The notes under the pieces were generated by a model. That model saw nothing but the letters and a program-made list of their open reading frames with translations. It was not told the origin of the DNA and ran no database searches. A stretch of DNA of 64,000 nucleotides from Brachybacterium fresconis (GTDB lineage: Bacteria; Actinomycetota; Actinomycetes; Actinomycetales; Dermabacteraceae), in the NCBI RefSeq assembly GCF_017876515.1, contig NZ_JAGIOC010000001.1, positions 1,798,001 to 1,862,000 of the forward strand, given 5' to 3'. Shown here one piece after another: positions 1 to 64,000 of the stretch; within the stretch, counting starts at the first letter, position 1, and the number at the start of each line of letters is the position of its first letter. The position numbers were made by a program, and so were the translations under genes.

Positions 1-300
1 CTCGGTTCCCGCGGATTCGGGGTTCCCCAGGGCGGATCGCTGTACCCGGCGCTCGCCCGGCTGGAGGAGTCCGGGACGATCTCGGCCGAGTGGACGCCCG
101 GGCCGTCCGGCCCTGCCCGTCGGCAGTACACGCTCACGCCCCGGGGGCAGCGACAGCTCACGCGGGACCGGACGATGCTGGGCGCGCTCACCACCGCTCT
201 CGGCCCCGACCCGCAGGACGGCCGCGACGCCGTCGACGCCGATTCCTCGAACCCGACCGCTGCGGCCACGGCGACGAACGGGGCGACCCATGACCTCTGA
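1..300 (+). CDS. PadR-family transcriptional regulator, 5' end cut off by the window
   Basis: The reading frame is open from the first base and ends in TGA at 298-300, giving the last 99 residues. The segment GSLYPALARLEESGTISAEW followed by RRQYTLTPRGQRQL is the recognition-helix and beta-wing part of a PadR winged helix, so only the N-terminal helix is missing. The last 35 or so residues are a disordered Asp/Ala/Thr-rich tail. The stop overlaps the next start by 11 bases, so the two are translated as a pair. PadR proteins commonly repress their own operon together with a membrane HAAS-domain partner, which is what follows. Its ligand is unknown. Confidence 0.85.
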   Translation, partial: LGSRGFGVPQGGSLYPALARLEESGTISAEWTPGPSGPARRQYTLTPRGQRQLTRDRTMLGALTTALGPDPQDGRDAVDADSSNPTAAATATNGATHDL

Positions 301-1432
301 GGACGTCCCTCCCGGGGCCGAGGGCGGCCCTGCCGGCCCCGAGCTCCATCGCGTCCGCCGTGAGTTCCTCGCCGCCCGCGGAGTCGATGACGACCCCCGA
401 TGGGCGGAATCGGCCCTGGTGACCATGGTGTTCGCCGACGTGCAGATCGACGTGGCCGAGGAGGCACTGATCGACGCCGCAGCCCTGGTCCAGCAGAGTC
501 AGGAGAGCCCCGAACAGCTCTACGGCCCGCCCGACCGGTGGGCGGGCGAGACCGTGGAGTCCCTGCGCGAGAGCGGTATCGCGGTCTTCGAGGACCCGAT
601 GCCGCCCGACCTGCGCGGGAGCGTGCTGACCGTGTTCGGCGTCGCCGCGGGGCTCAGCGCCCTGTTCGTCGCCAGCGACGTGCTCTCGCTCCTGCTCGGC
701 ACCGGGCCGGACAAGAGCCTCACCCTCGGGCTCGCGGTGGCCCCCCTGCTGCTCTCCGCGGCGATCATCATCCTGTGGCGGGTCTACACCGAGGCCTCAC
801 GCCGCTTCTCCTTTCCTGCCGTGGTCGCCCTGAGCGTGCTGGTCCTCGCGATCTGCGCCGGGGGGACCGCGGCGGTGATCATGCCGCTGGGCCAGACGGA
901 ACCCGTGGCCGGCCGAGGGTGGATGGTCACCCTCGTCCCCCTGTACGGGCTGATCGCCGCCGTCCTCGCCAGAGTGTGGCCGAAGCCCTCGGCCGCCCCA
1001 CAGCCGCTGACGGTGCCGGAAGTGCTGGAGGGCGCGGCCGTCGAGGACGAGCAGTGGCTCCGGCGGGCGCGGGCGGCTCTGCGCGAGCGCGGTGACCTGC
1101 CTGAGAAGCGGATCTCGGCCGCACTGAGGGAGGCGCAGGAGCACGCCGCCGACCACGGGACTCGACTGCTCGAGGAGTTCTCCTCCCCGGAGGAGTATGC
1201 CCGGTCCCTCCCTCGGGACCCCCGGGTGACGCCGCGACGGATGACCGTGCTCTACGGTGCCCTCGCTCTGTGCTGGCTCGCCGCGGGAGTTCTCGGCGCC
1301 GCCGAGCAGCACTGGGAGCCGAGCTGGGACCAGGGGATGTACGCGGTGCTCGTCCTGATCAGCCTCTGGCTGGCCTGGACCCATGCCCGGTCCTGGCGAG
1401 CAGCGGCGACAGGCACCGCGACCGGAGCGTGA
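290..1432 (+). CDS. HAAS-domain membrane protein, PadR partner
   Basis: A 380-residue protein starting at the ATG inside the end of the PadR gene. It holds two helical soluble segments that resemble HAAS (DUF1700-type) modules. One spans residues 15-100 and contains PEQLYGPPDRWA. The other spans about 255-310 and contains FSSPEEYARSLP. Between them lie four hydrophobic segments (about 110-230), and two more end the protein (about 320-372). HAAS proteins are encoded next to PadR regulators and are thought to relay a membrane signal to them; that role is family knowledge, not visible here. An internal repeat of the soluble module is my reading of the sequence and has not been aligned. Confidence 0.7.
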   Translation: MTSEDVPPGAEGGPAGPELHRVRREFLAARGVDDDPRWAESALVTMVFADVQIDVAEEALIDAAALVQQSQESPEQLYGPPDRWAGETVESLRESGIAVFEDPMPPDLRGSVLTVFGVAAGLSALFVASDVLSLLLGTGPDKSLTLGLAVAPLLLSAAIIILWRVYTEASRRFSFPAVVALSVLVLAICAGGTAAVIMPLGQTEPVAGRGWMVTLVPLYGLIAAVLARVWPKPSAAPQPLTVPEVLEGAAVEDEQWLRRARAALRERGDLPEKRISAALREAQEHAADHGTRLLEEFSSPEEYARSLPRDPRVTPRRMTVLYGALALCWLAAGVLGAAEQHWEPSWDQGMYAVLVLISLWLAWTHARSWRAAATGTATGA

Positions 1433-1518
1433 CGAGGCCGGGCATCGGTCGCCGTCCTGCTCTGGCGGGCGGCACGGATCGCGCGCCGTCCTGCCCTTGC
1501 GGGCGACGGCGAGCGCCG

Positions 1519-1524
1519 TAGGGT
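1519..1524 (+). promoter_or_regulatory. candidate -10 box for fhs
   Basis: TAGGGT lies 55 bases upstream of the fhs start, leaving a leader of about 45-50 bases. A small interrupted hairpin (1485-1510, gccgtc/gacggc outer arms, gccc/gggc inner arms) precedes it and could end transcription of the upstream PadR/HAAS pair. No folate riboswitch structure is recognisable. Confidence 0.4.
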
Positions 1525-1579
1525 GAGGGGCATCACGCACCCGGAATGGCCCGGGCCCCGACCCCCGTGGAGGACGACG

Positions 1580-3373
1580 ATGTCTGCCGAGAACCCCGAT
1601 CTGGCGATCGCCCAAGCAGCGACCCTGCGACCGATCGCCGAGATCGCCGAGAGGGCGGGGATCCCCGCCGACGCCCTGGTGCCCTACGGATCCGACAAGG
1701 CCAAGGTCGACGTGCGGAAGATGTCGGCCCCTGCCTCGCACGGCAAGCTCGTGCTGGTCTCGGCCATGTCCCCCACGCCCGCGGGCGAAGGGAAATCGAC
1801 CACCACCGTCGGCGTCGCCGACGCGTTCACCCTCAAGGGACAGAGCACGATGGTCGCGCTGCGCGAGCCGGCGCTGGGCCCGATCATGGGGATCAAGGGC
1901 GGCGCCACCGGCGGCGGCTACGCGCAGGTCGTGCCGATGGAGGACATCAACCTCCACTTCACCGGCGACTTCCACGCCATCCAGATCGCCAACAACACCC
2001 TCGCGGCGCTCGTGGACAACCACATCCATCAGGGCAACCAGCTGCGCATCGACCCTCGTCGCATCCAGTGGAAGCGCGTCGTCGACGTCAACGACCGTGC
2101 ACTGCGATCGATCGTCGTCGGCCTCGGCGGCCCCACCCAGGGCGTGCCGCGCGAGGACGGCTTCGACATCGTCGTCGCCTCCGAGATCATGGCGATCCTG
2201 TGCCTGGCGTCCGACCTCGCCGATCTCGAGGCCCGGATCAGCCGGGTCGTGGTCGGCTTCACCTATGACCGCGCCCCCGTGACCGTCGAGGATCTCGGCG
2301 TCGCCGGTGCCATCACCATGCTGCTGAAGGACGCCCTGCTGCCGAACCTGGTCCAGACCCTCGGCGGCACCCCGGCGCTCGTACACGGCGGCCCGTTCGC
2401 GAACATCGCCCACGGCTGCAACTCGCTCGCCGCGACCCGGCTCGCCCTGTCGCTGTCCGAGATCACCGTGACCGAGGCCGGTTTCGGGTCGGATCTTGGC
2501 GCCGAGAAGTTCCTGGACATCAAGGCCCGTCTGGGCGGTCTCTCCCCCGACGGCGCCGTCGTGGTCGCGACCGTGCGCGCCCTGAAGATGCATGGCGGCG
2601 TCGCCAAGGACGACCTGGCCTCCGAGAACGTCGAGGCCATCCTGGCGGGCACCGTCAATCTCGGTCGGCACGTGGAGAACCTCCGCAAGTTCGGGCTCGA
2701 GCCCGTGGTCGCCGTGAACCGCTTCCCCACCGACACCGAGGCCGAGCTCCAGGCCGTGCTCGACTGGGCGCGACAGCAGGGCTTCCGCGTCGCCCTCAGC
2801 GAGGTCTGGGCCAAGGGCGGCGAGGGCGGGCTAGCGGTGGCCGACGAGCTGCTCGAGGCGATGAAGCCCGCCGGTGGGAGCGCCGGGAGCAGCGGGGCCG
2901 GCGGCAGCGCCGGAGGCGGCGGCGCCAGCGGCAGCGCCGGAGGCGGCGGCGCCAGCGGCAGCGTCGGAGGCGGCGGGGCCAGCGGCAGCGCCGGGGGCGG
3001 TTTCCACCATCTCTACGACCCCGCCGACGGGGTCGAGGCGTCGCTGCGCACTCTGGCCCGCGAGCTCTACGGGGCCGATGACGTGGTCTTCGAGGACAAG
3101 GCACCCGCCCAGCTGCGGATGCTGCAGCGCAACGGCTGGGACCAGCTGCCGGTATGCGTCGCCAAGACCCAGTACTCCTTCTCCGACGACCCGAAGCTGC
3201 TGGGGGCGCCCACCGGGCATGTGCTGCACGTGCGGGACCTGGTTCCGAAGATCGGGGCAGGCTTCGTCGTCGCCATGACCGGCGCGATCATGACCATGCC
3301 GGGGCTGCCGAAGGAACCGGCCGCGACGCGCATGGGCGTCACCGACGACGGGGAGTCGATCGGGCTGTTCTGA
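1580..3373 (+). CDS. fhs: Formate-tetrahydrofolate ligase with a glycine-rich repeat insertion
   Basis: Makes 10-formyl-THF from formate, THF and ATP in the cytosol. The ATG at 1580 is chosen because GGAGG (1569-1573) sits 6 bases upstream; the open frame begins earlier, at 1523. The protein has 597 residues against about 555 for the family. The ATP loop TPAGEGKST is near residues 66-74, and the family blocks [20 protein letters not shown] and FTGDFHAI are intact. The extra length is a low-complexity Gly/Ser/Ala stretch at about residues 433-475, encoded by 27-base tandem repeats. It lies between the segment ending DELLEAMK and the conserved C-terminal part beginning [10 protein letters not shown]. 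This is probably a surface loop, so activity need not be lost. Confidence 0.95.
2903..3001 (+). repeat. 27-base tandem repeat inside fhs
   Basis: Three full copies (2903-2929, 2930-2956, 2957-2983) and a partial fourth encode the nonapeptide GSAGGGGAS, with one A-to-V change in copy 3. The unit is a multiple of three, so copy-number change keeps the frame. Copies differ by only one or two bases, which suggests recent expansion. Confidence 0.9.
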
Positions 3374-3425
3374 CCCGCGACCCCACCCGCGACCACCCGC
3401 ACCGCCCCGTCCATCCGCGACCACC

Positions 3426-3478
3426 CGTATCCCCCGTACCCCCGTACCCCCGTATCCCCCGTATCCCCCGTATCCCCC
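3426..3478. repeat. 8-9 base C-rich tandem repeat
   Basis: Six GTA triplets recur every 8 or 9 bases within runs of C (units CCCCCGTAC, CCCCGTAC, CCCCCGTAT). The array runs directly into the left arm of the palindrome that follows. It lies in the 341-base gene-free stretch 3374-3714. Confidence 0.85.
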
Positions 3479-3531
3479 GCGATTGTGCGCTGTGCTTCCA
3501 GTTCTGGAAGCACAGCGCACAATCGCGGGGG
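3474..3531. terminator. 58-base near-perfect palindrome between convergent fhs and mnhG
   Basis: Two 28-base arms (3474-3501 and 3504-3531) are exact reverse complements, separated by TT. The inner 22 bases of each arm are only about 55% GC, unlike their surroundings. It lies 100 bases after the fhs stop and about 180 bases beyond the mnhG stop. It could therefore end transcription from both sides, though no T run follows. The exactness and base composition would also suit a REP-like or transposon-derived element. I see no second copy in this window. Confidence 0.6.
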
Positions 3532-3650
3532 ACAGAGCCCATGAACCAGGGATCGCGCGGGACAGAGCCCATGAACCAGGGATCGCGCGGGCCAGAGCCC
3601 ATGAACGAGGGATGGCATGGTCCAGTGCCCATAGCCGGAGTGGCGGGCGA
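3531..3650. repeat. 30-base tandem repeat, four copies
   Basis: Units at 3531-3560 and 3561-3590 are identical, 3591-3620 differs at a few positions, and 3621-3650 is strongly degenerate. Each unit contains CAGAGCCCATGAAC or a variant. There are no unique spacers, so it is not a CRISPR array. A plus-strand frame reads through it, but no start, ribosome site or homology supports a gene. The remaining 3651-3714 shows nothing recognisable. Confidence 0.85.
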
Positions 3651-3714
3651 GGGTCGATGGACCGGGGTCGGCGAGCTGGGTCGGCGCGCGCGGCGCAGGG
3701 CGTGGGCAGGCCGA

Positions 3715-4305
3715 TCAGGGCCGGGGGTCGCGCTCGGCGACCTCCTCGGCCTCGCGCTCGGTCTCGTCCTCGAGGTCGACGTCGATGATGTCCGCGTCGT
3801 CCACGTCCTGGGAGCCCGCCTCCGGCTCTTCCCAGTTGCGGTCGGTGATCGCATCCTCGGTGGTGGCCACGATGTTCTCGGGGAATCGTTCCTCGCCGTC
3901 GGAGGCCATCCCCTCGTGGTCGTCGTCCTCGTCGTCGATGAAGCCGTCCTCGTCATCATCATCGTCCGAGGGGGTCGCCAGGCGCGGGCTGAGCTCGTCG
4001 ATCGCGTAATCGCCGCCGCGCACGAACCCACGGCGGAATGCCGCGCGGCCCACCATGATGCTCGCGGCCGGCACGGTGGTCATCTGGGCGATGAGCACGA
4101 CCAGCAGGAACCCGGCCAGAGTCCAGGACCCCACGTGCAGGCTGACACCGGTGAAGACCAGCAGCAGCCCGAGAGTCTGCGGCTTGGAGGCGGCGTGCAG
4201 GCGCATCAGCACGCCGTTGAAGCGGTTCAGGCCGATCGCGGCCACCACCGCGAGCAGCAGCCCGACGCCGATCAGCACCGCGGCGACGATGTCGAGAATG
4301 CTCAT
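3715..4305 (-). CDS. mnhG: Mrp-type Na+/H+ antiporter subunit G with a long acidic tail
   Basis: Last gene of the Mrp operon. Residues 1-95 hold three hydrophobic helices with the MnhG/PhaG pattern (LNRFNGVLMRLHAASKPQTL after helix 1, then GLLLVFTG and FLLVVLIAQMTT). The family is usually about 110-130 residues; this one has 196. The extra C-terminal 95 or so residues are hydrophilic and very acidic, with a run of Asp near 115-130. Its start overlaps the mnhF stop by 4 bases. MnhG is a small membrane subunit needed for assembly of the cation/proton antiporter. Confidence 0.92.
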   Translation of the reverse strand: MSILDIVAAVLIGVGLLLAVVAAIGLNRFNGVLMRLHAASKPQTLGLLLVFTGVSLHVGSWTLAGFLLVVLIAQMTTVPAASIMVGRAAFRRGFVRGGDYAIDELSPRLATPSDDDDDEDGFIDDEDDDHEGMASDGEERFPENIVATTEDAITDRNWEEPEAGSQDVDDADIIDVDLEDETEREAEEVAERDPRP

Positions 4306-4958
4306 CGGTGCTCCCCCGTCCCGTCCGTGGCCCCGAATCCGGACTGTCCGTCGTCGGTGGGGCGCCCGTCATCGCCGAAGAACCCGTCGCCGCCCCCGGG
4401 ACCGTGCGCCTCCTCGCCCTCGGGAGGCCGCCAGTCATCGTCCTCGGTGCCGCGCCAGTCGTCGTCGGCACCGACGCCGTGCTCGGGGTCCTCGTCCTCG
4501 AAGCCGCGCGTTCCCGACTCGGCCCCGAATCCGTGCGCGGAGTCCTGGGACGCGGCGAGCTCCTCGTCGACCACGTTGAGCGGCTCGGCCCGCACCCCCT
4601 CGCGGGAGGGGTCACGGTGGCGGAAGTGGATCGACTCCATCGGTCCGGTGGCGGTCTCCGTGCCGCCGCGGCGGAGACGTCGGCCCGCAGCGGGCTCCTC
4701 ACGCCCGACGAACCGGGCGAAGGTGACGGTGCCGATGAATGCGAGACCCGTCAGGCCGAGCATCGCGGGGCCGGCCCAGGCGGCCTCGGCCGAGGCCGCG
4801 TACAGCGCCATGCCGAGCACCACCAGCACGACCAGGGAGTCGATCGCGACCGCGCGGTCGAGGATGGTGGGGCCGACGATCATGCGGTAGACGACGGCGA
4901 GCGCGGTCAGGGACAGCACGCCGCCGCAGACCACCAGGACGACATCGAAAGGAGTCAT
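4302..4958 (-). CDS. mnhF: Mrp-type Na+/H+ antiporter subunit F with an extended tail
   Basis: The start ATG at 4958 was chosen because MTPFDVVLVVCGG begins the first helix and the ATG overlaps the mnhE stop by 4 bases. Three helices occupy residues 1-85 and include the family segment GPTILDRAVAIDSL. Typical MnhF proteins have about 90 residues; this one has 218. The remaining 130 are polar, rich in Asp, Glu and Gly, with no helix or known domain. The tail starts after VTFARFVGREEP, which by the usual topology would place it in the cytoplasm (inference). Confidence 0.92.
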   Translation of the reverse strand: MTPFDVVLVVCGGVLSLTALAVVYRMIVGPTILDRAVAIDSLVVLVVLGMALYAASAEAAWAGPAMLGLTGLAFIGTVTFARFVGREEPAAGRRLRRGGTETATGPMESIHFRHRDPSREGVRAEPLNVVDEELAASQDSAHGFGAESGTRGFEDEDPEHGVGADDDWRGTEDDDWRPPEGEEAHGPGGGDGFFGDDGRPTDDGQSGFGATDGTGEHR

Positions 4959-5494
4959 CGCAGGCCCGCCTCCCCGAGCACCTCGCGGTTGCCGACGGCC
5001 CACAGCAGCCGCTCCTCCTGGGCGTGGACACGGTCTCGGGCGGCCTCGACCTCCTCGAGCGTCCCTGCTCCGATGACGTGCATGAACAGGGTGCCGGTGG
5101 CGCGCTGGGCCTCGACCACCACGGAGCCGGGGATCAGCGTGCACAGCACCCCGGTGACGGTGAGGAAGAGGTCCGAGCGGGAGGCCATCCGCACCGCGAT
5201 CACGGAGCTGGGAACCTGCGGCCCGGGACGGATCGCGTACCAGCCGACCTGCAGCGCGGATTCGCACAGGTCGTACACGAAGCGCAGCAGGAACAGCGTG
5301 AACCGCAGCGGGCGCAGGGTCAGCTCGTGGCCCATCGGCGGCATCGGGAACAGCACGAACACGATGACGGCGACGAGGGTGCCGCCGAGCACGTTCTTGA
5401 GGTCGATCCCGCCCCACAGCAGGCACCACAGGGCCACGGCCAGGAAGATCCACAGCCAGGAGCGGCGCAGGTCGCGCAGGCGTCTGCTCGTCAT
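4955..5494 (-). CDS. mnhE: Mrp-type Na+/H+ antiporter subunit E
   Basis: A 179-residue subunit. Two N-terminal hydrophobic segments (WLWIFLAVALWCLLWGG and a second around 35-52) are followed by the conserved MnhE region with FVYDLCESALQVGWYAI and a soluble C-terminal half containing LCTLIPGSVVVE. Length is normal for the family. Start ATG at 5494 overlaps the mnhD stop (ATGA), and its own stop overlaps mnhF. It is a structural subunit of the antiporter. Confidence 0.93.
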   Translation of the reverse strand: MTSRRLRDLRRSWLWIFLAVALWCLLWGGIDLKNVLGGTLVAVIVFVLFPMPPMGHELTLRPLRFTLFLLRFVYDLCESALQVGWYAIRPGPQVPSSVIAVRMASRSDLFLTVTGVLCTLIPGSVVVEAQRATGTLFMHVIGAGTLEEVEAARDRVHAQEERLLWAVGNREVLGEAGLR

Positions 5495-7053
5495 CGCGCA
5501 TCCACCTTCTCTCCGGCGTCGTCGATGCGGTACACCAGCTGGTCCGCGCGCTCGTCGCCGAGGACCGCTCCGACGTACGGGGTGCGCTCGAGCACCGAGG
5601 ACGCCGCCTCCTGCGAGTAGCTCATGATCGGGCCGGCCAGCACGGTCAGCAGCAGGGAGAACGCGATCAGCGCCGCGGTCGCGCCGGTCATCACCCGGGG
5701 GATCGCGACGGCGCGGGAGATGATCTCGTCGCTGGCCGGCTGCCAGAAGGCCCGGTTCCAGATCTTCGCGATCGCGTAGAGGGTCAGCAAACTGGTGATC
5801 ACACTGATGGCGATCAGGATCCATCCCGAGGTGCGGTCGTACTCGATGCCGGCCTCGATCAGGCCCACCTTCCCGATGAAGCCGGAGAACGGCGGGATGC
5901 CCGCGAGGTTCATCGCGGGTACGAAGAAGAGGACCGCGATCAGCGGGGCCAGCTTCGCCATCCCCCCGAGCTTGATGAGGTTCGTGGTCCCGCCCCGGGT
6001 CTCGATGAGACCGGCGCCGAGGAACAGCACGGACTGCACGGTGATGTGGTGGGCGACGTAGTAGATCGTCGCGCCCATGCCCAGCTGCGTGCTCATCCCG
6101 ATGCCGAACAGCATGTAGCCCATGTGGGAGACCAGCGTGAAGGAGAGCACGCGCTTGAGGTCCGTCTGCGCGACCGCGCCGAGGATGCCGACGAACAGGC
6201 TCAGCGCCGCGGCAGCCAGCAGCAGGTTCTGGATCTGCGAGGCCGGGAACAGCAGCGTCTCCAGGCGGAGGATCGCGTAGATGCCCACCTTGGTCAGCAG
6301 GCCGGCGAACACGGCGGTCACGGGGGCCGGTGCCGTCGGGTAGGAGTCCGGCAGCCAGGCGCTGAGGGGGAAGATCGCGGCCTTGATCGCGAAGGCCACC
6401 AGCAGCATCAGCTCGAGCATCATGCGGGTGCCCGGCTCGAGGCCGTCCAGGCGCACGGCCAGCTCGGCCAGGTTCACGGTGCCGGTCGCGGCGTAGACGG
6501 CGGCGATCGCCGCCAGGAAGATCACCGAGCTCAGCAGGGAGACGATCACATAGGTGGTGGCGGCGCGGATGCGGCTGGCCGAGCCGCCGAGGGTCAGCAG
6601 CACGTAGCTGGCCGCCAGCAGCACCTCGAAGCCGACGTAGAGGTTGAACAGGTCCCCGGCGAGGAAGGCCATCGACACCCCGGCCACCAGGGCGAGATAG
6701 GTGGGGTGGTAGATCGCCACCGGGGTGCGTCCCGCGCGTTCGTCGACGGTCTGGGCGCTGGAGTAGATCAGCACCGTGAGGGTGACGAAGCTGGAGACGA
6801 CGAGCATCAGGGCGGTCAGCCGGTCGGCGACCAGCACGATCCCCAGCTGCGGGGTCCAGTTGCCGATCTGCAGGACCAGCACGCTCTCCTGGGTGACGTA
6901 CCAGCCCATCGCCAGGGCGACGACGAGGATGGCGACCAGGGTCAGGATCGACAGCCACATCTGGATGCGGGCGTGGTGGCGCATCAGCAGCGAGGCCGCG
7001 GCACCGCCCAGCGGGAGCATCACCGGCAGGGCGAGGAGGAGTTCCATGCTCAT
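5491..7053 (-). CDS. mnhD: Mrp-type Na+/H+ antiporter subunit D
   Basis: A 520-residue polytopic protein of the proton-antiporter family related to complex I NuoM/NuoN. Helices fill nearly the whole length. The family region around 130-290 contains FEVLLAASYVLLTLGG, and the conserved lysine segment AIKAAIFPLSAWLPDSY is near residue 215-235. It is one of the two large ion-conducting subunits (with MnhA). The start overlaps mnhC by 4 bases. The C-terminal 35 residues are soluble. Confidence 0.95.
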   Translation of the reverse strand: MSMELLLALPVMLPLGGAAASLLMRHHARIQMWLSILTLVAILVVALAMGWYVTQESVLVLQIGNWTPQLGIVLVADRLTALMLVVSSFVTLTVLIYSSAQTVDERAGRTPVAIYHPTYLALVAGVSMAFLAGDLFNLYVGFEVLLAASYVLLTLGGSASRIRAATTYVIVSLLSSVIFLAAIAAVYAATGTVNLAELAVRLDGLEPGTRMMLELMLLVAFAIKAAIFPLSAWLPDSYPTAPAPVTAVFAGLLTKVGIYAILRLETLLFPASQIQNLLLAAAALSLFVGILGAVAQTDLKRVLSFTLVSHMGYMLFGIGMSTQLGMGATIYYVAHHITVQSVLFLGAGLIETRGGTTNLIKLGGMAKLAPLIAVLFFVPAMNLAGIPPFSGFIGKVGLIEAGIEYDRTSGWILIAISVITSLLTLYAIAKIWNRAFWQPASDEIISRAVAIPRVMTGATAALIAFSLLLTVLAGPIMSYSQEAASSVLERTPYVGAVLGDERADQLVYRIDDAGEKVDAR

Positions 7054-7706
7054 GTCTCCCCCCGTCCGTCGGTGTGCTCCCGGTCGGTCTCGGTCGCGGG
7101 GCCGGCTCCGGGGGCGTCGGCCGCGTGATGATCACGGTCGCTGCGGGGGAAGCCCCGCCGCGGCGAGGACGTGCCGCCCTCGTCGGCCTCGGTGGCGTCC
7201 TGGGGGACGTCCTCGGCGCTGGTGAGGTCGGAGCCGAGCTGGTCGTCGTCGGTCGGGGCGAAGCCCTGGGAGTGCATCAGCGCACCGCGGCGCGACTCCT
7301 CCGACAGGGCCTGGGACCACGGCAGCTTCTCGGCGTCCTCGGAGCGGCGGCGACGACGACGCAGCACACGACGGTCCTCGACGTCGTCGGGGACCTCGTC
7401 GTGGCCGAACAGCTGCCAGGCGCGGTAGGCCAGCGCCATGCCGAAGGCGGTGATGCCCAGGGAGATCACGATCGCGGTGAGCACCATCGCGAACGGCAGC
7501 GGGTCGGTCATGTCCTCCGGGTCCCCGGTGCCCTCGAAGGGCGGCAGGCCCGGCGGGCCGGCGGCGACGATGAACAGCAGGTTCACCCCGTTGCCCAGCA
7601 GCACGAAGCCGAGGATCACCCGGGTCAGGGTGCGCTCGAGCACGAGGTAGACGCCGCAGGCGACGAGCACCCCGGCGGTCAGCAGCAGCGCGAGGCTAAC
7701 GGACAT
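7050..7706 (-). CDS. mnhC: Mrp-type Na+/H+ antiporter subunit C with an extended tail
   Basis: Residues 1-110 hold the three NuoK-like helices, with LERTLTRVILGFVLLGNGVN and PLPFAMVLTAIVISLGITAF. The family averages about 115 residues; this one has 218. The extra 105 residues begin after AYRAWQLFG. They start basic (VLRRRRRRSED) and then become acidic and disordered. Its start overlaps the end of mnhA by 11 bases. With mnhF and mnhG this makes three small subunits of one complex that carry long tails. Confidence 0.92.
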   Translation of the reverse strand: MSVSLALLLTAGVLVACGVYLVLERTLTRVILGFVLLGNGVNLLFIVAAGPPGLPPFEGTGDPEDMTDPLPFAMVLTAIVISLGITAFGMALAYRAWQLFGHDEVPDDVEDRRVLRRRRRRSEDAEKLPWSQALSEESRRGALMHSQGFAPTDDDQLGSDLTSAEDVPQDATEADEGGTSSPRRGFPRSDRDHHAADAPGAGPATETDREHTDGRGET

Positions 7707-10620
7707 CGGTCTCCACCTCCTGCTGCTGGTCGATCTGGGCGCCGAGGGAGCGCAGGAAGTCGAGGATGACGCCGACCACCACGAGATACACGCCGGTGTC
7801 GAACAGCAGGGCGCTGGGGAAGTGCAGCTCGCCCAGCAGCGGCACCTGGACCACCGGAGTGACGGTGGAGAACACGCTGCCGCCCAGCAGCGCCGGCAGC
7901 ACGCCGGCGATGACGGCGATGGCCATCCCGATGCCGAGCACGAATCCGGCCTGCACGGGCGCGGCCTCGGAGAGCTCGTAGCGTCCGCCGGCGAGATAGC
8001 GCAGCGCGAGGGCGAGACCGGCGACGAGTCCGCCGGCGAAACCGCCTCCGGGCAGGTTGTGGCCCGCCATCAGCAGGTACAGGGAGAACATCATCATCAG
8101 CGGGAAGGCGATGCGGGTGATCACCTCGAGCACCACCATCCGCCGTTCCGGGGCGAGGGTGAGTCCGGCCGAGAGCCAGGTGCGCCAGCGGTTGCCGCCG
8201 GCGACCTCCTCGGGCCGGGCGTCGAAGTCCAGGACGTTCTGGGGCAGGGTCGAATCGGTGCGGCGCTTCCAGATCGAGGTGTCGGTGTCGAGGTCCCGGA
8301 CGCGGGAGATCGACTGCTCGCGCCGGGTGACGAAGATCAGCGAGGCGACGCCCGTGGCGACCACCAGCAGCACCGAGATCTCGCCCATGGTGTCCCAGAC
8401 GCGGGCGTCGACCAGGGTCACGTTGACGACGTTGTGGCCGCCGCCGATCGTGTAGGCCTTCTCGATCAGTCCGGGTCCGAGGGGCGCGAGGTAGCGGGCG
8501 TCGGCGGCGTACAGGGCGGCGCCGCACAGCACGACGGCGGTGCTGATCGCGATCGCCCACCGGCCCCAGGCGCCGATCTTCAGCGGTCGGCGCGAGAAGT
8601 GGGTGGGCAGCCGGCGCAGCACCAGCACCAGCACCACGGTCATCGCGGTCTCGACCAGCACCTGGGTGGTCGCCACGTCCGGGGAGCCCGCGACCAGGAA
8701 CAGGACCGCGACGGCGTAGCCGGTCACGGAGATCAGGAACACGGCGCGCAGGCGGCGCCGGGAGCGAGCCGCTCCGAGAGCCGCGAGCGCTGCGACCGGC
8801 AGCACGATCAGCTCGACGGGGTGGTGGAAGAGCACCAGGTTGTCCGGCACCGGCGACAGGGAGACGGCGATCGGGGCGACCAGGGCGATCAGCACCAGCA
8901 GCATGGTGCCCAGGGTGTAGGGCAGCGAGCCCCGCTGGAACAGCGGCGTGACCGCGACCGCGGCGGAATCGACCAGACGCATCACGCGGCGGAAGGCGCG
9001 CTCGGAATCGATCCGGTCGAGCATCTCCTCGTTCGCCCAGCTCTGCGGGGAGACCTTCTTCTGGAACCGGGCCAGCGGCTTCGCCGCCAGGCACGCCAGG
9101 ACCCCGACGCCGAGGGCGACGGCGGAGGCCAGCAGCGGCACCCCCAGGTGCGGGATCACCGCGAGGTGGACGGTCTGACCGGTCTCGGGCAGCACCGAGG
9201 AGAAGCCCCGCAGGATCGTCTCCAGCGGGCCGGTCAGCGCCGCCAGGGCGACCGACAGCACGGCGACCAGGGCCGGCGGCAGCCAGAACAGCACCGGGAT
9301 GGTCGGCTTCTGCACCGCGGGCGCTCCCGGGGCCGTGCCGAAGGCACCGTGGACGAATCGCCAGGAGTAGGCGACGGTCAGGATCGAGCCGACGACCAGC
9401 GCGATCAGCAGGATCCGGTGCCAGGTCTGGCCGTACCAGAGAGCCGTGAACAGCGCTTCCTTGGCGACGAAGCCGTACAGCGGCGGCACCGCGGCCATCG
9501 AGGCCGCCGAGACGATGCCGATCACGGCGACCATCGGCGCGACCTTCGCCACGCCGGAGAGCACTCGCAGGTCACGGGTGCCGAACTTCTTGTCGATGAT
9601 GCCCACAACCATGAACAGCGGGGCCTTGAACACGGCATGGGCGATGAGCATCGCCAGCCCCGCCAGCAGGGCGTCGTGCGTGGCCACGCCCGCCACGGCG
9701 GAGAGGAAGCCGAGCTGGGAGACGGTGCCGTAGGCCAGCAGCAGCTTGATGTCGGTCTGTCGCAGGGCACGCCAGCCGCCGAGGATCATCGTCGCCGCTC
9801 CCAGCGCCGCGATGATCATGGTGATGATCTCCAGGTGGGTCAGCGCCGGTCCCATCCGCAGGATCAGGTACACCCCGGCCTTCACCATCGCCGCGGCGTG
9901 GAGGTATGCGGAGACCGGGGTGGGCGCGGCCATCGCGCCGGGCAGCCAGAAGTGCGTGGGGACCAGGGCGGACTTGGTCGTGGCCCCGGCCAGGATCAGC
10001 AGCACGGCGATGATCAGGAACGGCCCGGCCTCGCTCCACATCTGCGAGGCGACGATCTCCGAGAGCCGCAGGGAGCCGGCCTCGGCGGCGACCATCAGCA
10101 GCCCCACCAGCATCGCCAGTCCGCCGGCGGTGGTGGAGATCAGCGCGTTCATGGCCGCGCGGCGGGATGCCTGCTTCTCCTGGTAATGGCCGACGAGCAG
10201 GTAGGAGAAGACGGTCGTGAGCTCCCAGAAGGTGTAGAGCACCATCACGTCGTCGGAGAGCACCAGACCGACCATGGCGCCCGCGAAGGCCGTCAGCACG
10301 CCCGCGAAGCGGCCCAGCCCCGGTTCGGTGTTCTTGAAGTACCGCGCGCAGTACAGCAGCACGATCGCGCCGATGCCGGTGGCGATCAGGGCCATCACCC
10401 AGCTCAGCGGGTCCAGGCGGAAGGCGAGGTCGATGCCGAAGGCGGGGATCCACGGGACCGAGATCTCCAGCGGATTCTCGGCGAGGGCGACGGGATCGAT
10501 CGTGGCCAGCCAGATCGCGGACGCGGCGGGCACCGCAGCCAGCGGGAAGAACGCGCTGCGCCCCATCAGCCGCACCAGGAGTGGCCCCAGCAGGGCCGCC
10601 ACCAGATGGGCGAGGAGCAT
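7696..10620 (-). CDS. mnhA: Mrp-type Na+/H+ antiporter subunit A fused to subunit B
   Basis: First and largest gene of the operon, 974 residues from the ATG at 10620. Residues 1-490 or so are the NuoL-like antiporter core, with the conserved segment LVPTHFWLPGAMAAPTPVSA. A middle region of about ten helices follows, and the last 150 residues match MnhB (GHNLPGGGFAGGLVAGLALA), so A and B are one polypeptide, as in many actinobacteria. An in-frame ATG at 10644 would add eight residues; neither start has a good ribosome site. I prefer 10620 because the first helix begins MLLAHLVAALLGPLL. A -10 box sits upstream at 10672-10677. Confidence 0.93.
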   Translation of the reverse strand: MLLAHLVAALLGPLLVRLMGRSAFFPLAAVPAASAIWLATIDPVALAENPLEISVPWIPAFGIDLAFRLDPLSWVMALIATGIGAIVLLYCARYFKNTEPGLGRFAGVLTAFAGAMVGLVLSDDVMVLYTFWELTTVFSYLLVGHYQEKQASRRAAMNALISTTAGGLAMLVGLLMVAAEAGSLRLSEIVASQMWSEAGPFLIIAVLLILAGATTKSALVPTHFWLPGAMAAPTPVSAYLHAAAMVKAGVYLILRMGPALTHLEIITMIIAALGAATMILGGWRALRQTDIKLLLAYGTVSQLGFLSAVAGVATHDALLAGLAMLIAHAVFKAPLFMVVGIIDKKFGTRDLRVLSGVAKVAPMVAVIGIVSAASMAAVPPLYGFVAKEALFTALWYGQTWHRILLIALVVGSILTVAYSWRFVHGAFGTAPGAPAVQKPTIPVLFWLPPALVAVLSVALAALTGPLETILRGFSSVLPETGQTVHLAVIPHLGVPLLASAVALGVGVLACLAAKPLARFQKKVSPQSWANEEMLDRIDSERAFRRVMRLVDSAAVAVTPLFQRGSLPYTLGTMLLVLIALVAPIAVSLSPVPDNLVLFHHPVELIVLPVAALAALGAARSRRRLRAVFLISVTGYAVAVLFLVAGSPDVATTQVLVETAMTVVLVLVLRRLPTHFSRRPLKIGAWGRWAIAISTAVVLCGAALYAADARYLAPLGPGLIEKAYTIGGGHNVVNVTLVDARVWDTMGEISVLLVVATGVASLIFVTRREQSISRVRDLDTDTSIWKRRTDSTLPQNVLDFDARPEEVAGGNRWRTWLSAGLTLAPERRMVVLEVITRIAFPLMMMFSLYLLMAGHNLPGGGFAGGLVAGLALALRYLAGGRYELSEAAPVQAGFVLGIGMAIAVIAGVLPALLGGSVFSTVTPVVQVPLLGELHFPSALLFDTGVYLVVVGVILDFLRSLGAQIDQQQEVETDVR

Positions 10621-10671
10621 CGAGTACACGCAGTCTCCGTCCATCGTGCGGGGGTGAAGGGGGCCGCAGAC

Positions 10672-10677
10672 ATTCTA
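10672..10677 (-). promoter_or_regulatory. candidate -10 box for the mrp operon
   Basis: TAGAAT on the minus strand, within the spacer between divergent mnhA and the MFS gene. It predicts a start about 7 bases further on and a leader of about 20-45 bases, depending on which mnhA start is used. No convincing -35 element is visible. Confidence 0.5.
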
Positions 10678-10804
10678 CGGGAGGTCGCGCTCGAGTTTCT
10701 GTGGGAACTGCCTCCTCGGACCCGCGGGACGTCTCGCTCTTCTGGCGTGCCCGGGAACTCTCCGGGCGGGCCTCGCGGGTGCGGGAACGACTCCGCGGGC
10801 TCCG

Positions 10805-10810
10805 TAGAGT
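10805..10810 (+). promoter_or_regulatory. leaderless-type -10 box for the MFS gene
   Basis: TAGAGT ends 6 bases before the ATG at 10817, so transcription would start at or next to the A of ATG. It supports 10817 rather than the GTG at 10811. Confidence 0.5.
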
Positions 10811-10816
10811 GTGCCC

Positions 10817-12178
10817 ATGGCCACCACCGAGGACCAGGGCGGCCGCGGACACGCGGCGACCGCACCCCGACTCCCCCGTCGCCCCGTCGTCTCCTTCGCC
10901 CTGTGGGACGGCGGGATGTCCGCCTTCAGCTCCGTCATCCTGACGTTCGTCTTCGCGACCTATGTCGCCAGCGCCGTCGCCGCCGAGGGCGCCGTCGGCC
11001 AGGAGGCGATCACCGCGGCCCAGGACCACGGCTCCCGCGTGCTGACCACCTGGCAGGCGATCGGCGCCGTCGCCGTCGCGCTGCTGGCGCCTCTGCTGGG
11101 CAATCTCGCCGACCGCGGCGGGGCCCGCAACGCCCTGCTGCGGATCACGACGCTGGCCACCGTGGTCGTCGTGGCGCTGATGCCGATGGTCGCCCTCGAC
11201 GCCGATTACCTGGTGCTCGGCGCCGCCCTGATCGCCCTCGCCGTCGTGTTCAGCGAACTGGCCGGGGTGTTCGTCAACTCCGTGCTGCCCGAGGTCTCCA
11301 CCCCGGCCAACCGCGGCCGGGTCTCCGGGACCGCGTGGGCGGTGGGCTACTGGGGCTCGATCGTGTGCCTGGCGATGGTGCTGGTGCTGTTCGTGATGCC
11401 GGGGACGGGGCTGCTCGGGATCACCGGGGAGGGCGGCTGGAACTACCGGGCGATCCCGCTGTTCGTGGCGCTGTGGATCCTCGTCGGGACGCTGCCGCTG
11501 ATGCTCTGGGCACCGAAGCACCCCGCCTCGGCCCCCGGCGAGAAGTGGACCCCCTGGCAGGGGTATGCCAACATCGCCCGGCGCGTGGTGCGGGCCTTCC
11601 GCGAGGAACCGGTGATGCTGCAGTACCTGGTCGCCTCGGCGATCTACCGCGATGGGCTGGGTGCGGTGTTCTCCATCGCCGGGGTGCTGGCCGCCAACGC
11701 CTACGGCTTCTCCACCGTCGAGATCATCATCTTCGGCATCGCCGCCAACCTCATCGCCGGCATCGGCGTCTTCCTCGGGGGCCGCGCCGACGACCGCATC
11801 GGCACCCGCTGGATCATCATCATCGGCTGCCTCGGCATCATCGTGCTCGGCCTGGTGGTGCTGGCCTTCGGCTCGTCGACGGTGTTCTGGGTGGCGGGAC
11901 TGGCGATCTGCCTGTTCGTCGGCCCGGTGCAGTCCGCCTCTCGGAACCTGCTCACGCGCCTCTCGCAGCCCGGCCGCGAGACGGAGAACTTCGGGCTGTA
12001 CGCCACCACCGGCCGTGCGCTGGGCTTCCTGGGCACCGCGGCCTTCGCCGCGTCCGTGGCGATCTTCGAGTCCACCCAGGCCGGGATCCTCGGCATCGTG
12101 GTGGTGATGGCGGTGGGGCTGCTCGCCTTCCTGCCCATCCGGCTCGGCGCTGCGGGGCGGGCTCCCGGCGACGCGTGA
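10817..12178 (+). CDS. UMF1-type major facilitator superfamily permease
   Basis: 453 residues with about twelve hydrophobic helices. The start WDGGMSAFSSVILTFVFATY with the following WQAIGAVAVALLAPLLGNLADRGG is typical of the UMF1/Atg22-like MFS group, whose N-terminal helix begins just after a WD-containing turn. The A-motif-like loop NLADRGGARN follows helix 2, and a second DRIGTR loop marks the second half. Substrates of this group in bacteria are not established. The gene is divergent from mnhA and followed by a gene-free stretch to the minus-strand gene ending at 12323. Confidence 0.85.
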   Translation: MATTEDQGGRGHAATAPRLPRRPVVSFALWDGGMSAFSSVILTFVFATYVASAVAAEGAVGQEAITAAQDHGSRVLTTWQAIGAVAVALLAPLLGNLADRGGARNALLRITTLATVVVVALMPMVALDADYLVLGAALIALAVVFSELAGVFVNSVLPEVSTPANRGRVSGTAWAVGYWGSIVCLAMVLVLFVMPGTGLLGITGEGGWNYRAIPLFVALWILVGTLPLMLWAPKHPASAPGEKWTPWQGYANIARRVVRAFREEPVMLQYLVASAIYRDGLGAVFSIAGVLAANAYGFSTVEIIIFGIAANLIAGIGVFLGGRADDRIGTRWIIIIGCLGIIVLGLVVLAFGSSTVFWVAGLAICLFVGPVQSASRNLLTRLSQPGRETENFGLYATTGRALGFLGTAAFAASVAIFESTQAGILGIVVVMAVGLLAFLPIRLGAAGRAPGDA

Positions 12179-12215
12179 GGCCGACGGCACCGACCGACGG
12201 GCACCTCCGGGTGAC

Positions 12216-12273
12216 GGGACCACCGGGCGACAGGGCCCACCGAGCTATGGGACCACCGGGCGACGGGACCCAC
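12216..12273. repeat. 25-base direct repeat downstream of the MFS gene
   Basis: GGGACCACCGGGCGAC begins both copies (12216-12240 and 12249-12273), which differ at two positions and are 8 bases apart. It lies between two convergent genes. No terminator hairpin is evident here. Confidence 0.75.
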
Positions 12274-12322
12274 GGGGCGGCCCGGGCCGCGGCCAGCTCT
12301 GGTGCCGGCGGGCTGCGGGAGA

Positions 12323-13231
12323 TCAGGCGAGATGGTCGGGATCGACGAGGAATCCCTCGAGGTCGACGACGTAGCCGCCGACGGTCTCGGTGAGCAGTCC
12401 CGCGATCAGCCCGATCCGCCGGTAGGCCTGCGACCAGCGCTCGGCGGTCTCGGCGTCCGGCGACTCGACGGCGTCCTCGGCCTCGTCGGTCGGCACATGC
12501 ACCAGCTCGTAGTCGACCGCGTCGTCCATCCAGCTCAGCGCCGCCAGAGCCACCGGTCGGGAGCTGCGCGCCACCCGCACCTCGAGGTGGCCCCCGTCAT
12601 CCAGGTCGATGGTGGCGCTGTATCCCGGTCGGGAGATGCCCTCGGCGACCTGATCGAGCTCCGCCTCGGGTTCCAGCGGCGCCAGGAGCTGGGCGAACGA
12701 CTCCGGGGCCAGAGCGTGCGGGGAGACCACGGTCAGGTCCCGCACGTGGAAGGGATGCGGCTCCAGACGGTGGCCGTCGTCGGTGACCACGGCGCCGTAC
12801 AGCCTCCGACCCAGCGACCAGACGAGGTCGAGAGCGCGCCGCTCGGCCCCGAAGGGCACGCCCTCCGGGAAGGCCCTCCCGTAGCCATGGGAGTCGGTCA
12901 TGCCCTCGGGCATCGGATCCTCCCGCTCACGCGGCGCGTCCACGGTCCAGCGGCCGGCGCCGCGCGGGGAGTGATCCGGCACCAGGCGGGTGTCGTCCCC
13001 GCAATCGATGACCCCGTCGGGCCCGAGCTGCGCCTGCGGACGGACGTTGCGCACCATCGCCAGCACGTCCTGCGGGTCGGTGTCCCTCGGCAGCTGCAGA
13101 CGGTGGCCGGTGCGGGTCGGCACGGCGCTGTCGGTCGCAGTGCCGTCGGTCGCAGTGCCGTCGGTCGCGGCGCCGTCGGTCTCGGCACTGGTCGGCGCGG
13201 TGCCGTCGGTCGGGACACTGGGGTCGGTCAC
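12323..13231 (-). CDS. Hypothetical protein coupled to dcd
   Basis: 302 residues, no family recognised. The GTG at 13231 is chosen because GGAGGG lies just upstream and GTGA overlaps the dcd stop by 4 bases; the open frame extends further upstream inside dcd. Residues 1-35 or so are low complexity, built on TDG repeats. The rest is a soluble, acidic protein with [17 protein letters not shown] and an ending [15 protein letters not shown]. No transmembrane segment or signal peptide. Coupling to dcd suggests co-expression, but gives no direct clue to function. Confidence 0.7.
13124..13177. repeat. 15-base tandem repeat in the hypothetical gene
   Basis: GTGCCGTCGGTCGCA-like units recur about three and a half times in frame and encode the TDGTA repeats near the N-terminus of the 12323-13231 protein. 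Copies differ by one or two bases. Confidence 0.75.
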
Positions 13232-13821
13232 TGTCCCTCCTGCACGGGGATCGAGGTGCGATGGAAGTTCTGGGCGGAGCGGGAGGGCGTCGGCCCCCGC
13301 TGGCCGAGGTATCGGTTGAGGTTGCCGGCGCTGCCATAGGGGTTGTCCGCGGCGCTCGAGAGCCGGAAGAAGCACAGCTGGCCGATCTTCATGCCCGGCC
13401 AGAGCGCCACGGGCAGGGTCGCCATGTTCGACAGCTCCAGGGTGATGTGCCCCTGGAAGCCGGGGTCGATGAAGCCGGCCGTGGAGTGTGTCAGCAGGCC
13501 GAGCCGTCCCAGCGAGCTCTTGCCCTCCAGCCGGGCGGCGACGTCGTCGGGCAGCGTGATCTGCTCGTAGGTCGAGGCGAGCACGAACTCGCCGGGGTGG
13601 AGCATGTACGGCTCCTGCGGGTCCACGGCGATCTCGCGGGTGAGCTCCCCCTGCTCCTGGGCGGGGTCGATCATCGCGTACTTGTGGTTGTCGAAGAGTC
13701 GGAAGTAGCGGTCGATCCGCACGTCGACGGAGGCGGGTTGGATCATCGCATCGTCGAAGGGGTCCAGTCGCACCCGTCCGGCCTCGATCTGGCTCCGGAT
13801 GTCATGGTCGCTCAGCAGCAC
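13228..13821 (-). CDS. dcd: dCTP deaminase
   Basis: 197 residues starting [20 protein letters not shown], the usual N-terminus of the family. The GTG at 13821 is preferred over the GTG at 13830. It matches homologues, and a -10-like TAGGGT (13829-13834) ends 7 bases upstream. The active-site block [20 protein letters not shown] includes the catalytic Glu/Ser/Arg region around residues 110-130. Actinobacterial enzymes of this type may also hydrolyse dUTP, giving dUMP directly; the sequence alone does not decide this. The stop overlaps the next gene's GTG. Confidence 0.95.
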
Positions 13822-13828
13822 GGCGCCC

Positions 13829-13834
13829 ACCCTA
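13829..13834 (-). promoter_or_regulatory. leaderless-type -10 box for dcd
   Basis: TAGGGT on the minus strand ends 7 bases before the GTG at 13821 and fits no other start. The hypothetical gene downstream would be on the same transcript. Confidence 0.5.
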
Positions 13835-14002
13835 TCCGCACCGACGTCGCGAGGGCAGGGGCGCCCACCCCGTCGACCGCCTCCGCTCGTCCCGTCGGCT
13901 GCCTCCGCTCAGTTCGCACCATGGTCCCGGCTCAGGTATGCTGGTCCGCGTTGCCCCGAGCAACGGCGTTCGTCGAGATCGTCGCGGCCCGGTCGGCGAT
14001 GC

Positions 14003-14073
14003 GCGGGTGTAGTTCAATGGTAGAACTTCAGCTTCCCAAGCTGACAGCGCGGGTTCGATTCCCGTCACCCGCT
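14003..14073 (+). tRNA. tRNA-Gly (anticodon CCC)
   Basis: A 71-base cloverleaf. Acceptor arms GCGGGTG/CACCCGC pair fully with discriminator T. The D loop contains AATGGTAG, the anticodon arms TCAGC/GCTGA close the loop TTCCCAA, and the T arm carries GGTTCGATTCC. The anticodon at loop positions 3-5 is CCC, reading GGG. CCA is not encoded. A strong hairpin follows 8 bases later. Confidence 0.95.
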
Positions 14074-14080
14074 CCCCCGG

Positions 14081-14110
14081 AACCGTCGGCCCTTCGGCCG
14101 ACGGTTCTTC
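14081..14110 (+). terminator. intrinsic terminator after tRNA-Gly
   Basis: An 11-base perfect stem (14081-14091 with 14096-14106) around CTTC, followed by TTCTTCT-like bases. Its place directly after the tRNA fits a factor-independent terminator. Confidence 0.8.
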
Positions 14111-14182
14111 TGTCTCCGACCCCGACAGGAGAGCTCCACCGCAGGCGTCGGCGCGATTCTCCGCCCCCATTCGTCGTGGTGT

Positions 14183-14188
14183 AAGAAT
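14183..14188 (+). promoter_or_regulatory. leaderless-type -10 box for the TetR gene
   Basis: AAGAAT (or TAAGAA one base earlier) ends 5 bases before the ATG at 14194, consistent with a transcript starting at the start codon. Confidence 0.45.
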
Positions 14189-14193
14189 GCGTC

Positions 14194-14769
14194 ATGCCCA
14201 AGATCATCGGAGGCTCCCTCGAGGAGCATCGCGAACGCACGCGCGAGAAGATCTTCGTCGCGCTCGCCGAGCTGCTGGAGACCCAGGACTTCGAGACGAT
14301 CACGTTCTCGCGGATCGCGACCGCCGCCGACGTCGGCCGCACCGCGATGTACAACCACTTCCCGGACCGCGAGACCCTGCTGGTCGAATACGCGCTGCAC
14401 GAGACCTCCGACTACATCGCCCAGCTGCGGGCCGGGGTCAGCGAATCGGCCACGCCCCGCGAGGCCGCGCTCGCCTACGTGCGGACCCAGCTGGAGCTGA
14501 CGGTCTCCTTCCACATGCCGCAGTCGATGGGCAAGGCGTCCCTGACCCCTGATGCGGTCGCACGGATGCGCGAGCACGTGGTGCTGATCGAGGACGTGCT
14601 GCGGCGGATCGTGGACGACGGGATCGCCAGCGGCGACTTCGACGCCGACCTCGACGTCGACGCGACGGTGCCGATCATCAACTCGCTGCTGGTCGGATCG
14701 GCCGCCAGAGGGTTCTCGCGCCCCGCTCTGGAGCAGTTCGTGCTGCGGGGGCTCGGCGCGGCGGTCTGA
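14194..14769 (+). CDS. TetR-family transcriptional regulator
   Basis: 191 residues. The helix-turn-helix is at about 18-62, with FSRIATAADVGRTAMYNHFP followed by DRETLLVEYAL, the canonical TetR N-terminus. The C-terminal ligand domain (about 70-190) is all helical and unclassified. It is flanked by tRNA-Gly and a long hairpin, so it is transcribed alone. The nearest possible target is the membrane gene ending at 14944 on the other strand, but that operon starts 4.6 kb away. No operator is obvious. Confidence 0.9.
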   Translation: MPKIIGGSLEEHRERTREKIFVALAELLETQDFETITFSRIATAADVGRTAMYNHFPDRETLLVEYALHETSDYIAQLRAGVSESATPREAALAYVRTQLELTVSFHMPQSMGKASLTPDAVARMREHVVLIEDVLRRIVDDGIASGDFDADLDVDATVPIINSLLVGSAARGFSRPALEQFVLRGLGAAV

Positions 14770-14838
14770 TCACCGCACCGGGGCGGCCCGGACGAGGACC
14801 GACATCCCCCGACAGCACCGTCGGCAGGGGCGAGAGGG

Positions 14839-14886
14839 CCGGGCCCGTTCCTCCCGGGCTCGGGAGCGCGGGAGGAACGGGCCCGG
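14839..14886. terminator. hairpin between convergent TetR and membrane genes
   Basis: An 18-base perfect inverted repeat (14839-14856 with 14869-14886) around a 12-base loop. It lies between two convergent genes, about 70 bases from each stop, so it could serve both strands. No clear T run follows. Confidence 0.6.
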
Positions 14887-14943
14887 GGCCCCGGGCGCGC
14901 CGGGCACGAGGCCCCGGAGGTGCCGGGCGCGGGCCCCTGCGGG

Positions 14944-17433
14944 TCAGCGCGAGCCTCTGCCGCCGCCCTTCCGAGTGCCTCGTCGCTTCGCCCGCGTCCC
15001 CGAGGAAGCGGGTCTGGTCACGGCCGCCGAGACCTGCTCGGCGTCCTCCTCCTCGACCTCCCAGTCCATCGCGTCCAGACCGTCGGAGGGCTCCTCCTCG
15101 GCGCGTGAGAACAGCGGGCGGGAGATCTCCCCGATCTCATCCTCCAGGTCGACCTCCGCCGCCGTCGAGGCGATCACCCAGCAGGTCAGCGCGATGATCA
15201 GGGCGATGACCGCGATCCCCCAGCGCAGGTACATGCTCGTGCCGTCGGTGCTCATCGCCACCATGGCGGAGACGCCGAGGGCCGAGAGCAGGGACGAGGT
15301 CAGCAGCAGCGGCAGCGCCACCGAACCGATCGCGGAGCGCAGGGTGCCGGTCAGCACCGCGCCGCCGAGGGCGCCGGAGTGGCCCCAGGAGCCGGGACCG
15401 CCGTAGCGGCCGTGGCCGATGATCGCGGCCGCGTTCTCCAGGGTCGCACCGGCTCCGAGCGACCACAGACCGAGAGCGAGGGCGGTCAGGGCGGCCCCGA
15501 TCACCAGCCCCGGCAGCGCGGCCGGACCGAGTCCGAAACCGGCCACGATCGGCATCAGCACGACGATCACCACGGCGGGCAGCACGGCACGACGCACCAT
15601 GTCCGGAAGGTCCTCGAGGTTCACCACGGCGCGCTTCTCGAGCATCGCCGCCCGGGTCTCGACGACGGCGCTCGCGCCCAGCCGGCGGGCGCCGTCCAGG
15701 AGCGAGGCGGTCACCAGCAGGACCGCGACCACTCCCAGGCCGATCCCGCCCACCAGCGGCAGGGAGGTGGGGCTCAGCCCATGCAGGGCGCGGTCCTCCC
15801 AGACGGTCGCCGCCCGCGGTGCGACCTGGAGCGCGGTGGCGATGGGCCCGAGCGCGGCCAGCGCCGTGAGCGTCGCCGCGAGCAGCAGAGCGGCCCGGGG
15901 GCCGGTGGCGGCGCCGGCGGCGGCATCGCGCAGCGAGCGCTCCGCCTCCGGGCGGTCCACGAGGGTCGGCGCCATCAGCGATCCGGCGTGGGCGACGGCC
16001 ACCACCAGTGCCCCGAGGCCCGTGAAGGACAGCAGCGCCAGCGCCATGGCCGGCACACCCGCGCTGAGCACGCTGAGCACGCCGGCGACGATCAGCAGCA
16101 GCGCGAGGGCCCCCGCCGCGAGCAGCGCGGTGGAGCCGAGGCCGGCGGTGGTGCCCAGCGCGCCGCCGGTGCGGCTGGTGCGGGCGGTGCGCAGCACGGT
16201 GGAGCCGATCCTGTTGCCCGTCCCGTCCAGCAGCAGGATCGCGGCGAGCGCGACGACGACGCCGAGCCCGAGGGCCGAGGCGGCCGCGACGCTGGGCGAG
16301 ATCGTGTACAGCGTGACCATGTCCAGCAGGGCGCTCGCACCGCGGGAGTCGTCGGTCTGGGAGACCAGCGTCCCCAGATCGGAGCCCGCCTGGGCGATCT
16401 GCGGCTCGAGCTGTTCGCGCGGCAGCGGCTGCGGGCCGGTGATGGCCTGGTCGGTGAAGTTCTCCATGCCCACCTGGGGGAAACGCAGGTCCTTGTAGGC
16501 CGAGGGGAGCCACAGCGCGGCGGCCGCGACCATCCCGGCACCGCCGAGGAGGGCGGGGACGACCCCGCCCAGGCGCAGCGCCCCGCGCTCGTGCCCGGGC
16601 TGTCCGCGGTGCGGGACGAGGGCGACGACGCCGCCGGCCAGCAGCGCGACGCCGAGGGCGAGCAGCACCACCAGGATGCCCTCGGCTGCGAGCACCGGGA
16701 CTCCCAGCAGGACGCCGACGGCCGCGGCCGCGGTGGTCAGCGCGACCAGGTCGGCGCTGCCGGCGGCGCCGCGGCGGAACATGCGCGCCCCGCGCAGCGG
16801 CGCGGCTCCGAGGTTGGCCGGGTCGTCGGTGTCGATCTCGTGCTCATCGGCGCCGACGAGGATCGCGGAGGAGGCCGCGGCGGTGTCGAGCGGAGCGGCG
16901 GTCGCGCGGAGGGCGAGTGCCGAGATGGCCGCGCCCCCGGCCAGCGCCATCAACGCCGAGGAGCCCGCGGCCTGCAGGAACCACACGACGATGACGACCG
17001 GGAGGATCGCCACGGCCAGCGCCCCGGTGGTCGTCAACGCCCCCAGTCGGGAGATGAGGGCGGGGCGACGCTCGGGATCCAGGCCCAGCGAGGCCAGCTG
17101 CACGGCCAGCCCGCGCCACGCGGCGAACGGTCCCAGCGCCAGGCCGACCACCATCATCGCCGAGCGCAGGATGCGGTCGTCGGTCGATCCGGGCACCAGG
17201 TACAGCAGCACCACGGCGGGCAGTCCGACCCACAGGATGATCGACCCTGCGGCAGACAGCTGTCGGCCGAGACGACGTCCGAGGTCGTCGTCGACCTCGG
17301 CGGCGTCCTCGTCGCGCTGCAGACGGCTGGGGACGACCGCGCCGGCGACCAGGGCGGCCACGGAGAGCAGGCCGAGCACCAGCAGGGTCACGGCGATGTC
17401 ATCGCCCAGGGGGAATTGCGTGATCAGGTCCAA
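14944..17433 (-). CDS. Membrane protein resembling a membrane pyrophosphatase without its catalytic residues
   Basis: 829 residues with about 15-16 hydrophobic helices and a basic Lys/Arg/Gly tail. Several stretches match ion-pumping pyrophosphatases (HppA) in order and spacing. Residues 193-232 (VGADEHEIDTDDPANLG...GAAGSADLV) sit where active enzymes have DVGADLVGK, DDPRN, DNVGDNVGDCAG and ADLFE. Residues 417-440 (ARTSRTGGALGTTAGLGSTA) match the TG-ATNIIAGLAVGLEST loop. Residues 675-710 (HGRYGGPGSWGHSGALGGAV) match HGGKGSDAHKAAVVGDTVGD. The substrate-binding lysine and most metal-binding aspartates are replaced by Gly, Ala, Arg or Leu. It probably cannot hydrolyse pyrophosphate. An extracytoplasmic stretch at about 308-370 looks extra. 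The homology is read by eye. Confidence 0.7.
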   Translation of the reverse strand: MDLITQFPLGDDIAVTLLVLGLLSVAALVAGAVVPSRLQRDEDAAEVDDDLGRRLGRQLSAAGSIILWVGLPAVVLLYLVPGSTDDRILRSAMMVVGLALGPFAAWRGLAVQLASLGLDPERRPALISRLGALTTTGALAVAILPVVIVVWFLQAAGSSALMALAGGAAISALALRATAAPLDTAAASSAILVGADEHEIDTDDPANLGAAPLRGARMFRRGAAGSADLVALTTAAAAVGVLLGVPVLAAEGILVVLLALGVALLAGGVVALVPHRGQPGHERGALRLGGVVPALLGGAGMVAAAALWLPSAYKDLRFPQVGMENFTDQAITGPQPLPREQLEPQIAQAGSDLGTLVSQTDDSRGASALLDMVTLYTISPSVAAASALGLGVVVALAAILLLDGTGNRIGSTVLRTARTSRTGGALGTTAGLGSTALLAAGALALLLIVAGVLSVLSAGVPAMALALLSFTGLGALVVAVAHAGSLMAPTLVDRPEAERSLRDAAAGAATGPRAALLLAATLTALAALGPIATALQVAPRAATVWEDRALHGLSPTSLPLVGGIGLGVVAVLLVTASLLDGARRLGASAVVETRAAMLEKRAVVNLEDLPDMVRRAVLPAVVIVVLMPIVAGFGLGPAALPGLVIGAALTALALGLWSLGAGATLENAAAIIGHGRYGGPGSWGHSGALGGAVLTGTLRSAIGSVALPLLLTSSLLSALGVSAMVAMSTDGTSMYLRWGIAVIALIIALTCWVIASTAAEVDLEDEIGEISRPLFSRAEEEPSDGLDAMDWEVEEEDAEQVSAAVTRPASSGTRAKRRGTRKGGGRGSR

Positions 17434-17477
17434 GAGACAGCTTCCGACGTCGGGGCTCTGCAGGGTCGCAGGGCGGC

Positions 17478-19409
17478 TCAGGCGAGCAGGGACAGATCCA
17501 GGTGGGTGGGGGCGCCGTCGACGACGCGGATCGGCACGCCCCAGTCCTGCTGATGCATGTGGCAGGCGGGGAACTCGACCGCGGGATCGGCGTCACAGGA
17601 GGCGGCACGGGCGCTGACGTGCAGGACACCCTCGGAGTAGGCGGGATCCAGGGTCAGGGTGCGCTCCAGCGACGTGTCGACGCCGGACCCGTCGGTCAGC
17701 ATGGCCGACGGAGTGGTGGAGACGGTGACCTGGGTGGAGGGGCCCAGCGAGTCGTCGAGCTTGTGCCCCTCGGGCGGGGTGAACAGCACGCGCACCGTCA
17801 GCGGCCCGGGACCGACGTCGGTGACGGGGCGCTCGGAGCGCTGGGCGCCCAGGTCGATGACGCGCTCGGCTGCCTTGGCGACCGGCACCCAGGTGACGCG
17901 GTGGGCCCCGGACTCCACCACGATCAGCTGACCGATGCCGTCGACCGGGGGGCCGACGATCGCATCGGAGGGCTCATCGAGATCGGTCGCGACGGTGACC
18001 ACGGTGACCGAGGCGGACGACTCGGCGTCGTCCTCCGCGTGCTCCTCGATGATCCGGATCGACCCGTTGTAGGTATCGACGACCGCGATGCGGCCGTCGG
18101 GCAGAGCGGTGACCGCCAGGGGATGCTGGAGGCGCGCGACGTCCGCGGAGCCGTCGACGTGGCCGAAGTCGAACAGCCCCTGTCCGACGAGCGTGCTGAC
18201 CTGCATGGTCTGTGGGTCGAGCACGCGCACCGCGGAGGTCTCGGAGTCGGCGACGACGATCCGGCCGTCGCGCAGCTCGTCGAGGCCGGAGGGCTGCGCC
18301 CACCAGGAGGAGACGGCGGCGCCGTCGATCAGCCCTTCCTGGGTGGTGCCGGCGAGCACCATCAGGGCTCCGGTGACCGGGTCGAAGGTCCACAGCTGGT
18401 GGATGCCGGCCATGGCGATCACCGCGCGGTTCAGCACGCGGGACCAGGTCAGATCCCACGGGGTGGACAGCGCGTAGCTGCGCGCATCGCCCTCGCCGCG
18501 CGGCTGCTGATCGCCCTGCATCCACTGCGAACCCGAGCCGGCGACGGTGCTCACCTCGGTCGCGGTGCGCGAGCGCAGCAGGCGATCCTGACCCACCTTC
18601 ACCCCGCGCAGGAGATGATTGGAGGTGTCGGTGACCAGCAGGTCGTAGCCGACCTCGGCGGCGACGTCGTCCGGGAGCGCGAGAACGCCGTTGGGCTCGG
18701 CGAACTGGGCGGTCGCGCCGTCGCCGTCCGCGTGGCCGCGGGCGCCGGTGCCGATGATCTCGTCGACGGTGTGGCCCTCGTCCTGGAAGACCACAAGGCG
18801 GTGCTGGCCGGCGTCGGAGACCACCAGACGCCCGTCGGGCAGCGTGGTGAGCTTGGACGGGAAGCGGAGGGTCTGGGGCACCCGCTCGGTCAGCACGGTC
18901 GGCGCGGGTCCGCGGCGCAGCGAACCGTCGGCCTCCCCTTCGACGACGAGGCGGGCGACCAGCTGGTCGATGTTCTCCCCGTGGCCCTCGCCGGAGAGGT
19001 TGCCGGCGATGCGCCCGTGGGTGTCGAGCACCATCAGGGTCGGCCAGGCACGGGCGCCGTACTCGGTCCAGGTCTCCAGCTCCGGGTCGTCGATGACCGG
19101 GTGGGAGACCTCGTAGCGCTCGATGTTCGCCGCCAGCGCCTCGGGATCCTTCTCGAACTCGAACTTCGGGGAATGGACGCCGACGATGACCAGCTCATCG
19201 GCCCACTTCTCCTCCAGAGGACGCAGCTCGTCGAGCACATGCAGACAGTTCACGCAGCAGAACGTCCAGAAGTCCAGCAGCACGATCTTGCCCCGCAGCG
19301 ACTCCAGGTCGAGGTCGACGCCGCCCGTGTTCAGCCACCCGCGCCCACGCAGCGGGGAGCCGTGGGCCCGGTCGGTCAAGGGCGCGGAGGGGTCGCTCGG
19401 TGTGGTCAT
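17478..19409 (-). CDS. NHLRC2-like thioredoxin / NHL-repeat protein
   Basis: 643 residues. The thioredoxin-like domain (about 25-160) has the redox motif WTFCCVNCLHVL at residues 48-59, plus VIVGVHSPKFEFEKDPEAL and WPTLMVLD. An NHL beta-propeller follows (about 180-500), with repeated LPDGRLVVSDAGQHRLVVF-type units. The last 120 residues form a beta-rich domain. This order is that of human NHLRC2 and its bacterial relatives, whose function is unclear. No signal peptide, so it is cytosolic. It sits 44 bases upstream of the pyrophosphatase-like gene on the same strand and probably shares its transcript. Confidence 0.88.
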   Translation of the reverse strand: MTTPSDPSAPLTDRAHGSPLRGRGWLNTGGVDLDLESLRGKIVLLDFWTFCCVNCLHVLDELRPLEEKWADELVIVGVHSPKFEFEKDPEALAANIERYEVSHPVIDDPELETWTEYGARAWPTLMVLDTHGRIAGNLSGEGHGENIDQLVARLVVEGEADGSLRRGPAPTVLTERVPQTLRFPSKLTTLPDGRLVVSDAGQHRLVVFQDEGHTVDEIIGTGARGHADGDGATAQFAEPNGVLALPDDVAAEVGYDLLVTDTSNHLLRGVKVGQDRLLRSRTATEVSTVAGSGSQWMQGDQQPRGEGDARSYALSTPWDLTWSRVLNRAVIAMAGIHQLWTFDPVTGALMVLAGTTQEGLIDGAAVSSWWAQPSGLDELRDGRIVVADSETSAVRVLDPQTMQVSTLVGQGLFDFGHVDGSADVARLQHPLAVTALPDGRIAVVDTYNGSIRIIEEHAEDDAESSASVTVVTVATDLDEPSDAIVGPPVDGIGQLIVVESGAHRVTWVPVAKAAERVIDLGAQRSERPVTDVGPGPLTVRVLFTPPEGHKLDDSLGPSTQVTVSTTPSAMLTDGSGVDTSLERTLTLDPAYSEGVLHVSARAASCDADPAVEFPACHMHQQDWGVPIRVVDGAPTHLDLSLLA

Positions 19410-19524
19410 GGGGTCCAGTGAACCCTGTTTCGAGGCGCAGTGGCCAACTCAGGTGACGGTCGTGGACATTCGCACTCCCGACGCGCGGGAGCGGTCGGGG
19501 CCGCGGGCCGGTGCATCGGGCCGC

Positions 19525-20295
19525 TCACCAGGTGGCGATCCATGCGGCCAGGTCCGGGTCGGTCAGGGAGCCCAGGACGAGATCGGCCTCCGGAGCGGGA
19601 TGGCCGGGTGCCGGCACCGCGATGAGCCGCAGCCCGGCGTCCCGGGCGGCGCTCGCTCCGGTTCCGGAGTCCTCGAGGGCGAGGGCCTGATCGGGCTGGA
19701 CCCCGAGGGCACGGGCGGCCCGGGCGTACATGTCGGGGGCCGGTTTCGGGTGCTCGACGGTGTCCGAGGCCTCCAGCACGGCGAAGTGCTCCCGCAGGCC
19801 GCCGAGGCGCAGCTTGTCCTGAAGGGATTCCAGCCAGGAGTTGGAGGCGCAGCCCAGCGGGACGCGGGCCCCGGCCGCTTCGACGATCTCGCGGGCGCCG
19901 GGCAGCAGGCGGATGCCGCCGCCGAGCTCCCGGTCGAAGGCGACGTGGAGGTCGGCCAGGAGAGCTTCGCTGCTGCTGTTCGAGCGGTCGGCGAGGATCG
20001 TCGCCGCGTCCTCGATGGTCGAGCCGTGCAGCGCGGTGTCGTCCTCCGGGCGCAGCTGCGCGCCGTGGGCGGCGACCACGGCGTCCTGGGCGAGCTGCCA
20101 GACGCTCTCGGTGTCCAGCAGCAGCCCGTCGCAGTCGAAGACGACCGCCTGCGGCGTCCAGTCGCCGAAGACCTGCCGGAACCGCTCGGGATCGCCCGTG
20201 CCGGGAGCTGGAGCCGGTGTGCCGGGGGCAGGAGCCGGCGTGCCGGGGGACGTCGATCCGGCCGTCCGGTCGCCGGCACCGGGGGCGGGAGTCAT
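19525..20295 (-). CDS. HAD-superfamily hydrolase, beta-phosphoglucomutase-like (copy 2)
   Basis: 256 residues. An N-terminal tail of about 45 residues is built of PAPGT repeats from an 18-base DNA repeat. The HAD core then begins with the nucleophile motif VVFDCDGLLLDTES. GCASNS (motif 2), HPKPAPDMY (motif 3 lysine) and LALEDSGTG (motif 4 acidic residues) are all present, so it should be active. The substrate is unknown, probably a sugar phosphate. Start ATG overlaps the upstream paralogue's stop by 4 bases. Confidence 0.9.
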   Translation of the reverse strand: MTPAPGAGDRTAGSTSPGTPAPAPGTPAPAPGTGDPERFRQVFGDWTPQAVVFDCDGLLLDTESVWQLAQDAVVAAHGAQLRPEDDTALHGSTIEDAATILADRSNSSSEALLADLHVAFDRELGGGIRLLPGAREIVEAAGARVPLGCASNSWLESLQDKLRLGGLREHFAVLEASDTVEHPKPAPDMYARAARALGVQPDQALALEDSGTGASAARDAGLRLIAVPAPGHPAPEADLVLGSLTDPDLAAWIATW

Positions 20296-21002
20296 CGCCG
20301 CACGTCCCAGCCGGCGATCCAGTCGGTCAGCACGTCGTCCTCGAGGGTGGTCAGGCGGCGCTGGGCGCGGGGGTCCTGCCCGGGGATGGACGGCACGGCG
20401 ATCAGGTGCAACCCGGCGGCGAGCGCGGCGGCCGCTCCGGTCTCGGAGTCCTCGAAGCCGAGGCAGTCGGTGGGGTCGACGCCGAGCATCTCGGCGGCCC
20501 GCAGGTAGATGTCCGGCGCGGGCTTGGGATGGGTGATGTCCTCGACCGCGACGTGGGCGTCGACCACCGCGTCCAGGCCGGTGGCCTCGAGCTTGTGGTC
20601 GAGCATGTCCCGCGGGGAGTTCGAGGCGATCGCCACCGGGCGCTTCGCGGCCACCGCCCGCACGGTCTCCATGCCGCCGGGCAGCGGAACCAGCTGCTCG
20701 CGGCCGCGCAGGCCCTCGCGATGGGCGGCCAGCAGCTCCTCGGCGACGATCTCAGGAGACTTGTCGACCAGGCGGCCGATCACGGTCACGACCATCTCCG
20801 CCGACTGTCCGGTGACCTGACGGCGGGTGGCGGGGTCCATCCGGACCTGGTGCATCGCGAGGTAGGCGTCCTGCACGCGAACCCATTCGGCCTCGGTGTC
20901 CACCAGCAGTCCGTCGAAGTCGAAGATGACGGCGGCGGGAGTCCAGGAGGGCGGCCAGTTGTCCAGCGGGGACGACGGCAGGGGCGCGGGTGCGGAGCTC
21001 AT
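20292..21002 (-). CDS. HAD-superfamily hydrolase, beta-phosphoglucomutase-like (copy 1)
   Basis: 236 residues from the ATG at 21002; an open frame extends 25 residues further but adds nothing recognisable. Motifs VIFDFDGLLVDTEAEW, IASNSP, HPKPAPDIYLRAAEML and LGFEDSETGAAAA are complete. It and the next gene share the same layout and the phrase W-TP-A-V-FD-DGLL-DTE, so they look like a tandem duplication. Both would act in the cytosol on small phosphorylated metabolites; which ones cannot be told. Confidence 0.9.
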   Translation of the reverse strand: MSSAPAPLPSSPLDNWPPSWTPAAVIFDFDGLLVDTEAEWVRVQDAYLAMHQVRMDPATRRQVTGQSAEMVVTVIGRLVDKSPEIVAEELLAAHREGLRGREQLVPLPGGMETVRAVAAKRPVAIASNSPRDMLDHKLEATGLDAVVDAHVAVEDITHPKPAPDIYLRAAEMLGVDPTDCLGFEDSETGAAAALAAGLHLIAVPSIPGQDPRAQRRLTTLEDDVLTDWIAGWDVRR

Positions 21003-21263
21003 GATGGCCCCAGCGTATCGATCCCGCCTGCACGATGTCTCACCGCTGAGCGACTCTGCGCCCCGCGTAATCCGCACGGCCCGGTGGGCCGGCTGCCCTC
21101 GCCGAGCACCTCACGCTCCCCTGTGCACTGGCACGCTCCGCTGGGCGCTACCCCGCGCCGCCGTGCGCTGCCCCGCTCCGCCATGCCGCGAAAAGTGCCA
21201 GAAACATGGAACCTCACACGACACAACACGGCAGCGGGGCGACGCGGGCGCTCGGCGCGGAGG
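21003..21263. other. gene-free spacer before metY
   Basis: 261 bases between the HAD pair's start and the metY stop. No reading frame, tRNA or clear terminator. About 40 bases around 21187-21230 are noticeably richer in A and T than the rest (CGCGAAAAGTGCCAGAAACA and following) and may hold the HAD promoter, but no box is convincing. Confidence 0.4.
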
Positions 21264-22550
21264 TCAGCTCGCGGCGACCAGTCCTCGTTCGATGTCGGCG
21301 AGGATGTCGTCGATGTGCTCGACGCCGACGCTCAGGCGCACGAATCCGGGCTCGATGCCGGCGGCGCGCTGCGCCTCCTCGCTGAGCTGGGAGTGGGTCG
21401 TCGAGGCGGGGTGGATCACCAGGGAGCGCACATCGCCGATGTTCGCCACGTGCGAGTGCAGGGTGAGGGCGTCGACGAAGCGTCGACCGGCCTCGAGCCC
21501 GCCGGGCAGGACGAAGCCGAGCACGCTGCCGGCGCCGCGCGGGAGGTACTTGTCCGCGGTCGCCTTGTACGGCGAGGAGTCCAGCGACGCCCAGGTCACG
21601 GTGCCCACGCGGTCGTCGGCTTCGAGGGATGCGGCGACCCGATGGGTGTTCTCCAGGTGGCGCTCCATGCGCAGCGGCAGCGTCTCCAGCCCCTGCCCGA
21701 TGAGGAAGGCGTTGAACGGGGAGATGGCCGGGCCGAGGTCGCGCAGCAGGTTGGTGCGGGCGCGGGTCGCGAAGGCGGCGGGGACCCCGGCGAAGACGAG
21801 GCCGTTGTAGGACTCGTCGGGTTCGGTGAACTGCGGGTACTTCTCGGCGTGGGCGGAGAAGTCGAAGCTGTCGCCGTCGACGATGACGCCGGCGATCGAG
21901 GTGCCGTGGCCGCCGAGGAACTTGGTGGCGGAGTGGACGACGACGTCGGCGCCGTGCTCGAGCGGTCGCAGCAGGAACGGGGTGGCGACGGTGTTGTCGA
22001 CGATCAGCGGCACCCCGACCTCGTGGGCGACGTCGGCGACGGCCCGCAGGTCCGGGATGTCCTGCTTGGGATTGGGGATGGACTCGACGAAGAACGCCCG
22101 CGTGGTCTCGTCGGCCGCGGCACGCCAGGAGGCAGGGTCCGTGGGATCTTCTACCCACTGCGGGGTGATGCCCAGGCGGCTCAGGGTGTGCTTGAACAGG
22201 TTGTACGAGCCGCCGTACAGGCTCGGGGAGACGGCCACCGAATCCCCGGCGCCGGCGAGGTTCAGGATCGAGATCGTGATGGCGCTCTGCCCGGAGGCCA
22301 CCAGCAGGCCCGCCGCGCCGCCCTCGAGAGCGGCGACCCGGTCCTCGACCGCGCTCTGCGTGGGGTTGGTGATGCGGGTGTAGATAGGGCCGGCCTCGGT
22401 GAGCGCGAAGCGATCCGCGGCGGACTCCGCCGTCGGGAACACGAAGCTGGTGGTCTGATGGATCGGCAGGGCGCGCGAGCCGGCGTCGGAGTCCGGCTGC
22501 TGACCGGCGTGGACGGCGAGGGTCTCGAACTTCTGGGGCTGCTCGGTCAT
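21264..22550 (-). CDS. metY: O-acetylhomoserine sulfhydrylase (aminocarboxypropyltransferase)
   Basis: 428 residues of the Cys/Met-metabolism PLP family. [20 protein letters not shown] at the N-terminus and the PLP-lysine segment [11 protein letters not shown] near residue 210 mark the MetY branch. It condenses O-acetylhomoserine with sulfide to homocysteine. GGAG lies 6 bases before the ATG at 22550. The 196-base leader region was checked for a SAM riboswitch and none is recognisable. No partner metX is in the window. Confidence 0.93.
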
Positions 22551-22746
22551 GGGGGCTCCTTCTCAGAACGGTGTTGCCCCCAGCGTGGCGCATCGTCGTC
22601 GTGGCATCGAGGATCGTGAACCCGTATGACACCGCCGCCTGCCCTGCGGCCGCCCGCGGGGCCGTCGCGTTCACCCCGCAGCCACCCCGAGCCCGCCACC
22701 GCGGCCTTTCGCAGCGGGACCGGCGCGGGAGCACCGCGGCCGGGTC

Positions 22747-24681
22747 TCATCCCGGCAGCGCGAGCAGCTCTCCCTGCCAGCGGCTGCGCAGCCAACGGTC
22801 GTGCGACGCGATCAGCACGGTGCCCGGCCAGTCGGCCAGCGCGCTCTCGAAGCGGGTCGCGGTGACCAGGGCCAGGTGGTTGGTGGGCTCGTCCAGGACC
22901 AGCAGCTCGGGCGGGTCCAGCAGCAGAGCGGCGAGCATGACCCGACGCAGCTGACCGCGGGAGAGCAGATCGAGGGGTCGGGTCAGGTCGCGGGGATGGA
23001 CCAGACCGAACAGCTCCGGCACGGCGTCGTCCTCCGACGGGGGTCGGCCCCCGCCCGCGCCACCGGCCGTGCCCGCGCCGCCGACCGTGCCGGTGCCCGT
23101 GCCGCCGACCGTGCCGGCAGCTCCGTCCGTGCCCGCGGCGGCTGCCCGCAGGTGCTCGCCGACGGTGCGTCCCGGGAACGCCGCATCGTCCTGACCGAGG
23201 TAGCCGATGCGCAGTCCTCGGGGGCGGTCGACGGTGCCGTGCGTGGGGGCGAGGTGACCGGTCACGGTCTCCAGCAGCGTCGATTTCCCGGAGCCGTTGG
23301 CACCCGTGACCAGCAGATGCTCCCCGGCCGACAGGCTGAACGAGACGGGGCCGAGGCGGCCGTCGACGGCGAGGTCGCTCGCCGTCAGCAGCACCCCGCC
23401 GGCTGCTCCCCTGCCGCTCCCTGCGGCCGTGCCGCCTCCTGCGACGGCACCGCGTCCCGCTCCCGGGCCCTTCGCTGATCTGCCCCGGCCGGGCACCGGC
23501 GGCAGATGGGTGAAGTGCAGCTCCGCGGGAGGCTTGCGGATCTGGTCCTGCTCGAGCTGGGCGAGCCGGGCGCGGGCCTCCCGCAGCCGGCGGGAGACGA
23601 CGGTGGCGTTGCGGTCCGCGTAGAACTTCTTCGACGCCCTCGCCTCGGTGCGCGGCTCGGCACCGACGTGGCCGACGGTCGCGGAATCCTTCACGGCCTG
23701 GCGCAGGTCCCTCAGCTCGTCCTGCTCGGCGCGGAAGCGGTGCTCCCAACGGTCCCGCGCGGAGAAGCGGGCCACCAGGTAGTCGCTGAACCCGCCCGTG
23801 GAGAGGGTCAGCCCGCCCGGCTCGTCGCGGGCCGGGGACTCGGCGGGGTCGAGGTCCAGCTGCGCCGCCGTGGCGTCGTCGAGGAAGGCGCGATCGTGGC
23901 TGGCGATGAGCACCGGGCCCCCGTGGGCGGCGATGGTGGCGGTGAGGAAGGCGGCGCCGTCGTCGTCGAGATGATTGGTGGGCTCGTCGAGCAGCCAGGT
24001 GGTGGGGCGGGAGATCAGCAGGTGCGCGAGGGCGAGACGTTCGCGCTGGCCCCCACTGATCTCCCCCAGCGGCGTCGCGGGGACGATCTCGTCGAGAGAC
24101 AGCCCGGCCAGGACGGTCTCGGCCCGACGGTCCGCGTTCCAGACATCGGCGAGCGTGGCCTCGGCGAGCAGCTCGTCGTAGCGGTGGGCCGCCTGGGCCG
24201 CGGGCTCGCCGTCGCCGGCGGCGAGGGCCTCCCCCGCGGCGACGAGCTCGCGCTCCAGGCGCCGGGATCGCTCCAGCGCGTCGGCGACGACGTCGGCGAG
24301 TGCGGTGGCGGGGCCGGCGGGCAGCTCCTGGTGCAGGACGCCGACGGGGCCGGGGGCCGACGCCGTCCCGGCGTCGGGGGCCAGGTCCCCGGCGAGGATC
24401 CGCAGCAGCGTGGATTTGCCGCTGCCGTTCTCCCCGAGCAGCCCGGTGGGTCGTCCCGCGGGCACCACGAGGCTCACATCGGTCAGGACGCGCCGGTCGG
24501 GGTAGGAGAAGGACAGACCGTCCGCCCGCAGGTGCAGGCGAGGGTCCCCGGAGTCGGTGCGGCCGACCGGGACGGCGGACGACGGGGAGCCGACGGGCGG
24601 CGTCGGGCGGGCGGGGCGCACGGGCGGCGTCGAGTGCGCGGCGGACGTCGAGTGCGCAGAGGGTGAGGAGTGCGTAGGCAT
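22747..24681 (-). CDS. ABC-F family ATPase
   Basis: 644 residues, two nucleotide-binding domains and no membrane segment, which defines ABC-F. Domain 1 has GENGSGKST, ISGGQRERLALA and LLDEPTNHLDDD. Domain 2 has GANGSGKST, an altered signature LSRGQLRR and LLVLDEPTNHLAL. The interdomain region carries the arm helices and a Gly/Ala-rich stretch. A second Gly/Thr/Ala insertion (GTVGGTGTGTVGGAGT) lies within domain 2. ABC-F proteins act on the ribosome, either in translation or in antibiotic protection; the actinobacterial layout recalls resistance types such as TlrC/OleB, but this is inference. The N-terminal 45 residues are disordered. Confidence 0.88.
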   Translation of the reverse strand: MPTHSSPSAHSTSAAHSTPPVRPARPTPPVGSPSSAVPVGRTDSGDPRLHLRADGLSFSYPDRRVLTDVSLVVPAGRPTGLLGENGSGKSTLLRILAGDLAPDAGTASAPGPVGVLHQELPAGPATALADVVADALERSRRLERELVAAGEALAAGDGEPAAQAAHRYDELLAEATLADVWNADRRAETVLAGLSLDEIVPATPLGEISGGQRERLALAHLLISRPTTWLLDEPTNHLDDDGAAFLTATIAAHGGPVLIASHDRAFLDDATAAQLDLDPAESPARDEPGGLTLSTGGFSDYLVARFSARDRWEHRFRAEQDELRDLRQAVKDSATVGHVGAEPRTEARASKKFYADRNATVVSRRLREARARLAQLEQDQIRKPPAELHFTHLPPVPGRGRSAKGPGAGRGAVAGGGTAAGSGRGAAGGVLLTASDLAVDGRLGPVSFSLSAGEHLLVTGANGSGKSTLLETVTGHLAPTHGTVDRPRGLRIGYLGQDDAAFPGRTVGEHLRAAAAGTDGAAGTVGGTGTGTVGGAGTAGGAGGGRPPSEDDAVPELFGLVHPRDLTRPLDLLSRGQLRRVMLAALLLDPPELLVLDEPTNHLALVTATRFESALADWPGTVLIASHDRWLRSRWQGELLALPG

Positions 24682-24743
24682 GGATCAGCTCCGGATCACG
24701 AGGAATCGGGGACGGCGGGGCTGATCACAGACGCATGCGTCGG

Positions 24744-24749
24744 AGTCTA
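24744..24749 (-). promoter_or_regulatory. candidate -10 box for the ABC-F gene
   Basis: TAGACT on the minus strand predicts a leader of about 55 bases, beginning near the palindrome ACGCATGCGT (24731-24740). ABC-F resistance genes often have regulatory leaders, but no leader peptide with a ribosome site is evident here. Confidence 0.4.
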
Positions 24750-24838
24750 GGGACCCCGCGGCGGCCGCGTCGAGCGATTATCCACGGCCCCGTCGCGGCG
24801 CCTGCGGAGCGCGCGGCACGGGGCCACCAGCGGGGTGG

Positions 24839-25816
24839 TCACGCCTCGGCCGGCCCGTCGGCCCCTTCTCGCAGGGCGGCGACGGCCGTGCGGATCCCGG
24901 CGGGGTCCCCGACCCGCTGGGCATCCCGGGGATGCTCGGCGAGCGCGGCCTCGGCGGCAGCCACGTCGACCTCGGCGAGCAGAGCGACCAGGGCGGGCCG
25001 GACGCTGCCATCGGCCGCCTCGAGCACCTCCGCGGCCCGCTCCGCGCTCTGACCGGTGGCCTGCACCAGCATCCGCACGGTGCGGCCGACGAGTTTGGCA
25101 TTGGTGGGGCGCACGTCGATCATGAGATTCCCGAAGGTGGTCCCCAGGCGCACCATCGTGGCGGTGGACAGGGCGTTCAGGGTGAGCTTCTGGGCGGTGC
25201 CGGCCTTCATCCGGGTCGAGCCGGTGACCACCTCGGGGCCGACGTCCAGCAGGATCGGGATGTCCACGGCGGAGGCGAGCTGCGCCTGCGGGTTCGCGGA
25301 GATCAGCGCGGTCGGCAGGCCCCGTTCCCGGGCCTCGGCCAGGGCGCCGCGCACGAAGGGTGTGCGGCCGCTGGCGGCGAGGCCGATGACGACGTCCCCC
25401 GACCCGCAGCTGCGGGCGACCAGATCGGCTCCGGCGTCCGAGTCGTCCTCCGCCCCCTCGACAGCGGTGAGGAAGGCGCCCGGACCGCCGGCCAGGTGCG
25501 CGGTGACCATGGACTCGTCCGCGTTGAAGGTGGGGGCGAGCTCGACCGCGTCGAGCACGGCCAGCCGTCCCGAGGTGCCGGCGCCGACGTAGTGGACCGT
25601 ATGCCCGCCGGAGATCGCGGCGACGCACACCTCGATCAGCTCGGCCAGCGGCCCGGCCTGTGCCTGCACGGCGGCGGCGACGGTCGCGTCCTCGGAGAGG
25701 ATCACGTCCACCATGCCGCGGGCATCGAGCGCATCGAGCTCGGCGCTGGCCGGGTTGCGCTCCTCGGTCGGAGAGGCGAGGTCCACCAGTGCGGTCACGT
25801 CATCGGGGTCGGTCAC
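24839..25816 (-). CDS. murQ: N-acetylmuramic acid 6-phosphate etherase
   Basis: 325 residues. The GTG at 25816 has AGGAGA 4-5 bases upstream and begins just before the conserved NPASAELDALD region. SIS-fold motifs GAGTSGRLAVLDAVE, GLAASGRTPFVRGAL and TGSTRMKAGTAQKL are complete. MurQ converts MurNAc-6-phosphate to GlcNAc-6-phosphate and lactate in cell-wall recycling. It is divergent from a sugar kinase 115 bases away, and AnmK, which makes its substrate, is encoded at 35687-36943. Confidence 0.95.
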   Translation of the reverse strand: MTDPDDVTALVDLASPTEERNPASAELDALDARGMVDVILSEDATVAAAVQAQAGPLAELIEVCVAAISGGHTVHYVGAGTSGRLAVLDAVELAPTFNADESMVTAHLAGGPGAFLTAVEGAEDDSDAGADLVARSCGSGDVVIGLAASGRTPFVRGALAEARERGLPTALISANPQAQLASAVDIPILLDVGPEVVTGSTRMKAGTAQKLTLNALSTATMVRLGTTFGNLMIDVRPTNAKLVGRTVRMLVQATGQSAERAAEVLEAADGSVRPALVALLAEVDVAAAEAALAEHPRDAQRVGDPAGIRTAVAALREGADGPAEA

Positions 25817-25885
25817 GGGGTCTCCTGGGATCGGGGCCGGGGGCCGCACCCAGCGTAGCGAGGCTCGCCCGGACCGTCCTCGCCC

Positions 25886-25891
25886 TACGAT
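25886..25891 (+). promoter_or_regulatory. candidate -10 box for the sugar kinase
   Basis: TACGAT in the murQ/kinase divergent spacer, giving a leader of about 33 bases. GAGG (25921-25924) 6 bases before the ATG at 25931 is the ribosome site. Confidence 0.4.
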
Positions 25892-25930
25892 GAAGCCCTG
25901 ATCCGGGGAATCGCCACAGTGAGGACCATC

Positions 25931-26920
25931 ATGGACGCCGACGCCTCCGACCCGACCCGCGTCGTGATCGCCGGGGACATCGGCGGCACCCGCTCGCGGC
26001 TGGTCCTCGCTCCGCTGGGAGGAGGGGTGAGGGCCGAGGCCGAGGGGCCGGGCGCGAACCTGCGCTCCTCGGGCTCCGCCGCCCTGGACCATCTGGCCGA
26101 CACCGTGGCCGCGGTCCTGGAGGACGGCCGCCACGAGCTCGGCGACGGGATCGAGGTCGCCGCGGTCTCGCTCGGCATCTCGGGCGCCGGTCCGGCTCGG
26201 GCGCACGAGGTGGCCGCCGCCGTCGGCGAGCGGCTCGCGCGTCTCGGCATCCCCGAGGACCGTCTGCTGGTCACCGATGATCTGCACACCGCCTTCCTCG
26301 CAGGAGGCGTGGGCGATGACGGGCTGCTGGTGCTGGCCGGCACCGGCGCGGTGGCCGTCCGCTTCCAGCAGCGTGAGGCGGTCGCTCGCCGCGACGGGAT
26401 GGGCTGGCTGCTCGGCGACATCGGCTCGGCGGTGTGGCTGGGACGGCGCACCCTCCAGGCGGTCGCGGCGGACCTCGACGGGCGCGGCCGACGGACCCAC
26501 CTGACCGAGCAGGTCGCCGACATGCTGGATCTCGATCTGCGCGACGGACTGCTGCCGCCCTCCCCCACCGGCGACCCGCGCCAGGATCTGATCCGCGCCC
26601 TGGACGAGCACCTCCCGGCCGGAGCGCCGGCCGCTCTCGGACGGTTCGCCCGCCTGCCCGGCACGGTCCCCGAGGACCCGGCCGCCCGCGAGATCCTCGA
26701 CACCGCCGTGCGGCACGTCATGGACACCGTGCGGGCGCTGGATCCGGAGGGGGGCCTGCCCGTGGTGCTGGCCGGTTCGGTGCTGGCCACCCCCGGGCCG
26801 ATCCACGACGAGATCACCACCGGCCTCGAGGCCGACGGGCGCTCCTTCACCACGGCCTCCTCCGGTCTTCCCGGTGCCCTGCTGCTGGCTCGGGAGAAGG
26901 CCGGCGAGAACCGGGGATGA
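25931..26920 (+). CDS. BadF-type sugar kinase, likely for GlcNAc or MurNAc
   Basis: 329 residues from the ATG at 25931; a GTG at 25919 is in frame but too close to the ribosome site. The phosphate motif GDIGGTRSRLVLAP is near residue 14-27, LAGTGAVAVRFQQ near 135-147 and GWLLGDIGSAVWLGR around 157-171. This is the BadF/BcrA ATPase group that includes N-acetylglucosamine kinase and MurK. Its pairing with murQ points to phosphorylation of recycled GlcNAc or MurNAc. Which amino sugar is used cannot be decided here. Confidence 0.85.
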   Translation: MDADASDPTRVVIAGDIGGTRSRLVLAPLGGGVRAEAEGPGANLRSSGSAALDHLADTVAAVLEDGRHELGDGIEVAAVSLGISGAGPARAHEVAAAVGERLARLGIPEDRLLVTDDLHTAFLAGGVGDDGLLVLAGTGAVAVRFQQREAVARRDGMGWLLGDIGSAVWLGRRTLQAVAADLDGRGRRTHLTEQVADMLDLDLRDGLLPPSPTGDPRQDLIRALDEHLPAGAPAALGRFARLPGTVPEDPAAREILDTAVRHVMDTVRALDPEGGLPVVLAGSVLATPGPIHDEITTGLEADGRSFTTASSGLPGALLLAREKAGENRG

Positions 26921-26927
26921 CCGTCGC

Positions 26928-26993
26928 GGTCCGTTCGTGGGTCGCTCGTGAGCCGCTCGAGGTCCGTTCGTGGGCAGCTCGTGCGCCGCCCGC
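26928..26993. repeat. 33-base direct repeat after the kinase gene
   Basis: Two adjacent copies (26928-26960 and 26961-26993) that share GGTCCGTTCGTGGG and differ at a handful of positions. The stretch from here to 27164 contains no gene, only a candidate -10 box (TAGGAT, 27075-27080) for the next one. Confidence 0.75.
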
Positions 26994-27164
26994 TGACCGT
27001 CCCCTGACCACCCGGTGACCGCCCGCTCCGGATGACGGGGCCCGGAGTGCGTCCGGGGCCGGAGCCGTGCAGACTAGGATGGCCAGCGTCAGCCCGCCGC
27101 TGAGCCGGGCGTCCGGGGATCTCTCCGGCCGCCGCGCGCCGTCCGACCCGGAAGGTTCTGCTCG

Positions 27165-28601
27165 ATGCCCGACCTCCACGACCAGATCTCCACCCGCGAC
27201 AAGGTGCTGATCATCGGCGCCGGGCCCGCCGGCCTCGCAGCCGCTGCGGCCCTGAAGGCCCTGGAGGTCCCCTTCGACCTGGTCGACCGGGCCAAGCACG
27301 TCGGCGGCATCTGGAACGAGGAGCGCGAGGACACCCCCGTGTGGCCCGCGCTGGAGATGATCTCCTCGCGGGAGTTCACGCAGTACGAGGACATGCTGCA
27401 GCCGGTGTCCTTCCCCGAGTTCCTCAGCCCCGGCCACATGGCCAAGTACCTGCGCGCCTATGCGGCGCGCCACCAGCTGACCGACGATTTCCGCCCCGGC
27501 GTCGCCGTGCGCTCCGCCCGCCCCTTCGGCGAGGGCGTGTGGCAGGTCGAGCTGTCCACCGGCGAGATCATGATCTACCGCGCGGTGATCTCCGCGCACG
27601 GCATCTCCCAGCGCCCGCACCGTCCCGACTGGGCCGCGGACGTCCCGAAGTCCGTGCGGGTCATCCACTCCTCCCAGTGGGAGGGCCCGGACGGGCTCGA
27701 GGGCCAGCGCGTGCTCGTCGTCGGCTCCGGGCAGTCCGCCGCCGACATCTCGGTCGACGCCGCCCGCCGCGCCCTCGAGGTGCGCTGGTCGATGCGGACC
27801 GGGCACTGGGTGGTGCCGCGACGGATCGGCCGCGTCCCCGGGGACGTCGCCGCCTCCCGCGAGCCCTCCATGCTCGGCGGACTGAACGCCAAGATCGCCG
27901 AGGCCGTCGTCACCCGCAGCGTCGGCCACCCCGCCGACGCCGGCCTGCCGCGTCCGGCCGCCCCGCTGCTCGAGGACTCCGTGATCATCTCCGACGAGGT
28001 GCTGGATCGCGTGCGCGAGGGCCGGATCACGCCCGCCGGCGAGGTCACCGGGATCGACGCCGACGGCACCCTCACCCACCTCGGCCCCGAGTCCCACGCC
28101 GGGCACATCCGCTATGCCCCGGATCTGATCGTCCTGGCCACCGGCTACGAGGTCGGCGCCGATCACCTGAGCGAGGAGATCGTCCCGCGCACCGCGAGCG
28201 GCGAGCCCGACCTGTTCCTCGGGGCCTTCCCGCGCGGCCGCGACGATTTCGCGGTGCTGGGTCAGCAGCGGGTCGCCGGCGGCGTGCTGCCGGTGCTCGT
28301 GGAGCAGGCCGATCTGGCCGCCTACATGATGGCCGCCGCCCGGGGCGGGGACTCCCCTGCGCTGCGGCAGTTCCAGCGCCTGCGCGCCGGCTCCGAGAGC
28401 GCCGTGCCGACGGCCGCCGCTCCCGCCGGCGGCGGGGCGCTGGGTCGCCTGGGCGGAGTGCTCGGGACGAACCGGGTCACCGCTCGCAGCACCCCGGGCG
28501 ACCGCGGCGGGACCGATGGCGCCGGCGAGGACCTCGTGCCCTCGGTGGATCGCGACACCCTGCTCGCGCGTCTGCGCTCGGTGCGCGAACTGTTCGACTG
28601 A
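27165..28601 (+). CDS. Flavin-containing monooxygenase-like protein
   Basis: 478 residues. The FAD dinucleotide motif GAGPAGLAAAAAL is at residues 19-31 and the NADPH motif GSGQSAADISVDAA near 187-200. HVGGIWNEERED and LATGYEVG are typical of flavin monooxygenases. The C-terminal 60 residues are a disordered Gly/Ala/Asp-rich segment followed by a short helix. Substrates of this group are soft nucleophiles or ketones; the neighbours give no hint here. TAGGAT at 27075-27080 leaves a leader of about 80 bases. Confidence 0.85.
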   Translation: MPDLHDQISTRDKVLIIGAGPAGLAAAAALKALEVPFDLVDRAKHVGGIWNEEREDTPVWPALEMISSREFTQYEDMLQPVSFPEFLSPGHMAKYLRAYAARHQLTDDFRPGVAVRSARPFGEGVWQVELSTGEIMIYRAVISAHGISQRPHRPDWAADVPKSVRVIHSSQWEGPDGLEGQRVLVVGSGQSAADISVDAARRALEVRWSMRTGHWVVPRRIGRVPGDVAASREPSMLGGLNAKIAEAVVTRSVGHPADAGLPRPAAPLLEDSVIISDEVLDRVREGRITPAGEVTGIDADGTLTHLGPESHAGHIRYAPDLIVLATGYEVGADHLSEEIVPRTASGEPDLFLGAFPRGRDDFAVLGQQRVAGGVLPVLVEQADLAAYMMAAARGGDSPALRQFQRLRAGSESAVPTAAAPAGGGALGRLGGVLGTNRVTARSTPGDRGGTDGAGEDLVPSVDRDTLLARLRSVRELFD

Positions 28602-28645
28602 TCGATTGATCGGCTGACCGGGTGATCGATTGATCGGCTGACCGG
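28599..28645. repeat. 23-base direct repeat overlapping a stop codon
   Basis: TGATCGATTGATCGGCTGAC opens both copies (28599-28621 and 28623-28645). The first copy supplies the TGA stop of the flavin monooxygenase. The repeat has stop codons in several frames and sits between two convergent genes. Confidence 0.8.
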
Positions 28646-28665
28646 CTGAACCGGCACCTCGCGCG

Positions 28666-30498
28666 TCAGCGCGCCTGCCCGGCCGCCTCCGTGCTCCGAT
28701 CGCAAGGGCGACCGCCCCGGGGGTTCGGCGTGCGTCGCGGCCGCAGCGCGGGGCCGACCGCCAGGGCGGTCGCCGCGACCACCACGAGCACGGCGATCCC
28801 GCCGCGCTGCTGATCCGCCAGGGCGTCGGCGAACCACGTCCGCCCGGTCGCTCCGAACCAGCTCGCGGCGATCAGCAGGTCGGTGCTGACCAGCACGATC
28901 CCCCCGGCCAGTCCCAGCGCGACCGGTGCCGCGGCCACCAGGATCCGCGCTGCGTCGCCGCCCGTGGCGCGCACCGCGAGCGCGACCAGCACACCGCCGG
29001 TCAGCGCCAGCATCTGAAGCGCCAGATGCGCGGCATGCCCGTCGAGCGCGGGGCGCAGGAAGGGTCCTGCGTACACGGCCCCGAGCAGGGCCACGGGCGC
29101 TGCGGCGATCAGGGCCGCGAGCCACCATCGACGCCCCAGCGTGCGCCGCGCCAGGGAGGGGATGGTGATAACGCTGCCCAGCAGCACCCCCGCGACCGCC
29201 ATCAGCAGCACGTGCTGCAGCAGATGCGCGGAGACCAGCACCTTCGAGTACACGTTCAGCGGTCCGCTGGTCAGCAGCACGAGCACGATGCCGGAGAGCA
29301 CCAGGCGCCGGCTCGCGCCGCGGTCCCGCTGCGGGCTGCGCGGGCGCCACCACACCAGCACCATGACGCAGGCCAGCAGCATCCCGAAGGGGGCGGGCCG
29401 CCAGGCGGTGAGCACGGTGGCCAGGTCCGGGGCGGGCGGCAGCGGGTATCCGGTCAGGACACCTGCGGGGCCCGGCGGCGGGGTGCCGGCCTCGGCCGGG
29501 GGCGGGGAGGAGCTCATGGCGGCGGCGATCGCCACGGCCAGTCCCATCAGGGCCAGTTCGAGGATCGCCAGGCGGCGATAGGTGCTGGCGGCCTGGCGGC
29601 CGGGGTCGTCGGCGCCGAACCCGGTCGCGATCTGGCGGCGCTGCAGCACTCCCAGCGCTCCCAGCGCGAGCAGCAGCACGGCCTTGGCCACGCCGAGCTG
29701 GACGTAGGCGCTGGTGAGAATCTCCCCCACCGAGTTCATGCGCACCGCCAGCGCCCACACCCCGCTCAGGGCGAGGGCGACCCAGCAGATCAGCGCCAGG
29801 TGGGAGTAGCCGCGCACCACCCGCGCATCGTCACGGGCAGTGCGCGGCAGGGCCTGCAGGAGGCCGAGGCCGCCCAGCCAGATCCCCACGGCCAGCAGGT
29901 GCACGAGCATCGTGGAGGTCGCGACCTCGTGGTCCTGGCCGCCGCCCGCATGTCCCGTCATCGCGCTGCAGAAGGCGACCAGGCCCGCGGCGACGGCCAC
30001 CGCGCGGGCGATGGCGGGGGTGGTGCCGACGACCGCGATCGTGGTGGCCGCCGCGGCGATCACCAGCGCGGTCAGATACCAGGCGCCGAGGTCGGTGGCC
30101 AGGTACACGTTGAGGTCGGAGCCGAAGCGGGCCGAGATGAGGGGCTGGCCGGTGGCCAGGGCGTAGGAGAAGGCGAGGGATGCACCCCGGGCCAGGGTGG
30201 TGACGCCCGCCGCGATGGCGACCAGGGTCATCGCCCGGGCCCGGTCGGCCTCCTGGTGCAGCAGCCACCCGGCGACGACGGACCCTCCCAGGGTCAGCGC
30301 CGCGGCGAGGTCGGCGATCATCGCGGCGATCGGGCCTCCATGGCGCGCCACCGGACCGGCGTTGCGCAGCACGAGGTTGTCCCCGCCGGCCGCGGCGGCC
30401 GCCAGGACGGAGATCAGGGCGAGCACGGCGAGCGCGCCGAGCAGGATGGCGAAGAGGGCCGGGGCGGGACGGCGCGGCGCGGTCGTGGTCGTGATCAC
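28666..30498 (-). CDS. CopD / CtaG fusion membrane protein
   Basis: 610 residues from the GTG at 30498, which overlaps the crcB stop by 4 bases. The first half (to about 330) is a CopD-like bundle, with LHQEADRARAMTL and a His-containing segment HAGGGQDHE. The second half (about 365-590) is a CtaG (caa3 assembly) bundle, with SAHLLQHVLLMAVAGVLLG and DGHAAHLALQMLALTGG. Fusions of this kind are common in actinobacteria and are linked to copper uptake or delivery to cytochrome oxidase. A Cu(I) sensor (CsoR) is encoded 15 kb away at 45437. Confidence 0.88.
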   Translation of the reverse strand: MITTTTAPRRPAPALFAILLGALAVLALISVLAAAAAGGDNLVLRNAGPVARHGGPIAAMIADLAAALTLGGSVVAGWLLHQEADRARAMTLVAIAAGVTTLARGASLAFSYALATGQPLISARFGSDLNVYLATDLGAWYLTALVIAAAATTIAVVGTTPAIARAVAVAAGLVAFCSAMTGHAGGGQDHEVATSTMLVHLLAVGIWLGGLGLLQALPRTARDDARVVRGYSHLALICWVALALSGVWALAVRMNSVGEILTSAYVQLGVAKAVLLLALGALGVLQRRQIATGFGADDPGRQAASTYRRLAILELALMGLAVAIAAAMSSSPPPAEAGTPPPGPAGVLTGYPLPPAPDLATVLTAWRPAPFGMLLACVMVLVWWRPRSPQRDRGASRRLVLSGIVLVLLTSGPLNVYSKVLVSAHLLQHVLLMAVAGVLLGSVITIPSLARRTLGRRWWLAALIAAAPVALLGAVYAGPFLRPALDGHAAHLALQMLALTGGVLVALAVRATGGDAARILVAAAPVALGLAGGIVLVSTDLLIAASWFGATGRTWFADALADQQRGGIAVLVVVAATALAVGPALRPRRTPNPRGGRPCDRSTEAAGQAR

Positions 30499-30908
30499 GA
30501 GGCGATCACCAGCCCCAGCCACAGCAGCGACATCCCGGTGCCGACGGTCAGCAGGAAGTAGGCGACGCCGAGCGCGAAGCTGCCGCGCCTGAGCAGTTCG
30601 ACGATGTCGAGCGCGGCGGTGGACAGCGTGGACAGGCCGCCGCAGAAGCCCACGGCCAGCAGCAGGAAACCGAGCTCGCCGACGCCGGAGACGGCGGACC
30701 CGAGGCGGGCCACCACGATCCCGAGCACGAAGCAGGCCAGAGCGTTGGCGAGGAAGGTCAGCCAGGGCTTGGCGCGGAGGTCACCGTCGCTGCTGCGGCG
30801 GGCCGCTCGGCGCATCCCGGCCTCGCGCAGCCACCAGCGCAGCACGGAGCCGCCGGCGCCGCCGATCGAGACCAGGATCGCGCCCAGCAGGAAGGTCCCC
30901 ACGCTCAT
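30495..30908 (-). CDS. crcB: CrcB/Fluc fluoride channel subunit 1
   Basis: 137 residues with four helices. GAGGSVLRWWLR at the N-terminus and FLANALACFVLG carry the conserved Arg and pore Asn. The pore signature reads GFCGGLSTLSTAALD, where the family usually has GGFTTFSTF, so both phenylalanines of the Phe box are missing. Fluc proteins export F- as dual-topology dimers; two adjacent genes usually mean a heterodimer. Coupled to crcB copy 2 by a 4-base overlap. No fluoride riboswitch is recognisable upstream. Confidence 0.92.
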   Translation of the reverse strand: MSVGTFLLGAILVSIGGAGGSVLRWWLREAGMRRAARRSSDGDLRAKPWLTFLANALACFVLGIVVARLGSAVSGVGELGFLLLAVGFCGGLSTLSTAALDIVELLRRGSFALGVAYFLLTVGTGMSLLWLGLVIAS

Positions 30909-31708
30909 GACTCCTCCTCCGGGCTCCGGGGTGCGCTCTGCCCGGAGCGGGACGTGTCCGGCTCGACGTCGTCCGCACCCTGCTCGGGGCGAGGCGCGTC
31001 CGATGCGACGCCGTCCGTGGACCGTTCGGCGTGCGTCTCACCCGGCACGACGTCGTCCGCTCCGGGTACGACGTCGGGCGCGCTCGGCACCACGCCGGAG
31101 TCGATCTGCGTCGCGGGGGCGCCGTCCCGTGCTGTGCGGGAGCTCCCGCGTCCGGCGTGATCGCTCCGCGCGGCCGCGCGATGAGCGAGCCGCCGCCCGC
31201 CGAAGATGCCGCCGACCACGGCGCCGAGGCAGACGAAGACGGTCAGCAGCGCATAGGTGAAGGCCTGGGTCGGGAAGTCGGCGCCGATCATCGCCGCACC
31301 CTCCAGCACCACCATGGACGCGGAGGTGAACCCGCCGCACAGACCGGTGCCGAGCAGGGGCTGCATCCAGGGCCGCCCGGGCCGCACCTCGAGCGCGCCC
31401 GTGAGCACGCCCAGGGCCAGACAGCCCAGCACGTTCGCCCACAGGGTCGACCAGGGCAGCTCGACCAGGGTGGGGGTGGAGACGGTGGGGGCGAGCACCG
31501 CGAGCACGAAGCGCAGCAGCGACCCGATCGCGCCGCCGACGGCGACCAGCAGGGCGACCCGGCGCGGGGTCAGGCGGGCCTGCACGGGCCCCGAGCCGAG
31601 GGTGTCGCCGTCGGTGACGTCCTCGAGCCGCAGCGCGGCCATCTCGACCGTCTGCATCCGCGGGTCGTCGCGCCGCGCGTGCGGTGGTGGGGTCGGGCTC
31701 GGGGTCAC
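30905..31708 (-). CDS. crcB: CrcB/Fluc fluoride channel subunit 2 with extensions
   Basis: 267 residues, twice the family length. The four-helix core is at about 48-170 (GGAIGSLLRFVLAVLAP, LWANVLGCLALG, GLCGGFTSASMVVLEGAA). The first 45 residues and the last 90, which are rich in Asp, Glu and Ser, are predicted disordered. The Phe-box positions are again changed (TSASM for TTFST). The GTG at 31708 is supported by TACCCT ending 6 bases upstream (31715-31720). This is the first gene of a three-gene operon crcB-crcB-copD/ctaG. Confidence 0.9.
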   Translation of the reverse strand: MTPSPTPPPHARRDDPRMQTVEMAALRLEDVTDGDTLGSGPVQARLTPRRVALLVAVGGAIGSLLRFVLAVLAPTVSTPTLVELPWSTLWANVLGCLALGVLTGALEVRPGRPWMQPLLGTGLCGGFTSASMVVLEGAAMIGADFPTQAFTYALLTVFVCLGAVVGGIFGGRRLAHRAAARSDHAGRGSSRTARDGAPATQIDSGVVPSAPDVVPGADDVVPGETHAERSTDGVASDAPRPEQGADDVEPDTSRSGQSAPRSPEEES

Positions 31709-31714
31709 CGGATC

Positions 31715-31720
31715 AGGGTA
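31715..31720 (-). promoter_or_regulatory. leaderless-type -10 box for the crcB operon
   Basis: TACCCT on the minus strand ends 6 bases before the GTG at 31708. If transcription starts at the start codon there is no room for a fluoride riboswitch. Confidence 0.45.
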
Positions 31721-31886
31721 CCGACGAGCGTGCCGGGACGGTCCCAGGCTTCGGCCGACGTGCGCAACCCCGCATCGCCGCGACCCGTGCGGCGAGGCCC
31801 GCCGCTCGCAGCCGCGGAGACTTGATCCTGCCGATGCCGCCGCGTCCTGCGCGGGCGCCGACGCTCCGGCCGGCCCGGGACGCCGC

Positions 31887-33407
31887 TCAGCCCCAGACCA
31901 GACCCAGCGCGGGATCCTCGAGCACGGCGGAGACGTCGCGCAGCAGCTCGGCGCCGAGCGCCCCGTCGATCAGGCGGTGGTCGAAGCTCAGCGCGAGCTG
32001 CGCGACCTGGCGCGGAACGAGCTGGCCGTCGACCACCCAGGGCTTCTCCTTGATGGCGCCGACGCCGACGATCACGGATTCGCCCGGGTTGAGGATCGGG
32101 GTTCCGGAGTCGATCCCGAACACCCCGAAGTTGGTGATGGTGATCGTCCCCTCCCGGGTGTCGGACAGGGAGGTCCGCCCTGCGCGCGCGGTACGGGCGA
32201 GGTCGTCGATCCCCTCGGCGAGCTCGCGCAGCGTCATGAGGTGCGCGTCCTTGAGGTTGGGGACGATGAGCCCGCGCGGGGTGGCCGCGGCGATGCCCAG
32301 GTTCACGAAGTGCTTGTAGACGATCTCCTGGTTCTGCTCGTCCCAGGAGGCGTTGACCTCGGGGTTGCGGCGGATCGCCACCAGCAGCGCCTTCGCGATC
32401 ACCACCAGGGGGCTGATCTTCACGTCTGCCCATTCGCGGGAGGCCTTGAGGTCCGCGACGATCTGCACCACCCGGGTCATGTCGATCTCGTTGAAGACCG
32501 TCACGTGCGGGGCGGTGAAGGCCGAGGCCACCATGGCCTCCGCGGTGCGCTTGCGCACCGAGCGGATCGCCACCCGGGTGGTGCGCTCGTCGCTGGCTAC
32601 CCGGGCGAAGGGCTGGTCGCGGGTGGTCTTCATGGCGCCTCCGAGGCCCTCCGGGGCCTGGGGGGACTCCTCGGGGAAATAGTGCCCGTCGGCGACCGCC
32701 TCCGGGTGGTAGGAGGCATCGCCGGACATCGAGCGCTGCTGGGCGGCGAGGACGTCGTCGCGGGTGACTGTGCCGTCGGGGCCGGTGGCGAACACGTCGG
32801 CGAGCGCGACCCCGAGGTCCCGGGCGAGCTTGCGCACCGGGGGCTTGGCGAGGATGCGGCCGATCGGCACCTGGGGGCCGTCGTCCTGGGCGATCTTCCG
32901 CCGCCGGCGGCGCTGCGGGGCCGCCTTCGCGCCGTAGCCGACGAGGTTCTTGGGCTCCTCATCGGTGGCGGCGGCGGGAGCGGCGGGAGCGGCTGGCTGG
33001 GCCGGGGCGTCCTGCGGGGCGGGGGCTCCCGCGTCGGCCGACGCGCCCTGCGGAGCGACCTCGGCGGCGGTCTGCGCGTCGTCGGCCGCAGCCGCGGGGG
33101 CGGAGTCGCCGCTGGGTGCCGGGCCGCCGGCGGTGTCGACCTCGAGCAGGGGCGTGCCCACGGGCACCTCGTCGCCGACGGCCACCAGGATCGCGACAAC
33201 GGTGCCGCCGACGTGGCTGGGCAGCTCGACGGCGCTCTTGGCGGTCTCCACCTCGACCACGGGGGCGTTGATGGCGATGGTGTCGCCCACGGCGACCTTG
33301 ATGTCGATGATCTCGGCCTCGGTCAGCCCCTCACCGGGATCGGTGAGCGCGATCGTGACGACCGCTGAGGGAGAGGGAGTCGCGGTCTCGTCTGGCTGCT
33401 CGTTCAT
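31887..33407 (-). CDS. 2-oxoacid dehydrogenase E2 (dihydrolipoamide acyltransferase)
   Basis: 506 residues. One lipoyl domain (about 14-90) has the lipoylated lysine in VEVETAKSAVELPS (Lys57). A Pro/Ala-rich linker follows. The E1/E3-binding domain (about 185-225) contains KLARDLGVALADVFATGPDG, and the catalytic domain ends with SFDHRLIDGALGAELL, which holds the active His and Asp. AAAGGATC lies before the ATG at 33407. With the E1 genes upstream it forms a branched-chain or pyruvate dehydrogenase; sequence by eye does not separate these. No E3 gene is nearby. Confidence 0.93.
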   Translation of the reverse strand: MNEQPDETATPSPSAVVTIALTDPGEGLTEAEIIDIKVAVGDTIAINAPVVEVETAKSAVELPSHVGGTVVAILVAVGDEVPVGTPLLEVDTAGGPAPSGDSAPAAAADDAQTAAEVAPQGASADAGAPAPQDAPAQPAAPAAPAAATDEEPKNLVGYGAKAAPQRRRRRKIAQDDGPQVPIGRILAKPPVRKLARDLGVALADVFATGPDGTVTRDDVLAAQQRSMSGDASYHPEAVADGHYFPEESPQAPEGLGGAMKTTRDQPFARVASDERTTRVAIRSVRKRTAEAMVASAFTAPHVTVFNEIDMTRVVQIVADLKASREWADVKISPLVVIAKALLVAIRRNPEVNASWDEQNQEIVYKHFVNLGIAAATPRGLIVPNLKDAHLMTLRELAEGIDDLARTARAGRTSLSDTREGTITITNFGVFGIDSGTPILNPGESVIVGVGAIKEKPWVVDGQLVPRQVAQLALSFDHRLIDGALGAELLRDVSAVLEDPALGLVWG

Positions 33408-33453
33408 GAGTCGATCCTTTCACGCAGGGGCGCGGCCGTCCGGCACGGGGCCG

Positions 33454-34437
33454 TCAGTGCTCGAGCAGACGGTCCACGCCGTCCAGCACCCGGTCGAGGT
33501 CGGGGAGGTAGGCGTGCTCCATGCGCGCCGGCGGGTAGGGCAGGTGGTAGCCGCCCACGCGGATCACGGGGGCCTCCAGGTGGTAGAAGCACTCCTCGGT
33601 CAGGCGGGCGGCGATCTCGGCGCCGAGCCCGCCCAGGACCGGTGCCTCGTGCGTGATCAGCAGGCGGCCGGTGCGGCGCACCGAGGCGGCGATCGTCGGG
33701 TAGTCGACGGGGGCCAGCGAGCGGGCGTCGATGACCTCCAGCTCGATGCCGTCCTCGGCGGCGGCCTCCGCGCTCTCGAGCGCCAGCGGCATGCTCGGGC
33801 CCCAGGCCAGCAGGGTCGCGTCGGTGCCGGGGCGCACGACCTCCGCCTGCCACGGGGACAGCTCCGGGCGCTGGTCGGGGTCCACGTCACCCTTGACCCA
33901 GTACCGCTTCTTGGGCTCGAGCATGATCACGGGGTCCTCGCACTCGATGGCCTGGCGGGTCATCCAGTACGCGTCCTGCGCGTTCGAGGGGGCGAGGATC
34001 CGCAGACCGGCGGTGTGCGCGAACAGCGCCTCCGGGCTCTCGGAGTGATGCTCGATCGCGCCGATGCCGCCGCCGTGCGGGATGCGGATCACGATCGGCA
34101 TGTGCACGGTGCCGTTCGTGCGGTTGTGCATCTTCGCGACCTGGGTGGTGATCTGGTTGAACGCCGGGTACACGAACCCGTCGAACTGGATCTCGACCAC
34201 GGGCCGGTAGCCGCGCACGGCCAGGCCCACGGAGGTGCCGACGATCCCGGCCTCGGCCAGCGGGGTGTCGACCACGCGCTGGGAGCCGAACTCGGCGTGC
34301 AGGCCGTCGGTGACGCGGAAGACGCCTCCGAGCACACCGATGTCCTCGCCCATCAGCAGGACCTTGTCGTCCGCGCGCAGCGCATCGCGCAGCCCGGCGG
34401 TGATCGCCTTCGCGATCGGGAGGTTGGTGCTGCTCAT
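33454..34437 (-). CDS. 2-oxoacid dehydrogenase E1 beta subunit
   Basis: 327 residues starting MSSTNLPIAKAITAGLRDAL. The transketolase pyrimidine domain has LLMGEDIGVLGGVFRVTDGL, and QFDGFVYPAFNQITTQVAKM is typical of BkdB/PdhB. The C-terminal transketolase domain runs from about 190. Its ATG overlaps the E1 alpha stop by 4 bases and E2 follows after 46 bases. It pairs with E1 alpha in an alpha2-beta2 TPP enzyme. Confidence 0.94.
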   Translation of the reverse strand: MSSTNLPIAKAITAGLRDALRADDKVLLMGEDIGVLGGVFRVTDGLHAEFGSQRVVDTPLAEAGIVGTSVGLAVRGYRPVVEIQFDGFVYPAFNQITTQVAKMHNRTNGTVHMPIVIRIPHGGGIGAIEHHSESPEALFAHTAGLRILAPSNAQDAYWMTRQAIECEDPVIMLEPKKRYWVKGDVDPDQRPELSPWQAEVVRPGTDATLLAWGPSMPLALESAEAAAEDGIELEVIDARSLAPVDYPTIAASVRRTGRLLITHEAPVLGGLGAEIAARLTEECFYHLEAPVIRVGGYHLPYPPARMEHAYLPDLDRVLDGVDRLLEH

Positions 34438-35639
34438 GCGAGCTCCCCCTTCTGCTCGGCGGCGTCGTCCCGCCCGACATCGTCGCCCTCGTCCTCGAAC
34501 TGGGCGATGTAGTCCAGGTACTGCTCGCGCTCGGCCTCGACGATCGGGTGGGGCTCGGCGTAGGCATGGGTGAACATGCCCACCGGGTCCGGGTCCTCCA
34601 TGCCGTGGATGTGGTGGTGCAGGGCCATGGCGAGGTCGTGGGCCTCCTCGTCGCAGCGGGCGATGAACGCCTCGTCGATCTCCTCGAGCTGCTCGAGGTG
34701 GCGGCGCAGGCGCAGGATCGGATCCTTCTCGGCCCATTCCTCCTCCTCGGAGGAGGGGCGGTAGCGGGAGGTGTCGTCGCTGGTGGTGTGGGCGGCCATG
34801 CGGTAGGTGACGGCCTCGATGAAGCGCGGGCCCTCCCCCGCGCGGGCGGCATCGAGCGCCTCGCGGACGGCGGCGAGGATCGCGAGCACGTCATTGCCGT
34901 CGACCCGCACCGAGGGGATGCCCCAGCCGCGGGAGCGCTGGGCGAGCGGCACCCGGGACTGGACCGAGGTGGGCACGGAGATCGCCCATTGGTTGTTCTG
35001 GGTGAAGAAGACGACGGGGGCGTCGAAGGAGGCGGCGAAGGTGAACGACTCCGAGACCTCCCCCTCGCTGGAGGCGCCGTCGCCGAACAGGGCGAGGACC
35101 GCGGTATCGGTCTCGGGATCGCCCGTGCCGACGACGCCGTCGCGCTGCAGCCCCATGGCATATCCGACCGCATGGGGCGCCTGGGAGCCGAGCACGATCA
35201 TGTACGGGTGGGTGCGCAGCTCGTTGGGGTCCCAGCCGCCGTGGCTGACCCCGCGGTAGGACTCCAGCAGGCGCCACGGCTCGATGCCGCGGGCCCAGGC
35301 GATCCCGTGCTCGCGGTAGGTCGGCACCAGGTAGTCCTGCTCGCGGGAGGCGTGGCCGGCACCGATCTGGGCGGCCTCCTGCCCCAGCGCGCTGGCCCAC
35401 AGGCCCAGCTGGCCCTGGCGCTGCAGGCTGGTGGCCTCGAGGTCCGCCGCCCGGATCATCACCATGTCGCGGTAGTACCCGCGCAGGCGCTGGGGGGAGG
35501 CGAGGTCGTCCTCGCCTCCGCGGCCGGCGAGAACCTCGTCCAGCTCCGCATGCGGGGTCCGGGTGCCGTCGGCCGCGAGGAGCTGGATCATCGGCTCCTC
35601 GGCCGCGACGTCAGGGATCGTGGATCGGAATACGCTCAC
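34434..35639 (-). CDS. 2-oxoacid dehydrogenase E1 alpha subunit
   Basis: 401 residues. The TPP-binding motif GDGASSEGEVSESFTFAASF runs to a QNNQWAISVPT segment around residues 190-235, and RDMVMIRAADLEATSLQRQG precedes it. It decarboxylates the 2-oxoacid and passes the acyl group to E2 lipoate. The GTG at 35639 has no ribosome site, but TACGCT ends 7 bases upstream, so the mRNA is probably leaderless. A palindrome sits in the promoter. The N-terminal 35 residues are longer than in many PdhA proteins, as in BkdA. Confidence 0.93.
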   Translation of the reverse strand: MSVFRSTIPDVAAEEPMIQLLAADGTRTPHAELDEVLAGRGGEDDLASPQRLRGYYRDMVMIRAADLEATSLQRQGQLGLWASALGQEAAQIGAGHASREQDYLVPTYREHGIAWARGIEPWRLLESYRGVSHGGWDPNELRTHPYMIVLGSQAPHAVGYAMGLQRDGVVGTGDPETDTAVLALFGDGASSEGEVSESFTFAASFDAPVVFFTQNNQWAISVPTSVQSRVPLAQRSRGWGIPSVRVDGNDVLAILAAVREALDAARAGEGPRFIEAVTYRMAAHTTSDDTSRYRPSSEEEEWAEKDPILRLRRHLEQLEEIDEAFIARCDEEAHDLAMALHHHIHGMEDPDPVGMFTHAYAEPHPIVEAEREQYLDYIAQFEDEGDDVGRDDAAEQKGELA

Positions 35640-35646
35640 GACGAGG

Positions 35647-35652
35647 AGCGTA
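35647..35652 (-). promoter_or_regulatory. leaderless-type -10 box of the 2-oxoacid dehydrogenase operon
   Basis: TACGCT on the minus strand ends 7 bases before the GTG at 35639. Counting back 17 bases, the -35 would fall near TTCTTC (35670-35675). Confidence 0.5.
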
Positions 35653-35655
35653 ACC

Positions 35656-35667
35656 TACGGTGCCGTA
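35656..35667. promoter_or_regulatory. palindromic operator candidate in the E1 alpha promoter
   Basis: TACGGTGCCGTA is a perfect 12-base palindrome located between the proposed -35 and -10 elements, where a bound repressor would block polymerase. Sites of this TACGG/CCGTA type are used by several actinobacterial TetR regulators of fatty-acid and branched-chain metabolism; the exact regulator is unknown. Confidence 0.55.
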
Positions 35668-35686
35668 AGGAAGAAAGATTCCCAGG

Positions 35687-36943
35687 TCACTGCGGAGTTG
35701 CGAGCTCGAGACGGGTGAGCGGGAGGGCGTCGGCCGACGGGGTTCGCAGCGCCCGCAGACCGTGGGGCGGGGTCAGGGACCCGAGCACCACGGGGGTGGT
35801 CGCGCCGGTATGGGCGGTGCCGTCGGCGCGGGCCAGGGTGCCGGGCAGTCCGTGGGCGCCGAGATAGCCGAGCAGGGCGATCAGCAGCGCCTCCTTCCCG
35901 TCGGCCGGGATGCCGAGCGCGTCCGCATCCAGCAGCGGCACGGGATCCAGGTGCGCGGCCAGGCGCTCGCGCAGCAAGGGGTTGCGCACTCCCCCGCCGG
36001 AGCCGACCACGCGGGTGGCGCCCAGCTCCCGGATCGCCCGGGCGATGGTCACGGCGGTCAGCTCGGTGAGGGTCGCCAGCAGGTCGGGCAGGCTCAGGGC
36101 GGCGACGACCTCGTCCCCGAGCAGGCGGCGCACGTAGGCGCCGTCGAAGTGCTCGCGGCCGGTCGAGCGCGGCAGCGGCCGGGCGTAGAAGGGGTCGCTC
36201 AGCAGGGTCCTCAGCGCCTCGGGGTCGACGGTGCCGGTGCGGGCGCGGGCCGCGTCGTGGTCGGCGCTGTCCCCGGTCGCGGCGTGCACGGCGGCGTCGA
36301 GCAGGGCATTGCCGGGGCCGACGTCCCCCGCGACCACGTCCGCCGCGGTCATCTCGCCCGCGGAGGTCCCGCCGACGGGGTGCCGGCCCGGGGGCTCTGC
36401 GCCGCCGACGAGGCTCACGTTGGAGATCCCGCCGATGTTCAGCACGGCGGTGCGCTCGCGGGGATCGGCGCCGAGCAGCAGCTGGTCCAGCAGCGGTGCC
36501 AGGGGCGCTCCCTGCCCACCCGCGGCGACATCGGCGCTGCGCAGGTCGCTGAGCACGGGAACGCCGGTGGCGCGGACGATCCGGGAGGGATCCCCGATCT
36601 GCAGGGTGCTGAGGACGCGACCGTCGCGGACGTCGTGGTAGACGGTCTGGCCGTGGGTCGCCACCAGGTCGGCGCCGCCGTGCTCGGCGAGCACCCGGGC
36701 GGCGACCTCGGCGAAGGCGTCGCCCACCGCGGCGTGCAATCGGCTCCAGGTCCCCGCGTCCGCAGCGGCGGGCGGCAGGGCGGCGCGCAGTGCGTCTCGC
36801 GGCGCATCGGCCCAGGGCTGCTCGCCCACGTGCAGCAGGTGCGCCCGGGCGGTGCCGGGTTCGGCCGCGTCGCGGGAGAACTCCGCCAGGACCACGTCGA
36901 TGCCGTCCAGGCTGGTGCCGGACATCATCCCGAGCACGCGCAT
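35687..36943 (-). CDS. anmK: Anhydro-N-acetylmuramic acid kinase
   Basis: 418 residues. MSGTSLDGIDVVLAEF at the N-terminus is the family ATP/sugar motif, and AGDVGPGNALLDAAV and VGSGGGVRNPLLRERLAAHL are also conserved. It opens 1,6-anhydroMurNAc and phosphorylates it to MurNAc-6-P, the substrate of MurQ (24839-25816). Its ATG overlaps the last base of the nagZ stop, so the two are coupled. Confidence 0.95.
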   Translation of the reverse strand: MRVLGMMSGTSLDGIDVVLAEFSRDAAEPGTARAHLLHVGEQPWADAPRDALRAALPPAAADAGTWSRLHAAVGDAFAEVAARVLAEHGGADLVATHGQTVYHDVRDGRVLSTLQIGDPSRIVRATGVPVLSDLRSADVAAGGQGAPLAPLLDQLLLGADPRERTAVLNIGGISNVSLVGGAEPPGRHPVGGTSAGEMTAADVVAGDVGPGNALLDAAVHAATGDSADHDAARARTGTVDPEALRTLLSDPFYARPLPRSTGREHFDGAYVRRLLGDEVVAALSLPDLLATLTELTAVTIARAIRELGATRVVGSGGGVRNPLLRERLAAHLDPVPLLDADALGIPADGKEALLIALLGYLGAHGLPGTLARADGTAHTGATTPVVLGSLTPPHGLRALRTPSADALPLTRLELATPQ

Positions 36944-38424
36944 CAGCGCGCCTCGCCGAGCATCGCGTCCGCGGCCGCCCGCATCAGGGGGCGTCCCGCG
37001 CCGTGGGCGAGCACCAGGTGGCGATGCTCGGGAGCTGCGTCCGGCACGCCGACGTGGACGACGACGGCGTCCGGCCGACGCTCCAGGAGAGTGGCCAGCC
37101 GGGCACCCTCCTCCCGGTCGCTGCGCGGCAGGCGGGTGACCGCGAGGACCTGCCCGGTGGCGGGGATCCGGCCGGGGTAGTCCGGGACATCGGCCTGCAG
37201 CCCCCGCTCACGCAGGGCCGTCACCAGCTGCTGGGGGCGCGCCCCGGAGGCGTGGTCCGCCCGGCTGCGCAGGTCCAGCACGGTCACCGGCGCCAGGTCG
37301 AGCCGGGCGCCGCGAGTGCGGACGGCCCGGGCTGCGGCGTCGGCCCCGAGCTGCTCGGCGTGCTCCACGGCGTCCTGCAGATCGGGGGCGGGGACGAAGC
37401 GGCGCCTGGTGCGCAGACGGCGGCAGTGCTCGCGGGTTCTCTCGGCGCGGTCGTGGAGGTCCTCGCGGCGCAGCCGGCCCGAGGCGACGGCGCCGACCAG
37501 GGCGTCGTGGGCCTCGTGCAGCATCTGCTGGTCGTCGCGGCCCATCGAGGTGCCCAGGCACAGCAGATCGGCTCCGGACTCGATCGCCCGCACCACCGCC
37601 TCAGGGAAGCCGGGGTCGGCGGCCACGGCCCGCATCTCCAGGGCGTCGGTGATCAGCAGGCCGTGGAAGGTGCCGCCGATGGTCTTCTCCAGCAGGGGCC
37701 GGGCCCAGGGGGAGATCGAGGCCGGACCCTCGCCGAGGGCGGGGACCAGCACGTGGGCGGTCATGGCGGCGTCCAGCCAGGGCAGGATCCGCCAGGGGGC
37801 GAGGTGGTCGCGCTCGAACTCCGTGCGGTCGAGGGCGATGCGGGGCAGCGAGGTGTGGGAGTCGGTGGCGGTCGCGCCGTGGCCCGGGAAGTGCTTGGCG
37901 CAGGTGCCGAGCCCGGCCTCGATCAGCCCGGTGGCGAACGAGCGGGCGTGGGCGGCGACGCGGTCGGGGTCGTCGCTGAACGCGCGGGTGCCGATGACGG
38001 GGTTGGCCGGGTCGGTGGAGACGTCCAGCACCGGGGCCAGGTCGAGGTCGATGTCGCAGGCGGCCAGGACGGCGCCCAGGGCGTGGCCGGCGCGGCGGGT
38101 CAGCTCGGGGTCGTCGACCTCCCCCAGGGCCCAGGCCGTGGGCAGGGACGAGCCGGTCGCCGCCTGGAGACGGGTGACGTCTCCGCCCTCCTCGTCGATC
38201 GCGACCACGCAGTCCTCGGCGCAGACGTGGACGGCGCGGGCCAGCTGCGCCGCCGTGGACGGGTCCGGGGTGTTGTGGCCGAAGAGGATCACCGAGGCCA
38301 GGCCCGCCTCGAGCACCTCCGTGAGCCACGCCGGCAGCTCGGTGCCGGTGAACGGCGCCATGAGCACGCCGAGCGCGTCGGCGTCCCAGGTCACGGGGTC
38401 GATGCTCGTCGAGCTGGGCGTCAT
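36943..38424 (-). CDS. nagZ: Glycoside hydrolase family 3, NagZ-like beta-N-acetylhexosaminidase
   Basis: 493 residues from the ATG at 38424, with AGGAGA 5 bases upstream. The family-3 N-terminal barrel has VAIDEEGGDVTRLQAATG and the NagZ signature KHFPGHGATATDSHTSLP near residues 180-197, which carries the catalytic Asp-His pair. A C-terminal domain of about 150 residues follows, as in Bacillus-type NagZ. No signal peptide, so it is probably cytosolic and cleaves GlcNAc from imported muropeptides. Coupled to anmK. Confidence 0.9.
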   Translation of the reverse strand: MTPSSTSIDPVTWDADALGVLMAPFTGTELPAWLTEVLEAGLASVILFGHNTPDPSTAAQLARAVHVCAEDCVVAIDEEGGDVTRLQAATGSSLPTAWALGEVDDPELTRRAGHALGAVLAACDIDLDLAPVLDVSTDPANPVIGTRAFSDDPDRVAAHARSFATGLIEAGLGTCAKHFPGHGATATDSHTSLPRIALDRTEFERDHLAPWRILPWLDAAMTAHVLVPALGEGPASISPWARPLLEKTIGGTFHGLLITDALEMRAVAADPGFPEAVVRAIESGADLLCLGTSMGRDDQQMLHEAHDALVGAVASGRLRREDLHDRAERTREHCRRLRTRRRFVPAPDLQDAVEHAEQLGADAAARAVRTRGARLDLAPVTVLDLRSRADHASGARPQQLVTALRERGLQADVPDYPGRIPATGQVLAVTRLPRSDREEGARLATLLERRPDAVVVHVGVPDAAPEHRHLVLAHGAGRPLMRAAADAMLGEAR

Positions 38425-38469
38425 CTGCTCTCCTGCCAGGGGGTCCGCGGCGACGACGCCGCGGGATGT

Positions 38470-38510
38470 CCCGTCCCCACGCCGCGCGGGCGCGGCGGTG
38501 GAGGGACGGG
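38470..38510. terminator. long interrupted hairpin downstream of the Gfo/Idh gene
   Basis: Outer 8-base arms CCCGTCCC/GGGACGGG and an inner 6-base stem GCCGCG/CGCGGC around CGGG. On the minus strand it lies about 115 bases after the oxidoreductase stop and 46 bases before nagZ. It may separate the two units; there is no T run. Confidence 0.45.
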
Positions 38511-38624
38511 AGGATCGAGCATATCGATCCCGGGTGAGGACGGGGTGGCCGGCCAGGAGCCGCAGTGGCGGGGCCGCCGGCCGGGGCGGGCGATCCCTCG
38601 GCGTCCTCGGCCGGGGCCGGTCCG

Positions 38625-39926
38625 TCACTCGGCGACGGCGCCCCGGCGTGCCTCCTGCTGGTCGTACAGCGCATCCAGATCCAGCGCCTCCTGCTCGGCA
38701 TCGAGATCCTGGACGTCCAGCGGGCAGTCACCGAGGTCCGGGACGGCCAGGCGCTCGCCACGCTGATTCATCGACTGGTGCGCGATCACCCCGGGCAGTG
38801 TGTAGCGGGCGGCCTGCCAGGCGTTGACCACGGGCTGGACCCCGTCGACCACGGCGCGGGCGAAGTCGTCGACCAGGAAGTGGTGGGCGCCCTCGTGCCC
38901 GTTGGGAAGGCCCTGGAACTCCTTCGGCAGCCGGGCCTGATGGTGGGCGGGTGCGGCGCCGGCGACGAAGGCGTCACGCAGGTCCGGAGAGACGTCCGCC
39001 AGGCGAGGATCATCCAGGCTCATGGTCGAGCCGGTGGCGATCAGGTCGGTCACCTCGAGCACGCGCCGCTTGTCGTGCCAGTAGGTGACGTCGACGGTCT
39101 CCTCGAAGGATGAGGCCTCGCCGAAGAAGCGGAAGCGGGACTCGCGCTTGTGGCTGGGGTAGCCCACACGGCGCAGCTCGTTGGTGCGGAAGGCACCGCC
39201 GTTGTCCATCTCGAACAGCGCGAAGGCGTTGGAGACGTCGTTGTCGAACATCGAGACGTCCTTGTCGAAGACCCCGTCGCCGCGGGTGTCCGGCCGGCCC
39301 AGCGCCGAGACGGAGACCGCGTGCCGCTCCCCGAGCACCCCGAGGATGCCGCCGATGGAGTGGGTGGGGTACAGCAGCGGCGGATAGGAGGCGGTGGACT
39401 TCCACTGCTCGCCGCCGGAGTACTTGTAGGCGTCGTAGAAGCCCAGATCCATGTCGTGGACGTAGTCGCCCTCGGCGTAGAACACCTCACCGAACGCGCC
39501 GGAGCGGTGGATGCGGCGGGCCAGCACCACGGCGGCGTTGTACTGGCTGGTCTCGCCCATCATGTAGACCAGGCCCGTGCGCCGGACCTCCTCGGTGATC
39601 GCGCGGATCTCGTCCTCCTCGATCGCCATCGGCACCGCGGAGTAGACGTGCTTGCCGGCGCGCAGGGCCGCCAGGGCGTGCTCGCCATGCGTCCAGCGCT
39701 GGGTGAAGATCGCGACCGCGTCGACATCGGAGGCGAGCAGATCCTCGTAGGTGTCGAAGCGCCGCGCGAAGCGCACTCGGCTCCCCTCGCGGTTCTCGAC
39801 CGCGTCGATCCGCTCCGGGACGGCGTCGACCGCGTAGAGCGCCTCGATCTCGGGGTGGGCGGCGAACAGCTCCGCGAAATGCGAACCGAACTGCCCGATC
39901 CCGACGATGCCCAGCGTGAACGACAT
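38625..39926 (-). CDS. Gfo/Idh/MocA-family oxidoreductase
   Basis: 433 residues. The Rossmann nucleotide motif GIGQFGSHFAELFA is near residues 7-20, AGKHVYSAVPMAIEEDE (about 90-106) holds the family lysine, and the substrate domain follows to about 380. The last 40 residues are acidic. AAGGAGG lies 5-6 bases before the ATG at 39926. The family oxidises or reduces sugars and polyols with NAD(P). The MFS gene 94 bases upstream on the same strand may import its substrate (inference). Confidence 0.9.
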   Translation of the reverse strand: MSFTLGIVGIGQFGSHFAELFAAHPEIEALYAVDAVPERIDAVENREGSRVRFARRFDTYEDLLASDVDAVAIFTQRWTHGEHALAALRAGKHVYSAVPMAIEEDEIRAITEEVRRTGLVYMMGETSQYNAAVVLARRIHRSGAFGEVFYAEGDYVHDMDLGFYDAYKYSGGEQWKSTASYPPLLYPTHSIGGILGVLGERHAVSVSALGRPDTRGDGVFDKDVSMFDNDVSNAFALFEMDNGGAFRTNELRRVGYPSHKRESRFRFFGEASSFEETVDVTYWHDKRRVLEVTDLIATGSTMSLDDPRLADVSPDLRDAFVAGAAPAHHQARLPKEFQGLPNGHEGAHHFLVDDFARAVVDGVQPVVNAWQAARYTLPGVIAHQSMNQRGERLAVPDLGDCPLDVQDLDAEQEALDLDALYDQQEARRGAVAE

Positions 39927-40020
39927 ATTTCCTCCTTGAAACTAAGTGTTGGGAGGAACGCTACGACACGCGCACAGGTCACGGCAAGCCCCGGCGCCGC
40001 CGCCGGAACGGGCGCCGCGA

Positions 40021-41373
40021 TCAGATCCGGCGCCAGCGCCCGCCGCGGAACACCTCGCGCCAGGGCGGGACGACGCGTCCGCCGGCGGCCATGCGGCGGC
40101 GCAGCCGCCGTCGGCTGATCAGCATGCCCGCGATGCCCAGCAGCAGGATCGGGATCTGCACGGCGAAGGCCACACGGAACGAGGCCAGGTCGTAGTTCCC
40201 GTCGGGCCGCTGCAGGTCCAGGAGCATGCCGATCAGCAGGATCGAGACCAGGGCGGCGAGGAACCCACCCATCAGCACGACGCCGGTGGCGGTGCCCAGG
40301 CGATGGCGGGCGAGGTCCGTGCGGGGGAAGTCGAAGCCGATGTTGGAGCCGGGCCCGCCGATCGACAGCCCGGCGACCAGGACCAGCAGCAGCCAGATCG
40401 GAGCCGGGCCGGGCCACAGCAGCACGGCCACCAGCGGCACCAGGATGGCGACGATCACCAGCAGCACCAGGGTGGAGCGGCGCAAAGGGTGGCGCTGGGT
40501 CAGCGCCCCGATGACCGGGCCGCTGATGATGCCGACGGCCACCAGCACCGTCATCACCGCCGAGGCGGCGGGCCGGCTGAGCCCCTCCCCCGCGGTGAGA
40601 TACGGGTACCCCCACATCATCGAGAACACGATGCCGGGAAAGCCGGAGCTGAGGTGCGTGAAGAAGCCCAGCTGGGTGGCGGGGTGGCGGATGATGCGCC
40701 CGACGAGCAGCGGGATCCGCCGCAGGTCCTGCTTCGTGCGGGGGCGCGGGGTCCCGGGCGGGGTCGCCCGGATCACCAGCACGGCGAGCAGGGCCGCGGC
40801 ACCGCTGACCCCGGCCGCCGCGCCGAAGGCCGTGGACCAGCCGGACAGCGTCAGCACGGCCACGAACGGCACCGCGGAGGCGATCTGGCCGACCTGACCG
40901 AGGATCGCGGTGAGCTGGGTGACGATCGGAACCCGGGAGCCGGAGAACCAGGCGGGCACCAGACGGATGGCGCTGGAGAAGGTCAGGGCGTCCCCGGCGC
41001 CGACGATGATGCGGGCGACGACGGCGAGCGCGACGGTGTCGCTGCCGGCGATCAGCAGCTGGCCGGCGGCCATCAGCAGGGCCCCGGCGGTGATCGTCAC
41101 GCGGGAGCCGTAGCGGTCCAGCAGCAGCCCGGCCGGGACCTGGGCCAGGGCGTAGACCAGCAGCTGCAGCACCACGAACGTGGAGACGATGGTGGCGGAG
41201 GCCTGGAAGCGCTCGGTGGCCTCGAGGCCGGCCACCCCCATCGTGGTGCGCTGCAGGACGGCCACCGAGTAGGCGAGGACGGCGGCGATCCAGACGAGAT
41301 AGGCGCGAGGGCCGCCGAGCCGGGAGGGAGTGGCTCCCGCCCCTGTCGTCGGGGCATTGCTGCGCGCCTGCAT
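40021..41373 (-). CDS. Major facilitator superfamily permease
   Basis: 450 residues from the ATG at 41373, with GGAGAGGA upstream. Twelve hydrophobic helices are visible. YSVAVLQRTTMGVAGLEATERF in helix 1 and the loop after it, and GLLLDRYGSRVTITAGALL (the MFS A-motif) after helix 2, place it in the sugar or anion phosphate-like MFS group. The tail is basic. It is probably co-transcribed with the Gfo/Idh gene. The substrate is unknown. Confidence 0.88.
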   Translation of the reverse strand: MQARSNAPTTGAGATPSRLGGPRAYLVWIAAVLAYSVAVLQRTTMGVAGLEATERFQASATIVSTFVVLQLLVYALAQVPAGLLLDRYGSRVTITAGALLMAAGQLLIAGSDTVALAVVARIIVGAGDALTFSSAIRLVPAWFSGSRVPIVTQLTAILGQVGQIASAVPFVAVLTLSGWSTAFGAAAGVSGAAALLAVLVIRATPPGTPRPRTKQDLRRIPLLVGRIIRHPATQLGFFTHLSSGFPGIVFSMMWGYPYLTAGEGLSRPAASAVMTVLVAVGIISGPVIGALTQRHPLRRSTLVLLVIVAILVPLVAVLLWPGPAPIWLLLVLVAGLSIGGPGSNIGFDFPRTDLARHRLGTATGVVLMGGFLAALVSILLIGMLLDLQRPDGNYDLASFRVAFAVQIPILLLGIAGMLISRRRLRRRMAAGGRVVPPWREVFRGGRWRRI

Positions 41374-41621
41374 CGTGGTCCTCTCCTCTCGCCCGGGACC
41401 TGTCCGCACCGGTCGCGAGAAGGCCCACAGGTCGGCCTCGTTCTGCTGCGGACCAGGTTACAGGTCGATCACGGCAGGGCCGAGCGGTGTCCACGCCTTG
41501 CCAGGCCCGTCGTCGACAGCCAGGCGGCCATCCCCGATCTCCCGACCCGTCGGCGCTCCCGCGCCGCCGCCCCCGACGAAAAGCGGATGCTCCCCACGAC
41601 CTGAGGTGCTTCGATGGACTC

Positions 41622-42230
41622 ATGCACCCTCTCGCGCGACGTCGGGCGACCGGGTACCTGCTGGACTGCACCGGGTACCTGGGGATCGCTGCGGCGATGG
41701 TCCCGTTCGGGCTGGTGGTGAATGCGCTGACCAATCTGGGGCCCCGTCGCTCCTCCGTCACCGCGGTCAGCGCCATCCCGCCCGCGATCGCCACCGTGCT
41801 GGCGGCGCGCGCCGAGTCCGGGCCGTGCCGGGCGACCTGGGGCAAGCGCCGCAGTGGCCTGGAGGTGACCGCCTTCCGGGAGCAGGTCCTCGCGGGCGCG
41901 AGCGACGCGCAGGATGGGGCCGCGCCCGGTGCCGTCGCGGGCGAGCAGGCTGCGCACGGCGCGCCGATCACGGTCGGCCAGGGGCTGATCCGCAACACGG
42001 TGAAGATCTTCGTGCCCTGGCAGCTCGGCCACCTCACCACGATCGGTGCCGTCTACGGGGACTTCGAGACGATGCGTCCGGGGACCGTGACGGTCTCGGC
42101 CCTCACCTATGGGCTGGTCGGGACCTTCGCCGTGATGGGCCTGCGCGGCCGCGGGCGGGGCCCGCACGACCTGGCCGCCAGGACCGTCGTGGTCCTCAGC
42201 GCCGCCGCCACGCTCCCGCGATCTCGATGA
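41622..42230 (+). CDS. RDD-like membrane protein
   Basis: 202 residues. ARRRATGYLLDCTGYLGIAA matches the R-D(D)-type first helix of RDD proteins, TWGKRRSGLEVT matches the conserved GKR-GL-V loop, and one or two further helices lie at about 150-175. The start ATG at 41622 was chosen because homology begins there. Its last 35 bases overlap the end of hisC on the other strand. RDD proteins have no settled role; some have been proposed as ion antiporters. Confidence 0.65.
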   Translation: MHPLARRRATGYLLDCTGYLGIAAAMVPFGLVVNALTNLGPRRSSVTAVSAIPPAIATVLAARAESGPCRATWGKRRSGLEVTAFREQVLAGASDAQDGAAPGAVAGEQAAHGAPITVGQGLIRNTVKIFVPWQLGHLTTIGAVYGDFETMRPGTVTVSALTYGLVGTFAVMGLRGRGRGPHDLAARTVVVLSAAATLPRSR

Positions 42231-43311
42231 GCAGGTCGTTGGCCTGCTGCTCGGCGATGGTGGCGCGCACCCCGTCGTTGCCGTAGGCCCGCAGCACGAG
42301 GCCGCGCTCGTCCGCGAAGGCGGCGAAGGCCCCGGACCCCTCCCCCACCGGGAAGAACACGAAGTTGCCCTGGGAGACCGGCAGCTGCCATCCCTGCTCG
42401 GCGAGCGCAGCGGTGACCCGGGAGCGCTCGTCCCGGATCCACTCCGCCCGCTCGGCGAGCTCCTCCTGCACCTCGCCGCGCAGGCTCGCCAACGCCGCGA
42501 CCTGCGCGGGAAGGCTCGAGCCGAAGGGCACGGTGACCTGGCTCAGCGCCCGGGCGAGCCGCGGGTGGGCGACGGCGTAGCCGATGCGCAGGCCGGCCAG
42601 CCCCTGCAGCTTGGAGAAGGTGCGCAGCAGCACCACGTTGCCGTGGCGTCGGAAGATCCCGGCGGTGCCCACAACGGTGGCCGGATCGTGGAACTCGCGG
42701 TAGGCCTCGTCGATCGCGACCACCACGTCCTCGGGGACGCGGTCGAGGAACTCCTCGATCTGCTCGGTGGACAGCGACGGCCCGGTGGGGTTGTTCGGGG
42801 TGCACAGGACGATCAGGCGGGTGCGCTCGGTGATCGCGGCGGCCATCGCCTCGAGGTCGTGCTCGAAGGTGTCCGTGAGCGGCACCTGCACCGAGACGCC
42901 GCCGTGGGAGCCGACCAGGATCGGGTAGGCCTCGAAGGAGCGCCAGGCATAGACGACCTCGTCGCCCTCACCGACCACGGCCCGCACCAGGTCGCCGCTG
43001 ACGGCGACCGAGCCGGTGGACACCGCGATCTGGGAGGGGTCCACGCCGTGCTGGGCGCCGAGTGCCTCGCGCAGGTCGAGGGCGGCCATGTCCGGGTAGC
43101 GGTTGCTGCCGGCCAGGGCGGTGACCGCGGCGTCGCGCACGGCGTCGACCGGAGGGAAGGGCGACTCGTTCGAGGAGGCCTTGAAGCGCCGGGTGCCGTC
43201 GTCGGCGGCGGGCTTTCCGGGGACATAGGCGGGCAGCGCCTCGAGCGCGGGGCGGATCCGGACCTTCTCGGCGGGTCCGGGAAGCTGGTCGTGGGTGGTC
43301 TGCGCAGGCAT
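42196..43311 (-). CDS. hisC: Histidinol-phosphate / aromatic aminotransferase
   Basis: 371 residues, PLP fold type I. SSNESPFPPVDAV near residue 45, CTPNNPTGP (about 180) and the PLP lysine in RTFSKLQGLAGLRIGYA (about 225) are complete. In actinobacteria this enzyme serves histidine synthesis or aromatic amino acid transamination (HisC or Pat); no other his gene is nearby, so Pat is possible. TACTGT (43318-43323) ends 6 bases before the ATG, so a leaderless mRNA is likely. Divergent from the 4-TM gene. Confidence 0.9.
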   Translation of the reverse strand: MPAQTTHDQLPGPAEKVRIRPALEALPAYVPGKPAADDGTRRFKASSNESPFPPVDAVRDAAVTALAGSNRYPDMAALDLREALGAQHGVDPSQIAVSTGSVAVSGDLVRAVVGEGDEVVYAWRSFEAYPILVGSHGGVSVQVPLTDTFEHDLEAMAAAITERTRLIVLCTPNNPTGPSLSTEQIEEFLDRVPEDVVVAIDEAYREFHDPATVVGTAGIFRRHGNVVLLRTFSKLQGLAGLRIGYAVAHPRLARALSQVTVPFGSSLPAQVAALASLRGEVQEELAERAEWIRDERSRVTAALAEQGWQLPVSQGNFVFFPVGEGSGAFAAFADERGLVLRAYGNDGVRATIAEQQANDLLIEIAGAWRRR

Positions 43312-43317
43312 GCCTCC

Positions 43318-43323
43318 ACAGTA
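43318..43323 (-). promoter_or_regulatory. leaderless-type -10 box for hisC
   Basis: TACTGT on the minus strand ends 6 bases before the hisC ATG. The intervening GGAGGC is too close to the ATG to act as a normal ribosome site. Confidence 0.5.
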
Positions 43324-43434
43324 GGGCGCGGCGGCCCCGGCGATGTCCGCGCCCCGCCCACGGAAGGGCTGACATCGACAGCGCAGCGGGGTGACCGTGA
43401 GGACATCCCCCGTGCATCGCCGGGCCGGGACGGG

Positions 43435-43440
43435 GACAAT
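43435..43440 (+). promoter_or_regulatory. leaderless-type -10 box for the 4-TM gene
   Basis: GACAAT ends 6 bases before the ATG at 43447. Confidence 0.45.
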
Positions 43441-43446
43441 GGCGCC

Positions 43447-43860
43447 ATGCGATTCCTCGGACACATCATCGTCACCGGCCTCGCGCTGTGGGTGACGGCC
43501 CTGATCCTGCCCGGCATGCATCTGGGCGACGACAGCGCGACCGCGCTCACCCAGGTGCTCACGATCGCCGCGATCGCGCTGATCCTCGCGCTGATCAACA
43601 CGATCATCAAGCCGATCCTGTCGTTCCTCACCCTCCCGATCACCTGCGTCACGCTCGGGCTGTTCCAGCTGGTCATCAACACCCTGATGCTGCTGCTGAC
43701 CAGCTGGGTCTCGGGGCTGCTCGGCCTCACCCTGGACTTCGACACCTTCTGGTGGGCGCTGCTGGCCGGCATCATCATCGGCATCCTCTCCGCGATCGTG
43801 GAGGCCGTGACCGGACTGGGCGATGATCGCGAGGACCGTCGGCGCGAGGTGCGCGACTGA
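43447..43860 (+). CDS. Holin-4-like four-helix membrane protein
   Basis: 137 residues, four hydrophobic helices and a charged tail (DDREDRRREVRD). LALINTIIKPILSFLTLPIT is the hallmark of the family annotated as phage holin 4 (DUF360/YvlD-like), which is a widespread bacterial membrane protein and not a sign of prophage. No function is established. It stands alone, between divergent hisC and purB. Confidence 0.88.
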   Translation: MRFLGHIIVTGLALWVTALILPGMHLGDDSATALTQVLTIAAIALILALINTIIKPILSFLTLPITCVTLGLFQLVINTLMLLLTSWVSGLLGLTLDFDTFWWALLAGIIIGILSAIVEAVTGLGDDREDRRREVRD

Positions 43861-44003
43861 CCCGCTCCGGGAACCGGCCGGGCGGCGTGACGGACGGCCC
43901 GGCCGGATGACCCGTGGCCCGGTGCCGACCGTCGCCGAGGCCGGCGCCGAGCGCCGCCGGACCCGACGCTGAGCGACCCCGTCGCGTCGGGCCGGGGTTC
44001 TGG

Positions 44004-44009
44004 GAGAAT
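44004..44009 (+). promoter_or_regulatory. leaderless-type -10 box for the purB operon
   Basis: GAGAAT ends 6 bases before the purB ATG at 44016. GGGAG just upstream could alternatively be a ribosome site if transcription starts earlier. Confidence 0.4.
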
Positions 44010-44015
44010 GCCGCC

Positions 44016-45437
44016 ATGGCTCATTCCTTCGCGGACATCACGCCGCCGATCGCCCTGACCCCTCTCGACGGCCGCTACCGGGCGCAGGCCGCTCCCCTGG
44101 TCGACCACCTCTCCGAGGCCGCGCTGAACCGCTCGCGACTGGTGGTGGAGACCGAGTGGATGATCCACCTGCTCGACACCGGCGTGATCCCCGGCCTGCG
44201 CACGCTCACCGAGGATGAGCGCGTCCTGCTGCGCGCCATCCCCGAGGACTTCGGGGCCGAGGGCATCGCCGAGCACGCGGAGATCGAGCGGGAGACCGTG
44301 CACGACGTCAAGGCGATCGAGTACTACATCAAGCGCCGCCTGGCCGGCACCAGCCTCGAACCGCTGGCCGAGGTGGTGCACATCTACTGCACCAGCGAGG
44401 ACGTCAACAACCTCTCCTACGCCCTGATGATCAAGGGCGCTGTGCACGAGGTGTGGCTGCCCGCCCTGGACGACGTCATCGGCGACCTCACCGCCCTCGC
44501 GAAGGACACCGCCGAGGTGCCGATGCTCTCGCGCACCCACGGCCAGCCCGCCACCCCCACCACGCTGGGCAAGGAGATCGCGGTGTTCGCCCACCGCCTG
44601 GGCCGTCAGGCGCGCCGGATCGCCTCCGACGAGGTCCTCGGCAAGATCAACGGCGCCACCGGCACCTACGCCGCCCACGCGGTCGCCGTCCCGTCGGCCG
44701 ACTGGGAGGAGGTCTCCCGCAGCTTCGTCGAGCATCTGGGGCTGACCTGGAACCCGCTGACCACCCAGATCGAATCCCACGACTGGCAGGCCGAGATCTA
44801 CGCGGACATCGCCCGCGCCGGCCGGATCCTGCACAACCTGGCCACCGACGTCTGGACCTACATCTCGCTGGGCTACTTCCGCCAACGGCTGTCCGCCCAG
44901 GGCGGCACCGGCTCCTCGACGATGCCGCACAAGGTCAACCCCATCCGCTTCGAGAACGCCGAGGCGAATCTCGAGATCTCCGCAGCGCTGCTGGACTCGC
45001 TGTCCCAGACCCTGGTCACCTCGCGCCTGCAGCGGGATCTGACCGACTCCACCACCCAGCGCAACGTCGGACCGGCGCTGGGGCACTCGCTGCTGGCGAT
45101 CTCGAACCTGCGCCGCGGCCTGGCCGGCCTGGACGTGGACGCCGACGCGATGGCCGCGGACCTCGAGGGCAACTGGGAGGTGCTCGGCGAAGCGGTGCAG
45201 TCCGTGATGCGCACCCTCGGCGTGCAGGGCGCCACCGGGATGGACAACCCCTACGAGCGGCTCAAGGAGCTCACCCGCGGCCACCGCGTCACCGGTGAGG
45301 GCATGCGGGAGTTCGTCGGCTCCCTGGGCCTGCCGGAGGCCGAGCGCGACCGGCTGCTGGCGCTGACGCCGCACACCTACACCGGGTACGCCGCCGCTCT
45401 GGTCGGCCACCTCGACGACGACGGAGGACAGCCGTGA
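44016..45437 (+). CDS. purB: Adenylosuccinate lyase
   Basis: 473 residues starting MAHSFADITPPIALTPLDGR. The catalytic signature GSSTMPHKVNPIRFENAEA is near residues 300-318, and SRTHGQPATPTTLGKE (about 172-187) carries the active His. It catalyses two steps of purine synthesis (SAICAR to AICAR and adenylosuccinate to AMP). The stop overlaps the csoR start. Confidence 0.96.
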   Translation: MAHSFADITPPIALTPLDGRYRAQAAPLVDHLSEAALNRSRLVVETEWMIHLLDTGVIPGLRTLTEDERVLLRAIPEDFGAEGIAEHAEIERETVHDVKAIEYYIKRRLAGTSLEPLAEVVHIYCTSEDVNNLSYALMIKGAVHEVWLPALDDVIGDLTALAKDTAEVPMLSRTHGQPATPTTLGKEIAVFAHRLGRQARRIASDEVLGKINGATGTYAAHAVAVPSADWEEVSRSFVEHLGLTWNPLTTQIESHDWQAEIYADIARAGRILHNLATDVWTYISLGYFRQRLSAQGGTGSSTMPHKVNPIRFENAEANLEISAALLDSLSQTLVTSRLQRDLTDSTTQRNVGPALGHSLLAISNLRRGLAGLDVDADAMAADLEGNWEVLGEAVQSVMRTLGVQGATGMDNPYERLKELTRGHRVTGEGMREFVGSLGLPEAERDRLLALTPHTYTGYAAALVGHLDDDGGQP

Positions 45438-45877
45438 TGACCGAGGACGAGAAGGTCCCTGAGGGCGACGCGACCGACCCGGCTGCGGGCGCAGCGGGCG
45501 GCTCCGCCGGCGGGGCCGACGGTGCCGCGGGCGGGGCCGACAGTTCCGAGGCCGCGGTGCCGAGCGCGCATCCCGGGGACCACGGCACCCATGGCGACCC
45601 CGGCTATCTGGGCCAGAAGTCGCCGTACCTGCGCCGTCTGAAGCTCATCGAGGGTCAGGTGCGCGGGGTGCACCGCATGGTGGAGGAGGACACCTACTGC
45701 ATCGATGTGCTCACGCAGATCTCCGCGGTCACCAAGGCACTGGAGTCGGTGGCGCTGGGACTGGTCGACGACCACATCCATCACTGCGTCCACGATGCCG
45801 CCCACTCCGGGGACACCGAAGAGCTGGACCGCAAGATGGACGAGATCATGGGCGCCGTCAAGCGGCTCATGAAGTGA
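45437..45877 (+). CDS. csoR: CsoR-type copper-sensing repressor
   Basis: 146 residues. A disordered Gly/Ala/Ser-rich N-terminal region of about 55 residues precedes the four-helix CsoR core. The Cu(I) ligands are all present: Cys in DTYCIDVLTQIS, then His and Cys in DDHIHHCVHDA, matching the Cys-His-Cys triad, with the neighbouring Tyr conserved. Start at the ATG 45437 (GTG at 45434 is also possible); GGAGG lies 9 bases upstream. No copper exporter is adjacent, so its targets are elsewhere or include the copD/ctaG fusion. Confidence 0.9.
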   Translation: MTEDEKVPEGDATDPAAGAAGGSAGGADGAAGGADSSEAAVPSAHPGDHGTHGDPGYLGQKSPYLRRLKLIEGQVRGVHRMVEEDTYCIDVLTQISAVTKALESVALGLVDDHIHHCVHDAAHSGDTEELDRKMDEIMGAVKRLMK

Positions 45878-46653
45878 GCACCGACCCGCTCGCCCCGGGC
45901 TCGTCGGCCCCGGGCCCCCGGCTCTCCACCGGCCCACAGTCCTCCGCCGGGCCGCAGTCCTCCGCCGGGCCGCTCCCGGATCCGGATCCGTTCGCCGCCG
46001 CTGCCCTGCCGCGCAGCTTCGGAGACCGCGACGTGCTCGAGCTGGCCCCTCTGCTGCTGGGCTGCGTGCTCGTCGGCCGCGGTGTGGCACTGCGGATCAC
46101 CGAGGTCGAGGCGTACGTCGGGGCGCAGGACCCCGGCTCGCACGCCTACCGGGGTCGCACCGCCCGCAACGCCACCATGTTCGGCGAACCCGGGCACCTG
46201 TACGTCTACCGGCACATGGGACTGCACTCGTGCATGAACATCGTCGCCGACGCCGAGGGCACGGGCACCGGGTGCCTGGTCCGGGCCGGTGAGATCGTCG
46301 GCGGTCAGGAGCTGGCGTATGCACGGCGCCGTGCCTCCGGGGTGTGCCGCAGCGACCGGGACCTGGCCCGGGGCCCCGGGCGGGCGACCGTAGCCTGCGG
46401 GATCACCTTCGACGACGACGGCCTGGACCTGTGCGACCCGGACAGCGGGATGCACCTGTCCGGCCGGCTCGATGCGCGGGACCTCGCCGACGGCGAGCGA
46501 GCGGGCGAGGCTCCGCTGATGCCGCACCCGCGCCTGGCCGTCGGGCCGCGGATCGGGCTGCGCGAGGAAGCCTCGCACCCCGAGCTGTTCCCCTGGCGCT
46601 ACCGGATCGCCGGGGACCCGACGGTCTCCGGGCCCGGTCGGATGAACCGCTGA
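45874..46653 (+). CDS. mpg: DNA-3-methyladenine glycosylase (AAG/MPG family)
   Basis: 259 residues starting at a GTG that overlaps the csoR stop. The first 35-40 residues are low complexity with an 18-base DNA repeat (GPQSSA). The core has RITEVEAYVGAQDPGSHAYRG with the catalytic Glu, and NATMFGEPGHLYVYRHMGLH followed by SCMNIV, both diagnostic. It removes alkylated purines from DNA. The operon purB-csoR-mpg mixes unrelated functions, held together by overlaps. Confidence 0.93.
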   Translation: MSTDPLAPGSSAPGPRLSTGPQSSAGPQSSAGPLPDPDPFAAAALPRSFGDRDVLELAPLLLGCVLVGRGVALRITEVEAYVGAQDPGSHAYRGRTARNATMFGEPGHLYVYRHMGLHSCMNIVADAEGTGTGCLVRAGEIVGGQELAYARRRASGVCRSDRDLARGPGRATVACGITFDDDGLDLCDPDSGMHLSGRLDARDLADGERAGEAPLMPHPRLAVGPRIGLREEASHPELFPWRYRIAGDPTVSGPGRMNR

Positions 46654-46686
46654 GAGGTCAGCGGGGACGCAGGCCGCCCGTGCCCT

Positions 46687-46739
46687 GCGTCAGCCGGGGT
46701 GCGGGTCGTCCGTGCGGCGCGTCAGCCGGGGCGCAGGTC
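46687..46739. repeat. 32-base direct repeat between mpg and the SDR gene
   Basis: GCGTCAGCCGGGG recurs at 46687 and 46719, with the following bases mostly alike, and a more degenerate relative lies just before. The two flanking genes converge here. Confidence 0.65.
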
Positions 46740-47553
46740 AGCGCGGTCGTACCGAGATCGAGTCGATGCTGGCATCGGCCGGCAGCCGCAGCGCCAGGCC
46801 GACGGTGGCTGCGACCGTCGCGGGCTGCATGTAGTTCTCCTCCTGGTACTCGCCGCCCTCGAAGGACCGCAGCTGGCGCTGCATGTCCGTGGCGACGCGT
46901 CCGGGGTGGATCGAGCTGACCCGTACTCCGTGCTCGCGCTCCTCCAGGCGCAGCGAGTCGGCCAGGGCGCGCAGGGCGAACTTCGCGGCGCTGTAGGCGC
47001 CACGGGTCGGCACCGCGTTGTACCCGGAGCCGGAGTTGATCATCACGACCGTGCCGCGGGCGGCACGCAGCGCAGGCAGCAGCAGCTGGGTCAGCTCCAT
47101 GACCGCGACCACGTTGAGGTCGAAGGACTCCGTCCACTCCGCCGGATCCGACTCGGCGACGGTGCCATTGACCAGGATCCCCGCGGAGTGCACGAGCCCG
47201 GCGAGCCCGTCGGGCAGCTCCAGGCGTTCCACGGCGGCGGCAGTGGCCGTGCGATCGGCGAGGTCGGCGGCGAAAGGTTCGGCCGACGGGTATCGGGCGG
47301 CGAGCTCTGCCAGAGCGGCCTCGTCACGTCCGCCCAGGATCAGGTGGTGGTCGGCGGCAAGCTCGTCGGCCACGGCACGGCCGATCCCGCGGTTCGCCCC
47401 GGTGATCAGGACGGCGGGGCGGGATGTGGACGAGGCGCCGGACGTGCTGGTTGCGCTGCCGGCACCGGGCGTGGTGGTGGAGCTGCCGGCACCGGGCGTC
47501 CTGGTGGCGCCGGACGCGCCGGCGGGGTGCTGCTCAGGTGCTGGGGTGGTCAT
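46738..47553 (-). CDS. Short-chain dehydrogenase/reductase
   Basis: 271 residues. A tail of about 45 residues (repeats of TPGAGS type) precedes the Rossmann fold, with TGANRGIGRAVADELA at about 51-66 and the catalytic YSAAK near 185. The rest is the classical SDR fold; the substrate is unknown. AAGACT (47560-47565) ends 6 bases before the ATG. Confidence 0.9.
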   Translation of the reverse strand: MTTPAPEQHPAGASGATRTPGAGSSTTTPGAGSATSTSGASSTSRPAVLITGANRGIGRAVADELAADHHLILGGRDEAALAELAARYPSAEPFAADLADRTATAAAVERLELPDGLAGLVHSAGILVNGTVAESDPAEWTESFDLNVVAVMELTQLLLPALRAARGTVVMINSGSGYNAVPTRGAYSAAKFALRALADSLRLEEREHGVRVSSIHPGRVATDMQRQLRSFEGGEYQEENYMQPATVAATVGLALRLPADASIDSISVRPR

Positions 47554-47559
47554 GGCCCG

Positions 47560-47565
47560 AGTCTT
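47560..47565 (-). promoter_or_regulatory. leaderless-type -10 box for the SDR gene
   Basis: AAGACT on the minus strand ends 6 bases before the ATG at 47553. The first base is not the usual T, so this is one of the weaker examples. Confidence 0.35.
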
Positions 47566-47714
47566 TCACGACGCCGAGTCCGTCAAGACCCGGCGCTGAC
47601 CCTCCCCCACCCTGCCGACATCTGCGTATTCGTTCCCACACGCGGCCTTGGCACCAACACCGCAGAACTCGACCACCGGGAGGCGGAGATGCTGCCAGGT
47701 GGGATCATGGCGAG

Positions 47715-48475
47715 GTGCAGACCATCACGCCGAGCCGAACCTGGGTGCGGGTCGAGGTCCTCCTCATCCTCGCCCTCTCGCTGGGGCAGAGCGCCGTGTA
47801 CTCGCTGATCGCCCTGGTCCAGGCCCTGGCGACCGGTCCCCTGTCCTCGCAATCCACGTCGCTGAACTCCTCGATCCGCGAGAATGCGTGGCTGGACCTG
47901 TTCTACCAGCTGCTCTCGATCGCCTTCACCCTGGTGCCCGTCGCCCTCGTGATCATGCTGCTCACCCTGACCGCGGGCTCGCTGAAGCAGGCGCTGGCCG
48001 ATCTGGGACTGGACCTCGGCCGACCGGTGCGAGATCTCGCCTGGGGCGTGACGATCACCGCCGGGGTCGGGGTGCCGGGACTGGCGATCTATTACCTCGG
48101 CCGGGCGCTCGGAGCGACCGTCGAGGTGACCCCGCGGCGCTGAACACGCACTGGTGGACGCTGCCGGTGCTGGTGCTGCAAGCGGTCAAGAACGCAGTGC
48201 TCGAAGAGGTCATCGTCGTCGGCTACCTGTACCAGCGGCTCGAGCGCCTGGGCTGGTCGGGGCGGCGGATCATCCTCGTCTCCGCCGTGCTGCGCGGGGC
48301 ATACCACACGTATCAGGGGATGGGGCCGGGGCTGGCGAATCTCGCGATGGGGATCGTGTTCGGCGAGTGGTACCGGCGCACGCGGCGCACGATGCCGCTG
48401 GTCATCGCGCACACCCTGCTCGACGTGTTCGCCTTCGTCGGCTACGCGCTGCTGAAGAGCGTCATCAGCACCTGA
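47715..48475 (+). pseudogene. CPBP-family membrane metalloprotease, frameshifted
   Basis: The first frame, from the GTG at 47715, encodes 142 residues with three or four helices and ends early at the TGA 48141-48143. The next frame, which overlaps it, continues the family at DPAALNTHWWTLPVLVLQAV and carries the conserved EEVIVVGYLYQRLERLGW and RGAYHTYQGMG motifs to a stop at 48475. The break lies near 48132-48140 (ACCCCGCGGCGCTGA); one missing G would restore VTPAALNTHW. Each half lacks essential parts. Possible causes are a real mutation, a sequencing error or recoding. CPBP proteins are Abi/CAAX-type membrane proteases. Confidence 0.75.
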
Positions 48476-48560
48476 GCAGGCGCCGGCGGACGAGCAAGCG
48501 CTGGCGGGCGAGCAGCGCTGGCGGGCGAGCAGCGCTGGCACCGGAGCAGGCGCTGGTTCG
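48474..48560. repeat. 17-18 base tandem repeat after the CPBP gene
   Basis: Five units beginning GAGCA (48474, 48492, 48510, 48527, 48544) with core GAGCAGCGCTGGCGGGC. The first unit overlaps the stop codon of the CPBP frame. Confidence 0.8.
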
Positions 48561-48587
48561 GCCCGGCACCGACCACGTTCCCCGGGC

Positions 48588-48914
48588 TCAGAGGATGTAG
48601 GCGTCGCCCTCGCCGTCGGACTCGATCGGGAGCCCGGACTCGAACCACTGGTCCATGCCGCCGCCGACGTTGATGGCGTCGAAGCCGTTGGCGGTCAGCC
48701 ACTGGGCGACCTGGAAGCTGCGCCCGCCGGTGCGGCAGACGATGTAGAGGTCGTCGTCGGTCTCGGGGAGCTCCTCGAGCTTCTCCATCAGCGAGCTCGC
48801 CGGGAGGTGCTGCGCGGACGGGGCATGGCCCGCGTCCCACTCGGACTGCTCACGCACATCGATCAGATGCGCACCCTCGGGGACGGCGGTGGGGGCGACG
48901 GTCTCGAAATCCAT
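48588..48914 (-). CDS. Rhodanese-domain protein
   Basis: 108 residues, one rhodanese domain. HLIDVREQSEWDAGHAPSA and the active-site loop VCRTGGRSFQVAQWL (Cys near residue 60) are intact. Single-domain rhodaneses carry persulfide sulfur; the partner is unknown. TAGGCT (48922-48927) ends 7 bases before the ATG. The gene converges on the frameshifted CPBP gene. Confidence 0.92.
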   Translation of the reverse strand: MDFETVAPTAVPEGAHLIDVREQSEWDAGHAPSAQHLPASSLMEKLEELPETDDDLYIVCRTGGRSFQVAQWLTANGFDAINVGGGMDQWFESGLPIESDGEGDAYIL

Positions 48915-48921
48915 GCCGCCC

Positions 48922-48927
48922 AGCCTA
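48922..48927 (-). promoter_or_regulatory. leaderless-type -10 box for the rhodanese gene
   Basis: TAGGCT on the minus strand ends 7 bases before the ATG at 48914. Confidence 0.5.
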
Positions 48928-48942
48928 GTGGCCGCCGCGGCA

Positions 48943-49082
48943 CCATGGGCGAGGTGGGACCCGCGGCACGACGGGCGAGATGGTCCCCACGGCACCCCGG
49001 GGCACCCCGGGGCGAGATGGCCCCCGCGGCAGCCCGGGGTACCCCGGGGCGACATGGCCCCGCGGCAGCCCGGGGCGAGCGC
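48943..49082. repeat. degenerate 26-37 base tandem repeat
   Basis: GGGCGAGATGG-like starts recur at about 48948, 48980, 49010 and 49048, each followed by a variant of CCCGCGGCA and runs of CCCGGGG. Four to five imperfect copies lie upstream of the rhodanese promoter and downstream of the ABC permease terminator. Confidence 0.7.
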
Positions 49083-49142
49083 ACGCTGCCGCACGGCGAA
49101 CAGCCGCTCTCCGCACCGCCGAGTGTCTGCACCCCACGACCA

Positions 49143-49178
49143 GCGAGCGGCCGGTCCGGGAAGGGACCGGCCGCTCGC
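49143..49178 (-). terminator. terminator of the ABC transporter operon
   Basis: A perfect 15-base stem (49143-49157 with 49164-49178) around a 6-base loop, 22 bases after the permease stop on the minus strand. The stem is GC-rich, with no clear T run. Confidence 0.7.
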
Positions 49179-49199
49179 GGCGTGCTGGGCAGATCTGCG

Positions 49200-50552
49200 T
49201 CAGACCGCCCGCACGGCATACCGCTTCACCAGGGGCGAGCCCACCAGCACCGCGGCGATCACCAGCGCGTAGGCACCGAGCACGCACGCCAGGTACTGCA
49301 CGGCCATCAGCGGGTCGCTCGGGGCGCCGCCGAGGAACGAGGTGACCACCAGCAGCGCCGTCCCGGTGGCGATCACCGAGCTCAGCCCCACCGGGATCGC
49401 GATCTCCGCGATCCTCGCCCGGTGCAGCTGCCCCACCTCGGCCCCGGCGATGTGCTGGGCGCGCAGGCGCGGCGCCTGGTCGATCACCCGAGCGGTCTGG
49501 GAGACACCGGTGCTGACCGCGGCGAGCACCGCAGCGATCCCCAGGGTGAGCAGCCCACCGGTGGTCATGGCGGTGAACATCATCGCCTCCTCCGGATTGC
49601 TGCTCTCCCCCAGAGTCGCGATCATCGTGAGGAACCCGGCGATGACCAGGGCGAAGGTAATGCCGGAGACGGCGCGCCAGCCGGCCCGCGGGTCGCCGGC
49701 CAGGCGGCGCGCCCCCACCATCAGCGAGGGGGTGGGCGCGGACTTGGCGAGCGCGAGCGCCGTGACCCACACGATGAACGGGCCGACGACGTTGATGCTC
49801 GCGACGATGGCTGCGACGAACAGGATCATGATCGCGACGGTGAGCATCCCGTCGGCCACCTGGCCCAGGATCATCCCACCGACCTGCATGAAGACGAGGA
49901 ATCCGATGATCAGTCCGGCCCAGAGGAGCAGGCGGATCACGGACATGCGCACCACGCGGGAGTCGCGGGCGACCCCGAGCGGGCTGAGCACCACACCGGT
50001 CAGGGAGACGGCCGCCGAGCCGACGGCGATCACGACGAGGGCGATCACCAGGATCGGATAGGCCCACCAGGGCATCAGCAGATCGGCCGTGGTGAACGGG
50101 GTGATCCCGAAGTCGAGGCGGGTCAGTGCGGGGCTGACGGCGAGGTGCACGCCGAGCCCGAGCACAGCGCCGAGCAGCGCCTGGGCGGCGACGTCGAGCA
50201 CCGCGACAGAACCTACTTGGCCGCTGGTGCCGCCGACCAGACGCATCGTGGCCAGGTCCTTCTCCCGTCGGGCGAGGGAGAGCCGGGCGGCGGATCCGCC
50301 CAGGCCGACGGCGCTGGGCACCAGCAGCACGGAGGCGATGATCGCACACATGACCAGGAAGCCCATGATCGACTCCTCCCCCGTGCGAGGCAGGGTGTCA
50401 CCGGAGGGCAGGCGGCCGACGAACGCCGCGGCGCCGCCGACGACGGTCGCGGTGATCGCGGTGGCTGCGGCGAAGGCGACCACCGGCAGGATGTCGGCGA
50501 GGGCGCCGCGTCGGCGCAGCAGCAGCGGGGCGGAGGCCAGCAGCGCGCTCAT
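49200..50552 (-). CDS. ABC transporter permease, FtsX/MacB type
   Basis: 450 residues with about ten helices. SLARREKDLATMRLVGGTSG, after the first helices, is the FtsX-like coupling region, and a second such domain begins near 290. The start ATG at 50552 overlaps the ATPase stop by 4 bases. Pairs of this type export peptides or lipids or resist cell-wall antibiotics; no sensor kinase or substrate gene is adjacent, so the role is open. Confidence 0.88.
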   Translation of the reverse strand: MSALLASAPLLLRRRGALADILPVVAFAAATAITATVVGGAAAFVGRLPSGDTLPRTGEESIMGFLVMCAIIASVLLVPSAVGLGGSAARLSLARREKDLATMRLVGGTSGQVGSVAVLDVAAQALLGAVLGLGVHLAVSPALTRLDFGITPFTTADLLMPWWAYPILVIALVVIAVGSAAVSLTGVVLSPLGVARDSRVVRMSVIRLLLWAGLIIGFLVFMQVGGMILGQVADGMLTVAIMILFVAAIVASINVVGPFIVWVTALALAKSAPTPSLMVGARRLAGDPRAGWRAVSGITFALVIAGFLTMIATLGESSNPEEAMMFTAMTTGGLLTLGIAAVLAAVSTGVSQTARVIDQAPRLRAQHIAGAEVGQLHRARIAEIAIPVGLSSVIATGTALLVVTSFLGGAPSDPLMAVQYLACVLGAYALVIAAVLVGSPLVKRYAVRAV

Positions 50553-51388
50553 CGGGTCACCGCCGGATCCTGGACCGGCTGCTCCGCGGCCGACGGGCCC
50601 TGGCCCGGCTGCGCGGCGGGGCGGACGAACTCCTGGGCGATGCGCCCGTCGCGCATGGCGACGGTGCGTCGGCAGACCGCGGCGACCTGCGGGTCGTGGG
50701 TGACCATGACCAGGCTGGCGCCGGACTCGCGGCACGTGTCCACGAGGATCTGCAGCATGGTCTGGCCGGTGCCCTGATCGAGCGCGCCCGTGGGCTCGTC
50801 GGCGAAGACCACCGAGGGGCGCCCGGCGAGGGCGCGGGCGATGGCGACCCGCTGGGCCTGGCCGCCGGAGAGCTGGGTGGGCCGACGGTCGTGCATGCCC
50901 TGCAGTCCGAGCCGGTCCAACCATCCGCGACCCTCTGCGGTCGCGGTGCGCCGGGAGATGCCGGCGAGCATGCGCGGCAGGATCACGTTCTCCAGCGCTG
51001 TGAGCTCGGGCAGCAGCTGACCGTCCTGGAAGACGAAGCCGAAGTCGTTGCGGCGCAGACGGGTGCGGGCGCGGTCGCCGAGGCTGGCGAGGTCCGCGCC
51101 GTCGTGCTGCACGGTGCCGGAGGTGGGGCGCAGGATACCGGCGAGGATGTGCAGCAGCGTGGTCTTGCCGCAGCCGGACGGGCCCATCACGGCCAGGGAG
51201 TCGGCGCGGGCGATGTCGAGGTCCACGCCGTCCAGCGCGTGGGTCGCGGTGCCCTGCTCGCCGTAGGTCATCGCCAGGCGTCGGGCCGAGAGCACCGGGG
51301 CGGGGTGCACGGTGGGCGGCCCGCCGGCAGCGGCGGGACCCGTCGCGAGGACCGAGGGGGAGGACGAGGTCAGAGGTGTGCTGTTCAT
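50549..51388 (-). CDS. ABC transporter ATP-binding protein, MacB/LolD type
   Basis: 279 residues. Walker A GPSGCGKTT, signature LSGGQAQRVAIARALAGRP, Walker B VVFADEPTGALD and the switch His in MVTHDPQV are complete. QDGQLLPELTALENVILP is the Q-loop region of the MacB/LolD group. The first 30 and last 30 residues are disordered. GATTCT (51396-51401) ends 7 bases before the ATG. Confidence 0.92.
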   Translation of the reverse strand: MNSTPLTSSSPSVLATGPAAAGGPPTVHPAPVLSARRLAMTYGEQGTATHALDGVDLDIARADSLAVMGPSGCGKTTLLHILAGILRPTSGTVQHDGADLASLGDRARTRLRRNDFGFVFQDGQLLPELTALENVILPRMLAGISRRTATAEGRGWLDRLGLQGMHDRRPTQLSGGQAQRVAIARALAGRPSVVFADEPTGALDQGTGQTMLQILVDTCRESGASLVMVTHDPQVAAVCRRTVAMRDGRIAQEFVRPAAQPGQGPSAAEQPVQDPAVTR

Positions 51389-51395
51389 GGGGCCC

Positions 51396-51401
51396 AGAAT
51401 C
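51396..51401 (-). promoter_or_regulatory. leaderless-type -10 box for the ABC operon
   Basis: GATTCT on the minus strand ends 7 bases before the ATG at 51388, directly downstream of the hairpin that probably ends the pst transcript. Confidence 0.4.
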
Positions 51402-51421
51402 CCCCGCCTCCCCTGCGGCGC

Positions 51422-51457
51422 ACATCGGCCCCGGGATCGATATCCCGGGGCCGATGT
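51422..51457. terminator. hairpin between pstB and the ABC operon
   Basis: A perfect 16-base stem (51422-51437 with 51442-51457) around CGAT, 100 bases after the pstB stop on the minus strand. It isolates the pst and ABC operons, and no T run follows. Confidence 0.65.
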
Positions 51458-51557
51458 CAGACCGTGGGTGGACTCTCGGGCGCCGTGCAGGCGCCGGCAC
51501 CGCACCGGTGTCGGAAGCGGCGACGGTCAGGACCGACGGCCGGCCGCGCCGTCGGGA

Positions 51558-52343
51558 TCAGCCGAAGCGGCCGGAGATGTAGTCCTCGGTCTGCCTGTTC
51601 GTCGGGTTGGTGAAGATGGTCTCGGTGTCGTCGATCTCGATGAGATGGCCTGGCTTGCCGGTCCCCGCGATGTTGAAGAAGCCGGTGCGGTCCGAGACGC
51701 GGGATGCCTGCTGCATGTTGTGCGTGACGATCACGATCGTGTACTCCTCCTTCAGCTCGTGGATGAGGTCCTCGATCGCGAGGGTGGAGATCGGGTCGAG
51801 CGCGGAGCAGGGCTCGTCCATCAGGACGACCTCGGGCTGGACCGCGATGGTGCGGGCGATGCAGAGACGCTGCTGCTGACCGCCGGACAGACCCATCCCG
51901 GGCTTGTCCAGGCGGTCCTTGACCTCTTCGAACAGGTTCGCGCCCCGCAGCGAGCTCTCGAGCAGCTCCTCGCTCGCCTTCTTCGACATGCGGCGGCTGT
52001 TGAGCTTCACGCCGGCCAGGACGTTGTCCCGGATCGACATGGTCGGGAACGGGTTGGCCTTCTGGAAGACCATTCCCACGCGCCGGCGCACGTTGACGGG
52101 ATCGACCCGGGGGTCGTAGATGTTCTCCCCGTTGATCTCGATCTTCCCCCGGGCGTAGGCGCCGGGGATGACCTCGTGCATGCGGTTCAGCGTGCGCAGG
52201 AAGGTCGACTTGCCGCAGCCGGAGGGGCCGATCAGGGCGGTCACCGAGCGGGGGCGGAGCTGGACGTCGACGCCCTCCACGGCGAGGAAGTCGCCGTAGT
52301 AGATGTCGAGGTCCTCGACGTTGATGGGCTGAGGGGCTGCCAT
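51558..52343 (-). CDS. pstB: Phosphate ABC transporter ATP-binding protein
   Basis: 261 residues. Walker [21 protein letters not shown], signature [16 protein letters not shown], Walker [14 protein letters not shown] and the switch [14 protein letters not shown] are typical of PstB, including the Cys in DEPCS. AAAGGAC lies before the ATG at 52343. It powers high-affinity phosphate uptake. Last gene of pstSCAB. Confidence 0.97.
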
Positions 52344-52363
52344 CGGGTGTCCTTTCGTGGGGC

Positions 52364-53536
52364 TCAGCGGCTGAGCTTCGGCGAGAAGTAGTAGCTGATC
52401 AGTCGGGCGATGATGTTCAGCACCATCACGATGACGATCAGGGTGAAGGCCGCGGCCCAGGCTCGGTCGATGTTGGCCGTGGTCGCGCAGGCGTAGACCT
52501 GCTCGGTGAAGGGGTCGGTGACCGTATCGCTCATGCAGTTCGCGCTGCCGGCCTTGTACTGCTGGTTGATGAAGGTCGGCAGGGTCGCCATGCGGCCGTC
52601 GAACATGTTCCAGTTCACCGAGGTCACCATCCCGACGGTGAGCAGCAGCGGGGCCGTCTCGCCGATCACCCGGGCGACGGCCAGGGTGATGCCGGTGGTC
52701 AGCCCCGCGATCGCGGTGCGCAGCACGACCTTGACGATGGTCAGCCACTTCGGAACGCCCAGGGCGTAGGCCGCCTCGCGCAGATCCATCGGCACCAGGC
52801 GCAGCATCTCCTCGCTGGAGCGGACCACGGTGGGGATCATCAGCAGCGAGAGCGCGACCGCGCCCATGATGCCCATGCGCACGCCCTCGTCGGGCAGGAT
52901 CGCGATGAACAGCGCCAGGCCGAACAGGCCCGCGACGATCGAGGGGATGCCGGTCATGACGTCGACCAGGAAGGTCACGCCCTTGCCCAGCACGCGGCGC
53001 CAGCCGTAGTCGGCGTACTCGACCAGGAAGATCGCGGTGAACAGCCCGATGGGGATGGAGATGATCGATGCCCACAGGGTGATCAGCAGCGTGCCGATCG
53101 CCGCATGGACGACGCCGCCCGCATCCGCGCCGCCGATGATCCCGGACATGTCCGAGGTCCAGAAGGCGAAGGGGCTCGGGGCCGCCTCGATGACGCGGAC
53201 CAGGCCTCGGGAGACCACTTCCCACAGCAGGGAGAGCAGAGGGAACATCGCGACCGCGAACGCTCCGATGACCAGGAGGGTCATCAGCCGTTCCATCGCC
53301 CAGCGGCGGCCCTCGCGGATCCTCGCGTACAGGTAGCCGAAGACCAGGTGGAGCAGGAAGCCCAGCAGGACGGCGCTGGGGATCGACAGGGCGTCGACGA
53401 TCGCGAGCACGGCGATCGCGACGAGCAGACCGGCCAGGCCCGTCAGCACCAGGTGGTACCACGGCAGGCGGCGCTCCTGCGTCGACCGCATCGTGGTCGA
53501 CGGCGTGTATTCGGAGGTGGGGGTCGTGGTGCTCAT
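52364..53536 (-). CDS. pstA: Phosphate ABC transporter permease PstA, N-terminally extended
   Basis: 390 residues, about 90 more than Escherichia coli PstA. Two extra helices (about 28-75) and a third precede the standard six-helix core. The core carries the EAA-type loop [20 protein letters not shown] and the phosphate-permease segment [16 protein letters not shown] longer PstA is common in actinobacteria. It is separated from pstC by 7 bases and from pstB by 20. Confidence 0.95.
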
Positions 53537-53543
53537 GATGACC

Positions 53544-54509
53544 TCAGCTCTTGGCGCCGCTGCGGGCGACGATCCAGCGGGCGGCGGCGTTGATCAGGAA
53601 GGTCAGGATGAACAGGACCAGCCCGGTGAAGATCAGCAGCGACATCTCGGTGCCCGAGGACTCCGCCTCCTTCGCGGCGATGTTCGCGGCGATGGTCTGG
53701 TGCATGCCGACCTCGAGGATGTGGAACGAGAAGGTCGCGCCGGGCGCGAGGATCATCAGCACGGCCATGGTCTCGCCGAGGGCGCGGCCGAGGCCGAGCA
53801 TCGAGGCGGCGACGACGCCGCTGCGGCCGAAGGGCAGCACGACGGTGCGGACGGTCTCCCAGCGCGTCGCGCCGAGGGCGAGCGCGGCCTCCTCCTGCAG
53901 CGTGGGGGTCTGCAGGAACACCTCACGGGCGACGGCGGTGATGATGGGCAGCACCATCACGGCCAGCACGATCGCGGCGGAGGCCAGGTTGCGCATCGGC
54001 GCGTGCGGGTCGCCGGCGAACAGCGGGATCCAGCCGAAGTACGTGTTGAGGAAGACGTACAGCGGCTCCATCTTGGGGACCAGCCAGATCCCGCCCCACA
54101 GGCCGTAGACGACCGAGGGCACCGCGGCCAGCAGGTCGATCATGTAGCCGAGCGCGGAGGCCATGCGCGGCGGTGCGTAGTGGGAGATGAACAGGGCGAT
54201 GCCGACGGAGATCGGGATCGCGACGACCAGGGCGATCGCAGCGGCCAGGATGGTGCCGAAGATCAGCGGGAGCGTGGTCTCCACCAGGGAGAACGTCGCG
54301 CTGTCGCCGAGGATCTCCCGGCTCTCCTTCATGGCGGGGATGGACTCGCTGGTGAGGAAGATGGCCACCAGGGCGAGGGTGACGAAGATGAGCAGTCCCG
54401 ATCCGATGCTCAGGGCCGAGAAGACGGAGTCACCCAGTCGGCGTCCGCTGGTCCTCATCGAGGTCGGGGGCGCGTCCGGGGTCTCCGGTGCGACGTCAGT
54501 GGTGCTCAC
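53544..54509 (-). CDS. pstC: Phosphate ABC transporter permease PstC
   Basis: 321 residues with six helices. AVPSVVYGLWGGIWLVPKME and the EAA loop LQEEAALALGATRWETVRTV are diagnostic. It forms the transmembrane channel with PstA. It is 101 bases downstream of pstS; that spacer holds two small hairpins (54543-54565 and 54586-54599) that could reduce transcription after pstS. Confidence 0.95.
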   Translation of the reverse strand: MSTTDVAPETPDAPPTSMRTSGRRLGDSVFSALSIGSGLLIFVTLALVAIFLTSESIPAMKESREILGDSATFSLVETTLPLIFGTILAAAIALVVAIPISVGIALFISHYAPPRMASALGYMIDLLAAVPSVVYGLWGGIWLVPKMEPLYVFLNTYFGWIPLFAGDPHAPMRNLASAAIVLAVMVLPIITAVAREVFLQTPTLQEEAALALGATRWETVRTVVLPFGRSGVVAASMLGLGRALGETMAVLMILAPGATFSFHILEVGMHQTIAANIAAKEAESSGTEMSLLIFTGLVLFILTFLINAAARWIVARSGAKS

Positions 54510-54610
54510 AGGGGGCCTTCCTCAGAGCTCTTCGGGGGCGGGGGCGGTGACACGGCCGTGCCGCCGAGCCACGAATGACCCGACGGCACATCCGTGTGCA
54601 GGAGCGATGA

Positions 54611-55753
54611 TCAGCCGACGCTGATGCTGTCGATCGACTTCTTGACCTCGGCGGAGAGCTCCTCGGTCAGCGGGGCCGACCCGGCGTTCTCGGCCGCGAT
54701 CTGCTGGCCCTGCTCGGAGGTGATGAAGGAGGCGTAGGACTTCACGGCCTCGCCGGTCTGGGCGTCCGAGTAGGAGCCGCACATCACCAGGTAGGAGACC
54801 AGGACGATCGGGTAGACGCCCGCCTCCTCCGTGGTGCGGTCCAGCTCGAAGACGATGTCGTTCTCCTCGCGGCCCTCGGCGCGCGGGGAGACGTCGACGG
54901 CCTTGGCGGCAGCCTCGGAGCTGTACTCGACGAACTCGTCGCCGACCTGGACGGCGGCGACCCCGAGGTCACCGGCCTGCGAGGCGTCGGCGTAGCCGAT
55001 GGTGCCCTCGCCGCCCTGGACGGTGGAGATCATGCCGGACGTGCCGTTGCCGGACTGACCGCCGGAGATCGGCCAGGTCTCCACGGGACCGTGGGTCCAC
55101 GCGTCGGGCGCGTTCTGGGAGAGGTAGTCGGTGAAGTTCTCGGTGGTGCCCGAGTCGTCGGAGCGGTGCACCGGGACGATGTCGGTGTCGGGGAGGTCGG
55201 CATCCGGGTTGTGCTCGACGATCTTCGGGTCGTTCCAGCTCGTGATGTCACCGGCGAAGATGCCGGCGATGACCTCGGGCGGGAGGTTGAGGCTGTCGAC
55301 GCCCTCGAGGTTGAACACCACGGCGATCGGGGAGATGTACAGCGGCACGTCGATGGCCTGCTCGCCGTTGCACACCTCGGTGGAGGCGGCCAGCTCCTCC
55401 TCGTCCATGGCGGCGTCGGAGCCGGCGAAGGAGACCTGGCCGGCGAGGAACTGCTCGCGGCCCGTGCCCGACCCGGTGGCGTCGTAGGTGACCGTGAGGT
55501 CGCCGCCCTCGGACTGCACCATCCCCATGAAGGTCTCGGTCCAGGCGGTCTGCGCGTTGGCCGCGGAGGACGCACCGGCACCGGCGAGGTTGCCGGTCAG
55601 CTCGGCGTAGTTGCCGCCGCCGGCGGCGCCCCCGGCATCGGATCCCTCGGAGGACGAGGAGGAGGACGAGCCACCGCCGCAGGCCGAGAGCGCGAGGCCG
55701 CCGACCAGACCGAGCGCGGCGAGCGAGGCGAGCTTGTTCTTGCGAACGTTCAC
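54611..55753 (-). CDS. pstS: Phosphate-binding lipoprotein PstS
   Basis: 380 residues. A lipoprotein signal peptide (MNVRKNK, hydrophobic core, lipobox LSAC with Cys at about 25) is followed by a Ser/Gly linker. The binding lobes have AGASSAANAQTAWTE, DATGSGTGREQF, SDAAMDEEE and VHRSDDSGTTENF, all phosphate ligand segments. It captures phosphate outside the membrane. AAAGGAAC precedes the ATG. It is first in its operon with a PHO-box repeat upstream. Confidence 0.97.
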   Translation of the reverse strand: MNVRKNKLASLAALGLVGGLALSACGGGSSSSSSSEGSDAGGAAGGGNYAELTGNLAGAGASSAANAQTAWTETFMGMVQSEGGDLTVTYDATGSGTGREQFLAGQVSFAGSDAAMDEEELAASTEVCNGEQAIDVPLYISPIAVVFNLEGVDSLNLPPEVIAGIFAGDITSWNDPKIVEHNPDADLPDTDIVPVHRSDDSGTTENFTDYLSQNAPDAWTHGPVETWPISGGQSGNGTSGMISTVQGGEGTIGYADASQAGDLGVAAVQVGDEFVEYSSEAAAKAVDVSPRAEGREENDIVFELDRTTEEAGVYPIVLVSYLVMCGSYSDAQTGEAVKSYASFITSEQGQQIAAENAGSAPLTEELSAEVKKSIDSISVG

Positions 55754-55855
55754 TGCTGTTCCTTTCGGGGCCGGAGGCCCGGGGACACATGAGGCGACAA
55801 GGGGAGAAGTCTGTCGGCGCTGACGCTAAGGAGCACAGATGACGAGCCGCCCGCT

Positions 55856-55877
55856 CATGCGTGAACAGCAGGTGAAC
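55856..55877 (-). promoter_or_regulatory. PHO-box-like direct repeat upstream of pstS
   Basis: On the minus strand GTTCACCTGCT is followed directly by GTTCACGCATG, two 11-base units. This matches the Streptomyces PhoP box, built of 11-base direct repeats of the GTTCACC type. It lies about 105-125 bases before the pstS start. The rest of the 314-base spacer 55754-56067 holds no gene. Confidence 0.7.
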
Positions 55878-56067
55878 AGGGCGATATGGCGCACGAAAGT
55901 GCTGGTCATACCGCAGACACGATCAGGTCACATCGCGCACGGCGCCGTGCTGCGGAGGTGAGGACCACCCACCTCGCACGGCTCCGCCACGCATCGGTCG
56001 GGAGGTCGGCACCGGGCACACCCCGAGACCGGTCATGGCGTCGGCCCGGGTCCCGGACCGACCTCGC

Positions 56068-56670
56068 TCAGGTGCCCGAGAAGTAGAAGGCCGCGCCGAA
56101 CACGACGATGAAGTAGACCACGACGGCGGCGAGCATGAGCGTCCCGAGGATGCTGATCACGAGACCGGCGATGGCGAAGCCGCGCCCTGCCTGTGCCGGC
56201 TCGGCCCCCGGCGCGGTCTCGCGCATGCCGAGGATCGAGAAGATGAGACCGATGGGGGCTGTCAGCCCGGTGCACAGGACCAGGGAGACGAGGCCGACGA
56301 TGAATCCGGTCAGGGCCATCGCGGAGGTGGGCAGGGGCGGTGCGTAGCCGGGAGCGGACGCCGGCCAGGCCGGGCCGGGACCGTAGGCAGGGCCGACGGA
56401 CCCGTGGCTCGTGGCGGCGGACGGCCCGGACGGGGAGGAGAAGGCGCCGCCGTACGCCCCGGCGCCGCTCGCCCCGTACGGGTCTCCGCCGCCGGCCCCG
56501 TAGGGGTCAGCACTGCCCGCCCCGTACGGGTCGCCGCCGTGCGAGCTCGTCGCATAGGGGTCCTGCCCCCAGGTCCCGTCGGCGGCATAGGGATCGGGCG
56601 AGCGCCCGCGGTCCTCGCTCCCGCGATCGCGGTCCTCACCGTCGTGCCCGGTCGGGTCCCACATGCTCAT
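56068..56670 (-). CDS. DUF4190-domain membrane protein
   Basis: 200 residues. The first 105 are cytosolic and disordered, with DPYGAG-type repeats rich in Gly, Tyr, Asp and Ser. They are followed by the DUF4190 hairpin of two helices (GFIVGLVSLVLCTGLTAPIG and GRGFAIAGLVISILGTLMLA) and the spacing RETAPGAEPAQAG. No function is known. It converges on nothing and appears monocistronic. An internal ATG two codons later is also possible. Confidence 0.85.
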   Translation of the reverse strand: MSMWDPTGHDGEDRDRGSEDRGRSPDPYAADGTWGQDPYATSSHGGDPYGAGSADPYGAGGGDPYGASGAGAYGGAFSSPSGPSAATSHGSVGPAYGPGPAWPASAPGYAPPLPTSAMALTGFIVGLVSLVLCTGLTAPIGLIFSILGMRETAPGAEPAQAGRGFAIAGLVISILGTLMLAAVVVYFIVVFGAAFYFSGT

Positions 56671-56731
56671 CCGTCATCCCTCTTCCCCTGGTCGAAGATC
56701 GTGCGCGTCGTGCCTGCTGCCGCGTGGTGCG

Positions 56732-57676
56732 TCAGCTGATGTTGGGCAGGTGGCGTTCGATGGCGACGACCTCCCCCTGCGAGGTGGTGTGCAGGACCAG
56801 CGCCTCCCCGGCCGCGAGGAACGGGTCCTGGCGCGGCAGCTCGAGCGCGGCGCTGGGCCGGGCGACCTCCCGCACGGCCCGGATCACGGAGGGCAGCACC
56901 GGACGGTGCGTGCACACCACGGTGCCCTGCGCCTCGTGCAGCACCCGTTCGATGACCGCCCGGGTCCTGGAGGGATGGTCCTCATGGTCCGACTCGGTCA
57001 GAGCGTCCTTGGTGCGGGTCGTGAGCCCCTCGACCCGGGCCAGCGGATCGACCGTGGCCGTGCAGCGCTTCCAGGGACTGCTCACGATGCTGCGCGGGTC
57101 GAAGGCGTCCAGCAGCGGGGGCAGGGCCTGGGCCTGCTTGCGTCCTTTGGAGTTCAACGGGCGGGTCCCCTCCCCCTTGCGCCACTTCTTGCGCGCCAGC
57201 GCCGCACCGTGGCGCTGCACGATGATCGGCACCGTCGTGAGCTCCTCGGCGTCCTGGTACCGGCGCAGGGCGGCCAGGCACACCTGGTCGCCCTGGCGGG
57301 TCAGCAGATGCTCCGCCTCGTCCAGGCTCGCCCATGCCACGCCGTCGATCTCCGAGGCGTCCACGGGGCCCGGTGCCGACTTCGCCCGCACGGTCCCGCA
57401 CCAGTACTGCACGATCTTGGTGCGTCCGTCGGGCAGCAGGTACACGGAGGCCGGCAGCGGCCGGTGCAGACGCACCCGATATCCCGTCTCCTCGGCGACC
57501 TCGCGCACTGCGGCGGCCGGGAACGTCTCCCCCTTGTCGAGCTTGCCCTTGGGGATCGACCAGTCGTCATAGCGCGGCCGATGCACCAGCAGCACCTCGG
57601 TCCCCTTCTTCCCCTCCCGCCAGGTGAGGGCCCCGGCGGCGAGCACGGGGGGCGGTTTCCCCGGAGCGACCTGCAT
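56732..57676 (-). CDS. MutT1-like Nudix hydrolase with histidine phosphatase domain
   Basis: 314 residues in two domains. The Nudix domain (about 10-145) has a full Nudix box, GKLDKGETFPAAAVREVAEE followed by TGYR. A histidine-phosphatase-like domain (about 150-310) begins VPIIVQRHGAALARKKWRKG, with IVSSPWKRC and VCTHRPVL. This layout is that of mycobacterial MutT1, which acts on 8-oxo-GTP and diadenosine polyphosphates; that activity is inferred. It is 3 bases from mshD, so the two are co-transcribed. Confidence 0.92.
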   Translation of the reverse strand: MQVAPGKPPPVLAAGALTWREGKKGTEVLLVHRPRYDDWSIPKGKLDKGETFPAAAVREVAEETGYRVRLHRPLPASVYLLPDGRTKIVQYWCGTVRAKSAPGPVDASEIDGVAWASLDEAEHLLTRQGDQVCLAALRRYQDAEELTTVPIIVQRHGAALARKKWRKGEGTRPLNSKGRKQAQALPPLLDAFDPRSIVSSPWKRCTATVDPLARVEGLTTRTKDALTESDHEDHPSRTRAVIERVLHEAQGTVVCTHRPVLPSVIRAVREVARPSAALELPRQDPFLAAGEALVLHTTSQGEVVAIERHLPNIS

Positions 57677-57679
57677 CGA

Positions 57680-58642
57680 TCAGCTCTTCTCTGGCATGCG
57701 CATCTGCACGTCCCGGCCCGAGATGCTGAATCCCCACCGCTCGTACAGCGCCAGAGCAGGGGCGTTGTCGGCCTCGACGTACAGCTCCACCCCGGGCACC
57801 CCGGCCCCCTGCAGCCGGGTCAGCGCGGCGGCCAGCAGGTGGCCGGCCACGCCGTGACCCTGCACGGCGGGGGAGGTCGCCACCACGTAGATCTCCGCAT
57901 CCACAGCGCCCGACACCTCGCCGGTCCCCGCCTCTCCCGCCGGCTCCTGCTTGACCCACACGAAGCCGACGAGGTCCTGGCCGCGACGGGCGACCAGCAG
58001 GTCCTCGGGATCGAACCACGGTTCGGCCATGCGCTGGTCGAGGTCCGCCCGGGTCATCGCCCCCTGCTCGGGGTGGTCGGCGAAGGCGGTGGCATTGACC
58101 TCGAGCCACGCCTCCGCGTCGCGGTCCGCCTCGAAGGTGTCCACTCGCAGGTCCTCCAGGGTGGGGGCCGACACCTCGGGCACCGGGTGCGCCGGCCCCA
58201 GCGGGCGGTGGAGGGTCAGCAGAGAACGGGTCTCGTGCAGACCGGCATGGGTGAGGAAGGCGAGGGAGCTCTCGAGCGCTCCGTGGGCCCAGACGCCGGC
58301 GTCGGGCCGCAGCTCCAGCGCCGCGCGCAGCAGGGCGGTGCCGTGCCCGCGGCGACGCTGCGAGGGACGGACCATCCCCTGGACGGTGCCGTCGGCCAGC
58401 ACGCTCACGTAGCCGAGCAGCGGCTGCCCGGTCTCGCCCGCGGGTTCGTCACCGATCGCCTCGCCCGCGGAGACGTCGGCTTCGGCTGTCAGCACGATGT
58501 GCTGCGCATCTCCTGCGGTCGTGGTGACCGCGAGCCGGGCCGCCTCGTCCAGCGGGGAGACACCGTCGTGGGAGGTGACCGTCGCGAGCAGTTCACGGAT
58601 CGCCGCGCCGTGGGACTGCGACAGAGCAGCCGTCGTGATCAT
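57680..58642 (-). CDS. mshD: Mycothiol synthase
   Basis: 320 residues from the ATG at 58642, with AAGGA upstream. Two GNAT folds are present: one with MVRPSQRRRGHGTALLRAAL near 90-110, the other with VVATSPAVQGHGVAGHLLAA near 245-265 and ALALYERWGFSISG near the end. It acetylates Cys-GlcN-Ins to mycothiol in the last step. Mycothiol is limited to actinobacteria, so this supports the assignment of the window. The upstream open frame (up to 59614) is the shadow of the opposite genes. Confidence 0.93.
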   Translation of the reverse strand: MITTAALSQSHGAAIRELLATVTSHDGVSPLDEAARLAVTTTAGDAQHIVLTAEADVSAGEAIGDEPAGETGQPLLGYVSVLADGTVQGMVRPSQRRRGHGTALLRAALELRPDAGVWAHGALESSLAFLTHAGLHETRSLLTLHRPLGPAHPVPEVSAPTLEDLRVDTFEADRDAEAWLEVNATAFADHPEQGAMTRADLDQRMAEPWFDPEDLLVARRGQDLVGFVWVKQEPAGEAGTGEVSGAVDAEIYVVATSPAVQGHGVAGHLLAAALTRLQGAGVPGVELYVEADNAPALALYERWGFSISGRDVQMRMPEKS

Positions 58643-58698
58643 GGGGTCCTTCCGGGGCTCTGGATGATGCTGAGCATGCCGCCACCAGCGGGCGCTCG

Positions 58699-58704
58699 TA
58701 GACT
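58699..58704 (+). promoter_or_regulatory. candidate -10 box for the membrane gene at 58779
   Basis: TAGACT in the divergent mshD spacer, leaving a leader of about 68 bases. Confidence 0.4.
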
Positions 58705-58778
58705 GCCACTGTAGCGCCCGTCGGACCACCGCCGTCGGCGACCGCGAATCGACCGGATCCGAGTGCGAGGGAGGCCCC

Positions 58779-59528
58779 ATGACCGCTCCCGAGCGCGCTC
58801 CGCTCGGCGCTGCCCTGGCGCTCCTGCTCGCCCTGGTCTCCCTCACCGGCCCCGCCTCCCCCGTCCTCATGGCGGGCGCTGTCGCCCTGCTCACGGTGCT
58901 GGTCGCGTGCGCGTGGCCGGATCTGCTCGAGCTCCCCTCCCCCGGCGGCACCCGGCTCGTGCTCGCCGGCGTCGGAGTGGCCGGCGCCGCCCTCGCCGCG
59001 AGCTCGACGGACCGCTTCTCGCCGATCTCCGGGGTCGTGATGCTCTGCGCCGTGGGGGTGTTCGCCTCCTTCGCCCAGCAGATGCTGCGGGCGGACCGCC
59101 GGGAGCTGACCGCCTCCCTGACCGGCACCGTCGCGGGCGTGTTCGTCGCCGGGATCTCGGCGACCTGGGTGCTCGCCCAGGTCGAGGCGCTCTCGAACGG
59201 TCGCAGCGGCCTGGTCGCGGCCGTCGCCGCCGGGCTGGCCGCGACCCTGCTGCTCAATGCCACCCCGCTGCCCCCGAGGCCGCGTTTCATCGCCTCCCTC
59301 CTGGCGGGCACCGGCGTGACCGCCCTGCTGGCCACCTCGCTGGCGGGCCTCGGCCTCCCGCTCGCCGCGGGTCTCGGAGTGCTGATCGCGATCGGAGCCG
59401 GCTGCTCCCAGCTGCTGGTGGGGTCCTCGCTCGTGGCCCGGGAGCCCCTGCCCTCGCTCGCGGTGGGTGCGGTACCGGTCGCCACCGCGGGAGTCATCGC
59501 GCACCTCGCCGTGCTGCTGCTCCCCTGA
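58779..59528 (+). CDS. Hypothetical polytopic membrane protein
   Basis: 249 residues with seven or eight hydrophobic helices and no family I can name. The N-terminus is short (MTAPERAPLGAALALLLALV), a loop SPGGTRLVLAGVGVAG follows helix 2, and the C-terminus ends in the membrane. It is conserved-looking in codon use and follows a TAGACT promoter. Divergent from mshD. Function unknown. Confidence 0.75.
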   Translation: MTAPERAPLGAALALLLALVSLTGPASPVLMAGAVALLTVLVACAWPDLLELPSPGGTRLVLAGVGVAGAALAASSTDRFSPISGVVMLCAVGVFASFAQQMLRADRRELTASLTGTVAGVFVAGISATWVLAQVEALSNGRSGLVAAVAAGLAATLLLNATPLPPRPRFIASLLAGTGVTALLATSLAGLGLPLAAGLGVLIAIGAGCSQLLVGSSLVAREPLPSLAVGAVPVATAGVIAHLAVLLLP

Positions 59529-59545
59529 GCGCCGCCCCGGGACGA

Positions 59546-59551
59546 TAGACT
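59546..59551 (+). promoter_or_regulatory. leaderless-type -10 box for the 33-residue gene
   Basis: TAGACT ends 7 bases before the ATG at 59559. It is the same hexamer as the -10 candidate at 58699-58704. Confidence 0.5.
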
Positions 59552-59558
59552 CGGTGCC

Positions 59559-59660
59559 ATGTCCGCACTCTCCATCTTCTTCATCATCCTGGTGGTCCTG
59601 GTGGGCCTCGGCACCCTGGCCTTCGCCGCACTGGTGATCTCCCGCCTGTTCAGCCACTGA
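59559..59660 (+). CDS. Small single-helix membrane protein, 33 residues
   Basis: ATG at 59559 to TGA at 59658-59660. One hydrophobic helix (about 5-26, SIFFIILVVLVGLGTLAFAA) and a short polar end RLFSH. It has its own leaderless-type promoter and lies 30 bases after the polytopic gene and 16 before the nitrobindin-like gene. Too short for most gene callers. Its clean hydrophobic composition and promoter argue that it is real; its function is unknown. Confidence 0.6.
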   Translation: MSALSIFFIILVVLVGLGTLAFAALVISRLFSH

Positions 59661-59676
59661 TCGGTCGCTGCGCACC

Positions 59677-60327
59677 ATGCCCATCACGCTCGACGCCTCG
59701 ATGCCCGCATCGCTGTATCCGCTGGCCTGGCTGATCGGCACCTGGCAGGGGACGGGCGCCGTCCATCGCCCCGGTGATCCCGACGTCCCCGACCGGCGGA
59801 TCGAGCAGCAGCTGGTCTGCAGCGCCCGGGAGGACGGGACCCTCGGCTGGCGCTCGACGATTCACGAGGTCGACGACCCCGCTCCGCTGCCGCCCACCAG
59901 CGCCTTCGCCCGTGACGAGGCCGCGGCCCCCGCCCCTGCGGGCTCCGGCGACCGGACCCTGCTGATGCGCGAGGACGGCATCTGGACCGTCGGCGACCCC
60001 CTGCCCGGCCAGGACCTGGCCGCCGCGCGCGCCGCGAAGCCCGGAGACCCCGCCGGAATCCTCTCGCATGCTCTCCAGGCGCATTTCGAGCGCCGCGACG
60101 GAGCCGACGAGAGCTGGTCGGGTGAGGTGCGCGGACCGCGCGTGCAGCTCGCGCTCGCCTCCCCCGATGCCCCGACCCAGGTCGCCGCCACCCGCATGTT
60201 CGGGTACGTCAGCGGACGCCTGATGTGGCTGTGGGAGCAGCGTCTGCCCGCCGGCGCGGACGACGCGGGAGGGAACGACGGATCGACCATGGCCCCCTAC
60301 CTCTCCCTGGAGCTCACCCGTGCCTGA
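59677..60327 (+). CDS. Nitrobindin-like beta-barrel protein, possibly without the heme histidine
   Basis: 216 residues starting MPITLDASMPASLYPLAWLI. The FABP/nitrobindin signature is seen as LIGTWQGTGAVHRPG, and TRMFGYVSGRLMWLWEQ is near the end. Typical nitrobindins bind ferric heme through a C-terminal His in a PHLSA-type segment; here the matching segment reads MAPYLSLELTRA, with Tyr. The usual YPTI after the signature is also absent. It overlaps ygfZ by 8 bases. Family assignment is likely; loss of the heme ligand is read by eye. Confidence 0.8.
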   Translation: MPITLDASMPASLYPLAWLIGTWQGTGAVHRPGDPDVPDRRIEQQLVCSAREDGTLGWRSTIHEVDDPAPLPPTSAFARDEAAAPAPAGSGDRTLLMREDGIWTVGDPLPGQDLAAARAAKPGDPAGILSHALQAHFERRDGADESWSGEVRGPRVQLALASPDAPTQVAATRMFGYVSGRLMWLWEQRLPAGADDAGGNDGSTMAPYLSLELTRA

Positions 60328-61474
60328 TCAGGACCCCCGGCCCGATACCCACCCTGCGCAGCCCGCTCGCGACATCCGCCCGCTGCTGAGCGACGGCGCC
60401 GTCCTCGGGGACGGACCCGATGCGGCCGTCCCCACCCACTACGGAGCCCCGCTGCGCGAGCAGCGTCGGCTGCTGCAGGGCCGAGCCGTCGTCGACCTCG
60501 GCCAGTTCGAGGTGCTCGAGGTGCGCGGGGCGGATGCCCGCAGCTGGATGACGACGGTGAGCACCCAGGTGCTCGCGGGCACCCCCGTCGGCTCCTCGGC
60601 GAGCCTGGCGGTGCTGTCCCCGCGCGGCCGCGTCGAGCACCTCGCCTCCGCCGTCGTGCTGGACGAGGACGCGCTGCTGCTGATCCTGGACGCAGGCCGC
60701 CGCCAGGGCCTGCGACAGTACCTCGAGATGATGCGCTTCGCGGCCCGGGTCGAGCTGACCGATCGGGACGACCTGCGGGTGCTGGGCGCCGTCGCCCCGG
60801 CCGGCGAGGTGCTGGCCGAGCTGGAGCCGCCGGATCCCGTCGCCGTCTGGGCCGAGCCGTGGCCGCAGGTCGCCCCGGGCGGGGTCGCCTACGGCCCGGA
60901 TCCGGAGGACCCCGTCGGCGCCGTGCTCACCGTCGCCGATGCCGACGCACTCGCCCAGCTGCCCTGGCGCGGCGAGCATCTGGCCGGCATGAGCTCCTGG
61001 GAGGCGCTGCGGATCGCCGATCATCGGGCCCGCGCGACCCGCGAGGTCGACGAGCGCTCCATCCCCCATGAGCTGGACCTCCTGCGCACCTCGGTGCACA
61101 CCGAGAAGGGCTGCTACCGCGGTCAGGAGACCGTCGCGAAGGTGCTGAACCTCGGCCAGCCGCCGCGGCGTCTCGTCATGCTGCACCTGGACGGCTCCCA
61201 GGACGTCCCCGTCGCCCCCGGGGGCGAGGTGCGTCTGGACGACGCCGACGGCAAGGTCGTCGGCGCGGTCACCTCCGCCGCGCTGCACGCGGACCTCGGC
61301 CCGATCGCCCTCGCCGTCATCCGTCGTGCGGTCCCGCTCGACGGCGCGCTGATGGTGCAGGTCCCCGTCTCCACCGGGGACGGCGGCTCCGACTCCGTGT
61401 GGATCGACGCCTCGCAGGAGCCGATCGTGGTGCCCCGCGAGCACGGCGAGCGTCCGGCCACCGCCAAGCTCTGA
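60320..61474 (+). CDS. ygfZ: YgfZ/GcvT-like folate-binding protein
   Basis: 384 residues. The YgfZ motif KGCYRGQETVAKVLN is near residue 262-276, ahead of a GcvT-like C-terminal barrel. The N-terminal half has LLQGRAVVDLGQFEVLEVRG and TTVSTQVLAG. YgfZ helps assemble or repair iron-sulfur enzymes in a folate-dependent way. It starts inside the end of the nitrobindin-like gene, a pairing seen in other actinobacteria. Confidence 0.92.
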   Translation: MPDQDPRPDTHPAQPARDIRPLLSDGAVLGDGPDAAVPTHYGAPLREQRRLLQGRAVVDLGQFEVLEVRGADARSWMTTVSTQVLAGTPVGSSASLAVLSPRGRVEHLASAVVLDEDALLLILDAGRRQGLRQYLEMMRFAARVELTDRDDLRVLGAVAPAGEVLAELEPPDPVAVWAEPWPQVAPGGVAYGPDPEDPVGAVLTVADADALAQLPWRGEHLAGMSSWEALRIADHRARATREVDERSIPHELDLLRTSVHTEKGCYRGQETVAKVLNLGQPPRRLVMLHLDGSQDVPVAPGGEVRLDDADGKVVGAVTSAALHADLGPIALAVIRRAVPLDGALMVQVPVSTGDGGSDSVWIDASQEPIVVPREHGERPATAKL

Positions 61475-61592
61475 GGCGGCGCCGCGCCGGATCCACCGCG
61501 TCCTCACATCCGCGGCCCCGCGTCCACGCCGTCACCACAGCATCCCCACCGCCCTCCTACCGGCGGCGCCTGTACGAACGGCACGGACCTGG

Positions 61593-61598
61593 AAGAAT
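61593..61598 (+). promoter_or_regulatory. leaderless-type -10 box for the gene at 61606
   Basis: AAGAAT ends 7 bases before the ATG at 61606. Confidence 0.4.
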
Positions 61599-61605
61599 GA
61601 CGACC

Positions 61606-62040
61606 ATGAGTGCACAGGCCGACCAGGAGGACTGGAGCCGACACCGCCGGCAGGCGATCGAGGTCAAGGAGCAGGCGCTGCAGGCGGCCCGCGAGGACGA
61701 GCACCGTCGGGCGACGTCCATCATCCGCGAGGCCATCGCGCGCTTCCAGGACGCCGGCATCATCCCGATCCCGCTGCGGGCACGGCCGTACATCGGCTCC
61801 GGCACGATCCGCACGGCGCTGCAGGGCTGGTACCTCAAGCACGACCTCTCCCTGGCCGTGGACGCCGGGGGTCGCTACTACGTGATGCGGGTCGACGGCG
61901 GTCTGCGCGCCCGGCTGCGCGGCGCCACGCCGGAACCGTCGATGGCGCCGCTGGTGGTGGGCCGCGGAGCGCGCGACGGGGACACCTTCGGCCTCGAGGA
62001 GCTGCTGCAGATGCGGCTCGAGGATCCGGTGCGCCCATGA
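61606..62040 (+). CDS. Hypothetical protein coupled to the FUSC-like gene
   Basis: 144 residues, no recognised family. The first 50 are a charged helix (EVKEQALQAAREDEHRRATS), then IARFQDAGIIPIPLRARPYI and a compact beta-rich part with GWYLKHDLSLAVDAGGRYYV. No signal or helix. TGA overlaps the next ATG by 4 bases, so it is translated together with the membrane protein. It may act with it, but that is inference. Confidence 0.75.
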   Translation: MSAQADQEDWSRHRRQAIEVKEQALQAAREDEHRRATSIIREAIARFQDAGIIPIPLRARPYIGSGTIRTALQGWYLKHDLSLAVDAGGRYYVMRVDGGLRARLRGATPEPSMAPLVVGRGARDGDTFGLEELLQMRLEDPVRP

Positions 62041-63365
62041 GCCGCCGCGCCGAGAAACCCTCCACGGGCTCGTCCCGGGCCTCCACCGCGACCACCGCGA
62101 TCCCGGTGCTCGAGCGGGCCCGGTCCTCGGTCTCCTCCTGGTTCCTCACCGGGCTGTCCCGGGGACGCCAGGACGTGCTGACCGTCAGTCGCGCCGCTGT
62201 GGCCGCGAGCCTCGCCTATCTCGTCTCCAGCGTGCTGTGGGACCACGAGTTCCCGTTCTTCTCCTCCATCGTCGCCTTCGTCATCATCGGCTTCGGCATC
62301 GAGAAGAAGATGCGCAAGATCGTCGAGATGGCCTCGGGGGTGATGTTCGGCGTGCTGCTCGGCGAGGTCGCCCGGCAGGTGATCGGCTCGGGGACCTGGC
62401 AGATCCTGGTGGTGGTGTTCTGCGCCGGCATGCTCGCGCGGTTCATCGACAAGTCGAATCTGTTCGGGTTCCAGACCGCGATCCAGTCGCTGCTGGTGAT
62501 GATCATGCCGCACACGCCGACGATGACCCCGGGCGGGCGCGTGCTGGATGCGGTCACCGGGGTGGTGGTCGCGATCATCGTCCACCTGCTGCTCTCCGGG
62601 GATCCGCGGCGCCTGCAGTCCCGGGCGGCGATCTCCTTCTACCAGGAGCTCGAGGACTCCCTGGTGTCCCTGGCCCTGGCCGCACGCAGCGGCGACCGGG
62701 ACGTCTCGCAGGCAGCGCTGGTCACCCTGCGCGACTCCTCCCAGAAGTACACCGACGAGTGGACCCTGGCAAACGACGTCGCCAACGAGATGGCGACCTT
62801 CTCCCCGTCCGGACTGCGCCACGCCGACGACGTCGGCCGCCTGGAGCACCTGCTGATCGGCTCCGACCGGGCGATGCGGAACATGCGGGTGATCGCCCGG
62901 AGACAGACGGAGTTCCTCGACGCCGTCCGGGGCGACGCGCATTCGACCCTGGCCGACGCCCTGCTGGCCGCCCGGGACGCGGTCACGGAGCTGTCCACCG
63001 CGGTCACGCACGACGAGGTCGACTTCACCACCGCACGGCGCAGGCTGCAGCTGTACTGCTCCTATCTCACCCCGGAGATGCTGCTGCGCAACGACGAGGG
63101 CACCCGACCGGGTCGCGCCGGACACTTCGAGGGCGTCACGCTCACGGTCCAGCTGCGCTCTCTCGCGATCGACCTGCTGCAGGCCACCGGTCTGACCGCG
63201 TCCGAGGCCAAGCAGTTCCTGCCCAGTCTCGTGATCGCCGCGGACGGCGACGCCATCGGCCCCCGCCCGCTGACGACGGAGATGCGGGCGCTGGAGCCGC
63301 CGGCGACCACGGAGGCCCTCGAGCTGCTGATCACCTCCCGCTCCGATCCCGACCGGCGACGCTGA
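62037..63365 (+). CDS. FUSC / aromatic acid exporter-like membrane protein
   Basis: 442 residues. Six hydrophobic segments lie at about 50-180 (AAVAASLAYLVSSVLW, SIVAFVIIGFGIEKKMRKIV, QSLLVMIMPHTPTMTPGGRV), in the pattern of the FUSC/ArAE family. A long cytosolic helical region (185-435) follows, with LEDSLVSLALAARSGD. FUSC proteins export aromatic acids or are of unknown function in Gram-positives. Coupled to the preceding small gene. Confidence 0.82.
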   Translation: MSRRAEKPSTGSSRASTATTAIPVLERARSSVSSWFLTGLSRGRQDVLTVSRAAVAASLAYLVSSVLWDHEFPFFSSIVAFVIIGFGIEKKMRKIVEMASGVMFGVLLGEVARQVIGSGTWQILVVVFCAGMLARFIDKSNLFGFQTAIQSLLVMIMPHTPTMTPGGRVLDAVTGVVVAIIVHLLLSGDPRRLQSRAAISFYQELEDSLVSLALAARSGDRDVSQAALVTLRDSSQKYTDEWTLANDVANEMATFSPSGLRHADDVGRLEHLLIGSDRAMRNMRVIARRQTEFLDAVRGDAHSTLADALLAARDAVTELSTAVTHDEVDFTTARRRLQLYCSYLTPEMLLRNDEGTRPGRAGHFEGVTLTVQLRSLAIDLLQATGLTASEAKQFLPSLVIAADGDAIGPRPLTTEMRALEPPATTEALELLITSRSDPDRRR

Positions 63366-63382
63366 GGCAGGTGGCGCTGACG

Positions 63383-63419
63383 CGGCGTCGCTGAATCGGC
63401 GTCGCTGAATCGGCGTCGC
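63383..63419. repeat. 14-base tandem repeat after the FUSC-like gene
   Basis: CGGCGTCGCTGAAT at 63383-63396 and 63397-63410, plus a partial third copy. The spacer also has three CACCGGGCG-like units at about 63459-63480. Confidence 0.8.
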
Positions 63420-63513
63420 AGGAGCGAGCGACGCCGGGAGGGGCGGAGCAGCAGGACGCACCGGGCGCACCGGGCGCACCGGTGGCGTCCGGCGTCCCTT
63501 CAGCCCGGACCCG

Positions 63514-63519
63514 TATCCT
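63514..63519 (+). promoter_or_regulatory. leaderless-type -10 box for the DUF2516 gene
   Basis: TATCCT ends 6 bases before the ATG at 63526. The GGAGCG between could otherwise be a ribosome site, but it is too close. Confidence 0.5.
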
Positions 63520-63525
63520 GGAGCG

Positions 63526-63846
63526 ATGATCGCCCTCATCCAGATGTGGATCTTCCTCGTGCTCGCCCTGGCCCTCCTGGCCGCGGAGGTCTGGGCCTTC
63601 ATCAATGCCCTGCGGTTCCGCGCCGACGCCTATGTCGCGGCCGGCAAGCGCACGAAGCTCTTCTGGTGCGTCCTGACCGGCGTGGCCATGCTGGTGGGCT
63701 TCCTGTCGCTGCCCTACCCGGTCGGTCGCGGCGGAGCCTCGATGCTGTTCATGCTGATCGGCATCGTCATCGCGGGCATCTTCCTGGCCGACGTCCTGCC
63801 GGCGCTGAAGCGCGTGATGGGACGCGCCGCCGGCAACCGCTGGTGA
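63526..63846 (+). CDS. DUF2516 family membrane protein
   Basis: 106 residues with three hydrophobic helices (5-30, 47-67, 72-95). The pattern AFINALRFRADAYVAAGKRT followed by LFWCVLTGVAML is diagnostic of DUF2516, an actinobacterial family of unknown function. It is alone in its unit and ends before a strong hairpin. Confidence 0.9.
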   Translation: MIALIQMWIFLVLALALLAAEVWAFINALRFRADAYVAAGKRTKLFWCVLTGVAMLVGFLSLPYPVGRGGASMLFMLIGIVIAGIFLADVLPALKRVMGRAAGNRW

Positions 63847-63914
63847 GGCCGCATCGGCCCTCCCGTCGGGACCCCTGCTGGTGACCGGGGCCGACGCACC
63901 CTCCGCACCGCACG

Positions 63915-63950
63915 AGAGAACCCCGGAGCCTTCGCTCCGGGGTTCTCTTC
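63915..63950 (+). terminator. intrinsic terminator after DUF2516
   Basis: A 15-base perfect stem (63915-63929 with 63934-63948) around CTTC, ending in TCTTC. This is the same stem-CTTC-stem plan as the terminator after the tRNA. The remainder to 64000 shows no gene. Confidence 0.8.
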
Positions 63951-64000
63951 TGGTGCGGGGTTCCGCTCGGGGGCGGACCTGCCCGCGCTGCGTCGATCAG

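Follow-up and report, generated by a model that had tools for sequence, protein, structure and literature searches.

Membrane pyrophosphatases (mPPases; HppA, PF03030) are treated as one enzyme family with highly conserved catalytic residues in the available parts of PMC5150537, PMC6882861 and PMC11210485. They are homodimers, and 16 residues of the hydrolytic centre have been itemised, along with those of the coupling funnel and of the ion gate (in the available part of PMC6882861); the activation of water was assigned to D6.43 and D16.39 (in the available part of PMC5150537). A degenerate mPPase was not described in the literature searched (most subscription journals lay outside this search), in agreement with the initial annotation of the locus considered here, which knew of no family of this kind.

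The window, a 64,000 nt stretch of the Brachybacterium fresconis genome, carries at 14944..17433 on the minus strand a single open frame for an 829-residue protein, dHppA, a degenerate mPPase. Computation showed that its predicted fold is kept, that residues for Mg-PPi binding, water activation and the gate are nearly all gone, that purifying selection acts on the gene and that it persists in genomes with no detected active HppA. We hold dHppA, with a probability of about 0.85, to be a true mPPase homologue turned non-enzymatic membrane protein and a member of a pseudoenzyme clade of Dermabacteraceae. Judging from its residues, it would be unable to hydrolyse PPi or to work as an H+/Na+ pump of the known kind, and should have a different job; the old pump scaffold was probably put to new use.

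Homology and predicted fold

Comparison of dHppA with mPPases by hhalign (probability 100%, E = 1.3e-39, 676 columns) indicated homology along the length of the protein, and the predicted structure contained the complete 16-helix mPPase fold. The kinship by fold claimed in the initial annotation thus stands as a prediction, and the foldless structure that it had named as a possible outcome did not appear. Beyond the mPPase fold the model has an extra helix (residues 734-756, minus strand) followed by a C-tail (residues 756-829; 14947..15168, minus strand) predicted mostly with low confidence. In helix 13, at least 26 of the 28 family sequences share G563 and G567; the mPPase homodimer runs through helices 10, 13 and 15.

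The match of dHppA to PF03030 (28.8 bits, E = 6.7e-7) just missed the curated cut-off of 29.7, which relatives in genomes G064 (60.6 bits) and G030 (46.4 bits) passed; matches to the NCBIfam pyrophosphatase models were weak (45.6 bits where 912 are required). Such a family would be a caution against reading every borderline PF03030 match as a pump. Single-sequence phmmer against PDB gave nothing but a chance match to the entry of an unrelated fusion glycoprotein; the dHppA family profile then found mPPases.

The TTG start of dHppA is preceded by GGAAG (17441..17445, minus strand), a ribosome-site-like motif. The same motif stands ahead of the start in 15 of 28 orthologous loci (three of the 28 being cut by the frame end), several others having GGAG-like motifs, and the orthologues in these loci mostly share the TTG/GTG start codon.

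Loss of catalytic and gate residues

Residues were mapped via the profile alignment and tallied in 28 dHppA sequences. These are set A1 (25 members, 23 from among the 37 Brachybacterium copies and two from G062 and G064) and the sequences of G060, G063 and G065; G061 was not included. Outside A1 are the copies of G001, G003, G005, G006, G015, G016, G021, G022, G023, G025, G026, G027, G029 and G058, with near-duplicates, fragments, copies in pieces and missed starts among the reasons for omission. For the set of active enzymes 20 loci were tried and 19 kept. Locus L040 was dropped, since frames were chosen by the motif DNVGDN.GD; for the same reason conservation at 6.35-6.43 is circular for the 19 sequences. 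Among nine further active Brachybacterium loci outside the set, seven have all four motifs searched, L034 has three and L027 has them too.

The pyrophosphate- and Mg-binding residues had been called missing from the sequence alone, and the tally bears this out: one of the 16 hydrolytic-centre residues was identical in at least 80% of the 28 dHppA sequences. K5.58, D5.65, E5.76, D6.35, the helix-12 Asn, K15.64, D16.31, K16.38 and D16.39 were identical in none (the alignment has no Asn at N12.53 of PMC6882861, and the conserved Asn that precedes K12.50 by seven residues was used), D5.61 in four, D6.39 in two, and D6.43, D15.61 and D16.35 in one each. D11.57 was kept in 26. Some replacements are conservative: K16.38 became Arg (R699) in 27 of 28, and position 5.77 has Asp in 16 and Glu in nine more, hence an acid in 25. 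D15.61 became Glu in 14, while the positions of D6.43 and D16.39 hold mostly Arg and Ser.

The former Mg/PPi site in loop 5-6 (residues 193-222; 16768..16857, minus strand) has R217 for D6.39, R221 for D6.43 and R214 for an Asn of active HppA; its E197 is invariant. The segment GRYGGPGSWGHSGALGGAVLTGTLRS (residues 675-700; 15334..15411, minus strand) lost D16.31, D16.35 and D16.39 and has R699 in place of K16.38. ARTSRTGG (residues 417-424; 16162..16185, minus strand), the counterpart of the TSRTG segment in active HppA, includes R421, invariant in 28/28.

In the coupling funnel R5.50 was kept in 24 and D6.50 in 23 of the 28, D11.50 and K12.50 in none, with Arg for K12.50 in 16. Since R5.50, D6.50, D11.57 and the acid at 5.77 are mostly kept, a part of the old network remains. 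The four gate positions tabulated (6.53, 6.54, 16.46 and K16.50; 16.46 is Asn in the active set, and S5.43 and 6.57 stood outside the tabulation) were kept in no sequence, save for three Ser at 16.46; Ala, Leu or Val now stands there for the most part. With the tested gate positions lost, transport of H+/Na+ by dHppA along the established path is unlikely.

At least 18 of the 19 active enzymes agree at 59 positions with a charged or polar residue; of these the 25 A1 sequences lost 38, kept 12 and kept six partly, three being unaligned; for the conserved positions of the active set, arginines were kept at 7/12 and lysines at 0/9. One could still imagine a pyrophosphatase, or another phosphohydrolase, with a rebuilt catalytic site, as D11.57, the acid at 5.77 and E197 were kept. 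We find this very improbable: the water-activating D6.43 and D16.39 (according to the available part of PMC5150537) are gone along with all nine conserved lysines, the invariant columns of dHppA contain no replacement set of acidic or Lys residues, and no new invariant acidic cluster was seen outside the C-tail. Nor did catalytic Asp and Lys residues reappear elsewhere among the invariant columns, a relocation that the initial annotation had proposed to look for.

Distribution with and without active HppA

At least a part of dHppA was found in 37 of 38 Brachybacterium genomes. G006 has a 119-residue piece, G021 and G022 have copies in pieces, and G058 was counted as a carrier only through a weak second PF03030 match; in G024, where the neighbouring gene for an NHL-repeat protein runs into the contig end, no dHppA was found. 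The gene was present in six of nine genomes of other genera (four of genus g23, one each of g24 and g25). It was not found in the Dermabacteraceae genomes G066, G067 and G068, so it is not indispensable.

Among the matches listed for 248 genomes of the order, no degenerate form was seen beyond Dermabacteraceae, and weak second copies could be hidden below the matches listed; weak PF03030 matches in G071, G140 and G207 were ruled out, having no match to the dHppA family profile. A search of 396 phylum genomes with the A1 profile (E ≤ 1e-20; two candidates scored per genome) found no degenerate form outside the family; its 11 non-family loci comprised ten with all three intact motifs searched and an eleventh, shorter stretch with one. 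Likewise, no degenerate form was among the matches listed for 296 phylum genomes searched with PF03030 (E cut-off 0.001), the weakest best match among those listed having E = 1.1e-48 (G502); here too weak second copies could be hidden. As to how widely the form occurs, among the matches listed or scored for these genomes of the one phylum it was seen in Dermabacteraceae.

An active hppA (>600 bits) was found in 18 of the 38 Brachybacterium genomes and in G066. In the latter (L077:6459-10535) it lies within a frame of 1359 residues, with an acidic, Ala-rich tail of several hundred residues that ends in two similar repeats. Soluble PPase was present in 46 of 47 genomes.

The initial annotation had offered a regulator of a true HppA as one possible role. 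As a regulatory pseudoenzyme dHppA might, for instance, be the inactive partner in a mixed dimer; mPPases being homodimers (in the available part of PMC6882861) would suit this, as would the active hppA of its own genome and of 17 other Brachybacterium. However, ∼330 kb separate the two genes in the own genome, and co-occurrence with active hppA failed in 22 of the 42 family genomes that are at least 90% complete. In these 22, all 99-100% complete, dHppA is retained and active hppA was not detected: 16 are Brachybacterium (20 genomes of this genus had no active hppA match; 16 of them reach a completeness of 99% or more, and dHppA is present in every one of the 16) and six belong to other genera. 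With dHppA kept in these 22 genomes, regulation of HppA as a general role is unsupported, and we consider this explanation very unlikely.

Selection and origin

In comparison with the window gene, dN/dS was 0.20-0.29 for five pairs with 75-93% protein identity and 0.41 for two pairs at ∼70% identity, where dS no longer rises. Values for active hppA were lower (0.165-0.186, five pairs); dHppA evolves faster. Full-length dHppA frames occur throughout the genus and in other genera, with identity down to 32% in A1, and 27 residues are invariant in 28/28 sequences.

A decaying duplicate kept by chance would agree with the faster evolution in comparison with active hppA and with the copies in pieces in G021 and G022, the only ones as far as seen. 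We judge it extremely improbable as the general state: dN/dS near 1 would be expected of such a duplicate, where 0.20-0.29 was seen in five pairs, and the full-length frames, kept down to 32% identity, with their invariant residues, argue against decay. The earlier idea that the frame was selected for another purpose is upheld by the purifying dN/dS and the conservation.

In a tree of 28 dHppA and 19 active sequences, dHppA formed one clade with a stem of 1.6 substitutions per site (support 0.951). Since all 28 form a single clade, the simplest view is that the form arose once and was then inherited.

Genomic neighbourhood

A gene for a protein of 643 residues with a thioredoxin-like part and NHL repeats (17478..19409, minus strand) ends 44 nt before the start of dHppA. 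Further upstream are two genes for HAD-family hydrolases, HAD1 (19525..20295, minus strand), a conserved neighbour, and HAD2 (20292..21077, minus strand), which overlaps it; downstream a TetR-type regulator gene (14194..14769, plus strand) is convergent with dHppA. The order HAD2-HAD1-NHL-dHppA on one strand was constant in 24/24 dHppA loci over 8 kb (all 14 named Brachybacterium, eight further Brachybacterium, L067 and L068). The TetR gene adjoins dHppA in 22 of these, the exceptions being L052 (contig end) and L067. The NHL gene is also directly beside dHppA in G060, G061, G063 and G065.

In G067 and G068 the HAD-HAD-NHL genes are followed directly by TetR, with dHppA absent; hence, either the neighbourhood is older and dHppA joined it later, or these two genomes lost the gene. 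Genome G129 has a HAD-like gene between NHL and TetR in place of dHppA. As they occur in genomes lacking dHppA, the neighbours are independent of it. The NHL gene was not beside hppA in the three genomes compared (G036, G043 and G047).

The constant gene order could mean that dHppA serves the NHL-thioredoxin protein as an anchor or scaffold in the membrane. Against this, the NHL-thioredoxin gene was present in 70 of 119 genomes of the order and in G066-G068, which have no dHppA, so that the NHL-thioredoxin protein does not need dHppA; we think such a role unlikely. A special tie between the two proteins based on charge was rejected: nine NHL-thioredoxin proteins, with and without adjacent dHppA, all had pI 4.55-4.98.

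Several other features were seen in or near such loci. In two genomes of genus g23 a frame of 483 residues (L125:2818-4266 and L124:9252-10700) matches both HAD hydrolases, a possible fusion. In the window, a frame of 350 residues by dcd (12323-13375, minus strand) has 45-69% identity within the genus and no Pfam match, and a tRNA-Gly (ccc) gene (14003-14075, plus strand) stands between dcd and the TetR gene. A long frame ∼4 kb from dHppA (7696-10644, minus strand) resembles an MrpA-like Na+/H+ antiporter subunit.

Charge of the pocket and possible function

At 27 aligned positions of pocket, funnel and gate the net charge was -7 in each of the 19 active enzymes and -1 to +6 (mean +2.92) in the 25 A1 sequences. 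R214, R217, R221, R494, R502 and R699 replace Asn, Asp, Asp, Asn, Asp and Lys of the active enzymes, respectively, with Arg present in 21, 17, 24, 21, 23 and 27 of the 28 dHppA sequences. This reversal of charge, with Arg at former Asp, Asn and Lys positions, led to the idea of an anion pocket. With the inner and outer loops of dHppA assigned by the known mPPase topology, inner loops have 28 Lys and Arg and outer loops seven; the positive-inside rule could be an alternative cause of the cytoplasmic Arg enrichment once the acids were lost.

Mean entropy was 0.61 bits in inner and 1.60 bits in outer loops of the active set, and 1.33 and 1.19 bits, respectively, in dHppA, which is without the excess conservation of the catalytic, inner face seen in the active set. 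An inversion of conservation from inside to outside was dropped as a claim (outer versus inner loops of dHppA, Mann-Whitney p = 0.24). Conserved new features of dHppA are outer loop 8-9 (residues 310-379; 16297..16506, minus strand; NFTD...PREQLEPQI), VWEDRALH in loop 12-13 (residues 544-551; 15781..15804, minus strand), both extracytoplasmic by homology, and the C-tail. In the C-tail D762, L763 and D765 are invariant in 28/28 sequences; PLF (773-775) is invariant in the 25 A1 sequences, not in L124 and L125 of g23.

A new transporter was another role suggested at the outset. The pocket might still alternate its access and carry a phosphate-like or other anionic solute, with no PPi-cation coupling; the intact predicted helix bundle, the reversed charge, the conserved R176, R699, R502 and R421 and the HAD-family hydrolases nearby would all fit. 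On the other hand, the HAD genes are also at the site in G067 and G068, which have no dHppA, and the old central path looks hydrophobic, since Ala, Leu or Val now fills most of the tested gate positions. An anion transporter therefore seems rather doubtful to us.

For the non-enzymatic membrane protein that we favour, the mechanism that we would tentatively put first is a dimeric membrane receptor or valve. The cytoplasmic pocket, once acidic and loaded with Mg, would now be lined by conserved Arg and might directly bind, free of Mg, either an anion of the phosphate type or an acidic protein segment, for instance the conserved C-tail; the helix bundle, which is kept, would relay the binding signal to the conserved loops 8-9 and 12-13 on the extracytoplasmic side.

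Comparison with known mPPases

dHppA could possibly be the first mPPase scaffold used beyond PPi hydrolysis, acid-to-Arg swaps having made a Mg-free anion site of a receptor or an anion carrier, with no active enzyme beside it in about one half of the Dermabacteraceae genomes sampled. A selected branch without nearly all catalytic residues would show that the pump fold can serve otherwise, and as a naturally inactive scaffold it would allow folding to be studied apart from catalysis. Species without active HppA make the function of dHppA directly testable by deletion.

Matches to PF03030 of ∼600 bits recur across genomes of the order and mark a second, divergent mPPase type of Micrococcales. 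Its example in the same genus as dHppA (L040 of G013, 609 bits) keeps ADCTGDNAGD and GDTVGDPFKD, whereas dHppA does not. Because this divergent, active-type mPPase keeps its acids, divergence by itself need not do away with them.

The active HppA of the own genome (G000:C1:1482169-1484220; 801.8 bits to PF03030) is homologous to dHppA, with 22% identity in the profile alignment, and has its catalytic motifs intact. Loop 8-9 is longer in dHppA, 18 of its 70 residues aligning with this HppA. To the solved mPPases of Thermotoga maritima, Vigna radiata and Pyrobaculum aerophilum dHppA is 16-19% identical. In contrast to mPPases, it has the Mg-PPi site, the water-activating Asp pair, the coupling Lys and the tested gate positions replaced, and its pocket is basic where theirs is acidic.
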